Source: Edaphobacter dinghuensis
GTDB lineage: Bacteria > Acidobacteriota > Terriglobia > Terriglobales > Acidobacteriaceae
DNA length: 64,000 nucleotides
Assembly (NCBI RefSeq): GCF_014640335.1
Contig: NZ_BMGT01000003.1
Coordinates: 107,149-171,148, forward strand
Direction: 5' to 3'
In this document: positions 1 to 64,000 of the stretch, in pieces
Position numbering within the stretch: position 1 is the stretch's first letter
Layout of the letters: the number at the start of each line of letters is the position of its first letter
Notes under the pieces: generated by a model
The model's input: the letters and a program-made list of their open reading frames with translations, nothing else
Told to the model about the DNA's origin: nothing
Databases searched by the model: none
Program-made: the position numbers and the translations under genes

Positions 1-131
1 AATTGTAGCGAATTGACTGGAACTCTTTTGCAATGGCTATTCGGTTTATTTTGTTATAGCTATGGTGTTCTGGGGCTTGACAGTGAACAAGCACCGGCAA
101 CCGCAGGTCCTTCGACTCGGCTGCAACATCG

Positions 132-206
132 CTCAGAATGACAAGCTTGCCCTTCAGCCGAGATGACAAGCTTTTCTCTCGCGCAGAGATGACAAATCTT
201 TCTCTG
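132..206. repeat. Three imperfect tandem repeats built on ATGACAAGCTT
   Basis: Three copies of a unit containing ATGACAAGCTT or ATGACAAATCTT followed by TTCTCTC/G begin near 138, 163 and 189, so the period is 25-26 bases. The first copy continues leftward into a CTTCGACTCGGCTGC-type stretch. The block sits just beyond the stop of the beta-propeller gene. I see no gene in the first 220 bases. Function is unknown. Confidence 0.55.
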
Positions 207-220
207 TTTTGTGCGGAAGC

Positions 221-1513
221 TCAGGACTTTAGTTTGAAGGCTTTGGTGACGATGGCGTTGGGAGAGCTTCCGGCGGGCAGGATGGTAAAGAGGGTGGGGC
301 CTGCCTTGTCCTGCGTGCGGATGACGGAGACGTCGCCGGAGTGGGCGTCGGCGGCGAGCAGAAGGTGCTCGTCGGCGGAGAAGGCGAGGGCGTCGGGCTC
401 GGAGCCGGTGTGGACGCTGTTGGAGACGCGGCCGTCGTCGATGCTGTAGAGGCTGAGGGAGTCGGCGCCGAAGTTGGAGACCCAGAGGGAGCTGTTGTCG
501 CGGCTGACGATTCCGTGGGTGGGCTTGTTGCCGATGGCCTGCGTCCAGCCGACCTGGTTGTTCCAGGTGTCGATCTCGGAGATGCTGTCGGAGTCGAAGT
601 TAGAGACGAAGATCTCGCCCCCGTCGGGCTTCATGGCGAGGTTGACGGGTGTCTTGCCGACGTCGAGCAGTGTGAGCAGATGGTCGGTGAGGGCTGACGC
701 ATCCTGCCGTGCGGCCCAGGAGCCGGGAGCGGCGGCCAGACTGACAACCATGACCTGATGGCCGTCGGAGCAGGCGACAAAGACCTTGGAGGAGTCGGGA
801 AGGATGACGGCGTCGGTGGCTCCGGGGCAACCGTCGAAGGTGGCACGGAAGTGCAGAATGCGCGAGGGGTCCGATGGCGATGCTTCGTAGGGGGCTACGT
901 CGTAGATGGAGATACTGCCGCTGCCTCGGTTGGTGACGACTAGAGTGCGGTTGTCGGGTGAGATGCGAGCGAGGCCGGGTTGCTCGCCGGTGCCGGCGAC
1001 GGCGATCTCGCGGCGATGGTCGAGGTCGAGCACGCTAACAGAGTTGGAGCCGGAGTTGGCGACGTAGGCGCGGTGGCCGGTGTCGTCGACGCTGATGGCG
1101 TATGGGCGGTGATGGACGGGGATGGTGGCAACGACGCTGTTGGTCTCGGCGTCGATGACGGAGACGCTGTCGGACTTGGTGTTGACGACGTAGACCTCAT
1201 TGCGGGCAGGGTTCACGGCGAGGCCGGTGGGATCGTCGCCGACGCGGAGGGTGCGGTCCTGGCGAAGATAGACGAGGTCGAGCACAGAGACGGTGTTAGA
1301 GCCGCCGTTGCTGACGTAGGCGAACTCGTGGTATCCGGCGGGGACATCGGGGAAACCGTTGCGGCGGCAGCCGGAACAGGCGGCAAGCAGCGTGAGAGCG
1401 GCGGCAGCGGCGAAAAAGCGGGATGGGAGCAGAAGATGACGGGGGGTTGGCACTGTTGCGAGTCTATCGAGGAGGTTGAGGTGGAGCAAGTTGTTTGACC
1501 GGGACATCCCCAT
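221..1513 (-). CDS. YVTN-family beta-propeller lipoprotein
   Basis: 430 residues. An N-terminal hydrophobic segment (about residues 31-45) ends in a lipobox, LLAAC, with Cys46 as the predicted lipidation site, so the protein is probably anchored in the cell envelope. The rest is made of repeats of about 40 residues with blade signatures such as YVSNGGSNTVSVLDL, YVVNTKSDSVSVID and YVANSGSNSVSVLDL, typical of YVTN/YncE-like seven-bladed propellers. No catalytic residues can be named; such proteins usually bind ligands or partner proteins. The region before the hydrophobic segment is long. A GTG at 1453 (residue 21) would give a more usual lipoprotein signal and is an alternative start. It lies 51 bases downstream of rph on the same strand and may be co-transcribed. 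Confidence 0.85.
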   Translation of the reverse strand: MGMSRSNNLLHLNLLDRLATVPTPRHLLLPSRFFAAAAALTLLAACSGCRRNGFPDVPAGYHEFAYVSNGGSNTVSVLDLVYLRQDRTLRVGDDPTGLAVNPARNEVYVVNTKSDSVSVIDAETNSVVATIPVHHRPYAISVDDTGHRAYVANSGSNSVSVLDLDHRREIAVAGTGEQPGLARISPDNRTLVVTNRGSGSISIYDVAPYEASPSDPSRILHFRATFDGCPGATDAVILPDSSKVFVACSDGHQVMVVSLAAAPGSWAARQDASALTDHLLTLLDVGKTPVNLAMKPDGGEIFVSNFDSDSISEIDTWNNQVGWTQAIGNKPTHGIVSRDNSSLWVSNFGADSLSLYSIDDGRVSNSVHTGSEPDALAFSADEHLLLAADAHSGDVSVIRTQDKAGPTLFTILPAGSSPNAIVTKAFKLKS

Positions 1514-1564
1514 CCCTGACGGAGCGCGAGAGATGGGAGTGCCAGGTGCATTTATTCAAAAGAA

Positions 1565-2311
1565 CTATGATGCGGCTTCGAGGACCGCGCTTTGGGCGGC
1601 GAGGAGATCGCCGATACCCTTTTCGGCGTAGTCGAGCATCTGGTTGAGCTGCTGGCGGGTGTAGGAGTTCTTTTCGGCAGTGGCCTGGGTTTCGATGAGG
1701 CCGCCGTCAGCGAGCATGACGACGTTCATGTCGACTTCGGCGCGAGAGTCCTCTTCGTAGCAGAGGTCGAGCAGGACGTGGCCGTCGACGATGCCGACCG
1801 AGGTGGCGGCGAGCATCTGGCGCAGGGGCGAGGCTTTGAGGGTTCCAGCGGCGACCAGCTTGTTAAGGGCGATGGCGAGGGCGACGCAGGCTCCGGTGAT
1901 GGCCGCGGTGCGGGTTCCCCCGTCGGCCTGGAGGACGTCGCAGTCGAGGATGATGGTGCGCTCGCCGAGGGCCTTCATGTCGACGACGGAGCGCAGGCTG
2001 CGGCCGATGAGGCGCTGAATCTCGTGGGTGCGGCCGCCGATCTTGCCGCGTTCGGACTCGCGTGCGGTGCGGGTGAGGGTGGCGCGGGGAAGCATTCCAT
2101 ACTCTGCCGTGACCCAGCCGCGGCCGGAGTTGCGCAGCCAGCCGGGGACGCCCTGCTCGATAGAGGCGTTGCAGAGGACGCGGGTATTGCCGGTTTCGAT
2201 GAGGACTGAGCCCTCGGGCATAACGATGAAGCCGGGAGTGATGCGGGTGGGGCGAAGGGCGTCGGCGGCACGATGGTCGGGCCGGAAGAGCTGCGATGGG
2301 GCTTGGGGCAT
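1565..2311 (-). CDS. rph: Ribonuclease PH
   Basis: 248 residues, the usual length for RNase PH, the phosphorolytic 3'-to-5' exoribonuclease that trims tRNA precursors. The start contains [19 protein letters not shown], followed by [19 protein letters not shown] and [20 protein letters not shown], which are hallmark stretches of the family. [15 protein letters not shown] and the phosphate-binding segment [19 protein letters not shown] are also present. The protein is expected to be a cytosolic hexamer. The gene is read away from the two-component system, sharing the 300-base intergenic region 2312-2612. Confidence 0.97.
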
Positions 2312-2612
2312 GAAAGGATTATAGTTGTGAAGAGATTTAGTTACTAAAGTTTAGGCGCTTCCTTCCCGGAATGGGAAGGTGTTTTATTTTGGGAAAAGTG
2401 TAGAAATGGGAATTTTGCTTAGAATTTTGGGAATATCTTGGGATGCAGGTGCAAGATTGATTCCGATTTGGGAAATCCGAGGCAGATTACCGAAGAAATA
2501 GGGTATAGTTCTGCTTTCTAAGCAAGCACTTAGAGAGAGAGTTCCAGTTTGGCACTTGAATTGATTACGAAAGTGCATCCGCTCCGACTAGTGAGCGAAT
2601 TGGAGCTAGCGC
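2312..2612. promoter_or_regulatory. Divergent control region with GGGAA iterations and a hairpin
   Basis: This 301-base gap lies between rph (minus) and the kinase gene (plus) and is more A+T-rich than its surroundings. A perfect 7-bp stem, CCTTCCC (2361-2367) with GGGAAGG (2373-2379), is followed by a T-rich stretch. GGGAA or GGGAT recurs at 2373, 2391, 2408, 2429, 2440 and 2470, several times as TTTGGGAA. The right part carries a sigma-54-like promoter, listed separately. A possible 64-residue frame on the minus strand here has no support. Confidence 0.45.
2550..2565 (+). promoter_or_regulatory. Sigma-54-like -24/-12 promoter
   Basis: The sequence TGGCACTTGAATTGAT matches the sigma-54 consensus TGGCACG-N4-TTGCW in the -24 box and in the spacing. 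GG is at 2551-2552 and the TTG of the -12 box at 2561-2563. The normally near-invariant C at -12 is A here, which weakens the call. Transcription would start near 2576, about 37 bases before the kinase start. The position makes sense because the operon encodes a sigma-54 activator. Confidence 0.4.
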
Positions 2613-3383
2613 ATGCAGGCAATACAGAGCAGGAGAGCCTCAGAGTTGGTTGATCGATCCAGATTGAGAACGCCTGGAGGTGTCGCCGAAGGCGCAGGAC
2701 TGGCGCATGATGCTGGAAACCTGCTGGGCGCGTTGACGCTCTACTCCGAGCTGCTGGCTATGCCGGGGGTGCTGCATGAAGAGTACCGCGAGTTTGCCGG
2801 AGAGTTGCGCCTGCTGAGCGAGCGGAGCTGGGCGATGATCAACCGTTTGGTGAACCATGCAAGGGCAGAGCAAATCGAGACGGAAAGCGAAGCAATCGTG
2901 CTGCCGGAGGTTGTGGAGCGATCGAGAGGGCTCTTAAGCCGGGTTGCCGGCCGGCCGGTCGAGGTGGTTTATGGTGCCGGAGCCTATGAGCGAGTGGACA
3001 CAAGCGTAGAGGTCGCGGAGCGGATTTTGACCAACCTGGTGAAAAATGCGTCGGAGGCGACGACCGGAGCGGAGAGCATCGCGGTGGTGGTGGAGGGTGC
3101 GCTTGAGGGGGCTCGCAGACGAGTGAAGATGACGGTTCGCGACCAGGGATGCGGGATGAGTGCGGCTGCTGTGGAACGACTGATGAGGGCAGGCGGCATC
3201 TCTTCGGCGAGCGGAAGAGGGATTGGCTTTTGCGTGGTGCGGGAGTTGGTGGCGATGTCGGGCGGATGCCTGAAGGTATCGAGTGAGATGGGGCAGGGGA
3301 CGAGCATCTCGGTGGAGTGGTATGTCGCTGAGGTTAAAGTCGAGCCAGTGCAGCAGGCCGCGCTGGCGGGTGGACAGATTTAA
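2613..3383 (+). CDS. Cytosolic sensor histidine kinase (NtrB-like transmitter)
   Basis: 256 residues with no membrane segment and no recognisable sensor domain ahead of the transmitter. The dimerisation/phosphoacceptor helix carries AHDAGNLLGALTLYSELL with His32 as the likely phosphorylated residue. The ATPase domain follows: N box NLVKNASEA, G1 box DQGCGMSAAAV, G2 box GRGIGFCVVRELVAMSGG, and a closing GTSISVEW strand. It is probably the partner of the NtrC-type regulator 68 bases downstream. The input signal is unknown and must come through another protein or the short N-terminus. The start is supported by TTGGAG nine bases upstream. Confidence 0.85.
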   Translation: MQAIQSRRASELVDRSRLRTPGGVAEGAGLAHDAGNLLGALTLYSELLAMPGVLHEEYREFAGELRLLSERSWAMINRLVNHARAEQIETESEAIVLPEVVERSRGLLSRVAGRPVEVVYGAGAYERVDTSVEVAERILTNLVKNASEATTGAESIAVVVEGALEGARRRVKMTVRDQGCGMSAAAVERLMRAGGISSASGRGIGFCVVRELVAMSGGCLKVSSEMGQGTSISVEWYVAEVKVEPVQQAALAGGQI

Positions 3384-3424
3384 ACAGAAAGAAATTGGCT
3401 GGAGTTTTAAACAGAAATTGGCTG
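3379..3424 (+). repeat. Near-duplicated segment between kinase and regulator genes
   Basis: TTTAAACAGAAA-(GAAA)-TTGGCTG at 3379-3401 is repeated without the inner GAAA at 3406-3424. The first copy overlaps the kinase stop codon. It looks like a small local duplication in the intercistronic gap. Confidence 0.5.
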
Positions 3425-3451
3425 TAGTCGGCGTCGACAGAGGAGGATTGG

Positions 3452-4975
3452 ATGGCTGGAGTCATTGGATGGGATGAGGATGTTCCGACAGGCGTGCTGA
3501 TCGGGTTGACTCCGCTGGGAGGAGAGGCGGTTGCCGCGGAGGTAAAGAAAGACCGCACCTCCGGACACATGGAGCTGCTGCATGTGATGGTCGTCGACGA
3601 CGATGAGGCAGTGCGGAAGGCATGTTGCGAGATTGCAGGACGGCTGGGCTGCGTTGTGGTTGGTGCGGGGAACGCGACAGCGGCGCAGGCGATCCTGAAG
3701 GACCATCAGATTGATTTAATTTTGCTGGATTTGAAGTTGCCGGGTGGTGGCGGGATGGCGCTGCTGGAGCAGGTGAAGATGCTGCATCCGGAGACGGCGG
3801 TGGTGGTGATGACGGCGTTTGCTACGGTGTCGTCGGCGGTGGAGGCGATGCGGATTGGAGCGAGCGACTATCTGACCAAGCCCTTTGCGCTGGAGGACCT
3901 GACCCTGGTGCTGGAGCGCGCAGGACAGCGGCACCATATGGATGTGCAGAGCCGTCAACTGCGGGAGCGCCTGCGAACGCAGCAGGGCGTCAGCGGCCTG
4001 GTAGGGCAGTCGCCGGAGATGGAGAAGCTGTACAGAATTCTGTCGAAGGTAGCCTTTTCGACGCATCCGGTACTGATTCTGGGCGAGAGCGGAACGGGCA
4101 AGGAGCTGGTGGCGCGGTCGATCCACTTTAATGGAACGAATGCGGCGAAGCCGTTTATTGCAGTGGACTGCGGTTCGTTGGTGCCTACCCTGATTGAGAG
4201 TGAGCTGTTCGGGCATGTGAAGGGGGCGTTTACCGGGGCTGACCGGGCCAAAGAAGGATTGCTGGCTACGGCAGATGGAGGCACGGTTTTTCTGGATGAG
4301 ATTGGGGAGCTTCCGCTGGATCTGCAGTCGAAGCTGTTGCGGGCGTTGCAGGAGAAGGAGGTGCGCCCGGTAGGAGCAACGCAGGCGCGGCCGATCTCGG
4401 CTCGTGTGCTGGCGGCGACCAACCGCGACCTGGCAACGATGGTGGAGCAGGGACGGTTTCGCAAGGACCTTTACTTCCGGCTGAATGTGGTGAATCTGCG
4501 GATTCCGCCGCTGCGAAACCGGCGCGAGGATATCGCTCCGCTGGCCATGCATTTTTTGGCGAAGATGCAGAAGGAGACCGGGGCCGAGCGGGTCTTCTCC
4601 GACGATACGCTGCGCATGATGATCGAATATGACTGGCCGGGCAATGTGCGCGAGCTGGAGAATGCGATCGAGCGAGCGTGCGCGTTGTCGTCGGGGCCGG
4701 TGCTACATATGGGCGACCTGCCGACGCAGTTGCAGGACTTCAGAATGCAGCGTGGAGGCTCGAGCGTGGCCAACGGGATGGAGCAGGCGGATGAGGATAA
4801 CGACCTGGCGGCGCCGAAGGCTGGGATTGTCTCGATTGCAGAGCTGGAGAAGAAAGCTATTATGGATACGCTGCGGCAGCTGAATGGAGACAAGCTGATG
4901 GCGGCACGGCTCCTGGGAATCGGAAAGACAACACTTTATCGAAAGCTGAAGGAGTACGGGATCGCCGAGGCTTAG
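3452..4975 (+). CDS. NtrC-family sigma-54-dependent response regulator
   Basis: 507 residues with three domains. The receiver (about 45-160) has VVDDDE, phosphoacceptor Asp93 in LLDLKLPG and Lys143 in YLTKPF. The AAA+ domain (about 182-420) has Walker A GESGTGKE, the sigma-54 contact loop GAFTGA (258-263), Walker B VFLDEIGELP and an arginine-finger region RFRKDLYFRLNV. The C-terminal Fis-type helix-turn-helix contains GDKLMAARLLGIGKTTLYRKL. It should activate sigma-54 promoters once phosphorylated by the kinase upstream. AGGAGG at 3441-3446, six bases before this ATG, supports the start. Translation could instead begin at 3569 (MELLHVMVVDDD), which would remove an unusual 39-residue N-terminal extension. 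Confidence 0.93.
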   Translation: MAGVIGWDEDVPTGVLIGLTPLGGEAVAAEVKKDRTSGHMELLHVMVVDDDEAVRKACCEIAGRLGCVVVGAGNATAAQAILKDHQIDLILLDLKLPGGGGMALLEQVKMLHPETAVVVMTAFATVSSAVEAMRIGASDYLTKPFALEDLTLVLERAGQRHHMDVQSRQLRERLRTQQGVSGLVGQSPEMEKLYRILSKVAFSTHPVLILGESGTGKELVARSIHFNGTNAAKPFIAVDCGSLVPTLIESELFGHVKGAFTGADRAKEGLLATADGGTVFLDEIGELPLDLQSKLLRALQEKEVRPVGATQARPISARVLAATNRDLATMVEQGRFRKDLYFRLNVVNLRIPPLRNRREDIAPLAMHFLAKMQKETGAERVFSDDTLRMMIEYDWPGNVRELENAIERACALSSGPVLHMGDLPTQLQDFRMQRGGSSVANGMEQADEDNDLAAPKAGIVSIAELEKKAIMDTLRQLNGDKLMAARLLGIGKTTLYRKLKEYGIAEA

Positions 4976-5058
4976 GAGCTTGGGTTGACATCGCACAAGC
5001 TATACCAGGCGGGCAGGAGAAGCGATGCAGATTTGTGGCGTCATCCCGAAGAGTCACT

Positions 5059-5628
5059 ATGGACTTGTCGATGCTTTGGACGGTACTGAGCTGGGCATGG
5101 ATTGCATCTGAGGTCGGCATCCTTTTACTGACGAGGACCAGCCGGAGTACGGGCGAGGTTCAAGATCGCGGTTCCATCCTCATCCTGTGGGGAGCGCTGT
5201 TGTCTGCTATCTCGCTGGGGCGATGGTTCGGTGAGAGCCATGCCCGGACGATGTTTCATGACGCGCATTGGCTTCGGCCAGCCAGTGTGGTCATTTTTGC
5301 CGTGGCGCTTGCATTGCGATGGACCGCAGTGATTACGCTGGGAAGATCTTTCAGCGCGAATGTAGCCATTCGTGCAACGCAGTCGCTGCACACGACGGGG
5401 CTGTATCGCATTGTCCGTCATCCTTCTTATACCGGGTTGATCTTCATTTTTTTTGCAGAAGCGTTGCGCACGCGCAACTGGGTTGGGTTCGCTATTGTTA
5501 TGGTCCCGACCACGGCTGCGCTGATTTATCGTATTCGTGTTGAAGAGGCTGCTCTGCGTTCGGCTTTCGGTGAGGAGTATGCAGCGTACAGCAGGAGGAC
5601 GAAGCGGCTTATTCCCGGCCTCTATTGA
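5059..5628 (+). CDS. ICMT/PEMT-like membrane methyltransferase
   Basis: About 189 residues with four to five hydrophobic segments. The C-terminal half has the isoprenylcysteine carboxyl methyltransferase-type signature: GLYRIVRHPSYTG, then RIRVEEAALRSAFGEEY and an end in RLIPGLY. Bacterial members are SAM-dependent membrane methyltransferases of mostly unknown substrate. The start is uncertain. A GTG at 5035 is in frame, but the only good ribosome-binding site (AGGAGA, 5015-5020) is too far from it and instead serves an out-of-frame ATG at 5025 that opens a 28-codon frame. Confidence 0.8.
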   Translation: MDLSMLWTVLSWAWIASEVGILLLTRTSRSTGEVQDRGSILILWGALLSAISLGRWFGESHARTMFHDAHWLRPASVVIFAVALALRWTAVITLGRSFSANVAIRATQSLHTTGLYRIVRHPSYTGLIFIFFAEALRTRNWVGFAIVMVPTTAALIYRIRVEEAALRSAFGEEYAAYSRRTKRLIPGLY

Positions 5629-5686
5629 TCCGGTGGAGTGGCGGGTGAGGTAGATTGTCAGAGAGGCATTTGGGAGGAGAACGACT

Positions 5687-5947
5687 ATGCGGTGTACGCA
5701 TTTGAACCAGATACAGAAGGTCAAGCCTTCATCGAAGGGTTGTGAAGACTGCTTGAAGATCGGCGGCAGATGGGTGCATCTGCGGATGTGCATGATCTGT
5801 GGGCATGTCGCGTGCTGCGACTCGTCTCCGAACCGCCATGCGACCGCGCATTTTCATGCGACGAAGCATCCGATTATGCGATCGGTCGAGCCTGGTGAAG
5901 ATTGGGGCTGGTGCTATGTCGATGAGATTGAGGTCAATGTCGTTTGA
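5687..5947 (+). CDS. UBP-type zinc finger protein
   Basis: 86 residues made almost entirely of a ZnF-UBP domain. The zinc-ligand pattern is visible: an early CTH, then CEDC, CMIC, CC, and HATAHFHATKH, with the aromatic GWCYVD near the end. In eukaryotes this fold binds the free C-terminus of ubiquitin. Stand-alone bacterial copies exist but have no established ligand. The protein is probably cytosolic. GGAGGAGAACGACT lies just upstream of the ATG and gives a strong ribosome-binding site. Confidence 0.85.
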   Translation: MRCTHLNQIQKVKPSSKGCEDCLKIGGRWVHLRMCMICGHVACCDSSPNRHATAHFHATKHPIMRSVEPGEDWGWCYVDEIEVNVV

Positions 5948-6022
5948 CGCAGATTTTCCAGACCATGTGCCGAGTTTGCTATGCTGGGCTCACCCTTTGA
6001 AAGAGAGTCGAGCCTTTAAGAG

Positions 6023-6244
6023 ATGTCAGAAGAAGTAGTGAAGATTACAGTTCGTCCCAATGGCCCATTGCGTGTCGAAGGCCATATTGTGTTGACCGAT
6101 GCCGATGGCAAGGAGTGGGACCTGACGGGCAAGCCGGCAGTTTCGCTTTGCCGCTGCGGGGCAAGTGAAAAGCGGCCATTCTGCGATGGATCGCATAACA
6201 AGGTGGGATTTCAATGCTCGGCCAGTCCGGCGCTGCTTACCTAG
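6023..6244 (+). CDS. CDGSH iron-sulfur domain protein
   Basis: 73 residues. The CDGSH motif CRCGASEKRPFCDGSH gives the three Cys and one His ligands of a [2Fe-2S] cluster of the mitoNEET type. Such small soluble proteins are redox or cluster-transfer factors; the partner is unknown. The N-terminal strands (VKITVRPNGPLRVEGHI) fit the beta-rich part of the family. It is the third of three consecutive small genes and is followed by a strong terminator. Confidence 0.9.
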   Translation: MSEEVVKITVRPNGPLRVEGHIVLTDADGKEWDLTGKPAVSLCRCGASEKRPFCDGSHNKVGFQCSASPALLT

Positions 6245-6272
6245 GCGCTGGAGCTTGGGAGTGGATCAAAGT

Positions 6273-6310
6273 ACGAATCGACCGTGTGAACCGCGGTCGA
6301 TTCGTGCTTT
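6273..6310 (+). terminator. Rho-independent terminator after the CDGSH gene
   Basis: A perfect 12-bp stem, ACGAATCGACCG (6273-6284) with CGGTCGATTCGT (6294-6305), has a nine-base loop and is followed by GCTTTTAG. It separates the small-gene cluster from the CocE hydrolase gene. Confidence 0.75.
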
Positions 6311-6343
6311 TAGATGATGATTTTATTTTGAGGTAAGGCTTTG

Positions 6344-8494
6344 ATGCGCGTTCGCCGAGGGTTTGCCACGCTGCTTTGCGGGTTGGTGCTGGTATCGACA
6401 TCTGCGGCATGGGCAGCGCAGAAGCCAGCCGATCCGGTTGCAGTGACGTTGCGTGCGGCTGCGCTCGATCAGTATGTGGGGCTTTATCACGGCTCGGAAG
6501 AGCCGGATGCGGTGGATTCGGTGTATCGCGAGGGCGACAAGTTATATATCGAGAATGAGCGGAAGCCGCGGGCAGAGCTGCGTGCCGAGGGGGTGGACCG
6601 CTTTTTTGCGGTGGGGACTTTGCTGCACATGCAGTTTGTGCGCGATGCCGGGGGAAAGGTCACTGGCGTAACGATGATGTATGGCGCGAACGCTTCGTGG
6701 AGCCTGCAGCGCTCGAGCGACGTTGGAGTTCGGCTGAATCATGCGCTGGCTTATTCGCGCACGGTGGTGATGATGCCGATGCGCGATGGGGTGAAGCTTC
6801 ATGCGGTGATTCTGCGGCCGGTAGGGTCGGAGACGAGTGGGCCGCCGCTACCGTTTTTGATGGAGCGAACGCCTTACGGCACGGACGACAACAGTTCGGA
6901 CACTGTAAACAGCAGCAAGCCGGAGCTGGCGGCGAGCGGATATATCTTCGTGTACTGCGATATTCGCGGACGGTATGAGTCGGAGGGGCAGTTTGTGATG
7001 AATCGGCCTATCGTTGCGCACGGGACAAAGAACGATGTGGACGAGACGACGGATACGCGGGACACGATTGACTGGCTGTTGAAGAATGTTCCGAACAATA
7101 ATGGGCGCGTGGGTGTGATGGGCGTCTCGTATCCGGGGTTTCTGGCGATGATGGCGGGGATCGATGCGCATCCGGCGGTGAAGGCGATCTCGCCGCAGGC
7201 CCCGATGACGGACGTCTGGATGGGCGATGACTTCTTTCATAACGGAGCGTTTCGCGAGACCTATGGCTTCGACTATGTGCAGGAGTTGGAGAAGCAGAAG
7301 ACAGCCAAGACGGTCGAGAGCAAAGAGGACACCTACGATTTCTTTTTGAAGCATGTGAACTTTGCCGGGGCGGCAAAGGAAGCGCACATGAGCAAGCTGC
7401 CTACGGCAAAGGCGTTTTTGACGCAGCCTGCGTACACGAAGTTCTGGCGGGACATGGCGGTGCAGACGCATCTGACGAAGGTTGAGGTGCCTGCGCTGGA
7501 GGTTGGCGGCTGGTGGGACCAGGAAGATATGTGGGGGACGCAGGCGGAGTATGCGGCGTTGGAGCGGCATGATACGAAGCATGAGGTGTTTCTGGTGCTG
7601 GGGCCGTGGAACCATGGCGGGTGGGAGTGGACGACACGGCACCTGGGGGCGTTGGACTTTGGCGCGTCTACGGGAGATCAGTATCGCAAGACGGTGGAGG
7701 CTCCTTTCTTCGAGAAGTATTTGAAGGACAGGGGTGGCTTTGATTTGAAGGATACTGATAGTTTTCGGACGGGCGTGAACAAGTGGGAGCGCTATGATGT
7801 GTGGCCGCCGAAGGTTGGGTTCACGGCAGAGAAGCTTTATCTGACTGAGGGCGGTGGGCTCAGCTTTAGTGCGCCGGTAGATGGCGGGGTGGCGGCGAGT
7901 TATGTGTCCGATCCGGCGAACCCGATTCCTTACCGGCATCGGCCTATTCAGGCGACGTATGGAAATGGGTCGAAGTGGCGGACGTGGCTGGTGGAAGATC
8001 AGCGTTTTGTGAGCGGAAGGAAGGACCTGGCGAATTTTTCTACGCCGGTGCTTGATCACGATGTGACAGTTACGGGAGATGTGGCTGCGGATTTGTTTGC
8101 GGCTACGACAGGGAGTGATGCGGACTGGGTGGTGAAGCTGATCGATGTCTATCCTGACGATGCTGCGGGCGAGATGGCGGGTTATCAGTTGATGATTGCA
8201 GACGAGATCTTTCGCGGAAGATATGTCTCAAGCTTTGAGAAACCGCAGGCCTTGGTTCCGGGAAAGGTGACGGAGTTTAAATGGAGTCTGCATGGAGTGG
8301 ACCATACTTTTCTTAAGGGCCACAGGATCATGGTGGAGGTGCAGTCGAGCTGGTTTCCGCTATACGACCGCAATCCGCAGACATATGTGCCGAATATCAT
8401 GACCGCACCGAAGAAAGCTTACAAGGCTGAAACAGAGACGATTTATGGTTCGGAGAAGTATCCGTCGCATCTGGAGATTTCGGTGGCGCAGTAA
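6344..8494 (+). CDS. CocE/NonD-family serine hydrolase, secreted
   Basis: 716 residues with a signal peptide (MRVRRGFATLLCGLVLVSTSAAWA). A beta-rich N-terminal part (about 30-130) precedes the S15/CocE alpha/beta-hydrolase domain. That domain contains MPMRDGVKLHAVILRP, ERTPYG, YCDIRGRYESEG and the nucleophile elbow VGVMGVSYPGFL with Ser at about residue 261. The C-terminal jelly-roll typical of X-Pro dipeptidyl-peptidase, cocaine esterase and cephalosporin acylase follows (VTGDVAADLFAATTGSDADW, then HRIMVEVQSSWFPLYDRN). Substrates are amides or esters, not predictable here. ATG 6344, preceded by AGGTAAGG, is preferred over a TTG three bases earlier. Confidence 0.92.
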   Translation: MRVRRGFATLLCGLVLVSTSAAWAAQKPADPVAVTLRAAALDQYVGLYHGSEEPDAVDSVYREGDKLYIENERKPRAELRAEGVDRFFAVGTLLHMQFVRDAGGKVTGVTMMYGANASWSLQRSSDVGVRLNHALAYSRTVVMMPMRDGVKLHAVILRPVGSETSGPPLPFLMERTPYGTDDNSSDTVNSSKPELAASGYIFVYCDIRGRYESEGQFVMNRPIVAHGTKNDVDETTDTRDTIDWLLKNVPNNNGRVGVMGVSYPGFLAMMAGIDAHPAVKAISPQAPMTDVWMGDDFFHNGAFRETYGFDYVQELEKQKTAKTVESKEDTYDFFLKHVNFAGAAKEAHMSKLPTAKAFLTQPAYTKFWRDMAVQTHLTKVEVPALEVGGWWDQEDMWGTQAEYAALERHDTKHEVFLVLGPWNHGGWEWTTRHLGALDFGASTGDQYRKTVEAPFFEKYLKDRGGFDLKDTDSFRTGVNKWERYDVWPPKVGFTAEKLYLTEGGGLSFSAPVDGGVAASYVSDPANPIPYRHRPIQATYGNGSKWRTWLVEDQRFVSGRKDLANFSTPVLDHDVTVTGDVAADLFAATTGSDADWVVKLIDVYPDDAAGEMAGYQLMIADEIFRGRYVSSFEKPQALVPGKVTEFKWSLHGVDHTFLKGHRIMVEVQSSWFPLYDRNPQTYVPNIMTAPKKAYKAETETIYGSEKYPSHLEISVAQ

Positions 8495-8514
8495 GGAGTT
8501 TTGGGGAGGGTGGC

Positions 8515-9060
8515 ATGATTCGGACGATCAGCAGCCGGGAGGTCTATCGCAATCGCTGGACGCGGGTGCGTGAGGATGTGATCGAGCGGACGAATGGGCA
8601 GCGGGGTATCTACGGAGTGGTGGACAAAGATCCGGCTGCGATTATCATTCCGCTGGAGGTGACGGCGGAGGGAGAGTTTGTTTATCTAATCGAGCAGTTT
8701 CGTTATACGGTGGGTGCGCGGCATATCGAGTTTCCGCAGGGCGGCTGGGAGATGGCCGAGGTCGACGCGGAGGAGATGGCGCGGGGAGAGTTGCGCGAAG
8801 AGACTGGACTGACGGCGGCGAAGATGACTTATCTTGCTACGTTACAGATTGCGTATGGCGTGATGAATCAGCAGCAGCATGTGTTTCTGGCAGAGGGACT
8901 GGCGATGGGTGAGGCCGAGCCGGATGCGGAAGAGCATGATCTGGTGGTGCGTCGGGTGAGCGTGAGTGAGTTTGAGCAGATGCTGCTGGATGGGGTGATT
9001 GTCGACAACTGCTCGGTGGCGGCGTGGGGACTTTATAAAGTCTGGCGTGAGCGGCGATAG
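8515..9060 (+). CDS. NUDIX hydrolase (ADP-ribose pyrophosphatase-like)
   Basis: 181 residues. The NUDIX region PQGGWEMAEVDAEEMARGEL runs into REETGLTA and is preceded by YLIEQFRYTVGARHIEFPQG, as in ADP-ribose pyrophosphatase-type members. The box departs slightly from GX5EX7REUXEEXGU: a Gly occupies the place of the first Arg (GELREETGL). The catalytic EE pair is intact. A nucleoside diphosphate-X hydrolase is likely, with substrate open. It starts 20 bases after the hydrolase gene with a GGGGAGGGTGGC leader and may be co-transcribed. Confidence 0.88.
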   Translation: MIRTISSREVYRNRWTRVREDVIERTNGQRGIYGVVDKDPAAIIIPLEVTAEGEFVYLIEQFRYTVGARHIEFPQGGWEMAEVDAEEMARGELREETGLTAAKMTYLATLQIAYGVMNQQQHVFLAEGLAMGEAEPDAEEHDLVVRRVSVSEFEQMLLDGVIVDNCSVAAWGLYKVWRERR

Positions 9061-9065
9061 AAATC

Positions 9066-9077
9066 GTTAGCGCTAGC
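9066..9077. promoter_or_regulatory. TAGCGCTA palindrome upstream of the GH89 gene
   Basis: GTTAGCGCTAGC contains the perfect palindrome TAGCGCTA (9068-9075), 27 bases before the GH89 start codon. Sequences of this kind resemble LacI/GalR-family operator cores. The same TAGCGCTA followed by GCC occurs at 36370-36377 ahead of the Omp85 gene. Confidence 0.3.
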
Positions 9078-9102
9078 CTCGTTTTGCCGATACATTGGAG
9101 CC

Positions 9103-11304
9103 ATGATTTGCAAGCGGCTTCTCTTGTGTCTGGTTGTACTTCTCTTTTTTTCGAGTGCTGCGGTGGTTAAAGCTCAGACGACGGCTCCTGCCGAGGGCGT
9201 GCTGCAGCGATTGATGCCACAGCTTGCGCCGCAGTTCCAGTTGGCTCTGGTTCCACGAGCGGACCATAAAGACTACTTTCGCATTACAGGGACGACCGGC
9301 CATATACGGGTGGAGGCGGCTACGACGCCTACGTTGCTGTTCGGGGTGAACTGGTATCTGAAGTATGTGGCGCACCTTCAGATTTCGACCAATGGGTTTC
9401 AGCTTGGTCGGGCCGGGTTGAAGCTGCCTGCTGTCGCTGTGCCGATTGAACGACCTGCGCTTTATCCGTGGCGATATGCGCTGAACGAGAACGTCGATGG
9501 ATACTCTGCGCCTTATTGGAGCTTGAAGCGGTGGCAGCGCGAGATCGATATTCTGGCGATGAGCGGGACGAATGCAGTGTTGATCGAGCGCGGCACGGAC
9601 CTCGTGATGTATCAGACGTTTCGGGATGCGGGCTATTCGGATGAGGCGATTCGTCAGTGGATCACGCAGCCTGCACACCAGAACTGGCAGTTGATGGGGA
9701 ACATGTGCTGCTTTGATGAACCGATCTCGCTGGAGTTGCTGAAAAAGCGAGCGGAGTCGGCTAAGGAGCTGATCGCGAGCCTGCGGCGGCTGGGGATTAC
9801 ACCGGTGCTGCCGGGCTACTACGGAATCGTTCCCGCGGATTTTGCGTCGCTGAATCCGGGAGCGCATGTTGTGACGCAGGGCGACTGGAACGGATTTACT
9901 CGTCCGGGCTGGCTCGATCCGAGAGACCCGCACTTTGCGAAGCTGGCGGAGTCTTTCTATCGGCATCAGCGCGAACTTTATGGCGATACGACGATTTATG
10001 ACATGGAGGTATTTCAGGAGGGTGGGAGAGCCGGCGATGTTCCTGTGACCGAAGGCGCGAAGCGAGTGCAAGAGGCGTTAGAGCTGGCGCATCCGAATGC
10101 GCTGTGGCTGATGATGGCGTGGCAGAAGACGCCTTCGCCGGAGCTGATTGCCGGTGTGGATGTGAAGCATGTGCTGGTCGCCGATATCGAGCAGGGTCGC
10201 ATTCCGCGAGACAATCGCGATGCTCAGTTTGGCGGTGCTTCGTGGTTGTATGGCGGATTGTGGGAGTTTGGCGGCCGCACGACGCTGGGTGCTCCGCTGT
10301 ATGACTATGCGGTGCGATTTCCGCTGATGGCGAAGCGTCCGGGTAGTCACATTGCGGGGACGGCGTTGTTTACCGAGGGGCTGGATACGAACCCGTATGC
10401 GTTCGATCTTTATACGGAGATGGCCTGGCATGATGAGCCGGTGGATCTTGCAGTGTGGACAGATGATTATGCTGAGCGCCGTTATGGCAGTAAGGATGCA
10501 CATGCGCAGAGGGCCTGGCAGATATTGCTGAAGACGGCGTATGGCTATCGTGCAGATGGCAACAGGCAGCATGGCGAACGCGATGCTTCGCAGGACTCGT
10601 TGTTCAATGCGCAGCCTTCGTTGACGACGAAGCGGGCGTCATCGCCGGGGCCGGACGTGCTGCGCTATGAGGCTGCCGATCTGCAACCGGCGCTTACAGA
10701 GTTGCTTGAGGTCGCGCCTGCGCTGCGGTCGAGTGAGACGTATCGATATGACCTTGTAGATGTTGCGCGGCAGGTAATGGCGAATGAGGGCAGGAGGTTG
10801 CTGCCGCAGATCAAGGCTGCCTATGACTCGAAGGACAACGCGGCATTTGCTCAGCTTACCGCTGAGTGGCTTCACGACATGAGGTTGCAGGACGATCTGC
10901 TGCGGACGAATGGCGATTTTCTGCTGGGGCGGTGGCTCTCGTATCTTTCGCCATGGACTACGTCTCCGGCGGAGATGGAGAGGCTGAACTACGATGCCCG
11001 GTCGATCCTGACGACGTGGGGAAATCGCAGTGCAAGTGAGGCTGGACATCTGCATGAATATGGCAATAAGGACTGGGCCGGGTTGACGAGCGATTACTAT
11101 ATGCCGCGGTGGAAGTTATACTTCGACTCGCTGACGAAGTCGCTTGCGACGGGAGAGCCAGCGGCGCCGATTGACTGGTATGCCTTTGGCGACCGATGGA
11201 ATCATAGCCGCACGCACTATACTGCTACATCGGAAGGCGATAGCTATGCTGCAGCGCTGGAGATTGCGCGACAGCTTCATCTGGCGCCAGGAGAATCGAA
11301 ATGA
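9103..11304 (+). CDS. Alpha-N-acetylglucosaminidase, GH89 (NAGLU family)
   Basis: 733 residues with a signal peptide (CKRLLLCLVVLLFFSSAAVVKA). The layout is that of NAGLU: an alpha/beta N-terminal domain (GVNWYLKYVAHLQ), the TIM-barrel catalytic domain starting near PWRYALNENVDGYSAPYWSL, and a helical C-terminal domain. Glu residues in IYDMEVFQEGG and in LFTEGLDTNP align by context with the acid/base and nucleophile regions of human NAGLU; NMCCFDEP and WLYGGLWEFGG are also family stretches. The enzyme removes terminal alpha-linked GlcNAc from glycans such as heparan or heparin-type chains or mucin. It overlaps the next gene by four bases. Confidence 0.93.
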   Translation: MICKRLLLCLVVLLFFSSAAVVKAQTTAPAEGVLQRLMPQLAPQFQLALVPRADHKDYFRITGTTGHIRVEAATTPTLLFGVNWYLKYVAHLQISTNGFQLGRAGLKLPAVAVPIERPALYPWRYALNENVDGYSAPYWSLKRWQREIDILAMSGTNAVLIERGTDLVMYQTFRDAGYSDEAIRQWITQPAHQNWQLMGNMCCFDEPISLELLKKRAESAKELIASLRRLGITPVLPGYYGIVPADFASLNPGAHVVTQGDWNGFTRPGWLDPRDPHFAKLAESFYRHQRELYGDTTIYDMEVFQEGGRAGDVPVTEGAKRVQEALELAHPNALWLMMAWQKTPSPELIAGVDVKHVLVADIEQGRIPRDNRDAQFGGASWLYGGLWEFGGRTTLGAPLYDYAVRFPLMAKRPGSHIAGTALFTEGLDTNPYAFDLYTEMAWHDEPVDLAVWTDDYAERRYGSKDAHAQRAWQILLKTAYGYRADGNRQHGERDASQDSLFNAQPSLTTKRASSPGPDVLRYEAADLQPALTELLEVAPALRSSETYRYDLVDVARQVMANEGRRLLPQIKAAYDSKDNAAFAQLTAEWLHDMRLQDDLLRTNGDFLLGRWLSYLSPWTTSPAEMERLNYDARSILTTWGNRSASEAGHLHEYGNKDWAGLTSDYYMPRWKLYFDSLTKSLATGEPAAPIDWYAFGDRWNHSRTHYTATSEGDSYAAALEIARQLHLAPGESK

Positions 11305-12494
11305 CGAGTGAGACGAAGACTGCACTGGTTGGTAGCGAAGAGGTGACAACGACGCGTATAAAGCCGGGACGATTGATGTCGATCGACCTGCTGCGCGGGC
11401 TGACCATCGGGTTCATGATTCTGGTGAACAACAATGGAAGCCGTGCGGCCTATGCAGAGCTACAGCACTCTGCCTGGAACGGATTTACGGCCACCGACCT
11501 GGTGTTTCCTACTTTTCTATTTTTGGTTGGCGTCTCGACTGTTTTCTCGACTGCCTCGCGACTGGCGCGGGGAGACAGCAAGCAATCGCTGTTTCTGCAT
11601 ACGCTGCGGCGTGCGGTGATCCTGTTTCTGCTGGGGCTGCTGGTCAATAGCTTTCCGCACTTCCACTGGGTCACGCTGCGGTTCTATGGCGTGCTGCCGC
11701 GAATTGCGATCTGCTACTTCGTTGTGGCCACGCTCTATCTAATCAATCCGAAGTGGAAGAACAAGCTGGTGCTTGCGATTGCGCTGTTGATCGGCTACTG
11801 GGCGCTGATGCGGTTCGTCCCGGTGCCAGGCTATGGGACTCCTGGGCGCGATGTTCCTTTGCTTGATCCTGACCGCAACATTGTGGCATGGCTGGACCGG
11901 CATATCTTTGCGGCTTCGCACCTTTATGAGCGGACGCGTGATCCTGAAGGGTTGTTGAGCACGTTGCCCGCGCTGGCGACGACGTTGATCGGATTGCTTA
12001 CAGGGATGTGGCTGCGGACGCAGCGGGCGTTGGCGGAGAAGGTGCGCGGAATTGCCATTGCGGGTGCGAGCTGCGTGGTGCTGGGATGGCTGTGGAACTT
12101 CTCTTTCCCCATCAACAAAAAGCTGTGGACGAGCTCATTCGTGTTGTTCGCTGTAGGGTGGAGCTTGTTGTTACTGGCGCTCTCGATCTGGATGTTCGAT
12201 GGAGAGGCAGAAGGAAAGACGAAGGCGGTGAAGCGGTCTCGGTGGTTTACTCCGCTGCTTGTCTTCGGCACAAATGCAATTACAGCGTATGTATTCTCAG
12301 AGCTGCTGGCGGGTGGTATTGGGAGCATTCATGTGCGGCCTGGGTTGAACCTTCAGCACTGGCTAGCCAATGGAATTTTGAGTGCGGTGCCTGATCCGGC
12401 GTTTGCTTCGCTGCTTTATTCGCTTGGCTTCGTTCTCGTCTGCTGGCTGCCTACCTATTGGCTGTTCCGGCGAAAAATATTTATCAAGATCTGA
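11301..12494 (+). CDS. HGSNAT-like membrane acyltransferase (DUF5009/COG4299)
   Basis: 397 residues with about ten hydrophobic segments. The N-terminal signature SIDLLRGLTIGFMILVNN, then HSAWNGFTATDLVFPTFLFL, is that of the heparan-alpha-glucosaminide N-acetyltransferase family. The His of HSAWNG is the likely acetyl-accepting residue. Human HGSNAT acetylates terminal glucosamine across the lysosomal membrane so that NAGLU can cut it. Bacterial members have uncertain substrates. The start ATG overlaps the TGA of the GH89 gene (ATGA), implying coupled translation and a shared task: acetylating terminal glucosamine before cleavage is the simplest model. Confidence 0.88.
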   Translation: MTSETKTALVGSEEVTTTRIKPGRLMSIDLLRGLTIGFMILVNNNGSRAAYAELQHSAWNGFTATDLVFPTFLFLVGVSTVFSTASRLARGDSKQSLFLHTLRRAVILFLLGLLVNSFPHFHWVTLRFYGVLPRIAICYFVVATLYLINPKWKNKLVLAIALLIGYWALMRFVPVPGYGTPGRDVPLLDPDRNIVAWLDRHIFAASHLYERTRDPEGLLSTLPALATTLIGLLTGMWLRTQRALAEKVRGIAIAGASCVVLGWLWNFSFPINKKLWTSSFVLFAVGWSLLLLALSIWMFDGEAEGKTKAVKRSRWFTPLLVFGTNAITAYVFSELLAGGIGSIHVRPGLNLQHWLANGILSAVPDPAFASLLYSLGFVLVCWLPTYWLFRRKIFIKI

Positions 12495-12526
12495 GCATGA
12501 TGTCGATCAGATACTGCTAAGGTGCT

Positions 12527-13933
12527 TTAGAAGAGAGACGGGCGGGCCGAGGCTCCCAGCAGCGTGTTGCTGATGGAGGCGGTGGTGTGATGGCCTTCGT
12601 TGCCTCCCCATGAGAAGAGGAGATAGACGACGGGCAGGCCGCCGGCGTGGACGGTGAGGCCTGCGGTGAAGGTGTGCCGGAGATGGTCGAAAGAGATATC
12701 GTCGCGGTTCATGCCCACCTTGGCCTCGTCGATGGAGAAGAGAAAGCCTGCGGGTAGTTTGCCGAGGGAGTGCTCGAAGGTCTCGCGCAGCAGGAGAAGG
12801 TTGGGTGCGCGGAAGCGATAGTCAGGGTAGCTCGCGAGGATAGGCTGACCATTGAGGTCGGAGCCGCCGATGGTGGGATCGAAGTAGAAGGGGACGACGC
12901 TTCCGGCGTTAGCGATAGAGCCGGTCATGAAGAGACGAACAGCTATAGATCCTTCGAGATTTTGCGTGAGCGAGATGTGTGGGCAGGCGGTGGTACTGGA
13001 ACTGGTGGAACAGCTATCGGGGCCGTTCTGATCGTTGGCTGCGGTAAGGCGGACGTTGCGATAGAGGGGGAACTCGTGGCCGAAGTCCGCGTTCCAGCGA
13101 CGGAAGGAGTAGTGCGAGTCGGACAGCGCAACGAATTGCTGGAACTGGAGGAGGTAGTTGAGGCGGAGAGTATCGCGGAAGAGCGAGGGACGAATGCGGA
13201 GTCCTTCTCCGGCTTGGAGAAAGGCGGGCTGACGAGTGAGGCCGGGGGCGGTGGACTCGTTGTAGAGAATAGCGATGGAGGGGCTGGACTCTCCGTTGTT
13301 GCTGCGTAGTTGGGGGACGCGGCCATTAAGTTCACCGACGAGTGAGATGCCGGTTTTGCCTGCGAGGGGAAGGATAGCGCTGGCTCCTGCGATGGTTTGC
13401 GTGAGGCCGAAGGCGCTTCGATCGGCGGGAAGTGTGTTGGGGCCAAGGCCGTAGAAGTAGATGCGGTTGAGCGAGGTGGTTTCGGCGTAGAGGTTGAAGA
13501 GTGGTGCGGTGCGGTAGAGAGGGTTGGTGTTCTTTGAAGGGCCAGCGACTACGATGATCTTTCCGCCGGGTTGGCGAAAGGCTTTCATATAAGCTCCGGC
13601 GCGCCAGGAGCCGTTGCCGCTGCCTACGGCATCGAGATCCCAGTTGAGGCGCCACTCGTTCGCATAGTCTTTGTGCTCGACAAAGGCGAGGCCCGCCGCG
13701 GTGCCATTTTGTGGCGCGAGGCTGCCGACGGCGATGTGCATGGGCTGTCCGGTAACAAGAGTCTCGGCGCAGTTGGCGAGGCTTCCGAAGTTGAAGGTCT
13801 TGCAGGATTGGAGCTGCTCGCCTTCGCGGCGGAAATCGGAGTGGATGCGGCCTTCGTTGCCGGACTGCGATTGTGCGGGCAGCACGGCGAGTATCAGCGC
13901 GGCAAGTAGGAGTGGACGCGTAAGGTTGGTCAT
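12527..13933 (-). CDS. Predicted outer-membrane beta-barrel protein, Omp85-like C-terminal half
   Basis: 468 residues with a signal peptide ending near AQS. The protein is rich in alternating strands and ends in Phe, the usual outer-membrane insertion signal. Within the last 150 residues GGSDLNGQPILASYPDYRFR, then LLLRETFEHSL and a Gly-rich ending recall the surface-antigen (D15/Omp85) barrel, but no POTRA domain precedes it. It could be a small Omp85-type translocator or an unrelated porin-like barrel. The start codon overlaps the stop of the basic protein upstream (ATGA). It ends 33 bases from the convergent HGSNAT-like gene. Confidence 0.65.
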   Translation of the reverse strand: MTNLTRPLLLAALILAVLPAQSQSGNEGRIHSDFRREGEQLQSCKTFNFGSLANCAETLVTGQPMHIAVGSLAPQNGTAAGLAFVEHKDYANEWRLNWDLDAVGSGNGSWRAGAYMKAFRQPGGKIIVVAGPSKNTNPLYRTAPLFNLYAETTSLNRIYFYGLGPNTLPADRSAFGLTQTIAGASAILPLAGKTGISLVGELNGRVPQLRSNNGESSPSIAILYNESTAPGLTRQPAFLQAGEGLRIRPSLFRDTLRLNYLLQFQQFVALSDSHYSFRRWNADFGHEFPLYRNVRLTAANDQNGPDSCSTSSSTTACPHISLTQNLEGSIAVRLFMTGSIANAGSVVPFYFDPTIGGSDLNGQPILASYPDYRFRAPNLLLLRETFEHSLGKLPAGFLFSIDEAKVGMNRDDISFDHLRHTFTAGLTVHAGGLPVVYLLFSWGGNEGHHTTASISNTLLGASARPSLF

Positions 13934-14331
13934 GACTTTTTCTTCGCGTGTTTTTTAGTGTCTGACTTCTTTGAAGCCGAAGCGGCGATGGCGACTCGGT
14001 TCGATTGGCGAGTGGACTTGGCAGGAACGGGTATTGCAGATCTTGTCTCGGGAGCAGTATCCGGCCTTGGCGATGAAACAACGCGTATGGGTGCAGGCGT
14101 TGGTTGCGCGGCTGAAGCGCGGTCGCGAAGGGCAGCGGTCATCTCGGAAATGTACTGGGATGCTACGGCCTCGGTCGTCAGATCGTGAGGGAGAAATTTT
14201 GTGGGCAGCGTGATCTTCAGTTTGTGTTCGAGATGCTGAAAATGCTTGATCTGCGACTTGATAAGGTCTGAGATCGGACGGTTCTTTCGGAATGCTTCTG
14301 GAGGGGGCCCGGGGACGCGAATGGTGGCCAT
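13930..14331 (-). CDS. Small basic protein of unknown function
   Basis: 133 residues, not recognised. The first 40 residues (RVPGPPPEAFRKNRPISDLI onwards) form an apparently ordered segment with a helix rich in His and Lys. The middle is helical, and the last 60 residues are low-complexity Pro/Ala/Ser/Arg/Lys, ending in KKHAKKKS. There is no signal peptide or membrane segment. The Lys-rich tail suggests nucleic-acid or polyanion binding, which is inference only. It is translationally coupled to the outer-membrane barrel gene by a four-base overlap and lies 15 bases after the phosphoesterase gene. Confidence 0.65.
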   Translation of the reverse strand: MATIRVPGPPPEAFRKNRPISDLIKSQIKHFQHLEHKLKITLPTKFLPHDLTTEAVASQYISEMTAALRDRASAAQPTPAPIRVVSSPRPDTAPETRSAIPVPAKSTRQSNRVAIAASASKKSDTKKHAKKKS

Positions 14332-14346
14332 GGCGGCTCCTATGGG

Positions 14347-15570
14347 TTATCCGAGTTGGAAGCTGGGGCAGTCGTCGTCGCTGCGCATGGTGTCGAGCGA
14401 GAGTTGGTCGAGGAAGGTGTTGGCAACTTTCTCGCGAGGAGAACGAGCGTCGTAGGGGCCGATGAAGAAGTCGGTAACAGTGGCAGGGATGGAGGCGTGT
14501 TCGAAGACGTCGTTGATGACGCCCCCTTTTTGTACCCAGGGAGAGACGAGGATAGCAGGGACGCGGACGCCGAGGCGGTCGAAGTGGAAGGCGTCGAGTG
14601 TGCCGGTGTCTGCGGGTTGGGCGACGAAGCCATCGGGAGTGCAGGGGGGTGGAGGAACGTGATCGTAGATGCCGCCGTGCTCGTCGTAGACGATGAGAAT
14701 TGCGGTGTTGGGCCAGAGGTTGGGATTGCTGCGGATCTTGTTGTAGACGGTGGCGATGAACTGTTCGCCGGCGCGAACGTCGTGGTCGGGGTGCTGGTCG
14801 CAGGCGATGGCTTCGCCGCTGCCGTCGGGTGCGTCGTGGTCGGTGTAGTTGGGCTCAATGAAGCAGTAATCGGGGAGCGCGTTATCGTCGCAGGCACGGA
14901 GGAAGTCGGGGAATGTGCCGAAGAGACTGGGCTCATTTTGCAGGAGATTGACGACCTCCATGGTGGAGCTCGCCTGGTCGTAATAGAAGAGTTTGACGGT
15001 GTGGTTGGCAGCGAGCAGGCGGTCGTAGATGCTCGGGTATTGTTTGCCGACGTAGAAGAGATCCATGCTGACCTGGCCGAAGGAGGTGCCATAGTGCGCG
15101 AAGGCGCGGTTGCAGATGGTGGGGCCGGGGATGGAGGCGAACCAGCGGTTGAAAACAGCGTATTCGGTGGCGAGGGTAGTAAGGACAGGCAGCTTGTCGG
15201 GCGTAAAGTAGTAGAGAATTTTTTGTGAGTGTGCCACATTCTGCTGCTGGGTGTAGTAGCTTCGCACGAAGCCCTGCATGGTTGGCGGAAGTGGCGGGCC
15301 CTGCGCGGGATCGCCGAAGATCTGCAGGTTGACGGCTGCGAAGTGATGATTGGGGTCGGGATCAAGCTGGCTTTGATATTCGGCTTGCGGCAGCACGGGA
15401 ACTTGAGCTCCGGTGGTGTCGGGATTGGTTTCTTTGCCGGTGAGTCCGTCGATAGACGGATATTGCGCTTTGAGCGCGCCGAGCATGTGGTCGAAGGAGC
15501 GGTTCTCCATCATGAGAACCACGACATGCTTAAGTTGCTGGATTCCGGGTTTTGATCTGTCTGGAGTCAT
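14347..15570 (-). CDS. Phosphoesterase of the phospholipase C/acid phosphatase type
   Basis: 407 residues. HVVVLMMENRSFDHMLG near the N-terminus is the metal/nucleophile region of the PF04185 phosphoesterase family (alkaline-phosphatase superfamily; phospholipase C, AcpA). Later motifs are CFIEPNYTDHD, ILIVYDEHGGIYDHVPPPP and VRVPAILVSPWVQKGG. The likely reaction is hydrolysis of phosphodiesters or monoesters such as phosphatidylcholine head groups. No signal peptide is evident. I start at the ATG at 15570, preceded by CGAGGACACGGGA. A longer frame back to 15837 would add 89 unrelated residues and overlap the divergent AsmA-like gene. Confidence 0.9.
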   Translation of the reverse strand: MTPDRSKPGIQQLKHVVVLMMENRSFDHMLGALKAQYPSIDGLTGKETNPDTTGAQVPVLPQAEYQSQLDPDPNHHFAAVNLQIFGDPAQGPPLPPTMQGFVRSYYTQQQNVAHSQKILYYFTPDKLPVLTTLATEYAVFNRWFASIPGPTICNRAFAHYGTSFGQVSMDLFYVGKQYPSIYDRLLAANHTVKLFYYDQASSTMEVVNLLQNEPSLFGTFPDFLRACDDNALPDYCFIEPNYTDHDAPDGSGEAIACDQHPDHDVRAGEQFIATVYNKIRSNPNLWPNTAILIVYDEHGGIYDHVPPPPCTPDGFVAQPADTGTLDAFHFDRLGVRVPAILVSPWVQKGGVINDVFEHASIPATVTDFFIGPYDARSPREKVANTFLDQLSLDTMRSDDDCPSFQLG

Positions 15571-15729
15571 TCCCGTGTCCTCGCTGATTTTTGGTGAGGG
15601 TAAGTATGCGGGGTAAATGAAGCGATGTCTATCAAAATCGTAGACAGTGGCGTCGAAAGAAAGACCTGGGGCGATATTTTTGCATCTGAAAGGTATGACA
15701 GGAGATTTTGATCGAAGAGAGAGAAGCGC
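15571..15729. promoter_or_regulatory. Divergent intergenic region
   Basis: 159 bases between the phosphoesterase gene (minus) and the AsmA-like gene (plus) must hold promoters for both. The stretch around 15675-15725 is relatively A+T-rich (GATATTTTTGCATC and GGAGATTTTGATCGAAG). I cannot assign boxes with confidence. Confidence 0.3.
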
Positions 15730-17328
15730 GTGAGCGATAGTAAAGATAAGCGCAAGCGTGGGGTGTGGGGATGGATTGCTGTCTCTGGATTGATCCTTGT
15801 TATTGCCCTGGTAATCGTTGCAGATGTAATGCTGCATCGCGCGAACCCTATTTTGAAGGGCCGCGTTGTAGAGACCCTAAGTACGCAGTTCAAGAGCCGG
15901 GTGGAGCTGGACAAGTTTCAGGTTTCGGTCTTGCGCGGGCTCGAGGTCTCCGGTGATGGGTTGCGAATCTATCCTCCTGACGATGTGGTTGCGGCAGGTG
16001 CAACGAAGCCTCTGATTTCGTTGAATCATTTTTCGTTTCATGCGCCATTATCAGGATTGTTTATCAAGCCAATGCATGTTGGGACGGTGCATGTGAGCGG
16101 TATGGCCATTAATATTCCGCCGCGCGAGATGCGCCAGCAGGCACAGGGGCTGGGGCCGAAGCGAAAGATGGGAAAGATCAAGATTGTGGTGGAGAAGATC
16201 GTCATCGATGATTCGAAGTTGGTAATCGGAACTGCGAAGCCAAACAAAGATCCAAAGGAGTTCGAGTTAAAGCAGATTGTGATGCTCGATGTTGGACCGG
16301 AGCGCCCGTGGAGCTACGATGCGACGCTGGTGAATGCGGTTCCGAAGGGAGATATTCATGCAGAGGGAACGTTTGGGCCATGGAATGTGGAGGGCCCGGG
16401 AGACTCGATGGTGACGGGTCACTATACGTTCGATCATGCGGAGTTGAATACGATCAAAGGTATCAGCGGGATGCTCTCTTCGGTGGGCGACTTCAAAGGT
16501 CAGCTTGACCGAATTGAAGTAGATGGGACGACGGAGACGCCAAATTTTTCGTTGGATACGGCTAATCACGGGATGCCTCTGCATACAAAGTTTCATGCAA
16601 TCGTAGATGGCCTGAGCGGTGACACCTATTTGCAGCCGGTGGAGGCAAAGCTGGGTGGATCGGAGTTTTCGTGCAACGGTGCCATTGTGAATGTGAAGGG
16701 TAAGGGGCACATTATCGATCTGGATGTAAATGTACCGAATGGACGAATTCAAGACTTCCTGCAGCTCGCGGTAAAGACGGTGCCGCCAGTGATGACAGGG
16801 CAAGTGACGATGAAGGCGAAGCTGCACATTCGTCCGGGGAAAGAGAGTGTCTCGCAGAAACTGGGATTGCAAGGTGGATTTTCGCTGCGTCAGATCCATT
16901 TCACAAATCCAGAGGTGGAAGACAAGGTGGACATGCTGAGCCTACGCGCGCAGGGCGATCCGAAGGATGCGAAGCCGGGTGCCGCGGATGTTCATTCGCA
17001 GATGCAAGGTGAGTTTGTGATGGGAGAAGGAAAGCTCCATCTCTCGAATCTGCTGTATACGCTGCCGGGTGGAAAGGTGCAGTTGAGCGGCGTGTACTCG
17101 CTCGATGGAGAGCAGTTTGATCTTACCGGGACGGTGCAGACGGAGGCGAAGCTTTCGCAGATGGTGGCTACGAGGTGGAAGTCATGGCTGCTGAAGCCGG
17201 TCGATCCGTTCTTCAGTAACAACGGTGTCGGGACGAATATCCCGGTAAAGATAACCGGTACGAAAGGTGCGCCGAAGTTTGGATTGGACTTCGGTCATAA
17301 AGATAAGAAGGGGAAAGATAAACAATAA
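15730..17328 (+). CDS. AsmA-like membrane-anchored protein
   Basis: 532 residues, GTG start. One N-terminal membrane helix (about 12-36) is followed by a large beta-rich periplasmic domain opening with LKGRVVETLSTQFKSRVELD and FQVSVLRGLEVSGDGLRIYP, the AsmA/DUF748 pattern. The C-terminal part (GKLHLSNLLYTLPGGKVQLS onwards) matches AsmA C-terminal repeats, and the tail is Lys-rich. AsmA-like proteins are thought to form hydrophobic bridges for phospholipid movement between the membranes, like TamB at 40.6-45.0 kb. The start is weakly supported by GAGAGAGAAGCGC. It ends ten bases from the convergent MFS gene. Confidence 0.8.
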   Translation: MSDSKDKRKRGVWGWIAVSGLILVIALVIVADVMLHRANPILKGRVVETLSTQFKSRVELDKFQVSVLRGLEVSGDGLRIYPPDDVVAAGATKPLISLNHFSFHAPLSGLFIKPMHVGTVHVSGMAINIPPREMRQQAQGLGPKRKMGKIKIVVEKIVIDDSKLVIGTAKPNKDPKEFELKQIVMLDVGPERPWSYDATLVNAVPKGDIHAEGTFGPWNVEGPGDSMVTGHYTFDHAELNTIKGISGMLSSVGDFKGQLDRIEVDGTTETPNFSLDTANHGMPLHTKFHAIVDGLSGDTYLQPVEAKLGGSEFSCNGAIVNVKGKGHIIDLDVNVPNGRIQDFLQLAVKTVPPVMTGQVTMKAKLHIRPGKESVSQKLGLQGGFSLRQIHFTNPEVEDKVDMLSLRAQGDPKDAKPGAADVHSQMQGEFVMGEGKLHLSNLLYTLPGGKVQLSGVYSLDGEQFDLTGTVQTEAKLSQMVATRWKSWLLKPVDPFFSNNGVGTNIPVKITGTKGAPKFGLDFGHKDKKGKDKQ

Positions 17329-17338
17329 TGTCTGATGG

Positions 17339-18667
17339 TTAATTATTGCCGGCCTGGTCTTCCATCGCGGGCTCCATCGGATTTTGCATAATGCCCAGAT
17401 CGATGTAGATGGGGCGCATGACGCGGCGGATGGCTTTGAGCTGAGTGGTGAACCAGGTAGCTCCGATGATGCAGAAGGTTCCGGTGATCATGACGGCGTG
17501 TGGAGCGCCGACACGGTGGGCAAGGAACCCCGCGAGAAGGCTGCCGAAGGGAGCCATGCCGACAAATGCCATGGTGTAGTAGCTCATGACACGTCCACGC
17601 TTGTCCTCGGGGACGAGGGTTTGGATGACGGTATTGCTGGCGGCAAGGCCCTGCATCATTCCGAAACCGACGACGAGCATGAGCAGGAGCGAGAGAGCCA
17701 GATGGTGGGAGAGTCCGAAGAGGATGAGGCCACTGCCAAAGAGGAAGGCGGAGATCTGGATCATCGTGGTGAGACCGCGGACCGATTTTCTAAGAGCTAA
17801 AGAGATGGCGGAGATAAGCGCACCTACGCCCGATGCTCCCATGAGATAGCCGAGAGTGTGCGGTCCGCCATGCAACACCTGCGAGGCGAAGATGGGCATA
17901 AGGACGATGAAGGGCATGCCCATAAGGCTGATCAGTGCGAACAGGGTGAGGATGGTGCGGATGGGGCTGAAGTCAGTGACGTAGGACCATCCTTCTTTGA
18001 GCTGCTCGAACATCGATGTTGCGGCGCGTTTAATCGTTGATGCAGGTACCTGCATCATAAGCAGAGAGACAACGACAGCGATGTAGCTGAACCCATCGAT
18101 GGCAAAACAATAGCCTTCGCCTACGGCCGCAATGACGAGGCCGGCGAGTGCCGGGCCGATGAGTCGTGCCGTGTTGACCATAGACGAGTTGAGGGCGATG
18201 GCGTTGCCCAGGTCCTGTTTATCTTCCACCATCTGGACGAGGAAGGATTGGCGGCCGGGCATGTCGAAGGCATTGATGAGTCCCTGGAAGGCACTAAGGG
18301 CGATGATCTCGTGGATGGTGATGACCTTGGCTAGTGTAAGCGCGGCCATGATGAGGGATTGAATGCCGGCAAGTACCTGCGTCCAGACGAGGAGGTTGCG
18401 GCGGTTGAGGCGGTCGACGAGCACACCGGCAAAGGGTGCGAGGAGGAAGGTGGGGATCTGTCCGGCAAAGCCGACTACGCCAAGAAGGAGTGCGGAACCG
18501 CTGAGCCTGTAGACAAGCCAGCTGGTGGCGATGCGCGTCATCCAGGTGCCGATGAGAGAGATGCTCTGGCCCGTGAAGAAGAGTCGGAAGTTGCGATGGC
18601 GCAGCGCTCGCCATGCGTGGGCGTAGCGGCTGGTTTTGGAAGGCACTGTTTCTGTGGTATTCGCCAT
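17339..18667 (-). CDS. MFS transporter (MFS_3/EntS-like)
   Basis: 442 residues with about 12 transmembrane segments. WRALRHRNFRLFFTGQSISL and IGTWMTRIATSWLVYRLSGS, followed by PTFLLAPFAGVLVDRLNRRN, form the start typical of the DHA3/EntS-like group, members of which export siderophores or macrolides. VPEDKRGRVMSYYTMAFVGM in the second half is also family-typical. Substrate unknown. It begins nine bases after the HugZ-like gene, so the two are probably co-transcribed. Confidence 0.9.
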   Translation of the reverse strand: MANTTETVPSKTSRYAHAWRALRHRNFRLFFTGQSISLIGTWMTRIATSWLVYRLSGSALLLGVVGFAGQIPTFLLAPFAGVLVDRLNRRNLLVWTQVLAGIQSLIMAALTLAKVITIHEIIALSAFQGLINAFDMPGRQSFLVQMVEDKQDLGNAIALNSSMVNTARLIGPALAGLVIAAVGEGYCFAIDGFSYIAVVVSLLMMQVPASTIKRAATSMFEQLKEGWSYVTDFSPIRTILTLFALISLMGMPFIVLMPIFASQVLHGGPHTLGYLMGASGVGALISAISLALRKSVRGLTTMIQISAFLFGSGLILFGLSHHLALSLLLMLVVGFGMMQGLAASNTVIQTLVPEDKRGRVMSYYTMAFVGMAPFGSLLAGFLAHRVGAPHAVMITGTFCIIGATWFTTQLKAIRRVMRPIYIDLGIMQNPMEPAMEDQAGNN

Positions 18668-18675
18668 GCTTAAGG

Positions 18676-19470
18676 TTAGATGTTCTGGCGAGCTTGGCGG
18701 ATCATGTCGACGAGAGCGGTTCGCGTTTCGCCGGGTGTGCGCACCTCGTTAGGAAAATTAATGCGAGTGCCTTTCATGCCTTCAGCGGTTTTGAGACGGA
18801 GATGGAAGCCGAGACGATCGACAGCAGTCATGGTGGCCTCCGCGGCTTCGAGTTGGGAGTGAGTGCGGGCAAGAAGGATCATTGCTTCGACGTGGTCGGC
18901 ATTCATATGAGCGAGGATGCCCTGCGCTGAGTCGGCAAGAGGATCAGGTGCAGCGAGAGCATAGTCGGATGCTGTGATCCAGCCCATGACGCCGAAGCCG
19001 CCAACGTAGTAGAGATCGAGGATGTCCATGCGGAAGAAGGAGAAGTCGGCGAAGTCGACCCAGTAGCGGGAGTTTTCGTGGCGAGCGAGATAGACCTCAC
19101 GAACATTGGATTTATCTTCGTCGGGAACTTGCAGGATGTTGCCGATGAGTGTGGCGCGAGCGGCGCCGAGCGGATCGCCGTCGGCTGAGGGTTGGGTGAC
19201 AAACAGGCTCGCGCGCGGATCGGCCTTGAGGTTCTGTGTGTGCATGGCCATGTTGCTAATGAGGAAGAGAGGGCGGCCTGCGTCGTCAAGCGCATAAGGC
19301 ATGAGCGAGCCAAAGGGGAAGCCGGGCTGCTTGCGCGAGAGGGTGGACAGTGTTGCAAGAGCATTGAGGTGAAGGAGAGTGCGTGTGCGTTCGGCGTGTG
19401 TGGGCTCGGGGACGACGGGAAGCGCGGGGCCGCTATAGGCGTGTTGGGGACGTGTAGACATGAAGACCAT
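18676..19470 (-). CDS. HugZ-like split-barrel protein with DUF2470 domain
   Basis: 264 residues from the chosen ATG. The N-terminal half is a pyridoxamine-5'-phosphate-oxidase-like split barrel (GFPFGSLMPYALDDAGRPLF, then LISNMAMHTQNLKADPRASL). The C-terminal 85 residues are a DUF2470 domain (ILAHMNADHVEAMILLAR; GFHLRLKTAEGMKGTRINFP). This architecture occurs in HugZ/HutZ haem-utilisation proteins and plant GluBP-like proteins, so haem or flavin binding is likely. ATG 19461 is an alternative start. A longer frame to 19638 would overlap the preceding gene and adds no family sequence. Confidence 0.85.
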   Translation of the reverse strand: MVFMSTRPQHAYSGPALPVVPEPTHAERTRTLLHLNALATLSTLSRKQPGFPFGSLMPYALDDAGRPLFLISNMAMHTQNLKADPRASLFVTQPSADGDPLGAARATLIGNILQVPDEDKSNVREVYLARHENSRYWVDFADFSFFRMDILDLYYVGGFGVMGWITASDYALAAPDPLADSAQGILAHMNADHVEAMILLARTHSQLEAAEATMTAVDRLGFHLRLKTAEGMKGTRINFPNEVRTPGETRTALVDMIRQARQNI

Positions 19471-19540
19471 TCCGGTTGCGAGGTCAATGTTTTGCTCCAG
19501 GACTTTAGAGCTTGTATTTAGAGTATCGCCTTGTGTGGCA

Positions 19541-19753
19541 TTATCGTTTGCGTCTGGCGTAGCGCGCTGTGCTCTCGATGAGAATGAGAGCCAGTCCAGC
19601 GAAGAAAATGAGTGCGACGATGGCGGGCGAGAGATCAAGGCGGGATATGATCCAGCCTATGAGGCCGAGCCAGATGAGGATGGCGAGTGCAAACGCACCG
19701 TCGTCGACGAAGAGCCCGTAGATCTCACGAAGGATGGTTTTGATCCACTTCAT
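19541..19753 (-). CDS. Small two-helix membrane protein
   Basis: 70 residues, not recognised. Two hydrophobic helices (about 20-37 and 44-60) are linked by a short polar turn and flanked by a basic end (ARYARRKR), so both ends are probably cytoplasmic. Its ATG overlaps the stop of the COG4280 membrane protein gene (ATGA), which suggests that the two products work together, perhaps as subunit and transporter. That link is inferred from position only. Confidence 0.75.
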   Translation of the reverse strand: MKWIKTILREIYGLFVDDGAFALAILIWLGLIGWIISRLDLSPAIVALIFFAGLALILIESTARYARRKR

Positions 19754-20517
19754 GATCGCTCCCCGATGGGTGCAGAGGATTTTGATTGACTGCGGCAGAG
19801 GGGAACCATCACCAGAGCGATGGCTAGATAGGCAGCGATAAGCGCGAGGATTGACCAGTCATCTGCGGGCCATGCGAGATGCATGCCTTCGCCAACCCAG
19901 AAGGTCCCGAAGGCGGAGAGCAGAACACCGACGATGAATTTGAGCGTGTTTTCGGGGACACGGGCGAGCGGGCGATGCAGGATGAGACCGAATGCGATGA
20001 CTGTAAGGAGAGCAGCCACGGCTCCGAGGCTGGCAGGGAAGAGCGTTCCGGTGCGGCCTGCCCCAATGGCGATAACGATGAAGACGACTTCGGTGCCTTC
20101 AAGCATAGTGATGTTGAAGGCGGCGGCGAAGGCTATCTTGTCCCATGCTGTGCGGCCTGTGCCGAGGTTCCGCATGGCTTCGGAGTTTTTTGCGAAGGCA
20201 GCCTCCTCGTCGTGAAGAGGAATGAGCCCGGCGGAGCGAAGGATGGCCTTGCGCAGCCAGCGTAGGCCGAAGAGCAACAATAGCGTGCCTACGACGAATT
20301 GGATGATGGGCAAAGGAATGCGGGTGAGCGCGGTTCCAAGTGCAGTAACGATGATGAGAAGTACCGCGATGGCTGTGGCAGCACCAACCAGTGCGGAGCG
20401 CCAGCCGCGTACGCTGCCCACGGCGAGAATGACCGTGAGGGCTTCGACGCACTCCACCAGTGATGCGAGGAAGGAGGCGACGATCGACGTTCCTGTGTGT
20501 GCCCAGCCGATGTCCAT
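19750..20517 (-). CDS. COG4280-type membrane protein, possible metal permease
   Basis: 255 residues with six to seven membrane segments. Two halves repeat the same pattern. ECVEALTVILAVG (Glu22/Glu25) and EGTEVVFIVIAIG (Glu140/Glu143) begin the halves, and IPLPIIQFVVGTLLLLFG and VPENTLKFIVGVLLSAFG follow. Paired acidic ExxE motifs in duplicated membrane halves are seen in cation transporters such as FTR1 (REGLE) and GDT1 (ExGD). The family is uncharacterised, and metal transport is my inference. It is coupled to the 70-residue protein downstream and starts 11 bases after the VWA gene. Confidence 0.7.
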   Translation of the reverse strand: MDIGWAHTGTSIVASFLASLVECVEALTVILAVGSVRGWRSALVGAATAIAVLLIIVTALGTALTRIPLPIIQFVVGTLLLLFGLRWLRKAILRSAGLIPLHDEEAAFAKNSEAMRNLGTGRTAWDKIAFAAAFNITMLEGTEVVFIVIAIGAGRTGTLFPASLGAVAALLTVIAFGLILHRPLARVPENTLKFIVGVLLSAFGTFWVGEGMHLAWPADDWSILALIAAYLAIALVMVPLCRSQSKSSAPIGERS

Positions 20518-20527
20518 GATCTCTATG

Positions 20528-21769
20528 TTAGTGGACGGTCTTCATGCGGCGAGACATGAAGTCCATGAGAAGGTAGTTGCCAAGGTTTTCCGGGCTAGTG
20601 AAATAGGCCTTGCCGCGGCACATCGCTGAGACCTTTTGAACGAACTGGACGAGAGAGAAGTCGCTGGCGAGCATGAAGGTATTGATCATGATGTTGCTGC
20701 GCTTGCAACGACTGACCTCTTGCAGGGTTTCTTCGATGACGAGAGGATCGAGGCCGAAGGCATTTTTGTAGATACGACCGTCGGCAAGAGTAAGCGCGCT
20801 GGGTTTGCCGTCGGTGATCATGACGATCTGCTTCATGTCCTTGGTCTGACGGGCGAGGATACGTTGAGCAAGGCGCAGACCTTCACGTGTGTTGGTATAG
20901 TGTGGGCCGACCTTGACGCGGGAGAGTTGCGAGACCGGAATCTCTTCGGCGGAGTCGTGGAAGAGAACGAGGTTGAGTGTGTCGCCGGGGAATTGAGTGC
21001 GAATGAGGTGGGCTAGCGCCATGGCGACGCGCTTGGCAGGAGTGAAGCGATCTTCGCCGTAGAGGATCATCGAGTGCGAGCAATCGAGCAGGACGACGGT
21101 AGCGCAGCTCGACGTGTAGTCGGCCTGCTGGACGTGGAGATCGCTGTACTCAATGTTGAGGGGCGTGTTCTCTTCGCCTTCGACGGCGGTACGAATGCCC
21201 TCGCGGGCGAAGACGCTGGAGAGCGTGGCGGTAAGGTCGAGGTTGAGCGTGTCGCCGAACTCGTAGAGCTTACTGCTGCCGTTGGTCTCGACGCCTGCGG
21301 CCTCGTGGCGGGTATCGTGACGGCCGAGGTTGGATTTGCCGAGCGGCCCGAGGAGTTCGCGCAAGGCTTTATAACCAAGGAAGTCCATGGCCTTGTCAGT
21401 GACCTCGAAGCGCGCTTCGCCGTTGCCTTCGCCTTGTTGGCCCTGGCCTTGTTCGGGCATCTCGGCGTTGATGAAATTCTGCTCCTGCATCTTCTGAATA
21501 ATTTGATCGACTAATTCTTCGACCTGATCGGCATCGAGCTGATCGAACTTCTCCTGTGCCTCTTCGTCGAAGATGTCGCCGGATTCAAGGGCTTGTTTGA
21601 TGGCGTCGCGCAGGTTGTCGAGTGTCTGGTCGTTGAACTCCTGGAACTGCGAGTAAGGGTCGTTGAAACCTGAGTCGAGCAGAAAATCGGAGAGGGCCTG
21701 CATGAGGTCTTCTAGCCCGAAGCTGGAAGATAGATCGCCGGTGAACTTGGTATAGCGGATGCGCTTCAT
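20528..21769 (-). CDS. VWA-domain protein, partner of a MoxR/ChlI-like ATPase
   Basis: 413 residues. The N-terminal 130 residues are acidic and helical with a Gln/Gly linker (EQGQGQQGEGNGEA). The C-terminal VWA domain starts at TVVLLDCSHSMILYG, which holds the MIDAS motif DCSHS; further metal ligands lie in ITDGKPS. In magnesium-chelatase, CoxE and MoxR systems such proteins act as substrate adaptors for a hexameric AAA+ ATPase. The matching ATPase is encoded 2 kb upstream at 23785-25329 on the same strand, separated by two unrelated-looking genes. Probably cytosolic. Confidence 0.85.
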   Translation of the reverse strand: MKRIRYTKFTGDLSSSFGLEDLMQALSDFLLDSGFNDPYSQFQEFNDQTLDNLRDAIKQALESGDIFDEEAQEKFDQLDADQVEELVDQIIQKMQEQNFINAEMPEQGQGQQGEGNGEARFEVTDKAMDFLGYKALRELLGPLGKSNLGRHDTRHEAAGVETNGSSKLYEFGDTLNLDLTATLSSVFAREGIRTAVEGEENTPLNIEYSDLHVQQADYTSSCATVVLLDCSHSMILYGEDRFTPAKRVAMALAHLIRTQFPGDTLNLVLFHDSAEEIPVSQLSRVKVGPHYTNTREGLRLAQRILARQTKDMKQIVMITDGKPSALTLADGRIYKNAFGLDPLVIEETLQEVSRCKRSNIMINTFMLASDFSLVQFVQKVSAMCRGKAYFTSPENLGNYLLMDFMSRRMKTVH

Positions 21770-21837
21770 AGGGCTGCCTACCAGTTTAGACGCGCTGCGA
21801 TGGGCCGCGGTCGCTCAATTTGCATCGCCTGTAGTTT

Positions 21838-22509
21838 CTATGCGCGCGTGCCTGCCATAACGGCGAAGCGATTGTCTTTGAACCAGCAATCGGCATCGGC
21901 GAAACCTGCATCTCGGAGCCAGAGGAGTTGGTCGGCGACGGTGGCGCAGCGGTCTTCCTGCTGGCGGAAAAGAGATGCGGTGATCTGTGGCTCGGTGGCT
22001 CCGGCGGCGCGGACTTGCTGAAGCCAAAGGGCCTTGTAGCGTTCTTCAAGCGCGGGCGTGGGGCCGGCAACCTGTTCGGCATTGATGAAGACGCCGTTGG
22101 GCAGCAGGGACGCATAGATCTTTTTGAAGATGGCGCGTTTGTCGGCGTTGTCGAGATGGTGGATGGAGAGCGAGGAGACGACGGCACAGAGCTTATCCGG
22201 CAGAGGCTCGGTGACGTAGTTCGCGTGCTGATACGTGATATTGCGATCGTTCCCGAGACGGTCGCCCGCGAGCGAGAGCATGGGCGTGGAGAAGTCAATG
22301 AGGTGAATGCGTGCGTTGGGGAAGCGATTGCGAATCAGGATCGTGAGCAAACCGGAGCCTGCGCCGAGATCGACAATGTTCTTCGCGCCGGCAGGAATAA
22401 GGTCGATTGCCCAGCGATAAAAAGTATCGCAGCCGGGAATAAGGCGGGAGCGATCGGCATCGTAGGTGGAAGCGGTGGCGTCGAAGACAGCTTTTGTGCG
22501 ATTGATCAT
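21838..22509 (-). CDS. Class I SAM-dependent methyltransferase
   Basis: 223 residues. Motif I VDLGAGSGLLT is followed by the acidic end of strand beta-2 in HLIDFST, motif IV-like CAVVSSLSIHHLD, and LLPNGVFINAEQ. This is a small-molecule methyltransferase with a Rossmann fold; the substrate is not predictable. The start at 22509 (MINRTKAVFD) is chosen because AAGGAG lies seven bases ahead of it. A frame from 22539 has no such site. A palindrome upstream (22564-22580) may control it. Confidence 0.88.
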   Translation of the reverse strand: MINRTKAVFDATASTYDADRSRLIPGCDTFYRWAIDLIPAGAKNIVDLGAGSGLLTILIRNRFPNARIHLIDFSTPMLSLAGDRLGNDRNITYQHANYVTEPLPDKLCAVVSSLSIHHLDNADKRAIFKKIYASLLPNGVFINAEQVAGPTPALEERYKALWLQQVRAAGATEPQITASLFRQQEDRCATVADQLLWLRDAGFADADCWFKDNRFAVMAGTRA

Positions 22510-22563
22510 TAATTGCTCCTTGGAAAGAGCATAAGACATTTGAATGATGTTTTTAATTTATAT

Positions 22564-22580
22564 AACTATTATGAATAGTT
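22564..22580. promoter_or_regulatory. AT-rich palindrome upstream of the methyltransferase gene
   Basis: AACTATT and AATAGTT form a perfect 7-bp inverted repeat with a three-base centre, about 55 bases before the methyltransferase start, inside an A+T-rich island that also holds TATATAA on the minus strand. The form is that of a dimeric-regulator operator. No regulator gene is adjacent. Confidence 0.4.
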
Positions 22581-22622
22581 GTATTTGCGCTTCCTTGTGG
22601 AGGGAGGTCACTGTACGCCAAG

Positions 22623-23738
22623 TTAGCGGGGTAGGCCTGCGATGACGGTGGTGCTGCCGCCGATGCGTGTGGCAAAGGTTGGCTGTTCGAGGCCTTTCTG
22701 AATAGATGCAGGCATCGGGGCGGAATTGGTGTAATGCGAGTAGAACTCTGCGAAGGCGAAAAAGTCAGGACCGTCATCTAGTAGTTGCGTATCGGGAGTG
22801 TAGGCCTTGATGATTGCAGGGTTTGTCAGGGCGCTGCCGAGGAAGTCTACGGCGTCATGTATGGTGCGGCCTGTGGGCGAGCGGTACTCGTAGAGGGGAA
22901 CATGCTGCCGTTCTGCAAAGGATGCGAGCGGAGTGAGGGGTTGCAGCGCGAAGGACTGATAGTGGATGGCGCGCTCATGACGGCGCATCTCCTGCGGAAA
23001 GGCGCCGCGCTGGTCCAGCTCGTTGATGGCTTGCTTATAGACGCCGACGCCCCAGTTGAAGAGGCTGTCGTCGGAGGAGATGACGCCGGTTGACACGGCG
23101 GCAAGTCCGCGCCAGTAGTGGTGATTATTTGTTTGTTTGCCGGCCTTGTCGAAGTCCATGGTGCGGTGAGCAACTTTGTTCATCCACTGGATGTCGCGCT
23201 TCACAACTGCCTGATCGAGTGATGGCTCATTGACGAGAACGGACTCGCTGGTGGCGATGGCGCTGAGTGTCCATTCCACTTGATACCAGGCCTGCGAACT
23301 TTCCTGTGGTGTGTAGTCGAGCAGTGCGCCAGCCTGTGCCCATGCGTCGATCTGCTGCTGTGCGCACTGTGCCTCGTTTTTGTCGGAGGTCACCAGCCAC
23401 TGGTTCATACCGGCAGTGACGCGCTTCTCAAAGTGTCCGTAGATGCGCGTGACTGGTGCCTCCGCAGGGTTGATGGGACCATGTCCTCCGCTGAGATAGT
23501 GCGGCGGGATAATCATGCGGCCTGTGGGAGCAGGCACCTCAGGTAGTTTGGTGCAGAAGCTGAGGGAGGCAATGGCCTTTGCTATATGGGGATCGGCGTT
23601 GTGTGCCAACTGCGCGTGACGCTGCTGCACGTCGATATAAGAGGCTTTGGGATTGGTGACGTGATCTGCGGCGAATGCGAATGAGCATGCGAGCGCGAGA
23701 GTAATGACAGCGCACATTCTTACAGAATTGGCAGACAT
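22623..23738 (-). CDS. Alginate lyase family protein (PL5/AlgL-like)
   Basis: 371 residues with a signal peptide (MSANSVRMCAVITLALACSF onwards, cut after FAFA), so periplasmic. The catalytic core matches AlgL: NNHHYWRGLAAVSTGV corresponds to the NNHSYW motif with the active-site Asn and His. It is followed by DLFNWGV-like SLFNWGVGVYKQAINELDQR, then PQEMRRHERAIHYQSFALQP with the Arg and Tyr region. PL5 enzymes cleave polymannuronate by beta-elimination. The actual uronate polymer here is unknown. The start follows AGGATAGGAACCGT. It sits between the AAA+ and VWA genes on the same strand. Confidence 0.88.
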   Translation of the reverse strand: MSANSVRMCAVITLALACSFAFAADHVTNPKASYIDVQQRHAQLAHNADPHIAKAIASLSFCTKLPEVPAPTGRMIIPPHYLSGGHGPINPAEAPVTRIYGHFEKRVTAGMNQWLVTSDKNEAQCAQQQIDAWAQAGALLDYTPQESSQAWYQVEWTLSAIATSESVLVNEPSLDQAVVKRDIQWMNKVAHRTMDFDKAGKQTNNHHYWRGLAAVSTGVISSDDSLFNWGVGVYKQAINELDQRGAFPQEMRRHERAIHYQSFALQPLTPLASFAERQHVPLYEYRSPTGRTIHDAVDFLGSALTNPAIIKAYTPDTQLLDDGPDFFAFAEFYSHYTNSAPMPASIQKGLEQPTFATRIGGSTTVIAGLPR

Positions 23739-23784
23739 ACGGTTCCTATCCTGATTGCAGGTGTGAGGAGTGATTGAATCAGAG

Positions 23785-25329
23785 TTAGTTGAAGCCGCGG
23801 CGGGTGCGGTTTTTGGCGGCGAAGTCCAGTTCCTTTTCGCGCTCGCGCATCTTCTCGGCGTAATCGATGGCCTGGTCGTTGCGCGACTTCTTTTCGGCGG
23901 CACTGAAGACGCGCTCTTCTGCGCGGCTGATGCGTTTGTGGGCGTACATGCCTTCGAGCAGAAATTCGGCGGCGCTCACGGCTACTTCGGGTTTGGTCTT
24001 CGCGTTGATCTGTAACGGTGAGAGCTTTTCGAAGAGTCCCTGGATCTGCTGTAGTTCGGCGAGTGATCCGGCGGCGGGCTGCGAGTCGTTGAGCTGAACA
24101 GTGCCGCCGAGGTTGAACCATTGCTCGATCTGCTGGGTGTTAGTAGCGGCGAAGTACTGGTCGAAGACGCTGGCGACACTGGTGCGAATAATCTCGCGGA
24201 TGACGGCGTCGGCTCCGCGCATCTCGCCTTCGTACTCCAGCTCGACCTTGCCGGTGATGCCGGGGAGCGCGGCGTAGATATCGCCTACGCGGGGAACGGT
24301 GAGGTTCTCGTCATGGAGCAGGGCGCGGCGTTCGGCGTTCGATATGACGAGCTCCATGGTGGTGATGGGCAGGCGCTGCGAGACGCCGCTGCGCTTGTCG
24401 ACCTTTTTATCTTCGCGGGCGGAGAAGGCGATCTGCTCGACGATCTGGCGGATGTAGTGAGGGATTTCGATACTGCTGGCGGGGCGATTCGACCAGGCTT
24501 CCTGCGTGGTGATGGCGATAGCTTCGTCGATCGACTCGGGATAGTGAGTGCGAATCTCGCTGCCGATGCGGTCTTTGAGCGGTGTGACGATCTTGCCGCG
24601 AGCGGTGTAATCCTCGGGGTTGGCGCTGAAGACGATGGCTACGTCGAGAGGCAGGCGAACAGGGTAGCCCTTAATCTGTACGTCGCCTTCCTGCATGATG
24701 TTGAAGAGCGCGACCTGAATCTTCCCGGCGAGGTCGGGGACTTCGTTGATGGCGAAGATGCCGCGATTGGCGCGGGGCAGAAGACCGTAGTGCATGGTCA
24801 GCTCGGAGCCGAGGTCCTGATTGCTGCGTGCGGCCTTGATGGGGTCGATGTCGCCGACGAGATCGGCTACGGTAACGTCTGGGGTGGCCAGTTTTTCGAC
24901 GAAGCGGTCGTTGGGCGTCAGCCACGCGATAGGCGTTTCGTCACCGAGTCTGGCGATGAGGTCGCGAGCAAACTTCGAGATGGGCGCATAGGGATTGTCG
25001 CGGGTTTCGGCACCGGCAACGTAGGGGCAGGCTGGGTCGAGGAGGGTGGTGAGCGAGCGCAGGATGCGGGACTTGGCCTGTCCGCGAAGGCCCAGCAGGA
25101 TGAAGTTGTGTTTGCTGAGGACCGCATTGACGATCTGCGGAACTACGGTGTCTTCGTAGCCGACGATGCCGGGAAAGAGGGGCTCTGGATTTTCTTTGCT
25201 GCGGGCGCTTGTGCGGAGCTTGGCGATGAGGTTCTCGCGGAGCTCGTCTTTGACGCTGCGGGCGAGGCGTTCAGGGGTGAATTCTGATTTGCGGAGTTGG
25301 CCGAGTGTGGTGGGGAGTGCGGTCGCCAT
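23785..25329 (-). CDS. MoxR/ChlI-like AAA+ ATPase
   Basis: 514 residues. The AAA+ core spans roughly residues 50-340. It has a modified Walker A GLRGQAKSRIL, a Walker B reading GIFAINEVPDL (Asn in the usual Asp place, followed by the catalytic Glu), then PLDVAIVFSANPEDYTARGK with sensor 1 and LKDRIGSEIRTHYP. The lid and a C-terminal helical region end in a basic stretch (AAKNRTRRGF). Such ATPases act with VWA proteins as chaperones that insert metals or mature enzymes; the fitting VWA partner is at 20528-21769. The substrate is unknown. Confidence 0.88.
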   Translation of the reverse strand: MATALPTTLGQLRKSEFTPERLARSVKDELRENLIAKLRTSARSKENPEPLFPGIVGYEDTVVPQIVNAVLSKHNFILLGLRGQAKSRILRSLTTLLDPACPYVAGAETRDNPYAPISKFARDLIARLGDETPIAWLTPNDRFVEKLATPDVTVADLVGDIDPIKAARSNQDLGSELTMHYGLLPRANRGIFAINEVPDLAGKIQVALFNIMQEGDVQIKGYPVRLPLDVAIVFSANPEDYTARGKIVTPLKDRIGSEIRTHYPESIDEAIAITTQEAWSNRPASSIEIPHYIRQIVEQIAFSAREDKKVDKRSGVSQRLPITTMELVISNAERRALLHDENLTVPRVGDIYAALPGITGKVELEYEGEMRGADAVIREIIRTSVASVFDQYFAATNTQQIEQWFNLGGTVQLNDSQPAAGSLAELQQIQGLFEKLSPLQINAKTKPEVAVSAAEFLLEGMYAHKRISRAEERVFSAAEKKSRNDQAIDYAEKMREREKELDFAAKNRTRRGFN

Positions 25330-25402
25330 GTCTAAGTATAGATGTTTGACTAGGGCAGAGGGTTCGGGCTCTCGTCTGCCATTGTCGCTTCGAATTTGTG
25401 GC

Positions 25403-25711
25403 TTAGGAGATCTCGTCGCGCAGGGCTTCCATCTCGGCGAGAGCGTGCTGATTGCCTGTGCGGTTAGCGGCGGCGATGCCTTCGTGGAGCCGTGTGGCGG
25501 CTTCTTCAGTGCGGCCTAGCTTGACCAGGGTTTGTGCGGACATCTGGTAGGCAGGAACGTAGTCGGGGTTGTGGCTGATAAGGATGTTGAATTCGGTGAG
25601 GGCCGTATCGGTATTGCCTTCGGCGGCGTAGGCCATAGCGAGACCGTAGCGGGTGAAGGCGTCGGTGGGGTTCTGCTCAAGGATCTGGGTGAAGAGGGCG
25701 ATCTTGTCCAT
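25403..25711 (-). CDS. Tetratricopeptide-repeat protein
   Basis: 102 residues made of about two and a half TPR units. NPTDAFTRYGLAMAYAAEGN and NPDYVPAYQMSAQTLVKLGR have the expected Ala/Gly/Tyr pattern, followed by a capping helix (ALAEMEALRDEIS). It is a protein-interaction adaptor, cytosolic, partner unknown. The ATG at 25711 is chosen; a TTG 12 codons upstream would add a Pro/His-rich leader. It precedes the AAA+ gene on the same strand. Confidence 0.8.
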   Translation of the reverse strand: MDKIALFTQILEQNPTDAFTRYGLAMAYAAEGNTDTALTEFNILISHNPDYVPAYQMSAQTLVKLGRTEEAATRLHEGIAAANRTGNQHALAEMEALRDEIS

Positions 25712-25825
25712 GGCTTTATGGTGCGGTGTTTGGCGGGGGCTTGGCAAATGGACGCTCAGTTCGACTAAGGCGTTTCCGACTGAAGTCAGAGCAGCGCGAG
25801 CCTGCGGCGGTTAGACTTATATGTA

Positions 25826-26347
25826 ATGAGCGATACGGTTTTAGAGCGAACGGTGGAAGAGTCGCAGTCGGAGCGCAGCGAGATTGTCTTTCCGGCAGAT
25901 GCGAATGCGCTGGGCAATCTGTTCGGCGGACGGCTGATGCAGTTTATCGATCTGGTGGGAGCGATGGCGGCGAGCCGTCATGCAAGGGCAATTACGGTGA
26001 CAGCCTCGATGGACCACCTCGATTTTGTGGCTCCCGTGCGCGTGGGTGATCTGCTGATTCTGAAGGCGAGCGTGAACCGTGCCTTCAAGACCAGCATGGA
26101 GGTTGGCGTGCGCGCCATGGTGGAAGACATTCGCGAGCAGCGGTTGCGGCATGTCTCTTCGGCCTACCTGACCTATGTGGCTGTGGACAAGGATGGCAAA
26201 GGCATCCTGGTGCCGAAGGTAGTGCCGGTGACGGAGCACCAGAAGCGACGATATGAAGACGCTGGCCGTCGGCGCGAGATGCGCGGCGAAGAGACGATGC
26301 GTAAGCGCGAGATGAGGATGGCTCTAGGTGAGGGCTGGCATCTCTGA
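25826..26347 (+). CDS. Acyl-CoA thioesterase (hotdog fold, YciA/BFIT-like)
   Basis: 173 residues. NALGNLFGGRLMQFIDLVGA contains the catalytic Asp region of the acyl-CoA hydrolase group, followed by HARAITVTASMDHLDFVAPV and VGDLLILKASVNRAFKTSME. The predicted activity is hydrolysis of acyl-CoA to free acid and CoA in the cytosol. The last 45 residues are rich in Arg/Lys/Glu and look disordered. Confidence 0.92.
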   Translation: MSDTVLERTVEESQSERSEIVFPADANALGNLFGGRLMQFIDLVGAMAASRHARAITVTASMDHLDFVAPVRVGDLLILKASVNRAFKTSMEVGVRAMVEDIREQRLRHVSSAYLTYVAVDKDGKGILVPKVVPVTEHQKRRYEDAGRRREMRGEETMRKREMRMALGEGWHL

Positions 26348-26402
26348 TAGACGTTAGCGCCGGTGCGATAAAAATTTAGCGGTTTCGGAATAGGAGAACG
26401 TA

Positions 26403-27236
26403 ATGGGACACATGGGAGCAGGAGCACCGCAGGGGCCGCAGCCGTTGCCGGGAGTGGAGTATGTCGTTGCCGTTGGCAGCGGCAAGGGTGGAGTCGGCAA
26501 GACGACGGTAGCGGTGAATCTGGCAGTTTCGCTGGGCAAGCTGGGGTATAAGGTTGGGCTGATTGACGCCGACATCTATGGGCCGAATGTGCCGATGATG
26601 CTGGGCGTGACGCGGCAGCCGAACATCGTCGGGGAGAACCGGATTGAGCCGATCCTCTCACACGGGGTGAAGTTCATCTCGGTGGGATTGATCTCGCCGG
26701 GCGACAAGCCGATGGTGATGCGCGGGCCGATGCTGCACCAGATCATCCGCCAGTTCTTGCAGCAGGTGGAGTGGGGCGAGTTGGACTTTCTGATCGTCGA
26801 TCTTCCTCCGGGAACAGGCGACGTGGTGATCTCACTGGTGCAGACGGTTCCTCTGACCGGGGCTGTGGTGGTTTCAACCGGCTCGGGCGTGGCGTTGCAG
26901 GACGCACGCAAGGCACTGGAGATGTTTCATCAGGTGAAGGTCGAGGTGATGGGGCTGGTCGAGAACATGTCGCAGATGACGCTGCCGAGCGGAGAGGTCA
27001 TCGACGTCTTTGGTGCGGGCGGAACGGAGCGCACGGCGGCGCAGTTTGGGCTGGATTTTCTGGGAGCCGTCGATCTTGATCCTTCGATCCGCGAAGGCGG
27101 CGATAAGGGGTTGCCTATTACGCTTGCCGGGCCGGATTCGGCCAAGGCGAAGGCGTTCTACGAGGTGGCGAAGAAGGTCGTGGCCAAGGCTCAGGAGATT
27201 GCCGACAGCAGTGAGGATGTGCTCGAAATCAGCTAA
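26403..27236 (+). CDS. Mrp/ApbC-family P-loop ATPase lacking all cysteines
   Basis: 277 residues. The deviant Walker A GSGKGGVGKTTVAVNLA, the switch region LIDADIYGPNVPMML and IVDLPPGTGD place it in the Mrp/Nbp35/ApbC Fe-S carrier family. The usual CxxC near ENMS, which binds the bridging cluster, reads ENMSQMTLPSGEVIDVFG, and the whole protein contains no cysteine. There is also no N-terminal MIP18/DUF59 domain. It therefore cannot carry a cysteine-bound Fe-S cluster and probably has another role. A rescue by an unseen partner remains possible. It starts with GGAGAACGTA just upstream and lies about 80 bases ahead of hrcA. Confidence 0.88.
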   Translation: MGHMGAGAPQGPQPLPGVEYVVAVGSGKGGVGKTTVAVNLAVSLGKLGYKVGLIDADIYGPNVPMMLGVTRQPNIVGENRIEPILSHGVKFISVGLISPGDKPMVMRGPMLHQIIRQFLQQVEWGELDFLIVDLPPGTGDVVISLVQTVPLTGAVVVSTGSGVALQDARKALEMFHQVKVEVMGLVENMSQMTLPSGEVIDVFGAGGTERTAAQFGLDFLGAVDLDPSIREGGDKGLPITLAGPDSAKAKAFYEVAKKVVAKAQEIADSSEDVLEIS

Positions 27237-27318
27237 GGAAAAATAGTTGAAAAAGCGGGCCGTAGTGTGTGGAGTTGACGGCCAGCGTAGAGTTAAAGGT
27301 ATCGGGAGGATAGCTGGA

Positions 27319-28422
27319 ATGGCGGATGCGGAGCGAGTGACGGCGCGGCAGCGAGCCATTCTGACGGCTGTCGTCGAGAGCTACATCGAGACTGGCGAGC
27401 CGGTTGGCTCGGGAACGATCGCGCGATTACAGATGGGCGATGTTTCGGGCATAAGCTCGGCCACGATTCGCAATGAGATGGCTGAGTTGGCCGAAGCGGG
27501 GCTGCTGGAGCAGCCGCACACTTCGGCCGGCCGAGTGCCGACGGCGCGGGCGTTTCGCATGTATGTGGAGCAATTAAGCGGCGGCGCGAATCCCAGGGTG
27601 AACCCAAGAATTGATGCGGCGCGGCTTCCGGCACGGTCGCGGCGGCAGATCGATTCGAGCTTTATAGGATTGGCCGGAGTGCAGGCAGTGCTGGAGCGGA
27701 CATCGCATGTACTGGCGACGCTTTCGAGCGGCGTGGGAGTGGCCATCGCCGCTGCAGCGGATGGTGACATGCTGGAGCATGTGCATTTTTCACGGCTGGC
27801 TCCGGCGCGGGTGCTGGCAGTTGTCGTGACTCGCAGCGGAACGGTGCGCGACCGCGTATTAGCGCTCGATCGGGACCTTACGCTGCGTGAGCTGGAGATA
27901 GCGGCGAACTTTCTGAATGAGAACTTTCGCGGATGGAGCGTGGAACGGGTTCGCTCCGAGATTGCGCGGATGCTGGAGCAGGAGCGAAGCGAGTACCAGC
28001 GGCTGCTGAATTCCGTGCAGCAGCTCTGGACGAAGGCGGTGCCGGAGAGCGACGTTCCAGTGCAGACGGTCTACGTTGAGGGTGTGGCCAATCTGTTGGG
28101 CAGCCAAAGCGTAGGCAGCTATGAAGATCGTGAGCGGTTGCGCGAGGTACTGGCGGCGCTCGAGGCGAAGCAGCGGCTGGTTGAGCTGTTGAATGCCTAT
28201 ATCGATGCCCGACAGGAGAGTGTCCGCGTAGTCTTCGATCTGGAAGAGCAGGCCCCGGAGATGGCGGGGCTGGTACTGATTGCGGCACCGGCGCGTATGG
28301 GTGGTGAGAGCCGGGGAACGGTGGGTGTCATCGGCCCGAAACGGATGCACTATGAGAACACGATGAACGCGGTGGGCTATATTGCACAGGTATTTGATCG
28401 GATGCTGCATCCAATAGAGTGA
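27319..28422 (+). CDS. hrcA: Heat-inducible transcription repressor HrcA
   Basis: 367 residues. The winged-helix N-terminus (ARQRAILTAVVESYIETGEP, then SSATIRNEMAELAEAGLLEQ and PHTSAGRVPTARAFRMYV) is diagnostic of HrcA, which binds CIRCE elements and represses chaperone genes. The C-terminal GAF-like part (YENTMNAVGYIAQVF) is also typical. The ATG at 27319 is preceded by GGGAGG at 27304-27309. A frame starting at TTG 27247 adds an unrelated leader. I see no CIRCE inverted repeat in the 82 bases upstream, so control of this operon may differ from the Bacillus model. Confidence 0.95.
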   Translation: MADAERVTARQRAILTAVVESYIETGEPVGSGTIARLQMGDVSGISSATIRNEMAELAEAGLLEQPHTSAGRVPTARAFRMYVEQLSGGANPRVNPRIDAARLPARSRRQIDSSFIGLAGVQAVLERTSHVLATLSSGVGVAIAAAADGDMLEHVHFSRLAPARVLAVVVTRSGTVRDRVLALDRDLTLRELEIAANFLNENFRGWSVERVRSEIARMLEQERSEYQRLLNSVQQLWTKAVPESDVPVQTVYVEGVANLLGSQSVGSYEDRERLREVLAALEAKQRLVELLNAYIDARQESVRVVFDLEEQAPEMAGLVLIAAPARMGGESRGTVGVIGPKRMHYENTMNAVGYIAQVFDRMLHPIE

Positions 28423-28519
28423 TAGCTTTCCGCTGGTGGGGTGGACAATGACCGTGGAACGGCAGTGGGATCGACTCGCGCGATGGGTCCGAATGGGCAA
28501 CAATAGAAGAGGTAACGAT

Positions 28520-29089
28520 ATGAGGAGACACGAACACATGCAAGACGAGATGACGGTGGAAGGTGTGCAGGAAGGCGATGTTGCGCCTGGCACGACGCCT
28601 GAGCCGATAAGCGAGACGAGTGTCGCGCACGCGGAACTGGAGCTGGTGAAGGGAGAACGCGACCAGTTGATCGACCGGCTGGCTCGACTGCAGGCGGAAT
28701 TTGATAATGCCCGCAAGCGCGAGGCGAAAGAGCGTGCCGACGCCCGGGATTATGTGATTTCCAATACGGTTGAGCCGTTTCTGGGTGTGATGGACAACTT
28801 TCAGTTGGCACTGAAGGCCGATGGTACGGTTGAACAGCTTCGGGGTGGTGTAGAGCTGATTCTAAAGCAGATGGAAGACGCTCTGAAGGGATTAAATGTA
28901 GTTCCGGTCGAGACAGTCGGGACGCAATTCGACCCCCGGGTCCACGAAGCTTTGGGCAGCATTGAAACTAAAGAGTTTCCCGATCATCAGGTACTAGAAG
29001 AGATTCGGCGGGGGTACAAGATCCGCGAGAAGTTGCTGCGGCCTGCGCTGGTGAGAATTGCCGCGAACGCGGATCAGGTTGCTGACTAA
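28520..29089 (+). CDS. grpE: Nucleotide exchange factor GrpE
   Basis: 189 residues. A long N-terminal coiled coil (ELVKGERDQLIDRLARLQAE, then FDNARKREAKERADARDYVI) is followed by the beta-wing domain with VVPVETVGTQFDPRVHEALG and GYKIREKLLRPALVRIA. GrpE releases ADP from DnaK. GAGGT seven bases ahead of the ATG at 28520 supports this start; ATG 28538 is also possible. It sits between hrcA and dnaJ. Confidence 0.95.
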   Translation: MRRHEHMQDEMTVEGVQEGDVAPGTTPEPISETSVAHAELELVKGERDQLIDRLARLQAEFDNARKREAKERADARDYVISNTVEPFLGVMDNFQLALKADGTVEQLRGGVELILKQMEDALKGLNVVPVETVGTQFDPRVHEALGSIETKEFPDHQVLEEIRRGYKIREKLLRPALVRIAANADQVAD

Positions 29090-29140
29090 AGCGCATCGAC
29101 GAAGGCGCAACCTGCAAGGTTATAGAAGAGAGACTGTGGA

Positions 29141-30280
29141 ATGAGTGCGACGGAAAACGTGACAAAAGTTGATTTTTACGAAGTGTTGAGTGTTTCTCGG
29201 GACGCGAACGATCAGGAGCTGAAGACGGCTTATCGGAAGTTGGCGATGCAGTATCATCCCGACCGTAACCCGGACGATCCCACGGCGGAAGAGAAGTTCA
29301 AAGAGTGCAGCGAGGCTTACCAGGTTCTGAGCGATCCGGAGAAGCGCGCTGCCTATGATCGTTATGGCCATGCAGCGTTCAGTGGCGGCGGTCCAGGCGG
29401 TGGAAATCCGTTTGCCGGCGCGCAGGACATTGGAGATATCTTCGGCGATCTATTCGGCGAGATGTTCAACATGGGTGGCAGCGGCAACCGCAAGGCCTCG
29501 CGGGTTCAGCGCGGGCGCGATCTGCGCTACGACCTGACCCTGGAGTTCGAGGAGGCGGTCTTCGGTAAGGAGAAGGAGATCACTATCCGCCGAATGGAGA
29601 CCTGCATCGACTGCAAGGGCTCGGGCGCAGCCAAGGGCAAGGCTCCGGTGACCTGTACGCAGTGTGGTGGACGCGGCCAGCAGAGGTTTCAGCAGGGATT
29701 CTTTTCCGTGGCCCGGACGTGTTCGGTCTGCGGCGGTACAGGTACGCTGATTGTCGATCCGTGCCAGACTTGCCGGGGTGAGACAAGGGTGCAGTCGGAG
29801 CACACCATTCTCGTCAAGGTTCCGGCTGGCGTAGAGCAGGATACGAGGATTCGCTATCAGGGCGAGGGCGAGGCTGGGAAGTTTGCCGGGCCGGCGGGCG
29901 ATCTTTATGTCGTGCTGAACGTGAAGGCGCACAAGTTCTTCGAGCGCGAAGGCGACGATCTGCATTGCGTCATGCCGATCTCATTTCCGCAGGCTGCTCT
30001 GGGGACGGAGCTGGAGATTCAGACCCTTGAAGGGGAGGCCACCATCAAGATCCCTGAGGGCACGCAGAGCGGCAAGGAGTTCAAGCTGCGCGGCAAGGGC
30101 GTGCCGCACCTGAATTCGCATGGCAAGGGCGATCTGATCGTCGAGATTCGTGTGCAGACACCGGGCAAGCTGAGCAAGCAGCAGAAGGAGTTGCTGCGGC
30201 AGTTGAGCGAGACGATGGTGGTGGAGAACACGCCAACTTCGCGCGGCCTGTTCGACAAGGTCAAGGAGATGTTCAGCTAG
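29141..30280 (+). CDS. dnaJ: Chaperone protein DnaJ
   Basis: 379 residues, full length. The J domain (YEVLSVSRDANDQELKTAYR; HPD in QYHPDRNP) is followed by a Gly/Phe-rich linker (about 75-105). Four zinc-binding repeats come next: CIDCKGSG, CTQCGGRG, CSVCGGTG and CQTCRGET, the last one deviating from CxxCxGxG at its final Gly. The C-terminal substrate-binding domains complete it. It is the DnaK co-chaperone, but dnaK is not in the operon: grpE and dnaJ are only 51 bases apart. Confidence 0.96.
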   Translation: MSATENVTKVDFYEVLSVSRDANDQELKTAYRKLAMQYHPDRNPDDPTAEEKFKECSEAYQVLSDPEKRAAYDRYGHAAFSGGGPGGGNPFAGAQDIGDIFGDLFGEMFNMGGSGNRKASRVQRGRDLRYDLTLEFEEAVFGKEKEITIRRMETCIDCKGSGAAKGKAPVTCTQCGGRGQQRFQQGFFSVARTCSVCGGTGTLIVDPCQTCRGETRVQSEHTILVKVPAGVEQDTRIRYQGEGEAGKFAGPAGDLYVVLNVKAHKFFEREGDDLHCVMPISFPQAALGTELEIQTLEGEATIKIPEGTQSGKEFKLRGKGVPHLNSHGKGDLIVEIRVQTPGKLSKQQKELLRQLSETMVVENTPTSRGLFDKVKEMFS

Positions 30281-30291
30281 ACCTATTACAT

Positions 30292-30359
30292 TGACCCTGG
30301 ATTATCCCGGAGAAGAGGTGGTTTAAAGTCCACTTTGAATCCGGAATAGTTCAGGGTCA
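30292..30359. repeat. Long imperfect inverted repeat between dnaJ and rsmE
   Basis: Arms of 20 bases (30292-30311 and 30340-30359, both starting from TGACCCTG on their own strands) can pair at 19 of 20 positions if two G-T pairs are allowed. The 28-base interior holds a smaller stem, GTGG (30318-30321) with CCAC (30330-30333). No T-run follows on either strand. It could be a bidirectional terminator for the convergent genes, an RNA-processing site or a small mobile inverted repeat. Confidence 0.6.
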
Positions 30360-30371
30360 TTAATTTGTAAG

Positions 30372-31094
30372 TCAGGCCATGCAGGATGACGCGATTGCGA
30401 TAGCGGCAATGGCTGCGGTTTCGGCGCGAAGGATGCGAGGGCCAAGAGTTACGGATGTCCAGTTGTGAGTGGCGAAGAAGGCCATCTCTTCGGGAGTCCA
30501 ACCGCCTTCGGGGCCTATGGCTAGAGCGACGGACTCATAACCCGTAGGTCCAACGGATGCGAGTGCTGCGGCCAGCGGGGTGGCCTGCTCGGTCTCGCTG
30601 AGCAGGATGCGGGTTAGGCTTTGTTCTTGTTCGAGGGCAGCTTTCAGCGTGATTGGAGCGGCGATCTCGGGGATATCGGTGCGACGGGACTGCTTTGAGG
30701 CCTCAAGTGCGATGCGGCGCCAGCGTTCGGCCCGTTTGGGGGCGGCGAGAGTAAGGTGCTTCTCGCTTCGTCGCGCCAGGACTGGGGTGATGTGAGCTAC
30801 ACCTAGTTCTGTCGCCTTTTCGATGGCCCACTCCATGTGGTCGAACTTGAAGACGGCCAGCAGCAGGCGGAGAGGAAGCGCGGCGTCGGCTTCGAGCTCT
30901 TCGTGGAGGGTGAAGAGGACTTCCTGGTCGGAGACGCTGGTGATCTCGGCGCGATGAAGAAAGCCTCCGGCCACGACGTCGAAGATCTGACCGGGTTCGG
31001 CGCGGAGTACGCGGGCGAGATGGGCGGCCTGATCGCCGGTGAGGGAAGCTGTGGTTGGGGTCCAGGTGTCGGCGATCCAGCGGCGTCGGGTCAT
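30372..31094 (-). CDS. rsmE: 16S rRNA (uracil-1498-N3)-methyltransferase RsmE
   Basis: 240 residues. The N-terminal PUA-like part (DQAAHLARVLRAEPGQIFDV) is followed by the SPOUT knot: LLLAVFKFDHMEWAIEKATE, LGVAHITPVLARRSEKHL, the central AIGPEGGWTPEEMAFF and VTLGPRILRAETAAIAA, all standard for RsmE. It methylates U1498 in the decoding region of 16S rRNA. It ends near the long inverted repeat and is convergent with dnaJ. Confidence 0.95.
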   Translation of the reverse strand: MTRRRWIADTWTPTTASLTGDQAAHLARVLRAEPGQIFDVVAGGFLHRAEITSVSDQEVLFTLHEELEADAALPLRLLLAVFKFDHMEWAIEKATELGVAHITPVLARRSEKHLTLAAPKRAERWRRIALEASKQSRRTDIPEIAAPITLKAALEQEQSLTRILLSETEQATPLAAALASVGPTGYESVALAIGPEGGWTPEEMAFFATHNWTSVTLGPRILRAETAAIAAIAIASSCMA

Positions 31095-31123
31095 TCGTTA
31101 ATTATTACCGATGGCCTGAATGA

Positions 31124-31714
31124 TTACTGATCGAAGTTGGTAGAGACAGTCTTGGTATTGAAGGGAATGGCGATAGGGAAGGCTCCGCCGTGGTAGAGGT
31201 CCACGTTGAGGATGGCGGATTTGCGATGGTTCCAGACGTCCAGCGTGATGGGAAACTGGAGGAGAACCATGCCTTCAACCGATGTGCCGGGTGAGATAAG
31301 GGTTTCGCGGCGGAGCGGAGGGGAAGCGAGTGGCTTGAGCCCGGGGAAGCTCGTGTAGATGTTAGGCAGATCCTTAACCTCGGCAGCGCTGGTGGTGATC
31401 TGCTGATCGTCGGCGGTGGTGAGGGTGGCCGTGAAGTCTTTGAGGAAGAGCGGAAGGTGTAGCGGGTCGTCGACGCGCAGATTGGCGAGCACGTAGAGGT
31501 TATCTTCGGCCTTATCGCTGCCTACGACGTGGGTGTCGGACTTGAAGACAGTATGCGTCGGGTAGATCGCCGTGTGAGTAATGGTGAGGTCCACGGCCTG
31601 GCCTGGGGTGTGCCGAATGACAAGCGCGATGATAATACCGAGCAGAAGGAATGCAATCAGTACCGGAGCAAGCAGGTTTCGATGTGCGTGTTGTTCAAAT
31701 TTTAAGTCGCTCAC
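31124..31714 (-). CDS. Membrane-anchored protein of unknown function
   Basis: 196 residues. One N-terminal membrane helix (about 15-34, APVLIAFLLLGIIIALVI) is followed by a beta-rich extracytoplasmic domain with LYVLANLRVDDPLHLPLFLK and SVEGMVLLQFPITLDVW. The domain has an immunoglobulin-like strand pattern reminiscent of DUF4352-type proteins. I do not recognise the family with certainty. It lies 29 bases upstream of rsmE on the same strand. Confidence 0.7.
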   Translation of the reverse strand: MSDLKFEQHAHRNLLAPVLIAFLLLGIIIALVIRHTPGQAVDLTITHTAIYPTHTVFKSDTHVVGSDKAEDNLYVLANLRVDDPLHLPLFLKDFTATLTTADDQQITTSAAEVKDLPNIYTSFPGLKPLASPPLRRETLISPGTSVEGMVLLQFPITLDVWNHRKSAILNVDLYHGGAFPIAIPFNTKTVSTNFDQ

Positions 31715-31813
31715 TCGATTGAGGATAGCAAGGGAAAATGCTGTCGAGAAAGATTTTTTGGGTGCGTCAACTACACTAAAGTATGTATACCTCGAAACCG
31801 CGTAGAAATCGTT

Positions 31814-32917
31814 TTACTGGACGGCGTACTCGTCGAGCAGAACGCTGATCAGGGCAGCCGTCGGAACGGCGACGAGAGCTCCCACGATACCGGCCAAAGC
31901 CGTTCCGCAGAGCAGAGCGATCAGTACAGTCAGTCCCATCAAATTAACGCTGGAGCGCATGATGCGCGGGGTGAGGAACGCGTTCTCGACGTTGACGTAG
32001 ATTGCGTAGAAGATCAGGACTCCCGCCATCTTGGTCCACGAGTCCAGGGCGGCGACGCCGGCTGCGAGGACGATGGTGATCACTCCGCCGGCGATGGGGA
32101 TGATATTGAACAGGCCCATCAGAACACCCAATAGAAGGAAGTAGCGGACGTGGAGAATGCCGAAGACGATGGTGCTGGAGATGCCCAGGATGAGCATGAG
32201 CAGTCCCTGGCCGAAGAGCCACTTGCTGATCTTCAGATCGGCTCTTTGCAGAGTATTGTCGAGGCGAGCGCGCTGTTGATAGGGAAATAGTGAGAGAAAA
32301 AAGCGGTAAGCATATTCGCCCTCCAGCATGAAGTAGATGCAGAGAAAGGCAGCCGTAAGGATATCGAAGACATGCGAGAGCCAGGCGGGCAGCGAGGTGA
32401 AGATATAGCTGGCAGTCTCGGTGAGCGCGCCTTCCGCGCGCTGGATCATGGAATCGACGTTGAACTTGGTGGCGAAGGGAAGCTTGTTGATGCGTTCGAC
32501 GGTCGCTGGAATGCGCTGGGGAAGCTCGGTTGAAAACTCCTTGAGGTCGCGCAGCACCGGCGGCAGGCCGAAGGTCAAAAAGAGGGTGAGCGCAAGAATG
32601 GCTCCGGCGATAAGAAGGATGAGAGCCACTACGCGCGAGGGATGGTAGCCGCGAAGATTCAGCTTGGTGATGCTGGTGACAACCGGAGTCAGCACGACTG
32701 CAAAGAGGGCGCTGACGTAGATGATCTCCAGCTCTTTGAGCAGGTGCCAGGCCAGATAGAGGGCAAGCAGGATGCCGATGCAAAAAAGTATGTGACCGCG
32801 TACAGCTTTGCGGGATTCTTTGTTGCCGGGATCAAGATCAGGCGTCGAGGTGGCCAGCGTTATTCTCCTGGGGTGCTGACAGAGTTGGATGCAAATAGTC
32901 TGCGCGCAGCGGTTCAA
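31814..32917 (-). CDS. AI-2E family transporter (PerM-like permease)
   Basis: 367 residues with about eight membrane segments: LYLAWHLLKELEIIYVSALF near the start, the central periplasmic stretch between TM3 and TM4, FGILHVRYFLLLGVLMGLFN and IIPIAGGVITIVLAAG near the end, all typical of the family. Members export AI-2 or act as Na+/H+ antiporters; the substrate here is open. The annotated TTG start overlaps the shikimate-kinase stop (TTGA). However, the best ribosome-binding site, AGGAGA, lies six bases before an in-frame CTG at 32857, which would remove 20 unusual residues and may be the true start. Confidence 0.85.
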   Translation of the reverse strand: MNRCAQTICIQLCQHPRRITLATSTPDLDPGNKESRKAVRGHILFCIGILLALYLAWHLLKELEIIYVSALFAVVLTPVVTSITKLNLRGYHPSRVVALILLIAGAILALTLFLTFGLPPVLRDLKEFSTELPQRIPATVERINKLPFATKFNVDSMIQRAEGALTETASYIFTSLPAWLSHVFDILTAAFLCIYFMLEGEYAYRFFLSLFPYQQRARLDNTLQRADLKISKWLFGQGLLMLILGISSTIVFGILHVRYFLLLGVLMGLFNIIPIAGGVITIVLAAGVAALDSWTKMAGVLIFYAIYVNVENAFLTPRIMRSSVNLMGLTVLIALLCGTALAGIVGALVAVPTAALISVLLDEYAVQ

Positions 32918-33513
32918 AGGCGATAGTGCGGAGTTTGATTCAGCGCAGCGATCAGAAAGTCGACGGTCTCCTCTGGCGTAATGGAGGTGGTGTCGATGGT
33001 GAGGTGGGCAAGGCGGACGTAGAGCGGATGGCGGGCAGCAAAGCGGAGTTGGGCTGCATCCGGATCGGCCAGCACTGGCCGCGAGAGGCCCTGCATGATG
33101 CAGCGGTCGAACAGGACCGGGAAGGGGGCATCAAGGAAGACGGTGAAGGTTGCCGGTGTCTGCTCCAGCAGCAGGCGGTTGGTGAGGCCTTCGGGAGTAC
33201 CGCCGCCGAGTGCGAGGACCGTATTGGAATGGGCGAGCGCGGAGGCGAGTGCAGTGGATTCGAGACGGCGGAAGCGGGCCTCGCCGTGACGCTCGAAGAG
33301 CTGGGGAATGGTGGCACCGGTGCGTTGCTCAAGGTGCGTGTCGAGATCGAGAAAGGTCCAGCCGAGACGCGAGGCGAGGGTGCGGCCGATGGTGGACTTG
33401 CCTGCTCCCATGAATCCGGTGAGAACCAGACGTCGAAGATGCGGCGGGATCGTAGGCGTGATGGCGGGTTTCGTCCCGGTTTCGGTCAGTATCTCTGGCT
33501 GCTTGGTTGTCAT
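32914..33513 (-). CDS. aroK: Shikimate kinase
   Basis: 199 residues. LVLTGFMGAGKSTIGRTLA is the P-loop; DLDTHLEQRTGATIPQLF contains the shikimate-binding Asp; FRRLEST and VLALGGGTP supply the Arg and the GGG motif. The enzyme phosphorylates shikimate in the aromatic amino-acid pathway, in the cytosol. A 25-residue N-terminal extension precedes the core. AAGGAGAACC before the ATG supports the start. It is coupled by overlap to the permease gene downstream. Confidence 0.95.
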   Translation of the reverse strand: MTTKQPEILTETGTKPAITPTIPPHLRRLVLTGFMGAGKSTIGRTLASRLGWTFLDLDTHLEQRTGATIPQLFERHGEARFRRLESTALASALAHSNTVLALGGGTPEGLTNRLLLEQTPATFTVFLDAPFPVLFDRCIMQGLSRPVLADPDAAQLRFAARHPLYVRLAHLTIDTTSITPEETVDFLIAALNQTPHYRL

Positions 33514-33558
33514 GGTTCTCCTTTAGTTTAGTTCGGTCTGGTTGGGTAGCAAACATGC

Positions 33559-33587
33559 AAAAGCCGCGATCTTTGGGGATCGCGGCT
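33559..33587 (-). terminator. Rho-independent terminator of the small orphan unit
   Basis: On the minus strand AGCCGCGATC and GATCGCGGCT form a perfect 10-bp stem (33562-33571 with 33578-33587), with a six-base loop, followed by TTTT. It lies 35 bases beyond the stop of the 36-residue frame and has no T-run on the plus strand. Confidence 0.85.
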
Positions 33588-33621
33588 CGGGAAGTTCGAA
33601 GACTCTGAAGGGGTGTCTGGT

Positions 33622-33732
33622 TCAGAGAGTCATGCGAGGATTCCGCGTGGCCGCAATCACGGGCCAGTAGCGGAAGCTAAAAAAGACGGACTGTAAGCCG
33701 CTCGACATGATCAGTTCACCATACACGGGCAT
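33622..33732 (-). CDS. Possible 36-residue small protein, or small RNA locus
   Basis: An ATG frame on the minus strand encodes MPVYGELIMSSGLQSV followed by FFSFRYWPVIAATRNPRMTL. The peptide has a hydrophobic/aromatic middle and a basic end; I know no relative. An internal ATG at 33708 would give 28 residues. No clear Shine-Dalgarno site is visible, so the transcript could instead be a non-coding RNA. The unit has its own promoter-like boxes at 33786-33814 and its own terminator at 33559-33587, and no other gene shares it. Confidence 0.4.
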   Translation of the reverse strand: MPVYGELIMSSGLQSVFFSFRYWPVIAATRNPRMTL

Positions 33733-33764
33733 TGGAATGGTTGCAAGAACTACCTCTGACTTTT

Positions 33765-33779
33765 GGGGAGGTACTCCCC
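33765..33779. promoter_or_regulatory. GGGGAG-CTCCCC palindrome at the start of the orphan unit
   Basis: GGGGAG (33765-33770) and CTCCCC (33774-33779) form a perfect 6-bp inverted repeat with a three-base centre. It lies at the predicted transcription start of the minus-strand small unit, so it could be an operator or a 5'-terminal RNA hairpin. Confidence 0.5.
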
Positions 33780-33785
33780 TCCCTA

Positions 33786-33814
33786 TACCTAGTCAGTAAA
33801 GTATCTGAAATCAA
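33786..33814 (-). promoter_or_regulatory. Promoter-like boxes for the small orphan unit
   Basis: On the minus strand TTGATT (33809-33814) and TAGGTA (33786-33791) are separated by exactly 17 bases, a good sigma-70 spacing with moderate box matches. Transcription would start within the adjacent palindrome and run through the 36-residue frame to the terminator. Confidence 0.4.
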
Positions 33815-33876
33815 GACTTTATCGGGAAGGTGTTCGTTAAAGTCTTGTATCGAGGTGAGTTATGGGCAAAGTCTTG
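33812..33876. repeat. Inverted and direct copies of CAAGACTTT
   Basis: CAAGACTTT is at 33812-33820. Its reverse complement AAAGTCTTG recurs at 33839-33847 and again at 33868-33876, the last two exactly 29 bases apart. The first copy touches the -35 box of the small orphan unit. The spacing of about three helical turns suggests protein-binding sites on one face of the DNA. Confidence 0.55.
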
Positions 33877-33890
33877 TTTCTAAAAGATTT

Positions 33891-33914
33891 AGGCCCAACA
33901 CGAATGCTGGGCCT
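33891..33914 (-). terminator. Terminator of the ECF sigma/anti-sigma operon
   Basis: AGGCCCA (33891-33897) pairs with TGGGCCT (33908-33914) around a ten-base loop. On the minus strand the stem is followed by AAATCTTTT. It lies 174 bases beyond the anti-sigma stop codon, and I see no gene in that stretch (33915-34087). Confidence 0.6.
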
Positions 33915-34087
33915 GACATGAAAAACTCTATGCTTTTAAGTGTAACGAATGGAGTGAAACTAATTTGCAGATTGCCCGGTTTTACCTTTGGACGTATAAA
34001 TCGTTTGATTGCAATGCTTTAGTGGTCCAAGACGAAGTGCTGCCGCGCTTTCGGGTCTTGACAGCAAACTAAGACGGTTCTGAATGG

Positions 34088-34387
34088 TTATTTCGGCCGG
34101 TGAGAGTCCGCGTGGACACGTTCCGAGTCCATGCCTTCCTGAATCCTCTTCCAGACATTGTCGCTTGGTTCAAGGGTGGGTTGCAGCAGAAGACTGGCTT
34201 GATCGGCGATGTATTGAAGGTCCCGGACGAGGGCCGAACAGTTTTCGCAGGTCTTCAGGTGTTCGACGAGGTCGGGATCTTCGGGAACGCCGTTGCCTCC
34301 GGAGGCAAAGAGATCGGGGAGCTGCTCTTGAAACTCGGCGCAGGAGAGATGGGCGTGTGGCTTTGAATTGGAATTCTGCGAAGTCAT
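34088..34387 (-). CDS. Zinc-binding anti-sigma factor
   Basis: 99 residues. [16 protein letters not shown] contains the HxxxCxxC signature of the ZAS anti-sigma domain, with an upstream Cys in [14 protein letters not shown]. There is no membrane segment, so it is a soluble anti-sigma factor of the ChrR/RsrA kind or a reduced variant. Thiol- or zinc-based sensing is possible but not shown. Its ATG overlaps the stop of the sigma gene (ATGA), the usual coupling for such pairs. Confidence 0.85.
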
Positions 34388-35046
34388 TGAGCGGCCTCCT
34401 TGAGGCCCGCTTGCTGGATAGACTGTTCGGGTTGACGAAGCAGTTCGCGTAGCTTGAGTCGTGCCTTATGTAGCTGGGATTTACTGTTTCCGGTAGAGCA
34501 TTCGAGCATGGTGGCAATCTCATTATGCTCGAAGCCTTCGACGTCGTGGAGAATGAATACCATGCGGTAGCCGGGCGGTAACGAGGCCACGGCACGCTCG
34601 AGCGCGACGCGATCGACGGAGCCTGCGAGCTGCGGGTCGCGGCTGCCGAAGTCACGCTTGGGTGCGTCGTCTTCCGATGGGTTGATCGTCTCTTCGAGGG
34701 AGACGAGGTTCAAGCCCTTTTTGCGCAGATGCATCAGGACGAGGTTGACGGTGAGGCGATGCAGCCAGGTGGAGAAAGCCGACTCGCCGCGAAAGCTGCC
34801 GATCTTGCGGAAGAGGTGGAGGAACGCCTCCTGGGTCATGTCTTCGGCTTCGGAGACATTGCCGAGCATGCGCAGGCAAAGGGTATAGACGCGGCGCTTG
34901 TGAAGCGCGTAGAGCTTCGAAAACGCCTCAGCGTCTCCTGACTTGGCGCTTTCGATTGCTTCGGCTTCCCCGGCAATCGGAGGATTTCGTTTGAACAGGC
35001 TGGGCCCGGGCTTCGTCTCAGTCATTCGTAGGCCTTGTTGCTCCAT
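34384..35046 (-). CDS. ECF RNA polymerase sigma factor
   Basis: 220 residues. Region 2 ([20 protein letters not shown], then [20 protein letters not shown] and [20 protein letters not shown]) and region 4 ([20 protein letters not shown], then [20 protein letters not shown]) are both clear. The N-terminal 30 residues precede the core, and MTETKPG at 35025 is an alternative start. It directs transcription of a stress or envelope regulon and is held by the anti-sigma factor downstream. A GGAACC box at 35122-35127 suggests autoregulation. Confidence 0.94.
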
Positions 35047-35099
35047 GAGGGTTGAACTCCATGTTTGTGCATCGCTTCGTCATCGCCTGCCTGAAGCTT

Positions 35100-35127
35100 A
35101 TCGCAAACGGAGGGATTTTCAGGTTCC
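35100..35127 (-). promoter_or_regulatory. ECF-type promoter ahead of the sigma gene
   Basis: On the minus strand GGAACC (35122-35127) is a classic ECF -35 element. Sixteen to seventeen bases later comes TGCGATA, a plausible but unverified -10 element. It is 76 bases upstream of the sigma start codon, as expected for autoregulation. The rest of the gap 35047-35220 shows no gene. Confidence 0.4.
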
Positions 35128-35220
35128 TAAGGTTTGAGGAAGAACGCGGCAGAAAGGTTGTGTGCCCCCTTTAAACAGACGGATTTCAAAGGAGTTCGCG
35201 AGCGTTTCGGCTACGTGCTG

Positions 35221-36309
35221 TCATGACCCGATGAAGCGCGCATAAAGTGAGCGGGCGAGGGTTACATCGGTTGTGCCCTGGATGATGGCTCGGCCATCGG
35301 CGAAGAGTGTGAGGGTATGAGGGGCGCGTTCGAAGCGGAGCAGCAGATTGTTGAAGCGAACCTGTCCGTGAGGTGAGAGACGATCGCGCATGGCGGCAAA
35401 GTCGACGGGGCGATGATGCTCGTGGATCTGGACGGAGTTGCGCCCGCAGAGTGTGATGTGGGGACGGCCTTCGCCGGCGAGATGGCTGAACACGCGCTGA
35501 CCGCAGACGATGCAGTCTGGATTGGGCTGGCGGGTCGATATCTCGGAGCGCTCGTTCGTCCACAGGTCGAAAGATAGTAAAGACCGGCGCATGAGGTTGG
35601 ACTGGCCGGTGAGGAATTTGAGGGCTTCGGTGACCTGGATGGAGGCTGCGAGATTGACGGCTGTGGCGAGGATGCCGGAGGTATCGCAGGTCTCGACCGG
35701 ACCGGTAGGCGGTTTGGGAAAGATGCAGGCGAGGCATGCCGTGGGATCGGGTGATGCGCTGCCGGGCAGGATATTCATTGTGGCAGCGTAAGCGCCAATG
35801 GCGGCAGCGTAGACCCACGGCTTCGATTGCTGAACTGCGTAGTCGTTTATGAGATAACGGGTCTCGAAGTTGTCTGTGGCATCGAGGATGAGGTCTGCGG
35901 AGCCAAGGAGTTCTGCGATATTGGCGGGTACGAGATCGGCGATGCGAGCGTGGACGACGACACCGGAGTTGAAGAGCGCGATCTTGCGGCGAGCGGCCTC
36001 GGCCTTGGGCAGCGATTCGAGCGCGTCTGCCTCGTCGAAGAGCACCTGGCGCTGGAGGTTTGATGGCTCGACGAAGTCGCGGTCGATGAGCGTGAGCGAG
36101 CCTACACCGGCGCGGGCGAGGAGCGATGCGGTAGCGGCTCCGGTGGCTCCCACGCCGATGATTGCGACATGAGCCGAAGCGAGCTTTTGCTGACCTGATG
36201 CGCCGATGCCGGAAAAGAGAATCTGACGGGAGTAGCGGTCTTCGTTGGAGATGGCCGTAGAGGGAATCAGGGGAGCGACGGGCTGAAGGGAAGACTCGGG
36301 CATGATCAA
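35221..36309 (-). CDS. MoeB/ThiF-family adenylyltransferase
   Basis: 362 residues. YSRQILFSGIGASGQQKLAS opens the E1-like domain. AIIGVGATGAATASLLARAG binds ATP, RDFVEPSNLQRQVLF holds the catalytic Arg/Asp/Asn residues, and DATDNFETRYLIND follows. CLACIFP and CIVCG provide the two CxxC zinc pairs. A C-terminal extension of about 90 residues ends in TLFADGRAIIQGTTDVTLAR. It should adenylate the C-terminal Gly of a MoaD- or ThiS-like carrier. A possible carrier is encoded at 51742-52008. It stands alone and divergent from the Omp85 operon. Confidence 0.9.
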   Translation of the reverse strand: MIMPESSLQPVAPLIPSTAISNEDRYSRQILFSGIGASGQQKLASAHVAIIGVGATGAATASLLARAGVGSLTLIDRDFVEPSNLQRQVLFDEADALESLPKAEAARRKIALFNSGVVVHARIADLVPANIAELLGSADLILDATDNFETRYLINDYAVQQSKPWVYAAAIGAYAATMNILPGSASPDPTACLACIFPKPPTGPVETCDTSGILATAVNLAASIQVTEALKFLTGQSNLMRRSLLSFDLWTNERSEISTRQPNPDCIVCGQRVFSHLAGEGRPHITLCGRNSVQIHEHHRPVDFAAMRDRLSPHGQVRFNNLLLRFERAPHTLTLFADGRAIIQGTTDVTLARSLYARFIGS

Positions 36310-36369
36310 AGCGATGCACGCTAAAATGGCGTGCTCTTTCGTAGTATAGGGAATGCGTGGATGGTTGCG

Positions 36370-36377
36370 TAGCGCTA
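36370..36377. promoter_or_regulatory. TAGCGCTA palindrome ahead of the Omp85 operon
   Basis: A perfect 8-bp palindrome in the divergent region between the ThiF-like gene and the Omp85 gene. The same core precedes the GH89 gene at 9068-9075, in both cases followed by GCC. Confidence 0.25.
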
Positions 36378-36528
36378 GCCGACATCGCAGGAGCTTTTGG
36401 CATCCAAACCTGTTCAGGGCAAGTCTTTACGTTGTTCCGGCAAGTATTCAGTATTGTTCTGGTTAAGAGAAAAACGGGGAAATGGCGGGGTCTGCTTGTC
36501 GTTTTGGCTTAAGAGAGGATGTGGGGTA

Positions 36529-39500
36529 TTGATTCGACGGAGAGGAGGTGCAGTGTGCGCTACGGCGACTCAATGCTTTGCAGCATTGATGCTGATATGC
36601 GGCCTTGCCCTTGCACAGGACGTACCTCCGCCGAACTCGGCCGCTTCGGTCACTGATGGGGCGCAGACGCCCTCAGTGGTGGTAAATCCGTTGGCCGTGC
36701 CACAGGCCTCTCGAGCGGAGACTCCAGAGCAGGCGCAGCAGCGGATTAACTCCTCGCTCGCCGATATTGGCCCCGGACTTACGACGACAGTGTGGCAGTG
36801 GAAGGGCTTGCAGGTCAGCAAAATTGAATTTGAGGGCGTGACTTTTGATGCGACCGACAAACTGCCGGGCCAGCTTGCGCAGAAGGCGGGTGAACCGTTC
36901 GATCCGCAGAAGGTCCGCCAGAGCGTACGGAGATTATTTGCCAGCGGGCGATATCGTGACGTCGAGGTACGAGGTGTGCGGCACGGTAACGAGGTAACAC
37001 TGATCTTTGCAGGGTCTCCGCGTTATTACGTTGGCCGGGTAACGATTGCAGGAGTCAAGAACGAGCGACTCTCCTCTTTGCTGGAGTACGCGACCAAGCT
37101 CAATCCGGGGACTGCGCTGACCAGGTCTGCGGTACAGGATGGAACCGATGGGATTACCGAGACGCTGGAGCAGCAAGGCTATTACCAGCCGAAAGTCTCC
37201 GTGAAGACTGTGACCGATAACGCCGGTGAGCAGGTGAACGTGACTTACACCGTGGACGTGGGGCCGCAGGCACGTATCGGGCAGGTCCAGTTGGAGGGCA
37301 CAGATCCTGGGATGACTCTTGAGCAGTTCAAGAAGACAGGAAAACTGAAGACCGGGAAAAAAGTCACTCGCGATACGACCAGCAATGCACTGACCAAGCT
37401 ACGATCTCGGTATCAGAAGAAGGACCATCTGGAAGCTGTAGTGACGCTACAGAAACAGAGCTACGTTCCGGTGCGCAAGCAGCTTGACTATAACTTTCAC
37501 GCGAACCAGGGACCGGTGGTCAAGATCGTAGTGGAGGGAGTAAAACTCGCGAAGAGCCGCCTTCATCTGCTGGTTCCGATCTATGAAGAAGGAACCATCG
37601 ACAATGACCTGCTGAACGAGGGGGTCTACAACATTCGTGACTATCTGCAGCAGCGTGGATACTTCGACTCAAGCGTAAAGGTTCGCGTGGTCGGGCAGAA
37701 TACGCCGTCAGAGCGCGTTGTCTTTTCGGTTGATCGTGGGGCCAAGCACAAGGTGATCGCGGTCAATATCAAGGGCAACAAATATTTCTCCACCGATCTG
37801 CTGCGCGAAAGAATGCAGGTGCAGAAATCCAACGCCTATCAACGCAGCGGCAGGTACAGTCCTTCGCTGGTGACGGCAGATGTTAACTCCATTGAAGCTC
37901 TGTATCGTGCCAATGGATTCGATCAGGCGAAGGTGACGACTGATGTGCAGGACGTTGACGACGCGGCGAATGGCAAGCCTCTTAAGTCTGCACAGATTCG
38001 CGTGACTTATACGGTAGTGGAAGGAAGGCAGCAGAAATTCGGCACGATTCAGTTGGCGGGTGTCGATCCCAGCCGGATGAATGAATTAAAGGGGATCATG
38101 AACTCTCAGCAGGGCCAGCCCTTTTCGCTGGTCACGCTCTCTGGCGACCGCGACGCGGTGCTGGGATACTACCTGAGCCACGGGTTTGATCAAGCCAGGA
38201 TCGAAGTCAAGCAGGACAATACTGCTGACCCTGACAAGGTAAATGTGACACTCAATGTCACCGAAGGCCCGCAGGTCTTTATCAACCATGTGCTGTTGTC
38301 GGGAATTGAAAAGACCAAGCCAAAGGTAGTTGAAAAAAGTATCCGGGTGCACCCCGGCGACCCGCTCGACCAGAGCGCGCTGCTGCAGACGCAGAGAAAT
38401 CTATACAACATGGCACTCTTCAACGAGGTCGTGACGGCGGTGCAGAATCCCTCCGGAGATGCGCCGACCAAAAATGTGCTTGTACAGTTGACCGAAGCAA
38501 AGCGCTGGAACGTGACTTATGGATTTGGGTTTGAGGCGCAAACGGGAACGCCGAGCCGAGGCATGATCTCAGAGGCTTCGTGCATTCAGTTGGGAATACC
38601 TCTCGACCAGTGCAATAACTACTCGCAAGAAGGCAAAGCAGGAATCAGCCCGCGAGTTTCAATCGATGTATCGAGGATTAATCTTCGCGGATCGGAAGAC
38701 TCGGTGACGCTGCATGGGTCTTATGGATTGCTGGAGGAGATTGCAACGCTGACATTTCAGAATCCGCATCTGTTTGGTGCAAAGAACATTTCTGCGAGCG
38801 TCTCGGGCGGATATTCCAATGTGCAGGACATTACAACGTTCGCTTCCTCGACCTTGCAGGGTGATTTTCGCATTACCGAGAAGGTAAAACGCGCCGACAC
38901 GTTTATCTACGATTTTCAATACCGCAGGGTCAAGGTCGATCCGAATAGCCTGCAGGTTTCGGCTGACCTGATTCCATTGCTCTCGCAGCCTGTCCGCGTA
39001 GGCGGTCCTGGCATTACATGGTTTCATGACACGCGATCGCCTAGTCCGCTCGACGCCGTGAAGGGATCGTATACCACTGTCCAGGCGTTTCTCGCCTCGT
39101 CGAAGTTCGGTTCGCAGACCGACTTTTACAAGCTCGATGGAACGAATTCGAGCTACTACCAGTTTGGCAAGCAGAAGTATGTGCTGGCACGAAGCACGCG
39201 CATTGGCTATGAACGAGCATCAGGAGAGAACCCTAACTCCGGCAGCCCTGTATGCCAAGGCGATCTGTTGACGACGAATCCAAGTTGCGATGCGGTGCCA
39301 TTACCGGAGCGTTTGTATGCTGGTGGAGCATCTTCGCATCGCGGTTTTGGAATCAATGCAGCCGGCCCGAGAGATTTGCAGACGGGCTTTCCGGTAGGCG
39401 GAAAAGCGGCGTTTGTAAACTCGCTGGAGCTGCGTCTTCCGCCGCCGACGTTGCCTTATGTCGGCAACAGTGTCAGCTTTGTCTTGTTTCACGACATGGG

Positions 39501-39798
39501 CAACGTATTTCAGAATGCCAGTGACATGTTCCCTAGCTTTCTGCGGTTTCACCAGCCGAATAATCGAACCTGCTCGGATGTGTCGTCGAATGTAGGCACG
39601 TGCAGCTTCAATTATTTTTCTCACGCAGTGGGTGTCGGTGCGCGTTATAAGACTCCTGTCGGGCCGGTTCGTGTCGACTTCAGCTACAACCTGAACCCCC
39701 CGGTCTATCCGGTGATAGCTGACTTCAATAACAGTCCTCCGCATGTCGGGCATGCGGGCCACTTCAACTTCTTTTTCAGTATTGGGCAAAGCTTCTAG
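36529..39798 (+). CDS. bamA: Omp85/BamA-family outer-membrane assembly protein with seven POTRA domains
   Basis: 1089 residues from the chosen TTG start, which gives a normal signal peptide (IRRRGG, then a hydrophobic core ending LALA-Q). Seven POTRA repeats can be counted at about 96-165, 166-246, 247-326, 327-404, 405-500, 501-580 and 581-655. Examples are VSKIEFEGVTF, HKVIAVNIKGNKYFSTDLLR and VFINHVLLSGIEKTKPK. The 16-strand barrel (about 657-1089) contains SSHRGFGINAAGPRD with the family's RGF motif and ends in Phe. E. coli BamA has five POTRAs. A TTG at 36397 and a GTG at 36553 (just after AGGAGG) are other possible starts. It heads an operon with a chaperone and TamB. Confidence 0.9.
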   Translation: MIRRRGGAVCATATQCFAALMLICGLALAQDVPPPNSAASVTDGAQTPSVVVNPLAVPQASRAETPEQAQQRINSSLADIGPGLTTTVWQWKGLQVSKIEFEGVTFDATDKLPGQLAQKAGEPFDPQKVRQSVRRLFASGRYRDVEVRGVRHGNEVTLIFAGSPRYYVGRVTIAGVKNERLSSLLEYATKLNPGTALTRSAVQDGTDGITETLEQQGYYQPKVSVKTVTDNAGEQVNVTYTVDVGPQARIGQVQLEGTDPGMTLEQFKKTGKLKTGKKVTRDTTSNALTKLRSRYQKKDHLEAVVTLQKQSYVPVRKQLDYNFHANQGPVVKIVVEGVKLAKSRLHLLVPIYEEGTIDNDLLNEGVYNIRDYLQQRGYFDSSVKVRVVGQNTPSERVVFSVDRGAKHKVIAVNIKGNKYFSTDLLRERMQVQKSNAYQRSGRYSPSLVTADVNSIEALYRANGFDQAKVTTDVQDVDDAANGKPLKSAQIRVTYTVVEGRQQKFGTIQLAGVDPSRMNELKGIMNSQQGQPFSLVTLSGDRDAVLGYYLSHGFDQARIEVKQDNTADPDKVNVTLNVTEGPQVFINHVLLSGIEKTKPKVVEKSIRVHPGDPLDQSALLQTQRNLYNMALFNEVVTAVQNPSGDAPTKNVLVQLTEAKRWNVTYGFGFEAQTGTPSRGMISEASCIQLGIPLDQCNNYSQEGKAGISPRVSIDVSRINLRGSEDSVTLHGSYGLLEEIATLTFQNPHLFGAKNISASVSGGYSNVQDITTFASSTLQGDFRITEKVKRADTFIYDFQYRRVKVDPNSLQVSADLIPLLSQPVRVGGPGITWFHDTRSPSPLDAVKGSYTTVQAFLASSKFGSQTDFYKLDGTNSSYYQFGKQKYVLARSTRIGYERASGENPNSGSPVCQGDLLTTNPSCDAVPLPERLYAGGASSHRGFGINAAGPRDLQTGFPVGGKAAFVNSLELRLPPPTLPYVGNSVSFVLFHDMGNVFQNASDMFPSFLRFHQPNNRTCSDVSSNVGTCSFNYFSHAVGVGARYKTPVGPVRVDFSYNLNPPVYPVIADFNNSPPHVGHAGHFNFFFSIGQSF

Positions 39799-39799
39799 A

Positions 39800-40573
39800 A
39801 TGCATTCGAAAAAACACAATGCGAGGATGTGGTGGCTCGAAGGCGCCGGAGCGCTGGTTGTGGTGGCCGCGTTGGTGCAGAGCTCGTATCTGTGTGCCCA
39901 GAAAGCGGCAGTGCCGTCCGAGGCTTCTGCTGCGACTCAGCCCGGTGCAGGGCAGGGAGTCGTGCTGGACCGTGTTGTCGCAATCGTGAACGGCGATTTG
40001 ATTCTTGAGAGCGATGTCGATGAAGAGATGCGGTTCGAGGAGATTCAACCTTATCGGACTACCGATGAGAACCGCTCGCGCGAATCCACCGTGAGGCGGC
40101 TTATCGATCGATTGCTGATTCTGCAACAAGCGGAGCTGGAGCCGGAGACTGCCATCTCGGACAAAGAGCTCGATGCTCAGCTCATGACCTTGCGCAAGGA
40201 CATTCCGGAGTGCAAGCAATATCATTGCGAGACCGACGCGGGTTGGGAAAAATATATTAATGCCCACGGATTTACCCTCGAGGAGTTCCGCAAGCGTTGG
40301 CGAGAGCGCATGGAGCTGTTGCGGTTTATCGAGGTGCGATTTCGCAATGGCATTCAGATCTCGGATGAGGACATCAAGAACTACTACGAGAAGACGATGC
40401 TGCCGGAGTACGCAGAGCGTCACGTAACTCCTCCGAAACTCGAGACGATCTCTCCGCGAATTGAAGAGGTGTTGTTGCAGCAGCAGGTTGGTAACTTGTT
40501 GCGAGACTGGCTGACATCATTGCGGGCGCAGGGAAGGGTGCGCATCATGAGGCCCGGCGAGGTGGCTCCGTGA
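39800..40573 (+). CDS. SurA-like periplasmic chaperone without a PPIase domain
   Basis: 257 residues. A signal peptide or anchor (about 12-33) precedes VVLDRVVAIVNGDLILESDV and DEEMRFEEI, the start of the SurA N-terminal chaperone domain. VRRLIDRLLILQQAELEPET and EFRKRWRERMELLRFIEVRF continue it, and the C-terminal helix follows directly. No parvulin domain is present. It probably escorts unfolded outer-membrane proteins to the Omp85 protein upstream. It starts one base after the omp85 stop and overlaps tamB by four bases, so the three genes form one tightly packed operon. Confidence 0.85.
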   Translation: MHSKKHNARMWWLEGAGALVVVAALVQSSYLCAQKAAVPSEASAATQPGAGQGVVLDRVVAIVNGDLILESDVDEEMRFEEIQPYRTTDENRSRESTVRRLIDRLLILQQAELEPETAISDKELDAQLMTLRKDIPECKQYHCETDAGWEKYINAHGFTLEEFRKRWRERMELLRFIEVRFRNGIQISDEDIKNYYEKTMLPEYAERHVTPPKLETISPRIEEVLLQQQVGNLLRDWLTSLRAQGRVRIMRPGEVAP

Positions 40574-43500
40574 GCGACGCAGAGAAGAAGCCGCTGCCGG
40601 ACAGGATCGAGGAAAAGCTTGAGAAGAAGCTTGCCACTGTGAAGCGTTCGCTCGGCGGAAAAGTAGCCCATGCCATCGCATGGACCGTTGCGGGTTTCAG
40701 CGTCCTGCTGCTCGTGTTTGTTGGAGTGTTCTCATGGTATTCGACGACGCCTGATTTCAATCAACGGGTGAACAAAGCAGTCGTGAATGTGCTGGAAGAT
40801 GCGACCGGCGGTCGTGTCGAGCTGAAGGGGATCAGCTTCAAGCTGTGGCATCTTGCTATCGAAGCGGATGGCCTTGTCGTTCATGGGCTCGAAGGGCCGG
40901 GAGAAGCGCCGTATCTCTCTGCGGACAAGATACAGGTTAGAGTCAAAATCTTCAGCTTCTTTTCGCATGTGGCCGGAACCGGGATTGCATCGCACATCAG
41001 CCTGAACTTTCTGCGGGTCGATCATCCGCAGGTCCATCTGATGATTGACAAGAATGGGAAGACCAACCAACCGGTGCCGAAACATCCGAGCACAAGTAAA
41101 GAGCCGGTGATGGATACCCTTCTGGATTTGAAGGCAAAGCAGGTTGAGCTGGCGAACGGTGTCTTCCTGTTGAACGACCGCGCGACTCCGTTTGATCTCG
41201 CAGCTCGCGATGTGGATGCGGAGGTGCATTACATTGCGGCTAATGATCACTATGGCGCAACGGTCGATCTCAAGGATCTGCGGACGAAGCTGGGCAAAGA
41301 GCCAGAGGCGGACTCGACGCTGCATGTCGAGGCCGAGGTGGGCCGAAATGTGGCCGAGCTGAAGAACCTTGTTCTGCATACCGGGAAGGCATCAAACCTG
41401 AAGGCGAGTGCCAGCCTTCAGAACTTTGCTCATCCGGCCTGGCAGGCAAGAGTACAAGGAACTTTGGAGCTGAATCAGATTGCAGTGCTCAGCGGTGTGG
41501 ATGGGCTGAAGGCCGGTACTGTAGACCTCGATTTAAATGGCCATAGCTGCAATACATCGCCGGTGGTCGCTCAGAAACACCCCAGGTTCTGGCAGCGGTT
41601 CCATCCCAAGTCGAATGCCAAGACCAACACTAAGGTTCTGCCGCCCGATCCCGATTGCGTTGCAGGGTATCTGCTGGTGGGTTCTGCGAAGATCCATAAG
41701 GCTGCTTATCGCGATGAGTATGTCCGCCTGCACGATATCGACGGTAGCTCGCAGCTGCACATTACGCCGACAGAGTTATTACTGACCGCGATGACCGGAT
41801 ATCTTCCTGGTGGCGGAAGCGCGACGGGAGATCTGCGCATCTCCAATTGGTTGGGGGAAGTTCCCGCGGATGCATCTGCCACGTCGCCGACGACGAAGGC
41901 TGCTATTGCTACTACAAATACGACTGCAAAGACGATTGGTGCGAAGGCTCCGATTACCGGAAAGACGACATTGCCACAAGTGGTCTCCGCCCATGCCTAT
42001 CTGTCTGCAACGATCAACAGAATTCCGCTGCGAACGATCATGGACATTACGGCGCCCGAAAACTATGGTGATCTTGGCTTTGATACAGCAGTCAGCGGTC
42101 CCGTGAAGATGGAATGGGGAGGCCCGGCGAAGGATATCGCCGACACCGTGGTTGCCGATGGCACCCTGAAGTTTTCGCCGACCGGCGTTCATCGCAGAGG
42201 AGCACTCTCCGATATTCCGGTGACCGGGCAGGCGAAGGCGCACTACTCAGGAACCAACGAGACGGTTCAGATCCAGAACGTGACCATACAGACGCCGCAA
42301 TCAAACATTGATGCGAGTGGCGTGCTTGGCGTCAACGAAGGCGATCCGTTGACGGCATTGCGCGTCGATATGACCGTGCGCGATCTTGGCGAATATAACC
42401 AACTACTCCTGACGCTGGGACTGGAGGGCAATGGGAAGAAGGGCGTAGCTGCCATTCCTGTTGTCCTGCACGGCGCGTTGCAATTCAATGGAACAGCGCG
42501 CGGCGCGGTGCGCGATCTTGATGTGAAGGGCCATCTGGAGGCTCAGAACATTGAGGCAAAGATCGGCACAACCGACGCGCTAATCGATTCGCTGGTAGCT
42601 GACGCCGAGTATTCGCCGGACTCGGGGATACTGGTGGCAAGCTCCATTATCAAGCGCGGCACTGCGGTGTTGAATGTGGCGGGCGATCTGGAGCCGAGGA
42701 AGGCAGTCTCCCATCGCGGGGTTACCACGTACGAGTGGGACGAGGGCATGTCGATCAACGCAAAGCTGCAATTGGCCGATGCTCAGATGACAGACCTTCT
42801 TCAGATCGCAGGACAGCAGCAAAATATCCCGGTTACAGGAACCGTTGCTGCAGACGCGCATGTATTGGGGACATTGAAAGACCTAAATGGCAGCGGACAC
42901 CTCTCCTTAACGAAGGGTGTCGCCTATGGAGAGCCATACGACTCCGCGATCGCTAATCTGTCCGTCCACGGACAGGACATGGAAGTGACTGACCTGCTGT
43001 TGAAGACTCATGGCATGCAGATCGCTGGTAACGGCGGCTATGACATGGAATCGCAACATCTGCACGGTCATGTCGAAGGGAAGAATCTTCAGCTATCGAA
43101 GTTCGACACCGTGCGCCAGGCTGATCCCGATGTTGACGCGACCCTGAGCGTCCTCGCCGATGCGAACGGTACGTTGAAGGAGCCGGGGCTGAAGGCAGAT
43201 TTGAAGCTTGCTGACATCCTTGTCAAAGGTCAACCGATGGGCGATGCAGTCGCCAATGTCCATACGCAGGGCCAGATGATGTACCTTACGGCTACCTCAA
43301 CGATGGTGGGTGCGAAGCTGGATGCTACCGGCCAGGTGCAACTGTCTGGCGACTATCAGACTCAGGCAAAGGTGACGCTTACTGGTCTCGATATCGGCAA
43401 GCCGTTAGCGATGTTCGGCTCCAGTGCCTTGAAGGCGCAGTCGGCCATCAACGGCACTATTACAGTGAATGGGCCGCTCAAAACTCCGAAAGAGCTTAGC

Positions 43501-44961
43501 GGGACGGCTGAGTTCAATCCGGTTGACGTGAAGCTGCAGGGAATTGAACTGAAGGCAGCGGAGCCTTTGAAGGCCAGCCTGCGCGATGGCACGGCAACGC
43601 TCGAACAGATTCATATCACCGGGCAGGATACGAATCTACAGCTCAGCGGAACGGCCCAGCTCTTTGGCTCGCCCGATCCCAAAGGCGGCAAGCTGAACGT
43701 GAAGGGCAGCGGAAGCGTCAGCATGGCTCTGCTGCATACCTTCCGCTCTGATCTGATCACCAGCGGCAAGGTCGAGTTCACCGTTGCCGCCGGCGGACAG
43801 GTGAAGAATCCTGCTCTCACCGGCAAGGTGCAGTTCGACGACGTAAACATAGCGATGGATGGGATTCCGAACGGCCTCAACAAGATGAACGGTACGCTCG
43901 TCTTCAACGAAGACCGGCTGCAGGTTCAGAGCCTGACGGCAACTACCGGTGGCGGTCAGTTGAAGATTGGTGGCTACATCCGTTATCGTAACGGCCTCTT
44001 CGCCGATCTCACTGCTACCGGCGATGTCGTTCGGGTGCGCTTATACGGTCTCAGCGCAACTGCGACCACGAAGCTTAGGCTGCAGGGATCGGCAGATAGC
44101 GCACAACTCACTGGAACGGTGCTGCTCACTCGTTTCGGTATCGGCCCGGATATCGATCTGGCGGCCTTCTCTTCGACCGGAGGAATCAGCGCGCCTCCCG
44201 ATCCCAACGCACTTTCCAACAAAATTCGCCTCGATGTTCGAATCACCAGCTCGCCTCAGCTCGATTTTCAGAACTCGTATGCCAAGCTCGCCGGAACGGT
44301 AGACCTGACGATTCGCGGAACTGTGGCGACTCCGTCCGTCCTGGGACGCATCCAGATCACCGATGGCAGCGCAACCTTTGCCGGCACGAAGTACCAACTG
44401 CAGCGCGGCGATATCTATTTCACCAATCCGGTACGCATCGATCCCATCATCGATCTCGACGCCACGGCGCAGGTAGAAAACTACGACATTACCGTCGGCC
44501 TGCACGGAACTATGACCAACCTGAAGCCCACCTACAGGTCAGAGCCTCCATTGAGCGAGGCCGATGTCTTTGCGCTGCTGGCTCTGGGACGCACGCAGGA
44601 AGAGGCTCAGATCTACCAGGAGAAACAGGCACAGGCCGGTACCGATCCCACAACCAGCGCGTTGCTGGGCGGTGCGCTGAATGCGACTGTCAGCAATCGC
44701 GTGGAGAAGCTCTTCGGTGTCGGCAGCGTCAAGATCGATCCCGCTTTCGTGGGAACGCTGGGAAACTCGGCGGCGCGAATCACCGTTCAACAGCAACTCT
44801 CCAAGCAGATCACGGCGACCTTTGCCACCAACGTCAACAGTTCAGCGCAGCAATTGATTCAATTGCAATACGATCTCAATCACAATATGTCGATTGTGGT
44901 GACCCGCGATGAGTCGGGCGTCTTCAGTATTGTGTATAAGCTGCGGCAAAGATATCGTTAG
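40570..44961 (+). CDS. tamB: TamB-like inner-membrane bridge protein (DUF490)
   Basis: 1463 residues, GTG start overlapping the chaperone stop (GTGA). An N-terminal membrane helix (about 36-58) is followed by an AsmA-like section (VNVLEDATGGRVELKGISFK), a very long repeated beta-strand region expected to form a hydrophobic groove, and the C-terminal TamB domain. In that domain ITDGSATFAGTKYQLQRGDI, YFTNPVRIDPIIDLDATA and PPLSEADVFALLALGRTQEE are diagnostic. It spans the periplasm and works with an Omp85 partner in outer-membrane protein insertion and in phospholipid transfer. A Thr/Lys-rich insert lies near residues 435-465. Confidence 0.93.
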   Translation: MSDAEKKPLPDRIEEKLEKKLATVKRSLGGKVAHAIAWTVAGFSVLLLVFVGVFSWYSTTPDFNQRVNKAVVNVLEDATGGRVELKGISFKLWHLAIEADGLVVHGLEGPGEAPYLSADKIQVRVKIFSFFSHVAGTGIASHISLNFLRVDHPQVHLMIDKNGKTNQPVPKHPSTSKEPVMDTLLDLKAKQVELANGVFLLNDRATPFDLAARDVDAEVHYIAANDHYGATVDLKDLRTKLGKEPEADSTLHVEAEVGRNVAELKNLVLHTGKASNLKASASLQNFAHPAWQARVQGTLELNQIAVLSGVDGLKAGTVDLDLNGHSCNTSPVVAQKHPRFWQRFHPKSNAKTNTKVLPPDPDCVAGYLLVGSAKIHKAAYRDEYVRLHDIDGSSQLHITPTELLLTAMTGYLPGGGSATGDLRISNWLGEVPADASATSPTTKAAIATTNTTAKTIGAKAPITGKTTLPQVVSAHAYLSATINRIPLRTIMDITAPENYGDLGFDTAVSGPVKMEWGGPAKDIADTVVADGTLKFSPTGVHRRGALSDIPVTGQAKAHYSGTNETVQIQNVTIQTPQSNIDASGVLGVNEGDPLTALRVDMTVRDLGEYNQLLLTLGLEGNGKKGVAAIPVVLHGALQFNGTARGAVRDLDVKGHLEAQNIEAKIGTTDALIDSLVADAEYSPDSGILVASSIIKRGTAVLNVAGDLEPRKAVSHRGVTTYEWDEGMSINAKLQLADAQMTDLLQIAGQQQNIPVTGTVAADAHVLGTLKDLNGSGHLSLTKGVAYGEPYDSAIANLSVHGQDMEVTDLLLKTHGMQIAGNGGYDMESQHLHGHVEGKNLQLSKFDTVRQADPDVDATLSVLADANGTLKEPGLKADLKLADILVKGQPMGDAVANVHTQGQMMYLTATSTMVGAKLDATGQVQLSGDYQTQAKVTLTGLDIGKPLAMFGSSALKAQSAINGTITVNGPLKTPKELSGTAEFNPVDVKLQGIELKAAEPLKASLRDGTATLEQIHITGQDTNLQLSGTAQLFGSPDPKGGKLNVKGSGSVSMALLHTFRSDLITSGKVEFTVAAGGQVKNPALTGKVQFDDVNIAMDGIPNGLNKMNGTLVFNEDRLQVQSLTATTGGGQLKIGGYIRYRNGLFADLTATGDVVRVRLYGLSATATTKLRLQGSADSAQLTGTVLLTRFGIGPDIDLAAFSSTGGISAPPDPNALSNKIRLDVRITSSPQLDFQNSYAKLAGTVDLTIRGTVATPSVLGRIQITDGSATFAGTKYQLQRGDIYFTNPVRIDPIIDLDATAQVENYDITVGLHGTMTNLKPTYRSEPPLSEADVFALLALGRTQEEAQIYQEKQAQAGTDPTTSALLGGALNATVSNRVEKLFGVGSVKIDPAFVGTLGNSAARITVQQQLSKQITATFATNVNSSAQQLIQLQYDLNHNMSIVVTRDESGVFSIVYKLRQRYR

Positions 44962-45048
44962 CTGCTGAGCCAGATGTCTGGATTGTATCTCATTATTGAA
45001 AGACCGTGGACTGGAGAGGTAAGGCCGGTTCACCGGAAGGAAAGACCG

Positions 45049-45855
45049 ATGTCCGTGTTGAAGAGCATGAAGATTACAGGAGTCCTCGGGTTGTCGTGCG
45101 TGCTGCTGCTCGCTCCTGCGGTAAGAGGTATGGCGCAGACGCCAGCCGCTGCTACAGCAGCAGATAACGCAAACGATGCACAGATTCAGTCAAATCTGAC
45201 GAAAGCACTGAGCAATAAGCGGTTCAAGGGAATAACCAGTACCGTGCAGGACGGCATGGTGACGTTGCACGGTACGGTCGACGTCTACAGCGATAAGGAG
45301 GACGCGGACAAGCGGGCTCACCGCGTCAAAAACGTGAAGAGCGTTCAGAACCTGATCGAGATAGGCGGCCCGGTCGTCGATGATGCAACCCTTCGTAACA
45401 AATTGGCGGAGAAGCTGGCCTACGACCGCGTGGGCTATGGCACCACGGCCTTCAATGCGCTCACCATTGGCGTAAAGAACGGCGTGGTCAGCCTTGGCGG
45501 CACGGCGTACGGCCCGGTCGATCGAGATTCGGCTGTCAGCCTGGTGTCGAATTATCCCGGCGTAAAGGACGTGGTCGACAACATCAACGTAGCACCGGTC
45601 TCGCCGATGGATGATCGTGTTCGACTGGCCGAGGCGCGCGCCATCTACGGTGCGCCACAGTTGAATAAGTACGCACTCGACCCGGCGAAGCCGATTCGGA
45701 TCACCGTCATCAACGGAAATGTGACCTTGTCCGGTGTTGTGGATAGCCAGTCGGACAAGGAGATCGCCGGTATTCGCGCAAATGGCGTCCCTGGAGTCTT
45801 CAAGGTCGTCAATAACCTGCAAGTAGCCGGAGCCCCTGCCCAGAGCGAAAAATAG
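45049..45855 (+). CDS. Periplasmic protein with three BON domains
   Basis: 268 residues with a signal peptide (MKITGVLGLSCVLLLAPAVR onwards, cut after GMA). Three BON domains follow at roughly 42-105, 115-185 and 195-260, each with the pattern of a charged helix and VxNGxVTLxGxV: QDGMVTLHGTVDVYSDKEDA, KNGVVSLGGTAYGPVDRDSA and INGNVTLSGVVDSQSDKEIA. BON domains bind phospholipid or membranes, as in OsmY and DolP. GGAAGGA before the ATG at 45049 supports this start. It lies 87 bases after tamB and may belong to the same envelope unit. Confidence 0.9.
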   Translation: MSVLKSMKITGVLGLSCVLLLAPAVRGMAQTPAAATAADNANDAQIQSNLTKALSNKRFKGITSTVQDGMVTLHGTVDVYSDKEDADKRAHRVKNVKSVQNLIEIGGPVVDDATLRNKLAEKLAYDRVGYGTTAFNALTIGVKNGVVSLGGTAYGPVDRDSAVSLVSNYPGVKDVVDNINVAPVSPMDDRVRLAEARAIYGAPQLNKYALDPAKPIRITVINGNVTLSGVVDSQSDKEIAGIRANGVPGVFKVVNNLQVAGAPAQSEK

Positions 45856-45923
45856 TCGCGCTCGTCAGCTAAAGGGCCACGTTCGCAGTGCGGGCGTGGC
45901 CTCACCTCTTTTACGATAGAGGA

Positions 45924-46790
45924 ATGACCTCATTGTGGAAGAGTACGGCGGTAACGCTGGAGATGATCAAGTGGGAGCACTCGATCTTTGCCTTGCCGTT
46001 TGCGCTTACGGGCGCAGTATTAGCAGCGGATGGTTGGCCTCCGCTGCGTGTTCTGGGTTGGATCGTGGTTTGCATGGTAGCGGCGCGCTCGGCTGCGATG
46101 GCGTTCAACCGGCTGGTCGACGCGCGGCTCGATGCAGCAAATCCGCGAACCTCTATGCGCGCCATTCCCGCTGGAGCGTTAAGCAGTAACTTTGTAGGCG
46201 GCTTTGTTGTGATATCTGTCGTCGTCTTCGCGGTGGGCGCGGCGATGCTGAACAAGCTCACTCTCGAACTTGCCCCGCTGGCGTTGATCGTGGTGTTGGC
46301 GTACAGCTACATGAAGCGCATTACGCGCTGGTCTCATCTCGTCTTGGGACTGGCCCTGGGAATCGCTCCTTCGGCGGCGTGGATCGCGGTGCGTGGCTCG
46401 CTCGATCTCCGCATCGTTGTGCTTACTGCCGCAGTGCTGCTTTGGGTGGGCGGCTTCGATGTGCTCTATGCCTGTCAGGACTTTGAGCACGACCGCAAAG
46501 TCGGCCTGAACAGTGTTCCTCAGTCCTTTGGCGTCGGCGCGGCCTTCTGGATTGCGCGCATCATGCACCTCGGCATGCTCATGCTGCTGTGCTGGCTGAT
46601 TGTGCTCTTCGGTTTGGGCAAGGTTGCTGTGTTTGGCGTGGCGCTGGTAGCGCTGCTGCTGCTCTATGAGCACCTGATCATCTCGCCGAAAGACATGCGC
46701 CGCATGAATGCAGCCTTCTTTACTCTGAACGGAGTGATCTCTGTTGTGTTTTTCGGCTTTGTGGCTGCGGATGTTTTGCTGCGACGATAA
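45924..46790 (+). CDS. UbiA-family prenyltransferase
   Basis: 288 residues with about eight membrane segments. The two Asp-rich motifs are visible: NRLVDARLDAANPRT and YACQDFEHDRKVGL. These bind magnesium and the prenyl diphosphate. IKWEHSIFALPFALTGAVLA at the start is typical of 4-hydroxybenzoate or MqnP-type polyprenyltransferases in quinone synthesis. Neither quinone pathway has other genes here, so ubiA versus mqnP is left open. A start at 45888 would add a 12-residue leader. A strong terminator follows. Confidence 0.88.
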   Translation: MTSLWKSTAVTLEMIKWEHSIFALPFALTGAVLAADGWPPLRVLGWIVVCMVAARSAAMAFNRLVDARLDAANPRTSMRAIPAGALSSNFVGGFVVISVVVFAVGAAMLNKLTLELAPLALIVVLAYSYMKRITRWSHLVLGLALGIAPSAAWIAVRGSLDLRIVVLTAAVLLWVGGFDVLYACQDFEHDRKVGLNSVPQSFGVGAAFWIARIMHLGMLMLLCWLIVLFGLGKVAVFGVALVALLLLYEHLIISPKDMRRMNAAFFTLNGVISVVFFGFVAADVLLRR

Positions 46791-46792
46791 AA

Positions 46793-46817
46793 AAAGCCCA
46801 CCGCAAGGGTGGGCTTT
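46793..46817. terminator. Bidirectional terminator between the prenyltransferase and csbD
   Basis: AAAGCCCACC (46793-46802) and GGTGGGCTTT (46808-46817) form a perfect 10-bp stem with a five-base loop. The minus strand carries seven T's after the stem and the plus strand three, so it serves both convergent genes. Confidence 0.9.
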
Positions 46818-46844
46818 AAGGCTGCTTGGCTAAAGTTTAGTGGA

Positions 46845-47192
46845 CTAACGTGCATCGTTGTGATGCAGGTCATGTCGCACGTCATCCAGCTTGGCATTGA
46901 TCTTATCCTTGACGTTCTGTGCAGTGGAAGTAATCTTTTCGCGAATATCGTGGGCTTTGTCGTCGGCGCGCTGCTTCAGATCCGCGCCCTCTGCGTGGTT
47001 CTCGGCCCGTGCTTTATCGGCGGCAGCGGCAGCTGTGTCCTTGGCATTGCCCCAGGCTTCTTTTGCTGCGCCTTTTACCTGTTGTGCAGCGCCCGAGTTG
47101 GCAAGCTTCTGGTCGCCGACAGCTTCTCCGACTTTCTGTTTTACTTTGCCTGCAACCTGGTCAAATTTACCTGCTACATTTTCCTTGTTCAT
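46845..47192 (-). CDS. CsbD-like stress protein
   Basis: 115 residues, highly charged, Ala/Lys/Asp-rich and without a membrane segment. The N-terminal NKENVAGKFDQVAGKVKQKV, then GEAVGDQKLANSG is the CsbD signature. The C-terminal half is a predicted amphipathic helix (DLKQRADDKAHDIREKITST). CsbD-like proteins are induced by general stress in many bacteria; the molecular role is unknown. It follows the lmo0937-type membrane protein gene on the minus strand by 64 bases. Confidence 0.88.
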   Translation of the reverse strand: MNKENVAGKFDQVAGKVKQKVGEAVGDQKLANSGAAQQVKGAAKEAWGNAKDTAAAAADKARAENHAEGADLKQRADDKAHDIREKITSTAQNVKDKINAKLDDVRHDLHHNDAR

Positions 47193-47256
47193 GAGATGGC
47201 TCCGTTTTTCCCGTTCCAGTCCCGGTTTTAGGGCCGTATCTTGTTCGTTGAACAGG

Positions 47257-47406
47257 CTAAAGAGCCCGTCTGCCGGATAAAAGGTTGAAGATGAGAACGA
47301 TGATGGCGAGGACCAGAAGGATATGAATCCAGCCGCCGAGCGTGTAGCTGCTGACGAGTCCTACGATCCAGAGGATGAAGAGAATAATTGTGATAGTCCA
47401 AAGCAT
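47257..47406 (-). CDS. lmo0937-family small membrane protein
   Basis: 49 residues. MLWTITIILFILWIVGLVSS, YTLGGWIHILLVLAIIVLIF and NLLSGRRAL are characteristic of the two-helix lmo0937/DUF5670 family. Function is unknown, often associated with stress regulons. AGGAGAG six bases before the ATG fixes this start. A longer frame to 47595 has no matching content and overlaps pheA. It pairs with csbD downstream and is divergent from pheA. Confidence 0.9.
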   Translation of the reverse strand: MLWTITIILFILWIVGLVSSYTLGGWIHILLVLAIIVLIFNLLSGRRAL

Positions 47407-47544
47407 TGGTCGCTCTCCTGAAAGTGATTTCCGGCGTCCGCTTCTGCCGTTCGCAATCAATCGCTGCAATTGCACATGGCCTTTTTGTAAGTTGCCGGGT
47501 AGAAGAGCGAGGTTGCCAGAGGGCACTAAAATAGGATTTTTGAG

Positions 47545-48375
47545 GTGTCTGATTTGAAGATTGCGATTCAGGGAGAGTTGGGGTCGAACAGCCATATGGC
47601 GACCCTCCGGATGCTGGAGAACGCAGAGATTGTTGCGTGCAGCGTATCTGCCGAAGTTTTGGCAAAGGTTGTCTCAGGAGAGGTTGACGGTGCGGTGCTG
47701 CCCATCGAAAACAGCCTGCATGGTTCGGTTGCCGAGCACTATGACCTGCTGCTGGAGCTTCCCGTACGCATCGAGGGCGAGAGCCTGATGCACATTCGTC
47801 ACAACATGATCGCGATGCCCGGCGTAAAGCTCGCTGACATTCGCAAGGTGATCTCGCACCCGGTGGCCTTGTCGCAATGCCGCCACTTTCTGGCCAACCA
47901 CCCGGAGTTTGAAGTTGTATCGTTCTACGATACCGCCGGCAGCGTAAAGCACCTGATGAAGGCCGGTCTACGCGATGTTGCCGGCATCGCTCCTGTGTTG
48001 GCTGCCACAGAGTACGGCGCAGAGGTTCTGCTGCCCGGAGTCGAAGATCACGCCGAAAATTACACTCGCTTTCACCTGATCCGTCGCGATGACGCTGCGC
48101 CGGACACCGTTGAGCTCGAGAGAGCAGACAAGATGAGCGTGGCCTTCACCATCGAACACCGTCCCGGAACGCTCGTAGCTGTGCTTGAGAGGTTGGCCGA
48201 AGCGGGCATGGATCTGACCAAAATTGAATCCCGCCCCGTCCCCGGTAGTCCCTGGGAGTATGCTTTCTACGTGGATATCCGCTTTGAAGACGCAGAAAGA
48301 GCCGATGCCGCCATCGCTGCAATACGGAATCACTGTCGAATGGTCAAAGTTCTAGGCCGCTATAAGGCTGCCTAG
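47545..48375 (+). CDS. pheA: Prephenate dehydratase
   Basis: 276 residues, GTG start. The catalytic domain has KIAIQGELGSNSHMATLRML, LPIENSLHGSVAEHYDLLLE, SHPVALSQCRHFL, and ENYTRFHLIRR with the conserved Thr-Arg-Phe. The C-terminal ACT domain starts at KMSVAFTIEHRPGTLVAVLE, with ESRPVPGSPWEYAFYVDI for phenylalanine feedback. It converts prephenate to phenylpyruvate. There is no fused chorismate mutase. An internal TTG three codons on (LKIAIQGEL) with GAGGTG upstream is an alternative start. Confidence 0.95.
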   Translation: MSDLKIAIQGELGSNSHMATLRMLENAEIVACSVSAEVLAKVVSGEVDGAVLPIENSLHGSVAEHYDLLLELPVRIEGESLMHIRHNMIAMPGVKLADIRKVISHPVALSQCRHFLANHPEFEVVSFYDTAGSVKHLMKAGLRDVAGIAPVLAATEYGAEVLLPGVEDHAENYTRFHLIRRDDAAPDTVELERADKMSVAFTIEHRPGTLVAVLERLAEAGMDLTKIESRPVPGSPWEYAFYVDIRFEDAERADAAIAAIRNHCRMVKVLGRYKAA

Positions 48376-48464
48376 CCTGTGAATGCAGGGCTTTATGCCA
48401 CTGCACTCTATAGCTCAATAAGCTGTTTATTTTCAATAGTGTATCGATTGCTGACGGTGTTCTC

Positions 48465-48485
48465 CGCTTGCAGGTGCTGCAAGTG
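48465..48485. promoter_or_regulatory. Palindrome in the lon upstream region
   Basis: CTTGCAG (48467-48473) and CTGCAAG (48477-48483) are a perfect 7-bp inverted repeat around GTG, with outer C and G also matching. It lies about 150 bases before the lon start in a 260-base gap (48376-48635) with no other gene. Operator or transcript hairpin are both possible. Confidence 0.4.
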
Positions 48486-48635
48486 GATGGAAATCCGCAA
48501 CTCTCTCATGAATAAAGCTGCTACGCCGATGACGGAGAGAGGTCAGACGGCGTCTTACAGGGCAGAGATGTCGGGTTGCGACCAGATTAATACTTGCTGC
48601 ATCCAATAGCTGGTAATCTGATAGAGGGGCACTCA

Positions 48636-51086
48636 ATGTCAAATGATTTCGTAAGTGTGATTCAACCGAAGGCATCCAAAAACGGGGAAACCGTTGGGGA
48701 ACAGATCGTAGCCAAGAGCCCTGTCCCGGTTCTTCCTGTCCGGGATACCGTGCTCTTCCCTCACGCCGTTCTTCCTCTGACGGTTGGCCGCGAAAGCTCC
48801 ATCCAGCTCATCCAGTCGCTCGGCGAAGAGAAGACCATCCTTGTGGTGGCCCAGCGCGACGCGCGTCAGGACACGCCGCAACCCGCCGACTTATATGCCA
48901 TTGGTACTCGCGCGACCGTCCATAAGGTCGTCAAAATGCCCAACCAGAGCCTCTTCGTCTTCACCGAAGGAAACGAGCGTGTGCATCTGGGTGAGTTCTC
49001 GCAGCTGACTCCTTTCATGATGGCCGAGGCAGAGACGATCGAAGAGATCGAGCCCGCAACCTCTCCTGAGGCCGAGGCACTGCAGCGCAATGTGGTCAGC
49101 CAGTTCCAGTCCATTGTGACCTCGTCGCCTACGCTGTCGGACGATCTCCAGACCATCGCCATCAATATCGAGGAGCCGGGCCGTCTGGCCGACTTTATCG
49201 CTTCATCCCTGCCATTTCTCACCACGACGGACAAGCAGGAGCTGCTCGAAACTCCGGATGTCTCGGCACGTTTGGAGCGCATTAACAAGCATCTTGCCAA
49301 GGAGCTTGAGGTTCAGCAGCTCCGCAACAAGATCCAGAGCGAGGTGCAGGATTCCGTCCAGCAGTCGCAGCGCGACTACTACCTGCGCGAGCAGATGAAG
49401 GCCATTCAGAAGGAGTTGGGCGATCTCGACGACTCGCAGAAGGACATCGCCGAGCTGAAAGAGAAGATCGAAAACGCCGGGATGCCCGACGAGGTCAAGA
49501 AAGATGCCCTCAAGGAACTTAGCCGCCTCAGCCGCATGAACGCCATGGCTGCCGATTACGGTCTCACTCGCAACTATGTGGAGTGGCTGGCTGTGCTGCC
49601 GTGGGCAAAGAGTTCGGCCAGCGAGATCGATATCGCCAAGGCGAAGGAGATTCTCGATGCGGACCACTACGGCTTGCAGAAGGTGAAGGACCGCATTCTG
49701 GACTATCTCTCTGTCCGTCGTTTGAAGCCGGACATGAAAGGGCCGATCCTATGCTTTGTCGGGCCTCCGGGTGTGGGTAAAACCTCGCTTGGGCGTTCGA
49801 TTGCCAAGTCGCTGGGGCGCAAGTTCTCGCGCATCTCGCTGGGCGGTATGCATGACGAGGCGGAGATCCGTGGCCATCGCCGTACCTATATCGGTGCGCT
49901 GCCTGGCCAGATCATCCAGAACCTGAAGCGCGTCGAGACGAACGACCCTGTCTTTATGCTCGACGAGATCGACAAGCTGGGCCGCGACTTCCGTGGCGAT
50001 CCCGCCAGCGCGCTGCTTGAGACGTTAGACCCGGAACAAAACAACACGTTCCGCGACAACTATCTCGACCAGCCGTTCGATCTCTCGAAGGTGCTCTTTA
50101 TCTGCACGGCTAACCAGCTCGATACCGTTCCTGCGCCGTTGCTGGACCGCATGGAGATCATCGAGCTGACCGGCTATACCGAGGAGGAGAAGGTCAACAT
50201 CGCTGAGCGTTACTTGATTCCGCGCCAGATCAAGGAGAACGGTATCGATCCGGCAATGGTCGAGTTCCCAACGCCAAGCGTGCACCTGATCGCGCGTCAC
50301 TACACGCGCGAGGCAGGCGTCCGCAAGCTCGAACAGCTGATCGGAACGGTCTGCCGCAAGGTGGCCCGTCGTGTGGCCGAAGGCAAGACGGACAAGGTCG
50401 TCATTACGCCCGAGACGGTGCACGAGTTTCTTGGCGGCATCAAGGTTCGTGTCGATACTGAGATCGCCGAGCGCACGAAGCGCCCCGGCGTCGCAGTCGG
50501 CCTTGCCTGGACGCCCGCTGGAGGCGATGTGCTCTTCATCGAAGCCAACCGTATGAAAGGTAAAGGCGGCTTCACTATCACCGGCCAGATTGGTGATGTG
50601 ATGAAGGAGAGCATGCAGGCCGCACTCACGTGGGTCCGTTCTAACGCGGCATCCTTTGGGCTCGACGAGGACTTTACCAAGGACGCCGACCTGCACATCC
50701 ATGTGCCTGCCGGAGCTATCCCCAAAGATGGCCCCTCTGCGGGCGTAACCATGGCGACGGCGCTGGTCAGCCTGCTGACGAATACTCCGATCCATCCGCT
50801 TACGGCGATGACCGGGGAGATTACTCTCAGCGGCAACGTCCTTCCGGTTGGAGGCATCAAGGAGAAGTTCCTCGCTGCCAAACGTGCCGGTGTCCGTGAC
50901 GTCATTATGCCTACGGAGTGCAAACAGCAGGTGGACGAGGACCTCACGCCCGACCAGATCGAGGGGGTCACCATCCACTACGCCTCGCACATCGAAGACG
51001 TATTGGCCGTGGCTCTGCCTCATACCAAGCGCGAGGCGGTCCACGACGAGCAGGTACGGGAAGAGGTCTTGCAGGCAGCCGTCTAA
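48636..51086 (+). CDS. lon: ATP-dependent protease Lon
   Basis: 816 residues. The N-terminal substrate domain ([20 protein letters not shown]) and a long coiled coil ([20 protein letters not shown]) precede the AAA+ domain with Walker [21 protein letters not shown], Walker [12 protein letters not shown] and [20 protein letters not shown]. The protease domain has catalytic Ser in [17 protein letters not shown] and Lys in [15 protein letters not shown]. It degrades misfolded and regulatory proteins. GAGGGG six bases ahead of the ATG at 48636 supports the start. A TTG at 48594 is unlikely. Confidence 0.97.
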
Positions 51087-51111
51087 GCCGGTCTTGCAGT
51101 CCTATCAATAG

Positions 51112-51144
51112 AGCGGCTCCTCAAAAAAGGGGCCGCTTTTCTTT
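51112..51144 (+). terminator. Rho-independent terminator of lon
   Basis: AGCGGCTCC (51112-51120) pairs with GGGGCCGCT (51129-51137), with one T-G pair and a loop rich in A, and is followed by TTTCTTT. It lies 25 bases after the lon stop codon. Confidence 0.85.
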
Positions 51145-51163
51145 CGCAAAAGGAGAAGGCTTC

Positions 51164-51715
51164 ATGATGACAATTGGCCATTCCACGCTGCCGCTTGAGG
51201 TCTTCCTTCAGGCGCTTCTGGACAATGGCTGCCGCCTGCTGATTGATGTCAGAAGCATCCCTCGCTCCCGCCACAACCCGCAGTTCGAGCAACCTAATCT
51301 CTTTGCAGCGCTCGAGGGCGCCGGTATTGCTCCGGTCTGGAGAAAGGCCCTCGGAGGTCGTCGCAGCACGCGTAAAGACAGCATCAACCGGGGCTGGCGT
51401 AACGAGAGCTTTCGTGGATATGCCGACTATATGCAGACCCCAGAGTTCTCCGCGCAGATTGACTGGCTGATGGCTCTCCCCAACCTGGACGCAACCGCTG
51501 TTATGTGTGCCGAAGCCGTCCCCTGGCGCTGCCATCGTTCCCTTATCGGCGATGCCGTGCTCGCGCGTGGCGGCGTGGTGGAAGACATCTTCGTCCCTGC
51601 CACAGGCAGCAGCTTTCGCAAGCCGCACGAGCTTACGAAGTTTGCCCGCATCGAAGGCAGCCGTCTCTGGTACCCCTCGCCCGAAGAGGAGGCCAGTCCG
51701 CAGCTCTTCGACTAA
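51164..51715 (+). CDS. DUF488 family protein
   Basis: 183 residues. TIGHSTLPLEVFLQALLDNG, LIDVRSIPRSRHNPQFE and VMCAEAVPWRCHRSLIGDA contain the family hallmarks, including the CxExxxxxCHR motif. The cysteine pair suggests a redox or metal role, but the function of DUF488 is not established. The start is fixed by AGGAGAAGG just ahead of two adjacent ATG codons. A longer frame running back into lon is not credible. Confidence 0.9.
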   Translation: MMTIGHSTLPLEVFLQALLDNGCRLLIDVRSIPRSRHNPQFEQPNLFAALEGAGIAPVWRKALGGRRSTRKDSINRGWRNESFRGYADYMQTPEFSAQIDWLMALPNLDATAVMCAEAVPWRCHRSLIGDAVLARGGVVEDIFVPATGSSFRKPHELTKFARIEGSRLWYPSPEEEASPQLFD

Positions 51716-51741
51716 AGAGAGCAGCGCGATATCCTACCCAC

Positions 51742-52008
51742 ATGCGCGTCAACGTGCTCTACTTCGGTATCTTGAAAGACCTCTTCGCCAGCGAGCGCAA
51801 TTCAGTCGACCTTCCCGAGGGGGCAACGGTTGATGTTCTTCTCAGCCTTTTACGCGGCCAAACGTCTAAGCAGAGCGAGGCATGGAGGACGCTAGCGGTG
51901 GCTGTCAATCGAGAATATGCGACTCTCTCGACCGTTCTGCGAGAAGGCGACGAGATCGCCCTGCTGCCTCCGGTCAGCGGCGGCGCGCAGGGCAGGTGCG
52001 GCGCATGA
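51742..52008 (+). CDS. moaD: MoaD-like molybdopterin synthase small subunit with C-terminal tail
   Basis: 88 residues with the beta-grasp fold of MoaD: VNVLYFGILKDLFASERNSV, LAVAVNREYATLSTVLREGD and EIALLPPVSGG. The family normally ends at that Gly-Gly, whose C-terminus becomes a thiocarboxylate. Here seven further residues (AQGRCGA) follow before the stop. Either the tail is removed by a protease or this copy is altered. The stop overlaps the moaE start (ATGA), the standard moaD-moaE arrangement, which argues for function. Confidence 0.88.
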   Translation: MRVNVLYFGILKDLFASERNSVDLPEGATVDVLLSLLRGQTSKQSEAWRTLAVAVNREYATLSTVLREGDEIALLPPVSGGAQGRCGA

Positions 52009-52457
52009 GAGTCGAGCTTGGCACGAACGTGATTCCCTCGGCTGAGGCGCTTGAAGAGATCAAGGCTGCCTCCGATGGTGCGGTCTGCATCTTCGACGGC
52101 ATCGTTCGCAATAACACCCGAGGTCGTCAAACCCTCTTCCTCGACTACGAAGCCTACGAAGAGATGGCGCTGAGTCAGATGCGCAGCCTTGCAGCTGAGG
52201 CGCTCAATAAGTTTTCTATCCGCGATGTAACCCTGCTTCACCGGCTCGGACGTCTTGAAGTAGGAGAGACCAGCGTTCTCATCGTCGTCGCCTCCGCCCA
52301 TCGCGCCGCGGCCTTCGACGCCTGCCGCTGGCTGATCGATACTCTCAAAAAGACCGTTCCCATCTGGAAGAAGGAGTATTTTGCCGATGGAGCCGTATGG
52401 GCCGCGGGCGAGCCTTTTCCCGACGAGCTGGGTGTTGCAAAGGAGACGCGGGAATGA
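52005..52457 (+). CDS. moaE: Molybdopterin synthase large subunit MoaE
   Basis: 150 residues. GAVCIFDGIVRNNTRGRQTL corresponds to the MoaE GRVRxxxxGxxV region. LLHRLGRLEVGETSVLIVVA, AHRAAAFDACRWLIDTLKKT and VPIWKKEYFADGAVW are the conserved active-site stretches including the catalytic Lys residues. With MoaD it converts precursor Z (cPMP) to molybdopterin. It overlaps both neighbours by four bases. No other molybdenum-cofactor gene except a possible MoeB at 35.2-36.3 kb is in the window. Confidence 0.94.
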   Translation: MRVELGTNVIPSAEALEEIKAASDGAVCIFDGIVRNNTRGRQTLFLDYEAYEEMALSQMRSLAAEALNKFSIRDVTLLHRLGRLEVGETSVLIVVASAHRAAAFDACRWLIDTLKKTVPIWKKEYFADGAVWAAGEPFPDELGVAKETRE

Positions 52458-53383
52458 AGATTACCGCCGTTGCTCTCGTTGCTGCACTGTGGTTCCAGGC
52501 TCCTATTGAGCGTCGTCCGCCTCCGCAGCAGGTGCCCACCATCAAGGTCGAGACTCGCCTCGTCAACGTGGCCGTCAATGTCACCGACGCTCACGGAGCG
52601 CCCGTTCCCGGACTCACTCAAAGCGACTTCCAGATCAGTGAAGACAATCACCCGCAAAAGATAGCCTTCTTCGAGAAAGAGTCCACCACGCCGCTTTCCA
52701 TCGTCCTCGCCATCGACACCAGTGAGAGCGTCTTCAACAATGAGCGCCTTGAAAAAGAGGCGGCCAAGCACTTCATCAATGCACTGCTGCGTGATCAGGA
52801 TGAGCTCGACCTCATGGATTTCTCCGATACTGTTCGTGAGATCGTCTCCTTCACGAACCAGAAAAAGCAGATCGAGCACGGGCTCAACCAGCTTGAGCCT
52901 GGTGACGAGACCGTCTTATATGACGCCATCTATCTGGCCTCGCAACGGCTCTCCCAGACCCGTCAGGATGCGGGCCGCCGCCGTGTGCTGGTGCTCATCA
53001 CAGATGGCGTCGACACTAAAGACACTCGCTACGAGCAGGCTTTAGAGCAGGCCCAGCGTGCCGGAGCCATGATCTACTCGCTTATCATCGTCCCGGTTGA
53101 GGCCGATGCGGGGCGCAACACCGGCGGCGAACATGCCCTTATTCAGATGTCCGAGGACACAGGCGGAAAGTACTACTACGTCGAAGATCCCAAAGACCTT
53201 GATGCGGACTTCACGCACATCTCCGACGATCTCCGTACGCAGTATGTTCTCGGCTACTATGCTCCGCAGGGCATACGCCACGAGCAGTCGTTGCGCACGA
53301 TCGGCGTGCAGATGACCGATCCCTCGCTGCGGGGCAAATATTCCTTGCGCTATCGCACCGGGTACTATTCCGATGCGCGTTAG
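52454..53383 (+). CDS. Acidobacterial-type VWA domain protein
   Basis: 309 residues. A short hydrophobic N-terminus (ITAVALVAALWFQA) probably directs secretion. VETRLVNVAVNVTDAHGAPV, then PGLTQSDFQISEDNHPQKIA is the leader found in the VWFA-related family described from Acidobacteria. The VWA domain has the MIDAS region LAIDTSESV and LITDGVDTKDTRY, ending with VLGYYAP and YSLRYRTGYY. Role unknown, presumably adhesion or complex assembly outside the cytoplasm. It overlaps moaE by four bases, which looks like an operon of convenience. Confidence 0.88.
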   Translation: MKITAVALVAALWFQAPIERRPPPQQVPTIKVETRLVNVAVNVTDAHGAPVPGLTQSDFQISEDNHPQKIAFFEKESTTPLSIVLAIDTSESVFNNERLEKEAAKHFINALLRDQDELDLMDFSDTVREIVSFTNQKKQIEHGLNQLEPGDETVLYDAIYLASQRLSQTRQDAGRRRVLVLITDGVDTKDTRYEQALEQAQRAGAMIYSLIIVPVEADAGRNTGGEHALIQMSEDTGGKYYYVEDPKDLDADFTHISDDLRTQYVLGYYAPQGIRHEQSLRTIGVQMTDPSLRGKYSLRYRTGYYSDAR

Positions 53384-53414
53384 TCTTATGAGTAAGAAGA
53401 CTGAGAGGTAGCTA

Positions 53415-54296
53415 GTGACCAAATTTGAATTTGCCCATACTGCCGACGGAATCGCGCGCCAAGCCGGAGCCCTGCTCCGCAAGTTCTACGAAAAGGGTGT
53501 CTCTACCGAATACAAGGGAGACGTCGACATCGTTACCGAAGCCGACCGTGCCAGCGAGCAGCTCATCCGCGAAAAGCTGAAGGCAGCCTTTCCCACCCAC
53601 GGGGTCTATGGTGAAGAGGGAACTCGGGACCAGATGGAGAGCGAGTACCGCTGGTATGTCGATCCGCTCGACGGCACCACGAACTTCGCCCATGGCTTTC
53701 CGGCCTTTTGTGTTGTCCTTGGCCTGGAGCACCGCCCTCCCGGACTCGCGCCTGATGCCGATGGCGAGATCGTCGCCGGCGTCGTGTACGATCCTCTGCG
53801 CAATGAGATGTTCTCCGCTGAGCGCGGAAAGGGAGCATTCCTCAATGGCCGTGCCATCCACGTCTCCAAGACAAAGACGCTGCAGGAGTCCCTTACGGCA
53901 ACCGGATTTCCCAGCCGCAAGCGTCATGCCAGCCCGAACATTCACTTCTATCAGGAGTTCACGCTGCGCTCTCACGGTGTCCGCCGTGCCGGTTCCGCCG
54001 CGCTTGACCTTGCGTACGTCGCTTGTGGCCGTCTCGATGGCTTCTGGGAGTTCAATCTCAATCCCTGGGACACCTCTGCGGGAGTTCTTCTGGTGGCGGA
54101 GGCAGGCGGAACGGTGACGCACTTCGACGGCGGCAAGTTCACGCTCGACAGCCGCGAGGTTCTCGCCACCAATGGCCTGATTCTTCCGGAGATGAAGCAC
54201 CTTTTCGTCGAACTTTTTGCTGGTAGAGGGTTGGACCCCATCCCCACTCCGGCGGAGTTTGCCGCGAGGCGGGCCGAATCGCAAAACCAGGAGTAG
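53415..54296 (+). CDS. Inositol monophosphatase family protein
   Basis: 293 residues, GTG start. YKGDVDIVTEADRASEQLIR, GVYGEEGTRD, and the metal motif WYVDPLDGTTNFAHGFP are followed by GSAALDLAYVACGRLDGFWE and the second metal site PWDTSAGVLLVAEAGG. Members hydrolyse inositol phosphates, histidinol phosphate, PAP or fructose-1,6-bisphosphate with Mg2+; which one applies here cannot be read from sequence. Cytosolic. Confidence 0.93.
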   Translation: MTKFEFAHTADGIARQAGALLRKFYEKGVSTEYKGDVDIVTEADRASEQLIREKLKAAFPTHGVYGEEGTRDQMESEYRWYVDPLDGTTNFAHGFPAFCVVLGLEHRPPGLAPDADGEIVAGVVYDPLRNEMFSAERGKGAFLNGRAIHVSKTKTLQESLTATGFPSRKRHASPNIHFYQEFTLRSHGVRRAGSAALDLAYVACGRLDGFWEFNLNPWDTSAGVLLVAEAGGTVTHFDGGKFTLDSREVLATNGLILPEMKHLFVELFAGRGLDPIPTPAEFAARRAESQNQE

Positions 54297-54334
54297 AGGC
54301 TCTGAATCTGAAATCGGCCTAGAAAAGTCCTATA

Positions 54335-54376
54335 TTTGCGGCAAACTTCATTTGCAGCAGCGACGACAACTGCTGC
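54335..54376. promoter_or_regulatory. Inverted repeats upstream of the ferredoxin gene
   Basis: TTTGC-G-GCAAA at 54335-54345 and GCAGCAG (54354-54360) with CTGCTGC (54370-54376) are both perfect inverted repeats. They are followed by TAAAAT, a possible -10 element, about 65 bases ahead of the ferredoxin start. They are candidate operator sites. Confidence 0.35.
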
Positions 54377-54443
54377 TAAAATCGAGACACAAGCTCAGAC
54401 ACAACCAGTATTTTTCAAGTTGTACAAAGGGAGATTTAACGAG

Positions 54444-54704
54444 ATGGCTTATGTGATTGCGGAACCTTGTATCGGGACAAAGGACACGGCTTGCGTGGAC
54501 GCCTGCCCGGTGGACTGCATCCACCCGAAGAAGGATGAGAACGGCCACGCCGATTCCGATCAACTGTTTATCGATCCAGTCGAGTGCATCGACTGCGGCG
54601 CATGTGTTCCTGTTTGCCCAGTCTCTGCAATCTATGCAGGCGACGATCTGCCCGAGAAGTGGGTTGAGTACCAGGCCAAGAACGCCAGCCACTATGGCCG
54701 CTAG
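54444..54704 (+). CDS. FdxA-like ferredoxin
   Basis: 86 residues. CIGTKDTACVDACPVDCIHP and CIDCGACVPVCPVSAIY provide ligands for two clusters, with the spacing of the [3Fe-4S]/[4Fe-4S] FdxA-type ferredoxins. The C-terminal KWVEYQAKNASHYGR is also typical. It is a small soluble electron carrier. The start at 54444 follows AAGGGAGATTTAACG. A frame from 54336 would run through the regulatory region. Confidence 0.93.
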   Translation: MAYVIAEPCIGTKDTACVDACPVDCIHPKKDENGHADSDQLFIDPVECIDCGACVPVCPVSAIYAGDDLPEKWVEYQAKNASHYGR

Positions 54705-54726
54705 TTTCGCTGAAACAGCAAGCTAT

Positions 54727-54756
54727 AAAACGCGCAGCCAAACGGCTGCGCGTTTT
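54727..54756. terminator. Strong terminator after the ferredoxin gene
   Basis: AAAACGCGCAGCC (54727-54739) and GGCTGCGCGTTTT (54744-54756) form a perfect 13-bp stem with a four-base loop and built-in A/T ends, so it works on both strands. Confidence 0.92.
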
Positions 54757-54830
54757 GCATTGTGATTGTCTTTTCTTCAACTATCGCGCTGCGTAGCTTG
54801 CACTTCACTTCTTAAGACCCAGAGCAATAG

Positions 54831-55610
54831 ATGATACAGCGGCAAAGCGAGGCGATTGTTTTGCGGGCGTGGCCCTTTCAGGAGGCGGATCTGCTCGTCA
54901 GCCTTTTTACGCGCGAGCAGGGGCGTATTAAGGGAGTGGCTCGCCATGCCATGCGTTCCCGCCGCCGCTTCGGTGGAGCGCTCGAACCCATGACCCACGT
55001 TCGAGCTACCTATGCCGAACGACCCCGCCAGGAGCTTGTCCGTCTCGATGCCTTCGAGATCCTGTCTTCTCCTTTGAGCCGCCCTATCGACTACGCTCGC
55101 ACCGCTGCATTACAGCTTGTAGCGGAGGTCCTCGAAGAGGCTCTGCCTGAGCAGGCTGCCGAAGATGCAGTCTTTCGCCTGGCTCTCGCCGTTCTCGAGG
55201 AGATTCAGATCGGTAGAACCTCAATTCCTGTCATCTACTTCTCGCTTTGGATCAACCGGCTCATGGGCTGGATGCCCGAGCTTGGTCACTGCGTTGTGTG
55301 TGGTCTCGACCTGCGCGGCGGCACGGTCTGGTACTCGGCCACCAGCGACGGAGTTACCTGCTCTGATGATCGCCGCAACAGCAGCGTCGCCCTCTCTGCC
55401 GAGTCCGCATCCATTGCCGCCCGCATCTTCCGCGGTACCGTGCGCGATCTGGCAAAGGAGCAGTGGCAGAAGCAGCCATTGGTAAACCTCGAGCGGTTCG
55501 CCATCGACACCCTGGAACGTCACCTCGAACGCAAGCTGGTCAGTGCCCGGGCTTTGTTCCGGCTCGGCAAAAACCGCTTTGAATTTTCTTCTGAAAAAGA
55601 CTCCATTTAG
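54831..55610 (+). CDS. recO: DNA repair protein RecO
   Basis: 259 residues. The N-terminal OB fold (EAIVLRAWPFQEADLLVSLF, then TREQGRIKGVARHAMRSRRR) is followed by the helical domain with a zinc-binding CVVCG. The second half of the zinc site reads GVTCSDD, so one usual Cys is replaced. RecO loads RecA onto SSB-coated DNA together with RecR. The gene is followed by glyQ after 33 bases, an order common in bacteria. Confidence 0.93.
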   Translation: MIQRQSEAIVLRAWPFQEADLLVSLFTREQGRIKGVARHAMRSRRRFGGALEPMTHVRATYAERPRQELVRLDAFEILSSPLSRPIDYARTAALQLVAEVLEEALPEQAAEDAVFRLALAVLEEIQIGRTSIPVIYFSLWINRLMGWMPELGHCVVCGLDLRGGTVWYSATSDGVTCSDDRRNSSVALSAESASIAARIFRGTVRDLAKEQWQKQPLVNLERFAIDTLERHLERKLVSARALFRLGKNRFEFSSEKDSI

Positions 55611-55643
55611 AATCGGTTAACTACGCGAACAGAAAAGAGACTC

Positions 55644-56594
55644 ATGCAGGCGACAGGCAAGAAGAAGGCAGCGCTCACATTTCAGGAGCTTTTATTCACC
55701 CTGCAACGGTTCTGGGCCGACCAGGGCTGCGTGTTGCAACAGCCCTATGATGTTGAGGTCGGTGCAGGAACCATGTCTCCCGATACCTTTCTGCGCGTGC
55801 TCGGTCCCAAGCCCGTCCGCATTGCCTATGCGCAGCCTTCGCGCCGCCCTGCCGATGGCCGCTACGGCGAAAATCCCAATCGCCTCTTTCGTCACACTCA
55901 ATTGCAGGTCATCCTCAAACCGCCGCCGGTTCGCATTCAAGAGCTGTATTTGGAGTCACTTACGGCTATCGGTATCGATCTGCGCGAGCACGATATCAAG
56001 TTTGAAGAAGACAACTGGGAGTGGCCTGTAGGAGGAGCATGGGGTGTCGGCTGGCAGGTGATGCTCGACGGCCTTGAGATTACCCAGTTCACCTATTTTC
56101 AGCAGTGCGGAGGCATGGACCTCGATCCGATCTGCGGCGAGATCACGTATGGATTGGAGCGAATCGCCGGTTTCCTTCAGGATGTGGACTCCATCTATGA
56201 CATCGTCTGGGCCGTGGAACCTGATACAGGCCGCAAGGTCACTTACGGCGAGATGCGTCTTGCCGAAGAGGAGCAATTCTCTGCCTACAGCTTTGACTAT
56301 GCCGATGTCAGCAAGCTTTGGGAGCACCTGAATCTCTACGAGTCCGAGTGTCTGAGCCTGCTGAATCAGGCCAAAAACTTTGAAAAGATGGACTCGCTTG
56401 AATTGAAGCGGTTCCCTGTGCTCGGAGCCTACGAGCTGGCACTGAAGTGCTCGCATGTCTTCAACTTACTGGATGCGCGCGGAGCCATCTCTGTTACCGA
56501 GCGCGTGGGCGTGATGGCCCGGATCAGGACGCTGGTAGTCGGTGTGGCCAGGATCTACGCCGCTCAGGGGCAGCTTTTAGAGTCAGCAGTCTAG
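55644..56594 (+). CDS. glyQ: Glycine-tRNA ligase alpha subunit
   Basis: 316 residues. [20 protein letters not shown] and [20 protein letters not shown] open the class II catalytic domain. [20 protein letters not shown] and [20 protein letters not shown] are invariant GlyQ stretches. It activates glycine and works only with the beta subunit encoded downstream. Forty bases separate the two genes. Confidence 0.97.
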
Positions 56595-56634
56595 CGAATT
56601 ATTTACTGGAATTATTGAAAGCGTAAGGAAGGTT

Positions 56635-58737
56635 ATGGCGGAGTTTCTGTTCGAGATTGGTCTGGAAGAGATTCCAGCGCGGATGATTGCCAGCGCAGAG
56701 GCAGAGCTGCAACAGCGCGTGGTGGCAATGCTGGAGCGGGAAAGACTTGTATCGGCTGGAGTTGCGAGCAAGAGCTTCGCTACGCCCCGACGTCTTGCCG
56801 TCTGGGTGGCAGAGGTTGCCGAGCGTCAGCAGGACATTACGGAAGAGCTGGTGGGGCCTTCGGTAAAGGTGGCCTTCAAAGACGGTGTGCCTACTCCGGC
56901 TGCTGAGGCATTTGCCAAAAAAGCAGGCGTCGCTGTTTCTTCCCTCAAGACCGTCACCACTCCTAAAGGGGAGTACATTGCGGCGAGCTCGACGAAGCAG
57001 GGGCTCGATGCGGCGGATGTGATTGTGTCTGAGCTGCCCAAAGAGCTTGCAGCAATTTACTGGGCCAAGAACATGTACTGGCGTCCGGGACGTCCGGAGC
57101 GGTTTGTTCGGCCGGTGCGCTGGATGGCAGCTCTGTTGGGGGCAAAGCCGGTAAAGGTTAGTTTTGGCGGTTATGAAGCGGGCTCTGTGACCTATGGCCA
57201 TCGAGTTCTCTTCGGCGACGAGCCAATTGCGTTGAAGTTGCCGGGTGAGTATGAGCAAACGCTGGAGAAGAGCTTTGTTGTAGCCGATGTTGCAGTTCGC
57301 AGGCATAAGATTCGCAAGGCTCTGGATGCTGTCACCCGCACCGTCGCTGAAGCTCGCTGGCGCGAAGACGAGGACTTGGTTGAGACCGTAACCCAGCTTA
57401 CGGAGTGGCCTTCGGTCATCATGGGCAGCTTCGAGACCGAATACCTGGCCTTGCCTGAGGAAGTTCTGGTGACGGTGATGCGGGATCACCAGAAATATTT
57501 CGCCGTGGAAGACAAAGCCGGGAAGCTAGCGCCACATTTTCTGGCGGTTTTGAATACCGAGGCAGATGAAGCGGGACTGGCAGTGATTCGCCATGGCAAT
57601 GAGCGCGTTCTGCGGGCGCGGTTTAACGATGCAAGATTCTTCTGGGAGTTCGATCAGCGAGTCTCTTTGGCAGATCGCGTGGAGCTTCTGAAGAACGTTA
57701 CGTTCCAGAAAGATCTGGGCAGCTATGCGGCGAAGACTGCGCGGGTGCGGAAGCTGGCATCCAACTTGGCGGGGCTGGTGCTTCAACGGAAGTGCGAGCT
57801 AAATCCTGTGGCACTCGACGAAGCGGTCTCCTTGGCCAAGACAGACCTGACGAGCGAACTGGTGAAGGAGTTTACCGAGTTGCAGGGAATCGTCGGCGGT
57901 CTGTATGCACGGGCGCAGGGGCTTAGCGCGGCTGCCGCCGATGCCATCTATGACCAATACAAACCGGTGTCGATGGAAGACTCGGTTCCGCGTACTGTTG
58001 AAGGCGCTGTGCTGGCGATGGCAGATAAGGCAGATACTATTGCCGGAATGTTTGGGCTGGGAATGGAGCCTACGGGTTCGAAAGATCCATTTGCTCTCAG
58101 ACGTGCGGCGAATGGAATTGTGAAGGTTTTGGCCGAGACGACAGTGGCGTTGCCGCTGACGCTGACTGAGGTTGCAGCCGCAGCCTGCGGGCAGAATGAG
58201 GCCTTGACGGGCAAGGTTCGTGGATTCCTAGCGGAGCGATTGGAGTTCTATCTGAGGGAAGCCCGAGGGCAAGCCTACGATGTGGTGAAAGCGGTTCTGG
58301 CTGCGGGAGCTGATGATGTTCGCGATGCTGTAGCGCGGGCAGAAGCGGTGACGGCAGTACGCGGGTCCGATGATTTTGCCGCGGTTTCAGCGGCCTTCCG
58401 GCGCATGAAGAACATTCTGGCGCAGGCGGCGGAGAAGAGCATCGCTCCGGGGGCTCACGTAGAAGATGCTCTGCTGGCGGAGGCTTCGGAGAAGGCTTTG
58501 GCGCAGAGATCTTCGGAGCTGGCAGCGCGAGTAGCGTCTTTACGAGCAGAGAAGAACTACAAAGCTGCGCTCGAGTCGATCGCTACACTGCGTCCGCAGG
58601 TAGATGCCTTCTTCGACGGTGTGATGGTGATGGTGCCGGAGCCTGAGGTTCGAGCAAATCGTCTGGCTCTGCTCACGCAGGTGTTGGGAGATTTTTCGGG
58701 GATCGCGGATTTTTCAGAGATTGTGACGGCCGGATAG
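56635..58737 (+). CDS. glyS: Glycine-tRNA ligase beta subunit
   Basis: 700 residues. EFLFEIGLEEIPARMIASAE is the diagnostic GlyS start. VRPVRWMAALLGAKPVKVSF, TVMRDHQKYFAVEDKAGKLA and ARFFWEFDQRVSLADRVELL continue the N-terminal region. An HD-like and an anticodon-binding part follow, with MADKADTIAGMFGLGMEPTG and KDPFALRRAANGIVKVLAE. It provides tRNA binding for the alpha2-beta2 enzyme. Confidence 0.97.
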   Translation: MAEFLFEIGLEEIPARMIASAEAELQQRVVAMLERERLVSAGVASKSFATPRRLAVWVAEVAERQQDITEELVGPSVKVAFKDGVPTPAAEAFAKKAGVAVSSLKTVTTPKGEYIAASSTKQGLDAADVIVSELPKELAAIYWAKNMYWRPGRPERFVRPVRWMAALLGAKPVKVSFGGYEAGSVTYGHRVLFGDEPIALKLPGEYEQTLEKSFVVADVAVRRHKIRKALDAVTRTVAEARWREDEDLVETVTQLTEWPSVIMGSFETEYLALPEEVLVTVMRDHQKYFAVEDKAGKLAPHFLAVLNTEADEAGLAVIRHGNERVLRARFNDARFFWEFDQRVSLADRVELLKNVTFQKDLGSYAAKTARVRKLASNLAGLVLQRKCELNPVALDEAVSLAKTDLTSELVKEFTELQGIVGGLYARAQGLSAAAADAIYDQYKPVSMEDSVPRTVEGAVLAMADKADTIAGMFGLGMEPTGSKDPFALRRAANGIVKVLAETTVALPLTLTEVAAAACGQNEALTGKVRGFLAERLEFYLREARGQAYDVVKAVLAAGADDVRDAVARAEAVTAVRGSDDFAAVSAAFRRMKNILAQAAEKSIAPGAHVEDALLAEASEKALAQRSSELAARVASLRAEKNYKAALESIATLRPQVDAFFDGVMVMVPEPEVRANRLALLTQVLGDFSGIADFSEIVTAG

Positions 58738-58784
58738 GTAAAAGTATTTCAAAGTCGTAGCTTGTATATTGGCCGCTCAGGAAA

Positions 58785-58802
58785 GATGTAACGCTTTACA
58801 TC
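58785..58802. promoter_or_regulatory. LacI-type operator-like palindrome
   Basis: GATGTAACGCTTTACATC is symmetric at 16 of 18 positions, with TGTAA and TTACA half sites as in many LacI-family operators. It lies 61 bases ahead of the GH35-type gene, and the LacI-family gene at 62966-63985 is the natural candidate for its ligand. Confidence 0.6.
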
Positions 58803-58862
58803 CAAAGGTTTTTGTCGTCTAGTTGGTACTGCGGTTAAACGTCCGGTCGATCGGAGTCATCC

Positions 58863-60506
58863 TTGACACACTTGTCTCGCGCTGCCACGTTGCTGATTGT
58901 GTTGTGCAGTCTCTCTCTCTATTCTTTTGCCGACGACATCCCTCATCTGGAAAAGAAGGATGGCCGCTTCGCGCTGATCGTCGATGGTCAACCATTCCTG
59001 ATGCTCGGTGCTCAGATTAATAACTCAAGCTCGTGGGCGAGTGAGCTGCCAAAGGTCTGGCCGGCGCTTGAAGATATGCATGTCAACACCGTCGAAGCGC
59101 CTGTCTATTGGGAGACGATGGAGCCGGAGCCGGGCAAGTTCGATTTTGCAAACGTTGACCTTTTGGTGAATGGCGCGCGCGAGCATCATCTGCATCTGGT
59201 GTTGCTCTGGTTCGGCACATGGAAGAACGGTCAGGCGCATTATGTGCCGGAGTGGGTAAAGACTCAGCCTGAAAAGTATCCACGTGAGATAAGTTCCTAC
59301 GGAAAGGTTCTCGATGTTCTGTCTCCTAATTCGGAGACCAATCTTGATGCGGATAAGACTGCATTCTCGGCATTGATGCGGCATATCAAAGAGATCGACT
59401 CTGCGCAGCACACGGTCATCATGATTCAGGTTGAAAATGAATCGGGATCGATAGGGTCTGTTCGTGACTTCTCACCTGCCGCTCAAAAGGACTTCAACGC
59501 GCAGGTTCCGTCCTCATTGGTGAATGCTCTCCATCTGACCTCGGGCACGTGGTCGAAGGTCTTTGGTGCGGATGCGGATGAACGCTTCGCTGCGTACTCG
59601 ACTGCGCGGTATATCAATGAGGTAGCGCGTGCGGGCAAGGCCGAGTATTCGCTACCGATGTACTGCAATGTGTGGATAACCTATCCTGTTGCCGCGCTTG
59701 AAAATCGCGATCATCCAAGCCCTGGACAAGAGTATCCGAGCGGAGGTCCTCAGCAGGGCAATATTGGAATATGGAAGGCTGCGGCACCATCGATCGATAT
59801 TCTCGCTCCGGATTTTTACTCCAACGATGTGGCGCTTTATCACAAGACGGTTGCTGCCTACCATCGCGATGACAACGCGCTCTTTATCCCCGAGACCGGC
59901 AGAGGACCGAACTTTGGAAAGTATTTCTTTTATGCGCTCGGTCATGGAGCGATTGGCTTTTCTCCCTTTGGCGTGGACTATACGGGGTGGTGGGGTACTG
60001 AGAAGGTGCCGGAGTCTATGTCCGAGAATTATTCGCTCGTAGGCCCCATGGATCGAGAGATCGCCAAGCTCAACTTCGACGGCAAGCTGCAGACCGCAGT
60101 CGAACAAAAAGGCGAGCCAAGACAGTCTCTTCATTTCGACGGAGTAGATGCAATTGTGTCATTCGGTTTTCCGCAGCGGGATGGTGAAGCACCGCCGGGA
60201 ACTGCGGACGATCATGGTCGCGCGATTGTGGCGCAACTGGGACCATCGGAGTTTCTGGTGACAGGATTCGATGCGAGTGTCAGCTTCAAGGTAGCGGATG
60301 TGCCTGGGGCAGCAGCAAAGAATGAGCAGTTGGAGATTCTTCGCGCTGATGAAGGGCAATATGTCGATGGCACATGGCAGACTTCGCGCATATGGAATGG
60401 AGATCAGACAGACCGCGGATTGAACTTCAGGGGCCCAAAGCAATCGGTGATTCGCATTCGTCTGCACGTGCTTCCTCTTTATGACCAGAGCGTGCGAGAG
60501 AGATAA
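58863..60506 (+). CDS. Secreted beta-galactosidase-type glycoside hydrolase (GH35/GH42-like)
   Basis: 547 residues, TTG start, with a signal peptide (AATLLIVLCSLSLYSFA). The TIM barrel opens with FALIVDGQPFLMLGAQINNS and VNTVEAPVYWETMEPEPGKF. The acid/base Glu is in VIMIQVENESGS and the probable nucleophile in ALFIPETGRGPNF. A C-terminal beta domain (SFGFPQRDGEAPPGTADDHG onwards) resembles DUF5597, found with this enzyme group. It should cleave terminal beta-galactosides in the periplasm. It is probably repressed through the operator upstream and co-transcribed with the GH2 gene 48 bases downstream. Confidence 0.88.
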   Translation: MTHLSRAATLLIVLCSLSLYSFADDIPHLEKKDGRFALIVDGQPFLMLGAQINNSSSWASELPKVWPALEDMHVNTVEAPVYWETMEPEPGKFDFANVDLLVNGAREHHLHLVLLWFGTWKNGQAHYVPEWVKTQPEKYPREISSYGKVLDVLSPNSETNLDADKTAFSALMRHIKEIDSAQHTVIMIQVENESGSIGSVRDFSPAAQKDFNAQVPSSLVNALHLTSGTWSKVFGADADERFAAYSTARYINEVARAGKAEYSLPMYCNVWITYPVAALENRDHPSPGQEYPSGGPQQGNIGIWKAAAPSIDILAPDFYSNDVALYHKTVAAYHRDDNALFIPETGRGPNFGKYFFYALGHGAIGFSPFGVDYTGWWGTEKVPESMSENYSLVGPMDREIAKLNFDGKLQTAVEQKGEPRQSLHFDGVDAIVSFGFPQRDGEAPPGTADDHGRAIVAQLGPSEFLVTGFDASVSFKVADVPGAAAKNEQLEILRADEGQYVDGTWQTSRIWNGDQTDRGLNFRGPKQSVIRIRLHVLPLYDQSVRER

Positions 60507-60554
60507 CGGCTGAGGTTCAGTTAAAAGCGGTACAAAGAATATTGGAGAATTTTT

Positions 60555-62969
60555 ATGTTGAGACGCGACTTCATTAAAACGACAGGCACACTTCTTGCCG
60601 CATCTACCCTTCCCAGTGCTGCGGCGCTCGCATCATCGACGGAGGATGGATCGACGCGATCTGTTATTTCGATCAACCGCAACTGGCGTTATCATCCCGC
60701 AAAGGTAGAAGGCGCACATGCTCCGGAGTTCGACGACTCATCGTTTGAGCGCGTCGTTGTGCCGCACACGAACGTTCGCCTTCCATGGCACAACTTCGAT
60801 GATAAAGATTATGAATTCGTCTCCACTTATCGGCGACGCTTCAAGTATCCGGCGAACGCTAAAGGGAAGCGAGTCTTTGTTGATTTCGAAGGTGTGATGA
60901 CTGCATCGACTGTTTGGATCAATGGCGTCGCTCTCGGCGAATACAAAGGCGGCTTTACGCCATTTTCCTTTGAGCTTACTCCGCATCTTCATACAGACGC
61001 AGAGAATGTGCTGGTCGTCCAGGTCGATTCAACAGAACGCGCCGATATCCCACCCTTTGGATACGAGATCGACTACATGACCTTCGGTGGCATCTATCGC
61101 GAGGTCTCGCTGCGAGTTGTTTCGCCGACGTACATCGACAATATATTTGCTCATCCCAAAGACGTTTTAGGCGACTCGCCCTCGCTCGATGTGGATTGCT
61201 TTCTTGCCGGTCCTCATCCTGAGGACGGGTTGGCGCTTGAGATTGAGCTGCGCGATGGCGATCAGGTTGTCGCCAAGCAAAGTCAGCTTGTGAAGAAATA
61301 CGTACCGACGACGGACGCCGCTTCTCCGCTCGATCCAACGACCAGCGCGCCGGTATATGCGAGTGTGCAGACTACTTCAGATCCGGCATTGCACACAGTC
61401 TCCCTGGATCATCTTGGAAAGATACAGTTGTGGGATCTTGAGCGGCCCCATCTTTACAGCGTTCATGTGCGGCTCTTGCGTTCCGGGCAGGTGATCGACG
61501 AAGAATCGCGCCGCATTGGATTTCGCGAGGCTACGTTCACCGATCACGGCTTCTCATTAAATGGAAAGATCATTAAATTGCGTGGTCTCGATCGGCACCA
61601 GACATTTCCCTTTGTTGGTCAGGCGATGCCTGCGCGTGTTCAGCGTAAAGATGCTGAGATTCTGCGCCAGGGGATGCACTGCAATATCGTTCGCACCTCG
61701 CATTATCCGCAGTCTCGACACTTTCTGGATCGCTGCGATGAGATCGGGCTTCTTGTTCTCGAAGAGATTCCCGGATGGCAGCACATCGGACCGGAGCCAT
61801 GGAAGCAGATCTCTATCGACAATGTCGGCAGGATGATTCGTCGTGACTGGAACCACCCTTCCATCATCTTATGGGGCGTACGCATTAACGAGTCCAAGGA
61901 CGATCACAGCTTCTATACACGAACCAATGCGTTGGCGCACGCTCTCGATAAGACACGACAGACTGGCGGCATCCGCTACTTTCAGGAATCGGAGTTCCTT
62001 GAAGATGTCTTTACAATGAATGACTTCGGTTTCCCATTGAAGAAGCCGAATCACCCCAGATATCTCAACACTGAATTTGTAGGTCATACGTTTCCTACAA
62101 AGACGACCGATGACGACGAGCGCCAGCGCGAGCATACGCTGCGTCATGCACGCATCCACAATCAGCTTGCATCGGACCCGCAGTATGCGGGCGGTATCGG
62201 CTGGTGTGCCTTTGACTACAACACGCATTCCAACTTCGGAGCGGGCGACCGAATCTGCTACCACGGCGTTGCTGATATGTTTCGCGAGCCGAAGCCGGCA
62301 GCGGGCTTCTATAAATCACAGTGCGACCCTGCGGAGGAGATTGTTCTGGAGCCTGCATTCCATTGGGCAAAGAGCGATGAATCGGTCGGCTTCTCGAAGG
62401 CTGTTGTCTGTTCGAACTGCGATCATCTGAAGTTCTATCTTCGTGAGCGCAGCCTTGAGAGCAATCCGTGGACGTTGTTTGCGGAGCTTGATCCTGATAA
62501 AGAAGAGTTCGGAAATCTGGTTTATGCTCCGTTCATTCTTGAGCTTTCAGCAATAGACAGGAAGCAGTTTGAATTTGCCTGGGGAGATCTCCGGATCGAC
62601 GGATATCTGAAAGGGAAGAAGGTCATCTCCAAATCGCTGTCCGGGCTTGGGGTCGATCGTCAATTCCATCTATTGCCAGACGACACAACTCTTGCAGCCG
62701 ATGGAGCTGATACCACTCGTGTAGTGCTTCGAGTGACGGATGAATTCGGTGCGGTGCGCACTTATGCCAATGATCCGATTATCTTCACGCTGGAAGGACC
62801 TGCAGAGCTTCTCGGAGATAATCCGTTTGCGCTGATCGGTGGAACCGGTGCGGTCTGGATTCGTGCAAAAGAGACGGCGGGTACAGTGAAGTTAACGGCA
62901 AAGCATCCGCGACTCGGATCGCAGACAGTCGAATTTAATTTGACGGCTGCTCCTTCCGAATTGATTTAG
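60555..62969 (+). CDS. Tat-exported GH2-family glycoside hydrolase
   Basis: 804 residues. RRDFIKTTG followed by a hydrophobic stretch is a twin-arginine signal, so the protein is folded before export. GH2 domains follow: the jelly-roll (TVWINGVALGEYKGGFTPFS), the immunoglobulin-like domain, and the barrel with LRGLDRHQTFPFVGQAMPAR and RTSHYPQSRHFLDRCDEIGL. The acid/base Glu is in ILWGVRINESKDD and the nucleophile probably in YLNTEFVGHTFP. A C-terminal DUF4982-like part is present. Beta-galactosidase is likely but beta-glucuronidase or mannosidase cannot be excluded. Its stop overlaps that of the convergent regulator gene (TTAG). Confidence 0.9.
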   Translation: MLRRDFIKTTGTLLAASTLPSAAALASSTEDGSTRSVISINRNWRYHPAKVEGAHAPEFDDSSFERVVVPHTNVRLPWHNFDDKDYEFVSTYRRRFKYPANAKGKRVFVDFEGVMTASTVWINGVALGEYKGGFTPFSFELTPHLHTDAENVLVVQVDSTERADIPPFGYEIDYMTFGGIYREVSLRVVSPTYIDNIFAHPKDVLGDSPSLDVDCFLAGPHPEDGLALEIELRDGDQVVAKQSQLVKKYVPTTDAASPLDPTTSAPVYASVQTTSDPALHTVSLDHLGKIQLWDLERPHLYSVHVRLLRSGQVIDEESRRIGFREATFTDHGFSLNGKIIKLRGLDRHQTFPFVGQAMPARVQRKDAEILRQGMHCNIVRTSHYPQSRHFLDRCDEIGLLVLEEIPGWQHIGPEPWKQISIDNVGRMIRRDWNHPSIILWGVRINESKDDHSFYTRTNALAHALDKTRQTGGIRYFQESEFLEDVFTMNDFGFPLKKPNHPRYLNTEFVGHTFPTKTTDDDERQREHTLRHARIHNQLASDPQYAGGIGWCAFDYNTHSNFGAGDRICYHGVADMFREPKPAAGFYKSQCDPAEEIVLEPAFHWAKSDESVGFSKAVVCSNCDHLKFYLRERSLESNPWTLFAELDPDKEEFGNLVYAPFILELSAIDRKQFEFAWGDLRIDGYLKGKKVISKSLSGLGVDRQFHLLPDDTTLAADGADTTRVVLRVTDEFGAVRTYANDPIIFTLEGPAELLGDNPFALIGGTGAVWIRAKETAGTVKLTAKHPRLGSQTVEFNLTAAPSELI

Positions 62970-63985
62970 CGGGTGCTTTTTATAACTGGCCCAGTGGATT
63001 GGCGCAGGATTAGTGTTGGTTGAACATCATAATCCTCGCCAATCGGAGGCTTCTTCGTCTTTGCCTGTGAGGATTGGTAGAGCGCTCGAAAGGCCGCGGT
63101 TGCAATCTCGATGCGCGGTAGACGAAGGGTCGTCAACGAAGGCTGTGTATAGGCGCTTAGCTGAATATCGTCGTACCCGACGATCGAGATTTCTTCGGGA
63201 ATGCGCAATCCACGCTCATGAATTGCTCCCATCGCGCCAATCGCTGTCAGATCGTTAGATGCTACGATCGCTGTCGGCTTTGCGCCGGAGTTAAGTATCC
63301 GAAGCATCGCTTCGTGACCACCGTCGGCGCGATGGTTGGCCTCTTGAATCAAGGCCGAATCGCGTTTTAGTCCGTGCCTTTCGAGGCTCTTAAGGAATGC
63401 CTGGAAGCGGGTGCGAGCTGAAAACAGATCGAGCGGGCCGCTGATAAATGCGATCTTGCGGTGTCCCAGCTCTACCAGGTGATCCATCGCCATGGCTACG
63501 CCGGCGGCATGGTCGACTCGGACACGGCTTACACCAGGCCCCAGTGCTCCCACATCCATAAAAACCAGCGGAATATTTCGATGGCTGAAGACTTTGATCA
63601 AGCGATCTTCCATCTCGGAGGTCATGATGGCAACGCCATCAACTTTGCGCTGCATCATGCGTGTGACACAACTCTCCATACGCGCGGGATCGTAATTAGT
63701 ATTGGCGACGAGCACCTCCTGTCCATGCTCGACCGCAATATCTTCAAAAGATTTCACCAACTCCGGAAAGAATGGATTTGTGATGTCGGAGATGATTAGG
63801 CCATAGAGGCTGCTGCGTCCGGAGCCAAGCGAACGAGCGTTGGTATCGGGATAAAACTGAAGCGCCTCAACGGCGCGTCGAACTCGCTCTGCAGTCTTGG
63901 GGGTTACCTTGTCGGAGCCATTGATGGTTCGCGACACAGTGGCAGTGGAAACCCCGGCTCTTCGGGCGACAGCTTTAATATTCAT
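62966..63985 (-). CDS. LacI-family transcriptional regulator
   Basis: 339 residues. The helix-turn-helix and hinge are standard: NIKAVARRAGVSTATVSRTI, NGSDKVTPKTAERVRRAVEA and LGSGRSSLYGLIISDITNPF. The sugar-binding domain follows, with GVSRVRVDHAAGVAMAMDHL, ELGHRKIAFISGPLDLFSAR and GYDDIQLSAYTQPSLTTLRL. It is expected to repress the convergent GH35/GH2 genes until a sugar inducer binds. A candidate operator is at 58785-58802. The start lies 15 bases from the right end of the window, so its own promoter is outside. Confidence 0.95.
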   Translation of the reverse strand: MNIKAVARRAGVSTATVSRTINGSDKVTPKTAERVRRAVEALQFYPDTNARSLGSGRSSLYGLIISDITNPFFPELVKSFEDIAVEHGQEVLVANTNYDPARMESCVTRMMQRKVDGVAIMTSEMEDRLIKVFSHRNIPLVFMDVGALGPGVSRVRVDHAAGVAMAMDHLVELGHRKIAFISGPLDLFSARTRFQAFLKSLERHGLKRDSALIQEANHRADGGHEAMLRILNSGAKPTAIVASNDLTAIGAMGAIHERGLRIPEEISIVGYDDIQLSAYTQPSLTTLRLPRIEIATAAFRALYQSSQAKTKKPPIGEDYDVQPTLILRQSTGPVIKSTR

Positions 63986-64000
63986 GTCGGTAATCCCATT

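Follow-up and report, generated by a model that had tools for sequence, protein, structure and literature searches.

In the lysosomal breakdown of heparan sulfate, human HGSNAT and NAGLU, whose failure underlies Sanfilippo syndrome type C and type B, respectively, act in sequence: an acetyl group is transferred across the membrane from cytosolic acetyl-CoA, and the alpha-linked GlcNAc is then removed. The same two families make up the gene pair described here, in a window of 64,000 nucleotides (the whole stretch of DNA that was analysed) from the soil-type bacterium Edaphobacter dinghuensis, and we propose that the same logic may apply to it. For one bacterial relative of HGSNAT, NagX, a 2022 study proposed transmembrane acetylation of periplasmic glucosamine with cytosolic acetyl-CoA, NagX mutants of five bacteria having been affected on glucosamine (PMC9007349). 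NagX proteins of the SO_3504 / Shewana3_3111 type have the HGSNAT_cat family, size, proposed chemistry and links to nag genes in common with the window protein, but they are linked to chitin or glucosamine use, with free glucosamine as the proposed acceptor, whereas the partner in the window is a GH89 enzyme. In 2025 DUF5009 was grouped with the HGSNAT fold family, no DUF5009 function having been confirmed experimentally (PMC12423673); the DUF5009 / COG4299 proteins of Bacteroidota, such as BT0446, belong to a fold family homologous to the window protein. In Bacteroides thetaiotaomicron a few genes separate BT0446 from the GH89 gene BT0438, and in one iron experiment both responded with the same direction of change (PMC10434189 table). 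Bt3590 of this species, a bacterial GH89 like the window enzyme, cuts alpha1-4 GlcNAc off heparosan oligosaccharides, and the main text of that report mentions no acetyltransferase partner (PMC8225759). The enzymology of each half is already known, as is the idea of a glucosamine acetyltransferase among the bacterial relatives; on this point the initial annotation, which had considered these relatives to be poorly understood, is overtaken by the 2022 proposal and by an NCBIfam model that carries the NagX name. The coupling of GH89 to HGSNAT is the part for which we found no paper, an absence that is weak evidence given a literature coverage mostly without subscription journals and preprints.

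The pair consists of a GH89 gene and an HGSNAT-like gene on the same strand with overlapping ends, in the following setting:

6341..8494, plus strand: CocE/NonD-type S15 hydrolase (domain match), 20 bp upstream of the NUDIX gene
8515..9060, plus strand: NUDIX hydrolase (domain match), 42 bp upstream of the GH89 gene, same strand
9103..11304, plus strand: GH89 alpha-N-acetylglucosaminidase (NAGLU family), predicted exported, 733 aa; Pfam NAGLU_N, NAGLU and NAGLU_C; PDB GH89 matches down to E 1e-104
9103..9174, plus strand: Sec-type signal peptide of about 24 aa, likely cut after VKA (translation judged by eye)
10018..10020, plus strand: E306 codon, predicted acid/base Glu, aligned to E483 of C. 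perfringens GH89
10375..10377, plus strand: E425 codon, predicted nucleophile Glu, aligned to E601 of C. perfringens GH89
11289..11293, plus strand: AGGAG, Shine-Dalgarno-like, within the 3' end of the GH89 gene (sequence)
11301..11304, plus strand: ATGA overlap of GH89 stop and HGSNAT-like start (ATG at 11301, TGA at 11302-11304)
11301..12494, plus strand: predicted HGSNAT/NagX-like transmembrane acetyltransferase, 397 aa; PF07786; human HGSNAT E=1e-23; predicted fold
11466..11468, plus strand: H56 codon, aligned with catalytic His269 of human HGSNAT (His role per PMC11357348)

The ATGA overlap reported in the initial annotation is thus present, and the AGGAG motif stands eight to twelve bases ahead of the start codon of the HGSNAT-like gene; we infer that the overlap couples the translation of the two genes. 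The NUDIX gene is possibly co-transcribed with the pair. Membership of the S15 and NUDIX genes in the conserved unit was nonetheless rejected, because no relative other than the nearest one (locus L058) has them beside the pair.

The first gene encodes what is, by its sequence, a member of the alpha-N-acetylglucosaminidase family with a predicted export signal and the catalytic Glu pair kept. All three NAGLU Pfam domains, the TIM barrel and the N and C domains on either side of it, exceed their cut-offs (E 1e-92, 1e-73 and 3e-17). Known GH89 structures, that of the human enzyme among them, can be aligned with the greater part of the protein. Its N-terminus, MICKRLLLCLVVLLFFSSAAVVKA-Q, reads by eye as a Sec-type signal peptide. 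Residues 483 and 601 of C. perfringens GH89, the published acid/base and nucleophile, align with E306 and E425, respectively (PDB 2vc9; residue numbers counted by hand as chain index plus 25), and both glutamates are invariant in an alignment of 11 divergent GH89 proteins. A search of viral contigs for the window GH89 returned no match.

The second protein exceeds the PF07786 (HGSNAT_cat) cut-off of 22 with a score of 42.2 bits, which places it in HGSNAT_cat and not in DUF5009. An AlphaFold model, computed from the protein and 14 homologues (pLDDT 82, pTM 0.85), retrieved human HGSNAT chains as its first 15 structural matches (E 7e-15 to 2e-12, TM approximately 0.72-0.77), followed by GWT1, an acyltransferase with the same fold; transporter structures appeared among the matches with insignificant E-values only. 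On this model the membrane protein has the fold of human HGSNAT. The residues that border acetyl-CoA and the lumenal opening in the human enzyme, R239, D244, R247, N258, H269, D279, R317, R344, D469 and E471 (PMC11357348), correspond in the alignment to R24, D29, R32, N43, H56, D66, R104, R127, D214 and E216, and the catalytic His is kept in 56/56 homologues compared. Human K491, in contrast, is replaced by Met, and lumenal H586 seems to correspond to Ser333, as placed by eye outside the aligned part. Both proteins described in the initial annotation, a secreted GH89 with its two catalytic Glu regions and a membrane protein of the HGSNAT family, are therefore upheld. Conservation with the human system extends to the catalytic His, to the counterparts of N258, R344 and E471, and to the GH89 Glu pair; the bacterial protein differs from human HGSNAT in having neither the human-type lumenal domain nor the first transmembrane helix, and the window pair differs from the human system in being two genes of one overlapping unit that would serve the bacterial periplasm, in contexts that do not point to heparan.

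The annotation had made its proposal depend on recurrence of the pair beyond close relatives, and such recurrence is seen within this genome, within the family and in further phyla. There are two GH89 genes and three HGSNAT_cat genes in the E. dinghuensis genome, and its second GH89, which by eye starts with a twin-Arg motif in place of the Sec signal, also lies directly before an HGSNAT gene of its own; the two GH89 proteins are only 26% identical, and their HGSNAT partners 51%. A GH89 match was found in 26/396 genomes of the phylum. Within the window's family, an HGSNAT gene is directly adjacent and on the same strand in 21 of 26 GH89 loci, the remaining 5/26 having no adjoining HGSNAT, against a chance expectation of approximately 0.04, a hand estimate which assumes about three HGSNAT_cat genes per genome, the relatives compared not being independent of one another. 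Candidate starts that reproduce the -4 gap of the window pair are present in loci L051, L057, L058, L114, L172-L175 and L178, alphaproteobacterial loci included. In locus L049 the gene order is reversed, and a GH89 of the window type is joined to an HGSNAT from the partner clade of the other GH89 lineage; the arrangement looks as if it had been assembled independently.

Across phyla, sampling of one genome per species yielded 80 GH89 loci, several of them truncated. Direct coupling was found in 14/80, from Mucilaginibacter, Siphonobacter, a Chitinophagaceae MAG and Opitutaceae; a few further loci have an HGSNAT relative within approximately 3 kb of GH89, and in most of the sample GH89 stands without an adjacent HGSNAT. 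On alphaproteobacterial plasmids with GH89 (Asticcacaulis, Novosphingobium, Sphingomonas) an HGSNAT gene adjoins in 9/9, and the plasmid records with GH89 from Streptomyces, Embleya and Haladaptatus gave no HGSNAT match. Confinement of the pair to one genus was accordingly rejected, given its spread across phyla and its presence on alphaproteobacterial plasmids. Since no fewer than four phyla carry the pair (Acidobacteriota, Bacteroidota, Verrucomicrobiota and the Alphaproteobacteria), the two proteins probably work as a team. Neither needs the other, since many GH89 genes are unpaired and HGSNAT relatives are often multicopy, with up to 11 matches per genome as counted in 32 genomes; with so many copies, the HGSNAT family at large extends beyond its partnership with GH89. 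The partners fall into at least three separated HGSNAT-family clades: the acidobacterial set, a DUF5009-like clade of Bacteroidota and Verrucomicrobiota, and an alphaproteobacterial clade nested with Bacteroidota HGSNATs located near GH89. In the GH89 tree, built with FastTree only, the paired state changes at least nine times on supported branches. The adjacency of GH89 to COG4299/DUF5009 genes that the annotation had anticipated thus holds for the DUF5009-like partners in Mucilaginibacter, Siphonobacter, Chitinophagaceae and Opitutaceae, but not for the window gene, which belongs to HGSNAT_cat and to a clade apart from these proteins.

We consider it somewhat probable (roughly 0.55) that the pair is a conserved two-step exo-acting unit for glycans, in which terminal alpha-glucosamine is N-acetylated in the periplasm and then released by GH89. 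The transmembrane protein would draw acetyl groups from cytosolic acetyl-CoA and N-acetylate the terminal alpha-linked glucosamine of a periplasmic oligosaccharide, whereupon the exported GH89 would free the acetylated residue as GlcNAc, for uptake, phosphorylation and deacetylation by a transporter, a NagK-like kinase and NagA. As the product of GH89 is GlcNAc and not GlcN, an acetylase coupled to it would most simply act before GH89, on bound glucosamine. The analysis shows the two families, their active-site residues, the acetyltransferase fold (from the model), the GH89 signal peptide (by eye), coupling in four phyla, and genes of GlcNAc catabolism, either next to the pair or at other places in the genome; from these we infer that the window protein acetylates an amino sugar, that its acceptor is GlcN in glycosidic linkage, and that acetylation comes before cleavage. 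In E. dinghuensis, NagA and a BadF-family kinase lie close together on another contig, with GH20 and a sodium-symporter-like gene (by sequence resemblance only) near NagA. Catabolic genes that adjoin the pair in Novosphingobium (L174) and in Asticcacaulis (L173 and L175), described below, likewise speak for the two-step model, as do the fitness data on NagX (PMC9007349). Counting against the two-step model are the unpaired GH89 genes and multicopy HGSNAT relatives noted above, the apparent Ser333 at the position of H586, the replacement by Glu or Asp of the expected acetyl-CoA-binding Asn in the DUF5009-like GH89 partners, and the fact that the NagX for which there is experimental support acts on free glucosamine and not on a bound residue. 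If the two-step model is true, bacteria have, as a portable unit of two genes, the lysosomal logic that patients with Sanfilippo syndrome types B and C lack. Such a unit would offer single-operon models of HGSNAT-NAGLU coupling in which the lumenal domain of the human protein is absent. It would also give a function that can be tested to part of the large HGSNAT/DUF5009 family, in which most bacterial proteins are still unassigned. Carriers would then be predicted to consume glycans with unacetylated alpha-glucosamine, for which we found no described bacterial pathway in the literature.

The leading alternative makes the membrane protein a NagX which acetylates free periplasmic glucosamine, and explains its co-transcription with GH89 solely by the fact that the two supply the GlcNAc pathway. 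This would accord with the published NagX proposal, drawn from fitness data with free glucosamine (PMC9007349), and with the nag-type genes that adjoin the pair in Novosphingobium (locus L174), where a fused PTS EIIA-HPr-EI, a NagA-like amidohydrolase and a SIS-domain gene lie beside it. The window protein also matches the NCBIfam NagX model NF046061 (NagX_SO_3504), although its 207.7 bits fall far under the curated cut-off of 480. Moreover, the recurrent partner, GH89, makes no free glucosamine, and in a control of approximately eleven clear HGSNAT genes located away from GH89 in the same family, one lies beside GH20 among the neighbours scanned, the rest adjoining unrelated genes or proteins that have no Pfam family. 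We regard acetylation of free glucosamine as a serious but rather unlikely explanation.

Much less probable is that the protein acylates some other acceptor, such as another amino sugar, and that its partnership with GH89 reflects a glycan containing both residues. Members of the TmAT superfamily do modify many acceptors (PMC12423673), paralogues are numerous, and the conserved Asn is absent from the DUF5009-like partners; yet adjacency is to an alpha-N-acetylglucosaminidase specifically and recurs in at least three HGSNAT-family clades, which favours a reaction that creates the substrate of GH89. About equally improbable is a sugar transporter importing the GlcNAc released by GH89, a reading prompted by a distant homologue, TfMurT, termed a putative N-acetylmuramate transporter in work cited in PMC9007349, and by how commonly transporters lie beside exo-glycosidases, but disfavoured by a predicted fold whose significant matches are the acyltransferases HGSNAT and GWT1 and by retention of the acetyl-CoA pocket residues and catalytic His, while the NagA-like gene of this genome has its own, different transporter-like gene nearby (by sequence resemblance only).

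With acetylation preceding cleavage as the preferred reading, the neighbourhoods of the pairs bear on what the substrate might be. In Asticcacaulis (loci L173 and L175) the pair is followed by a BadF-family kinase and then by a GalA beta-galactosidase, GH43, an arabinofuranosidase and a fucosidase; GH95 lies nearby, and one of the two loci also has GH115. GalA, GH115 and a fucosidase come after the pair in Sphingomonas, and SusCD and GH28 lie upstream of most pairs in Mucilaginibacter. Gene sets of this sort hint at complex glycans of plants or fungi. The neighbour scans, two of which listed the 25 commonest families, named other glycosidases but no heparin lyase next to the pairs, and the one Hepar_II_III_C protein and several GH88-family proteins of the E. 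dinghuensis genome all lie outside the pair's operon. The parallel with heparan sulfate drawn in the initial annotation thus holds for the logic of the two steps; the neighbourhoods observed point to other glycans and lend heparan sulfate no support as the target, which it likely is not.

In the head group of plant GIPC sphingolipids, inositol bears a glucuronic acid to which GlcN or GlcNAc is joined by an alpha linkage. Such head groups have been described as a hexuronic acid and a hexose bearing a hydroxyl, amine or N-acetyl group, with Gal, Ara, Man or Fuc decoration (PMC8158104), and our guess is that they fit the sets of neighbouring enzymes. Extending this, we entertain the doubtful idea that a widespread bacterial HGSNAT-NAGLU couple opens glycans with unacetylated alpha-glucosamine, such as plant GIPC head groups or GPI-type glycans, having been repeatedly assembled with different acetyltransferase subfamilies and surrounded by exo-enzymes that would remove outer Gal, Ara, Man and Fuc. 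The association with such enzymes can be close: in locus L078 the order is SusCD-GH89-GH35-HGSNAT-GH92 (SusC/D assigned from cluster membership), and in L080 a single protein of 2668 residues comprises GH89, GH35 and GH92.

The plasmid-borne GH89 genes closest to that of the window, at 40-45% identity, belong to Streptomyces, Embleya and the haloarchaeal Haladaptatus (plasmid records H27-H33), and as no HGSNAT match was found in these records, horizontal transfer of GH89 alone is suggested.

Other HGSNAT surroundings are seen at the following loci:

L194:5864-8284, ~810-aa protein adjoining an unpaired HGSNAT gene
L195:1278-3713, ~810-aa protein adjoining an unpaired HGSNAT gene
L006:8054-14401, third HGSNAT gene of the window's own genome, with neighbours

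The two ~810-aa proteins look alike, no Pfam family was found for either, and a receptor-sized gene (about 1200 aa) lies on the opposite side in both loci; this protein is possibly another HGSNAT partner. The third HGSNAT gene adjoins a TonB-type receptor-like gene and a 519-aa secreted-looking protein, for which no Pfam family was found.

The following loci concern GH89 itself or genes around the pair:

L131:7902-10123, GH89 in two frames, Mucilaginibacter
L080:7968-15974, GH89-containing protein, about 2670-2700 aa
L109:8013-16103, GH89-containing protein, about 2670-2700 aa
G000:C3:105209-106279, GH88-family protein just upstream of the window
L173:6114-7613, tryptophan-halogenase-family gene, Asticcacaulis
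L175:6051-7556, tryptophan-halogenase-family gene, Asticcacaulis

The split Mucilaginibacter GH89, directly upstream of its HGSNAT partner, reflects either a frameshift or a sequencing error. Among the very long proteins, the L080 chain, the one subjected to a domain scan, combines GH89, GH35 and GH92 domains. The GH88-family protein precedes the pair by ~10 kb and does not belong to the pair's operon, and in the pair-bearing sugar cluster of Asticcacaulis the tryptophan-halogenase-family gene is flanked by GH95 and a TonB receptor.
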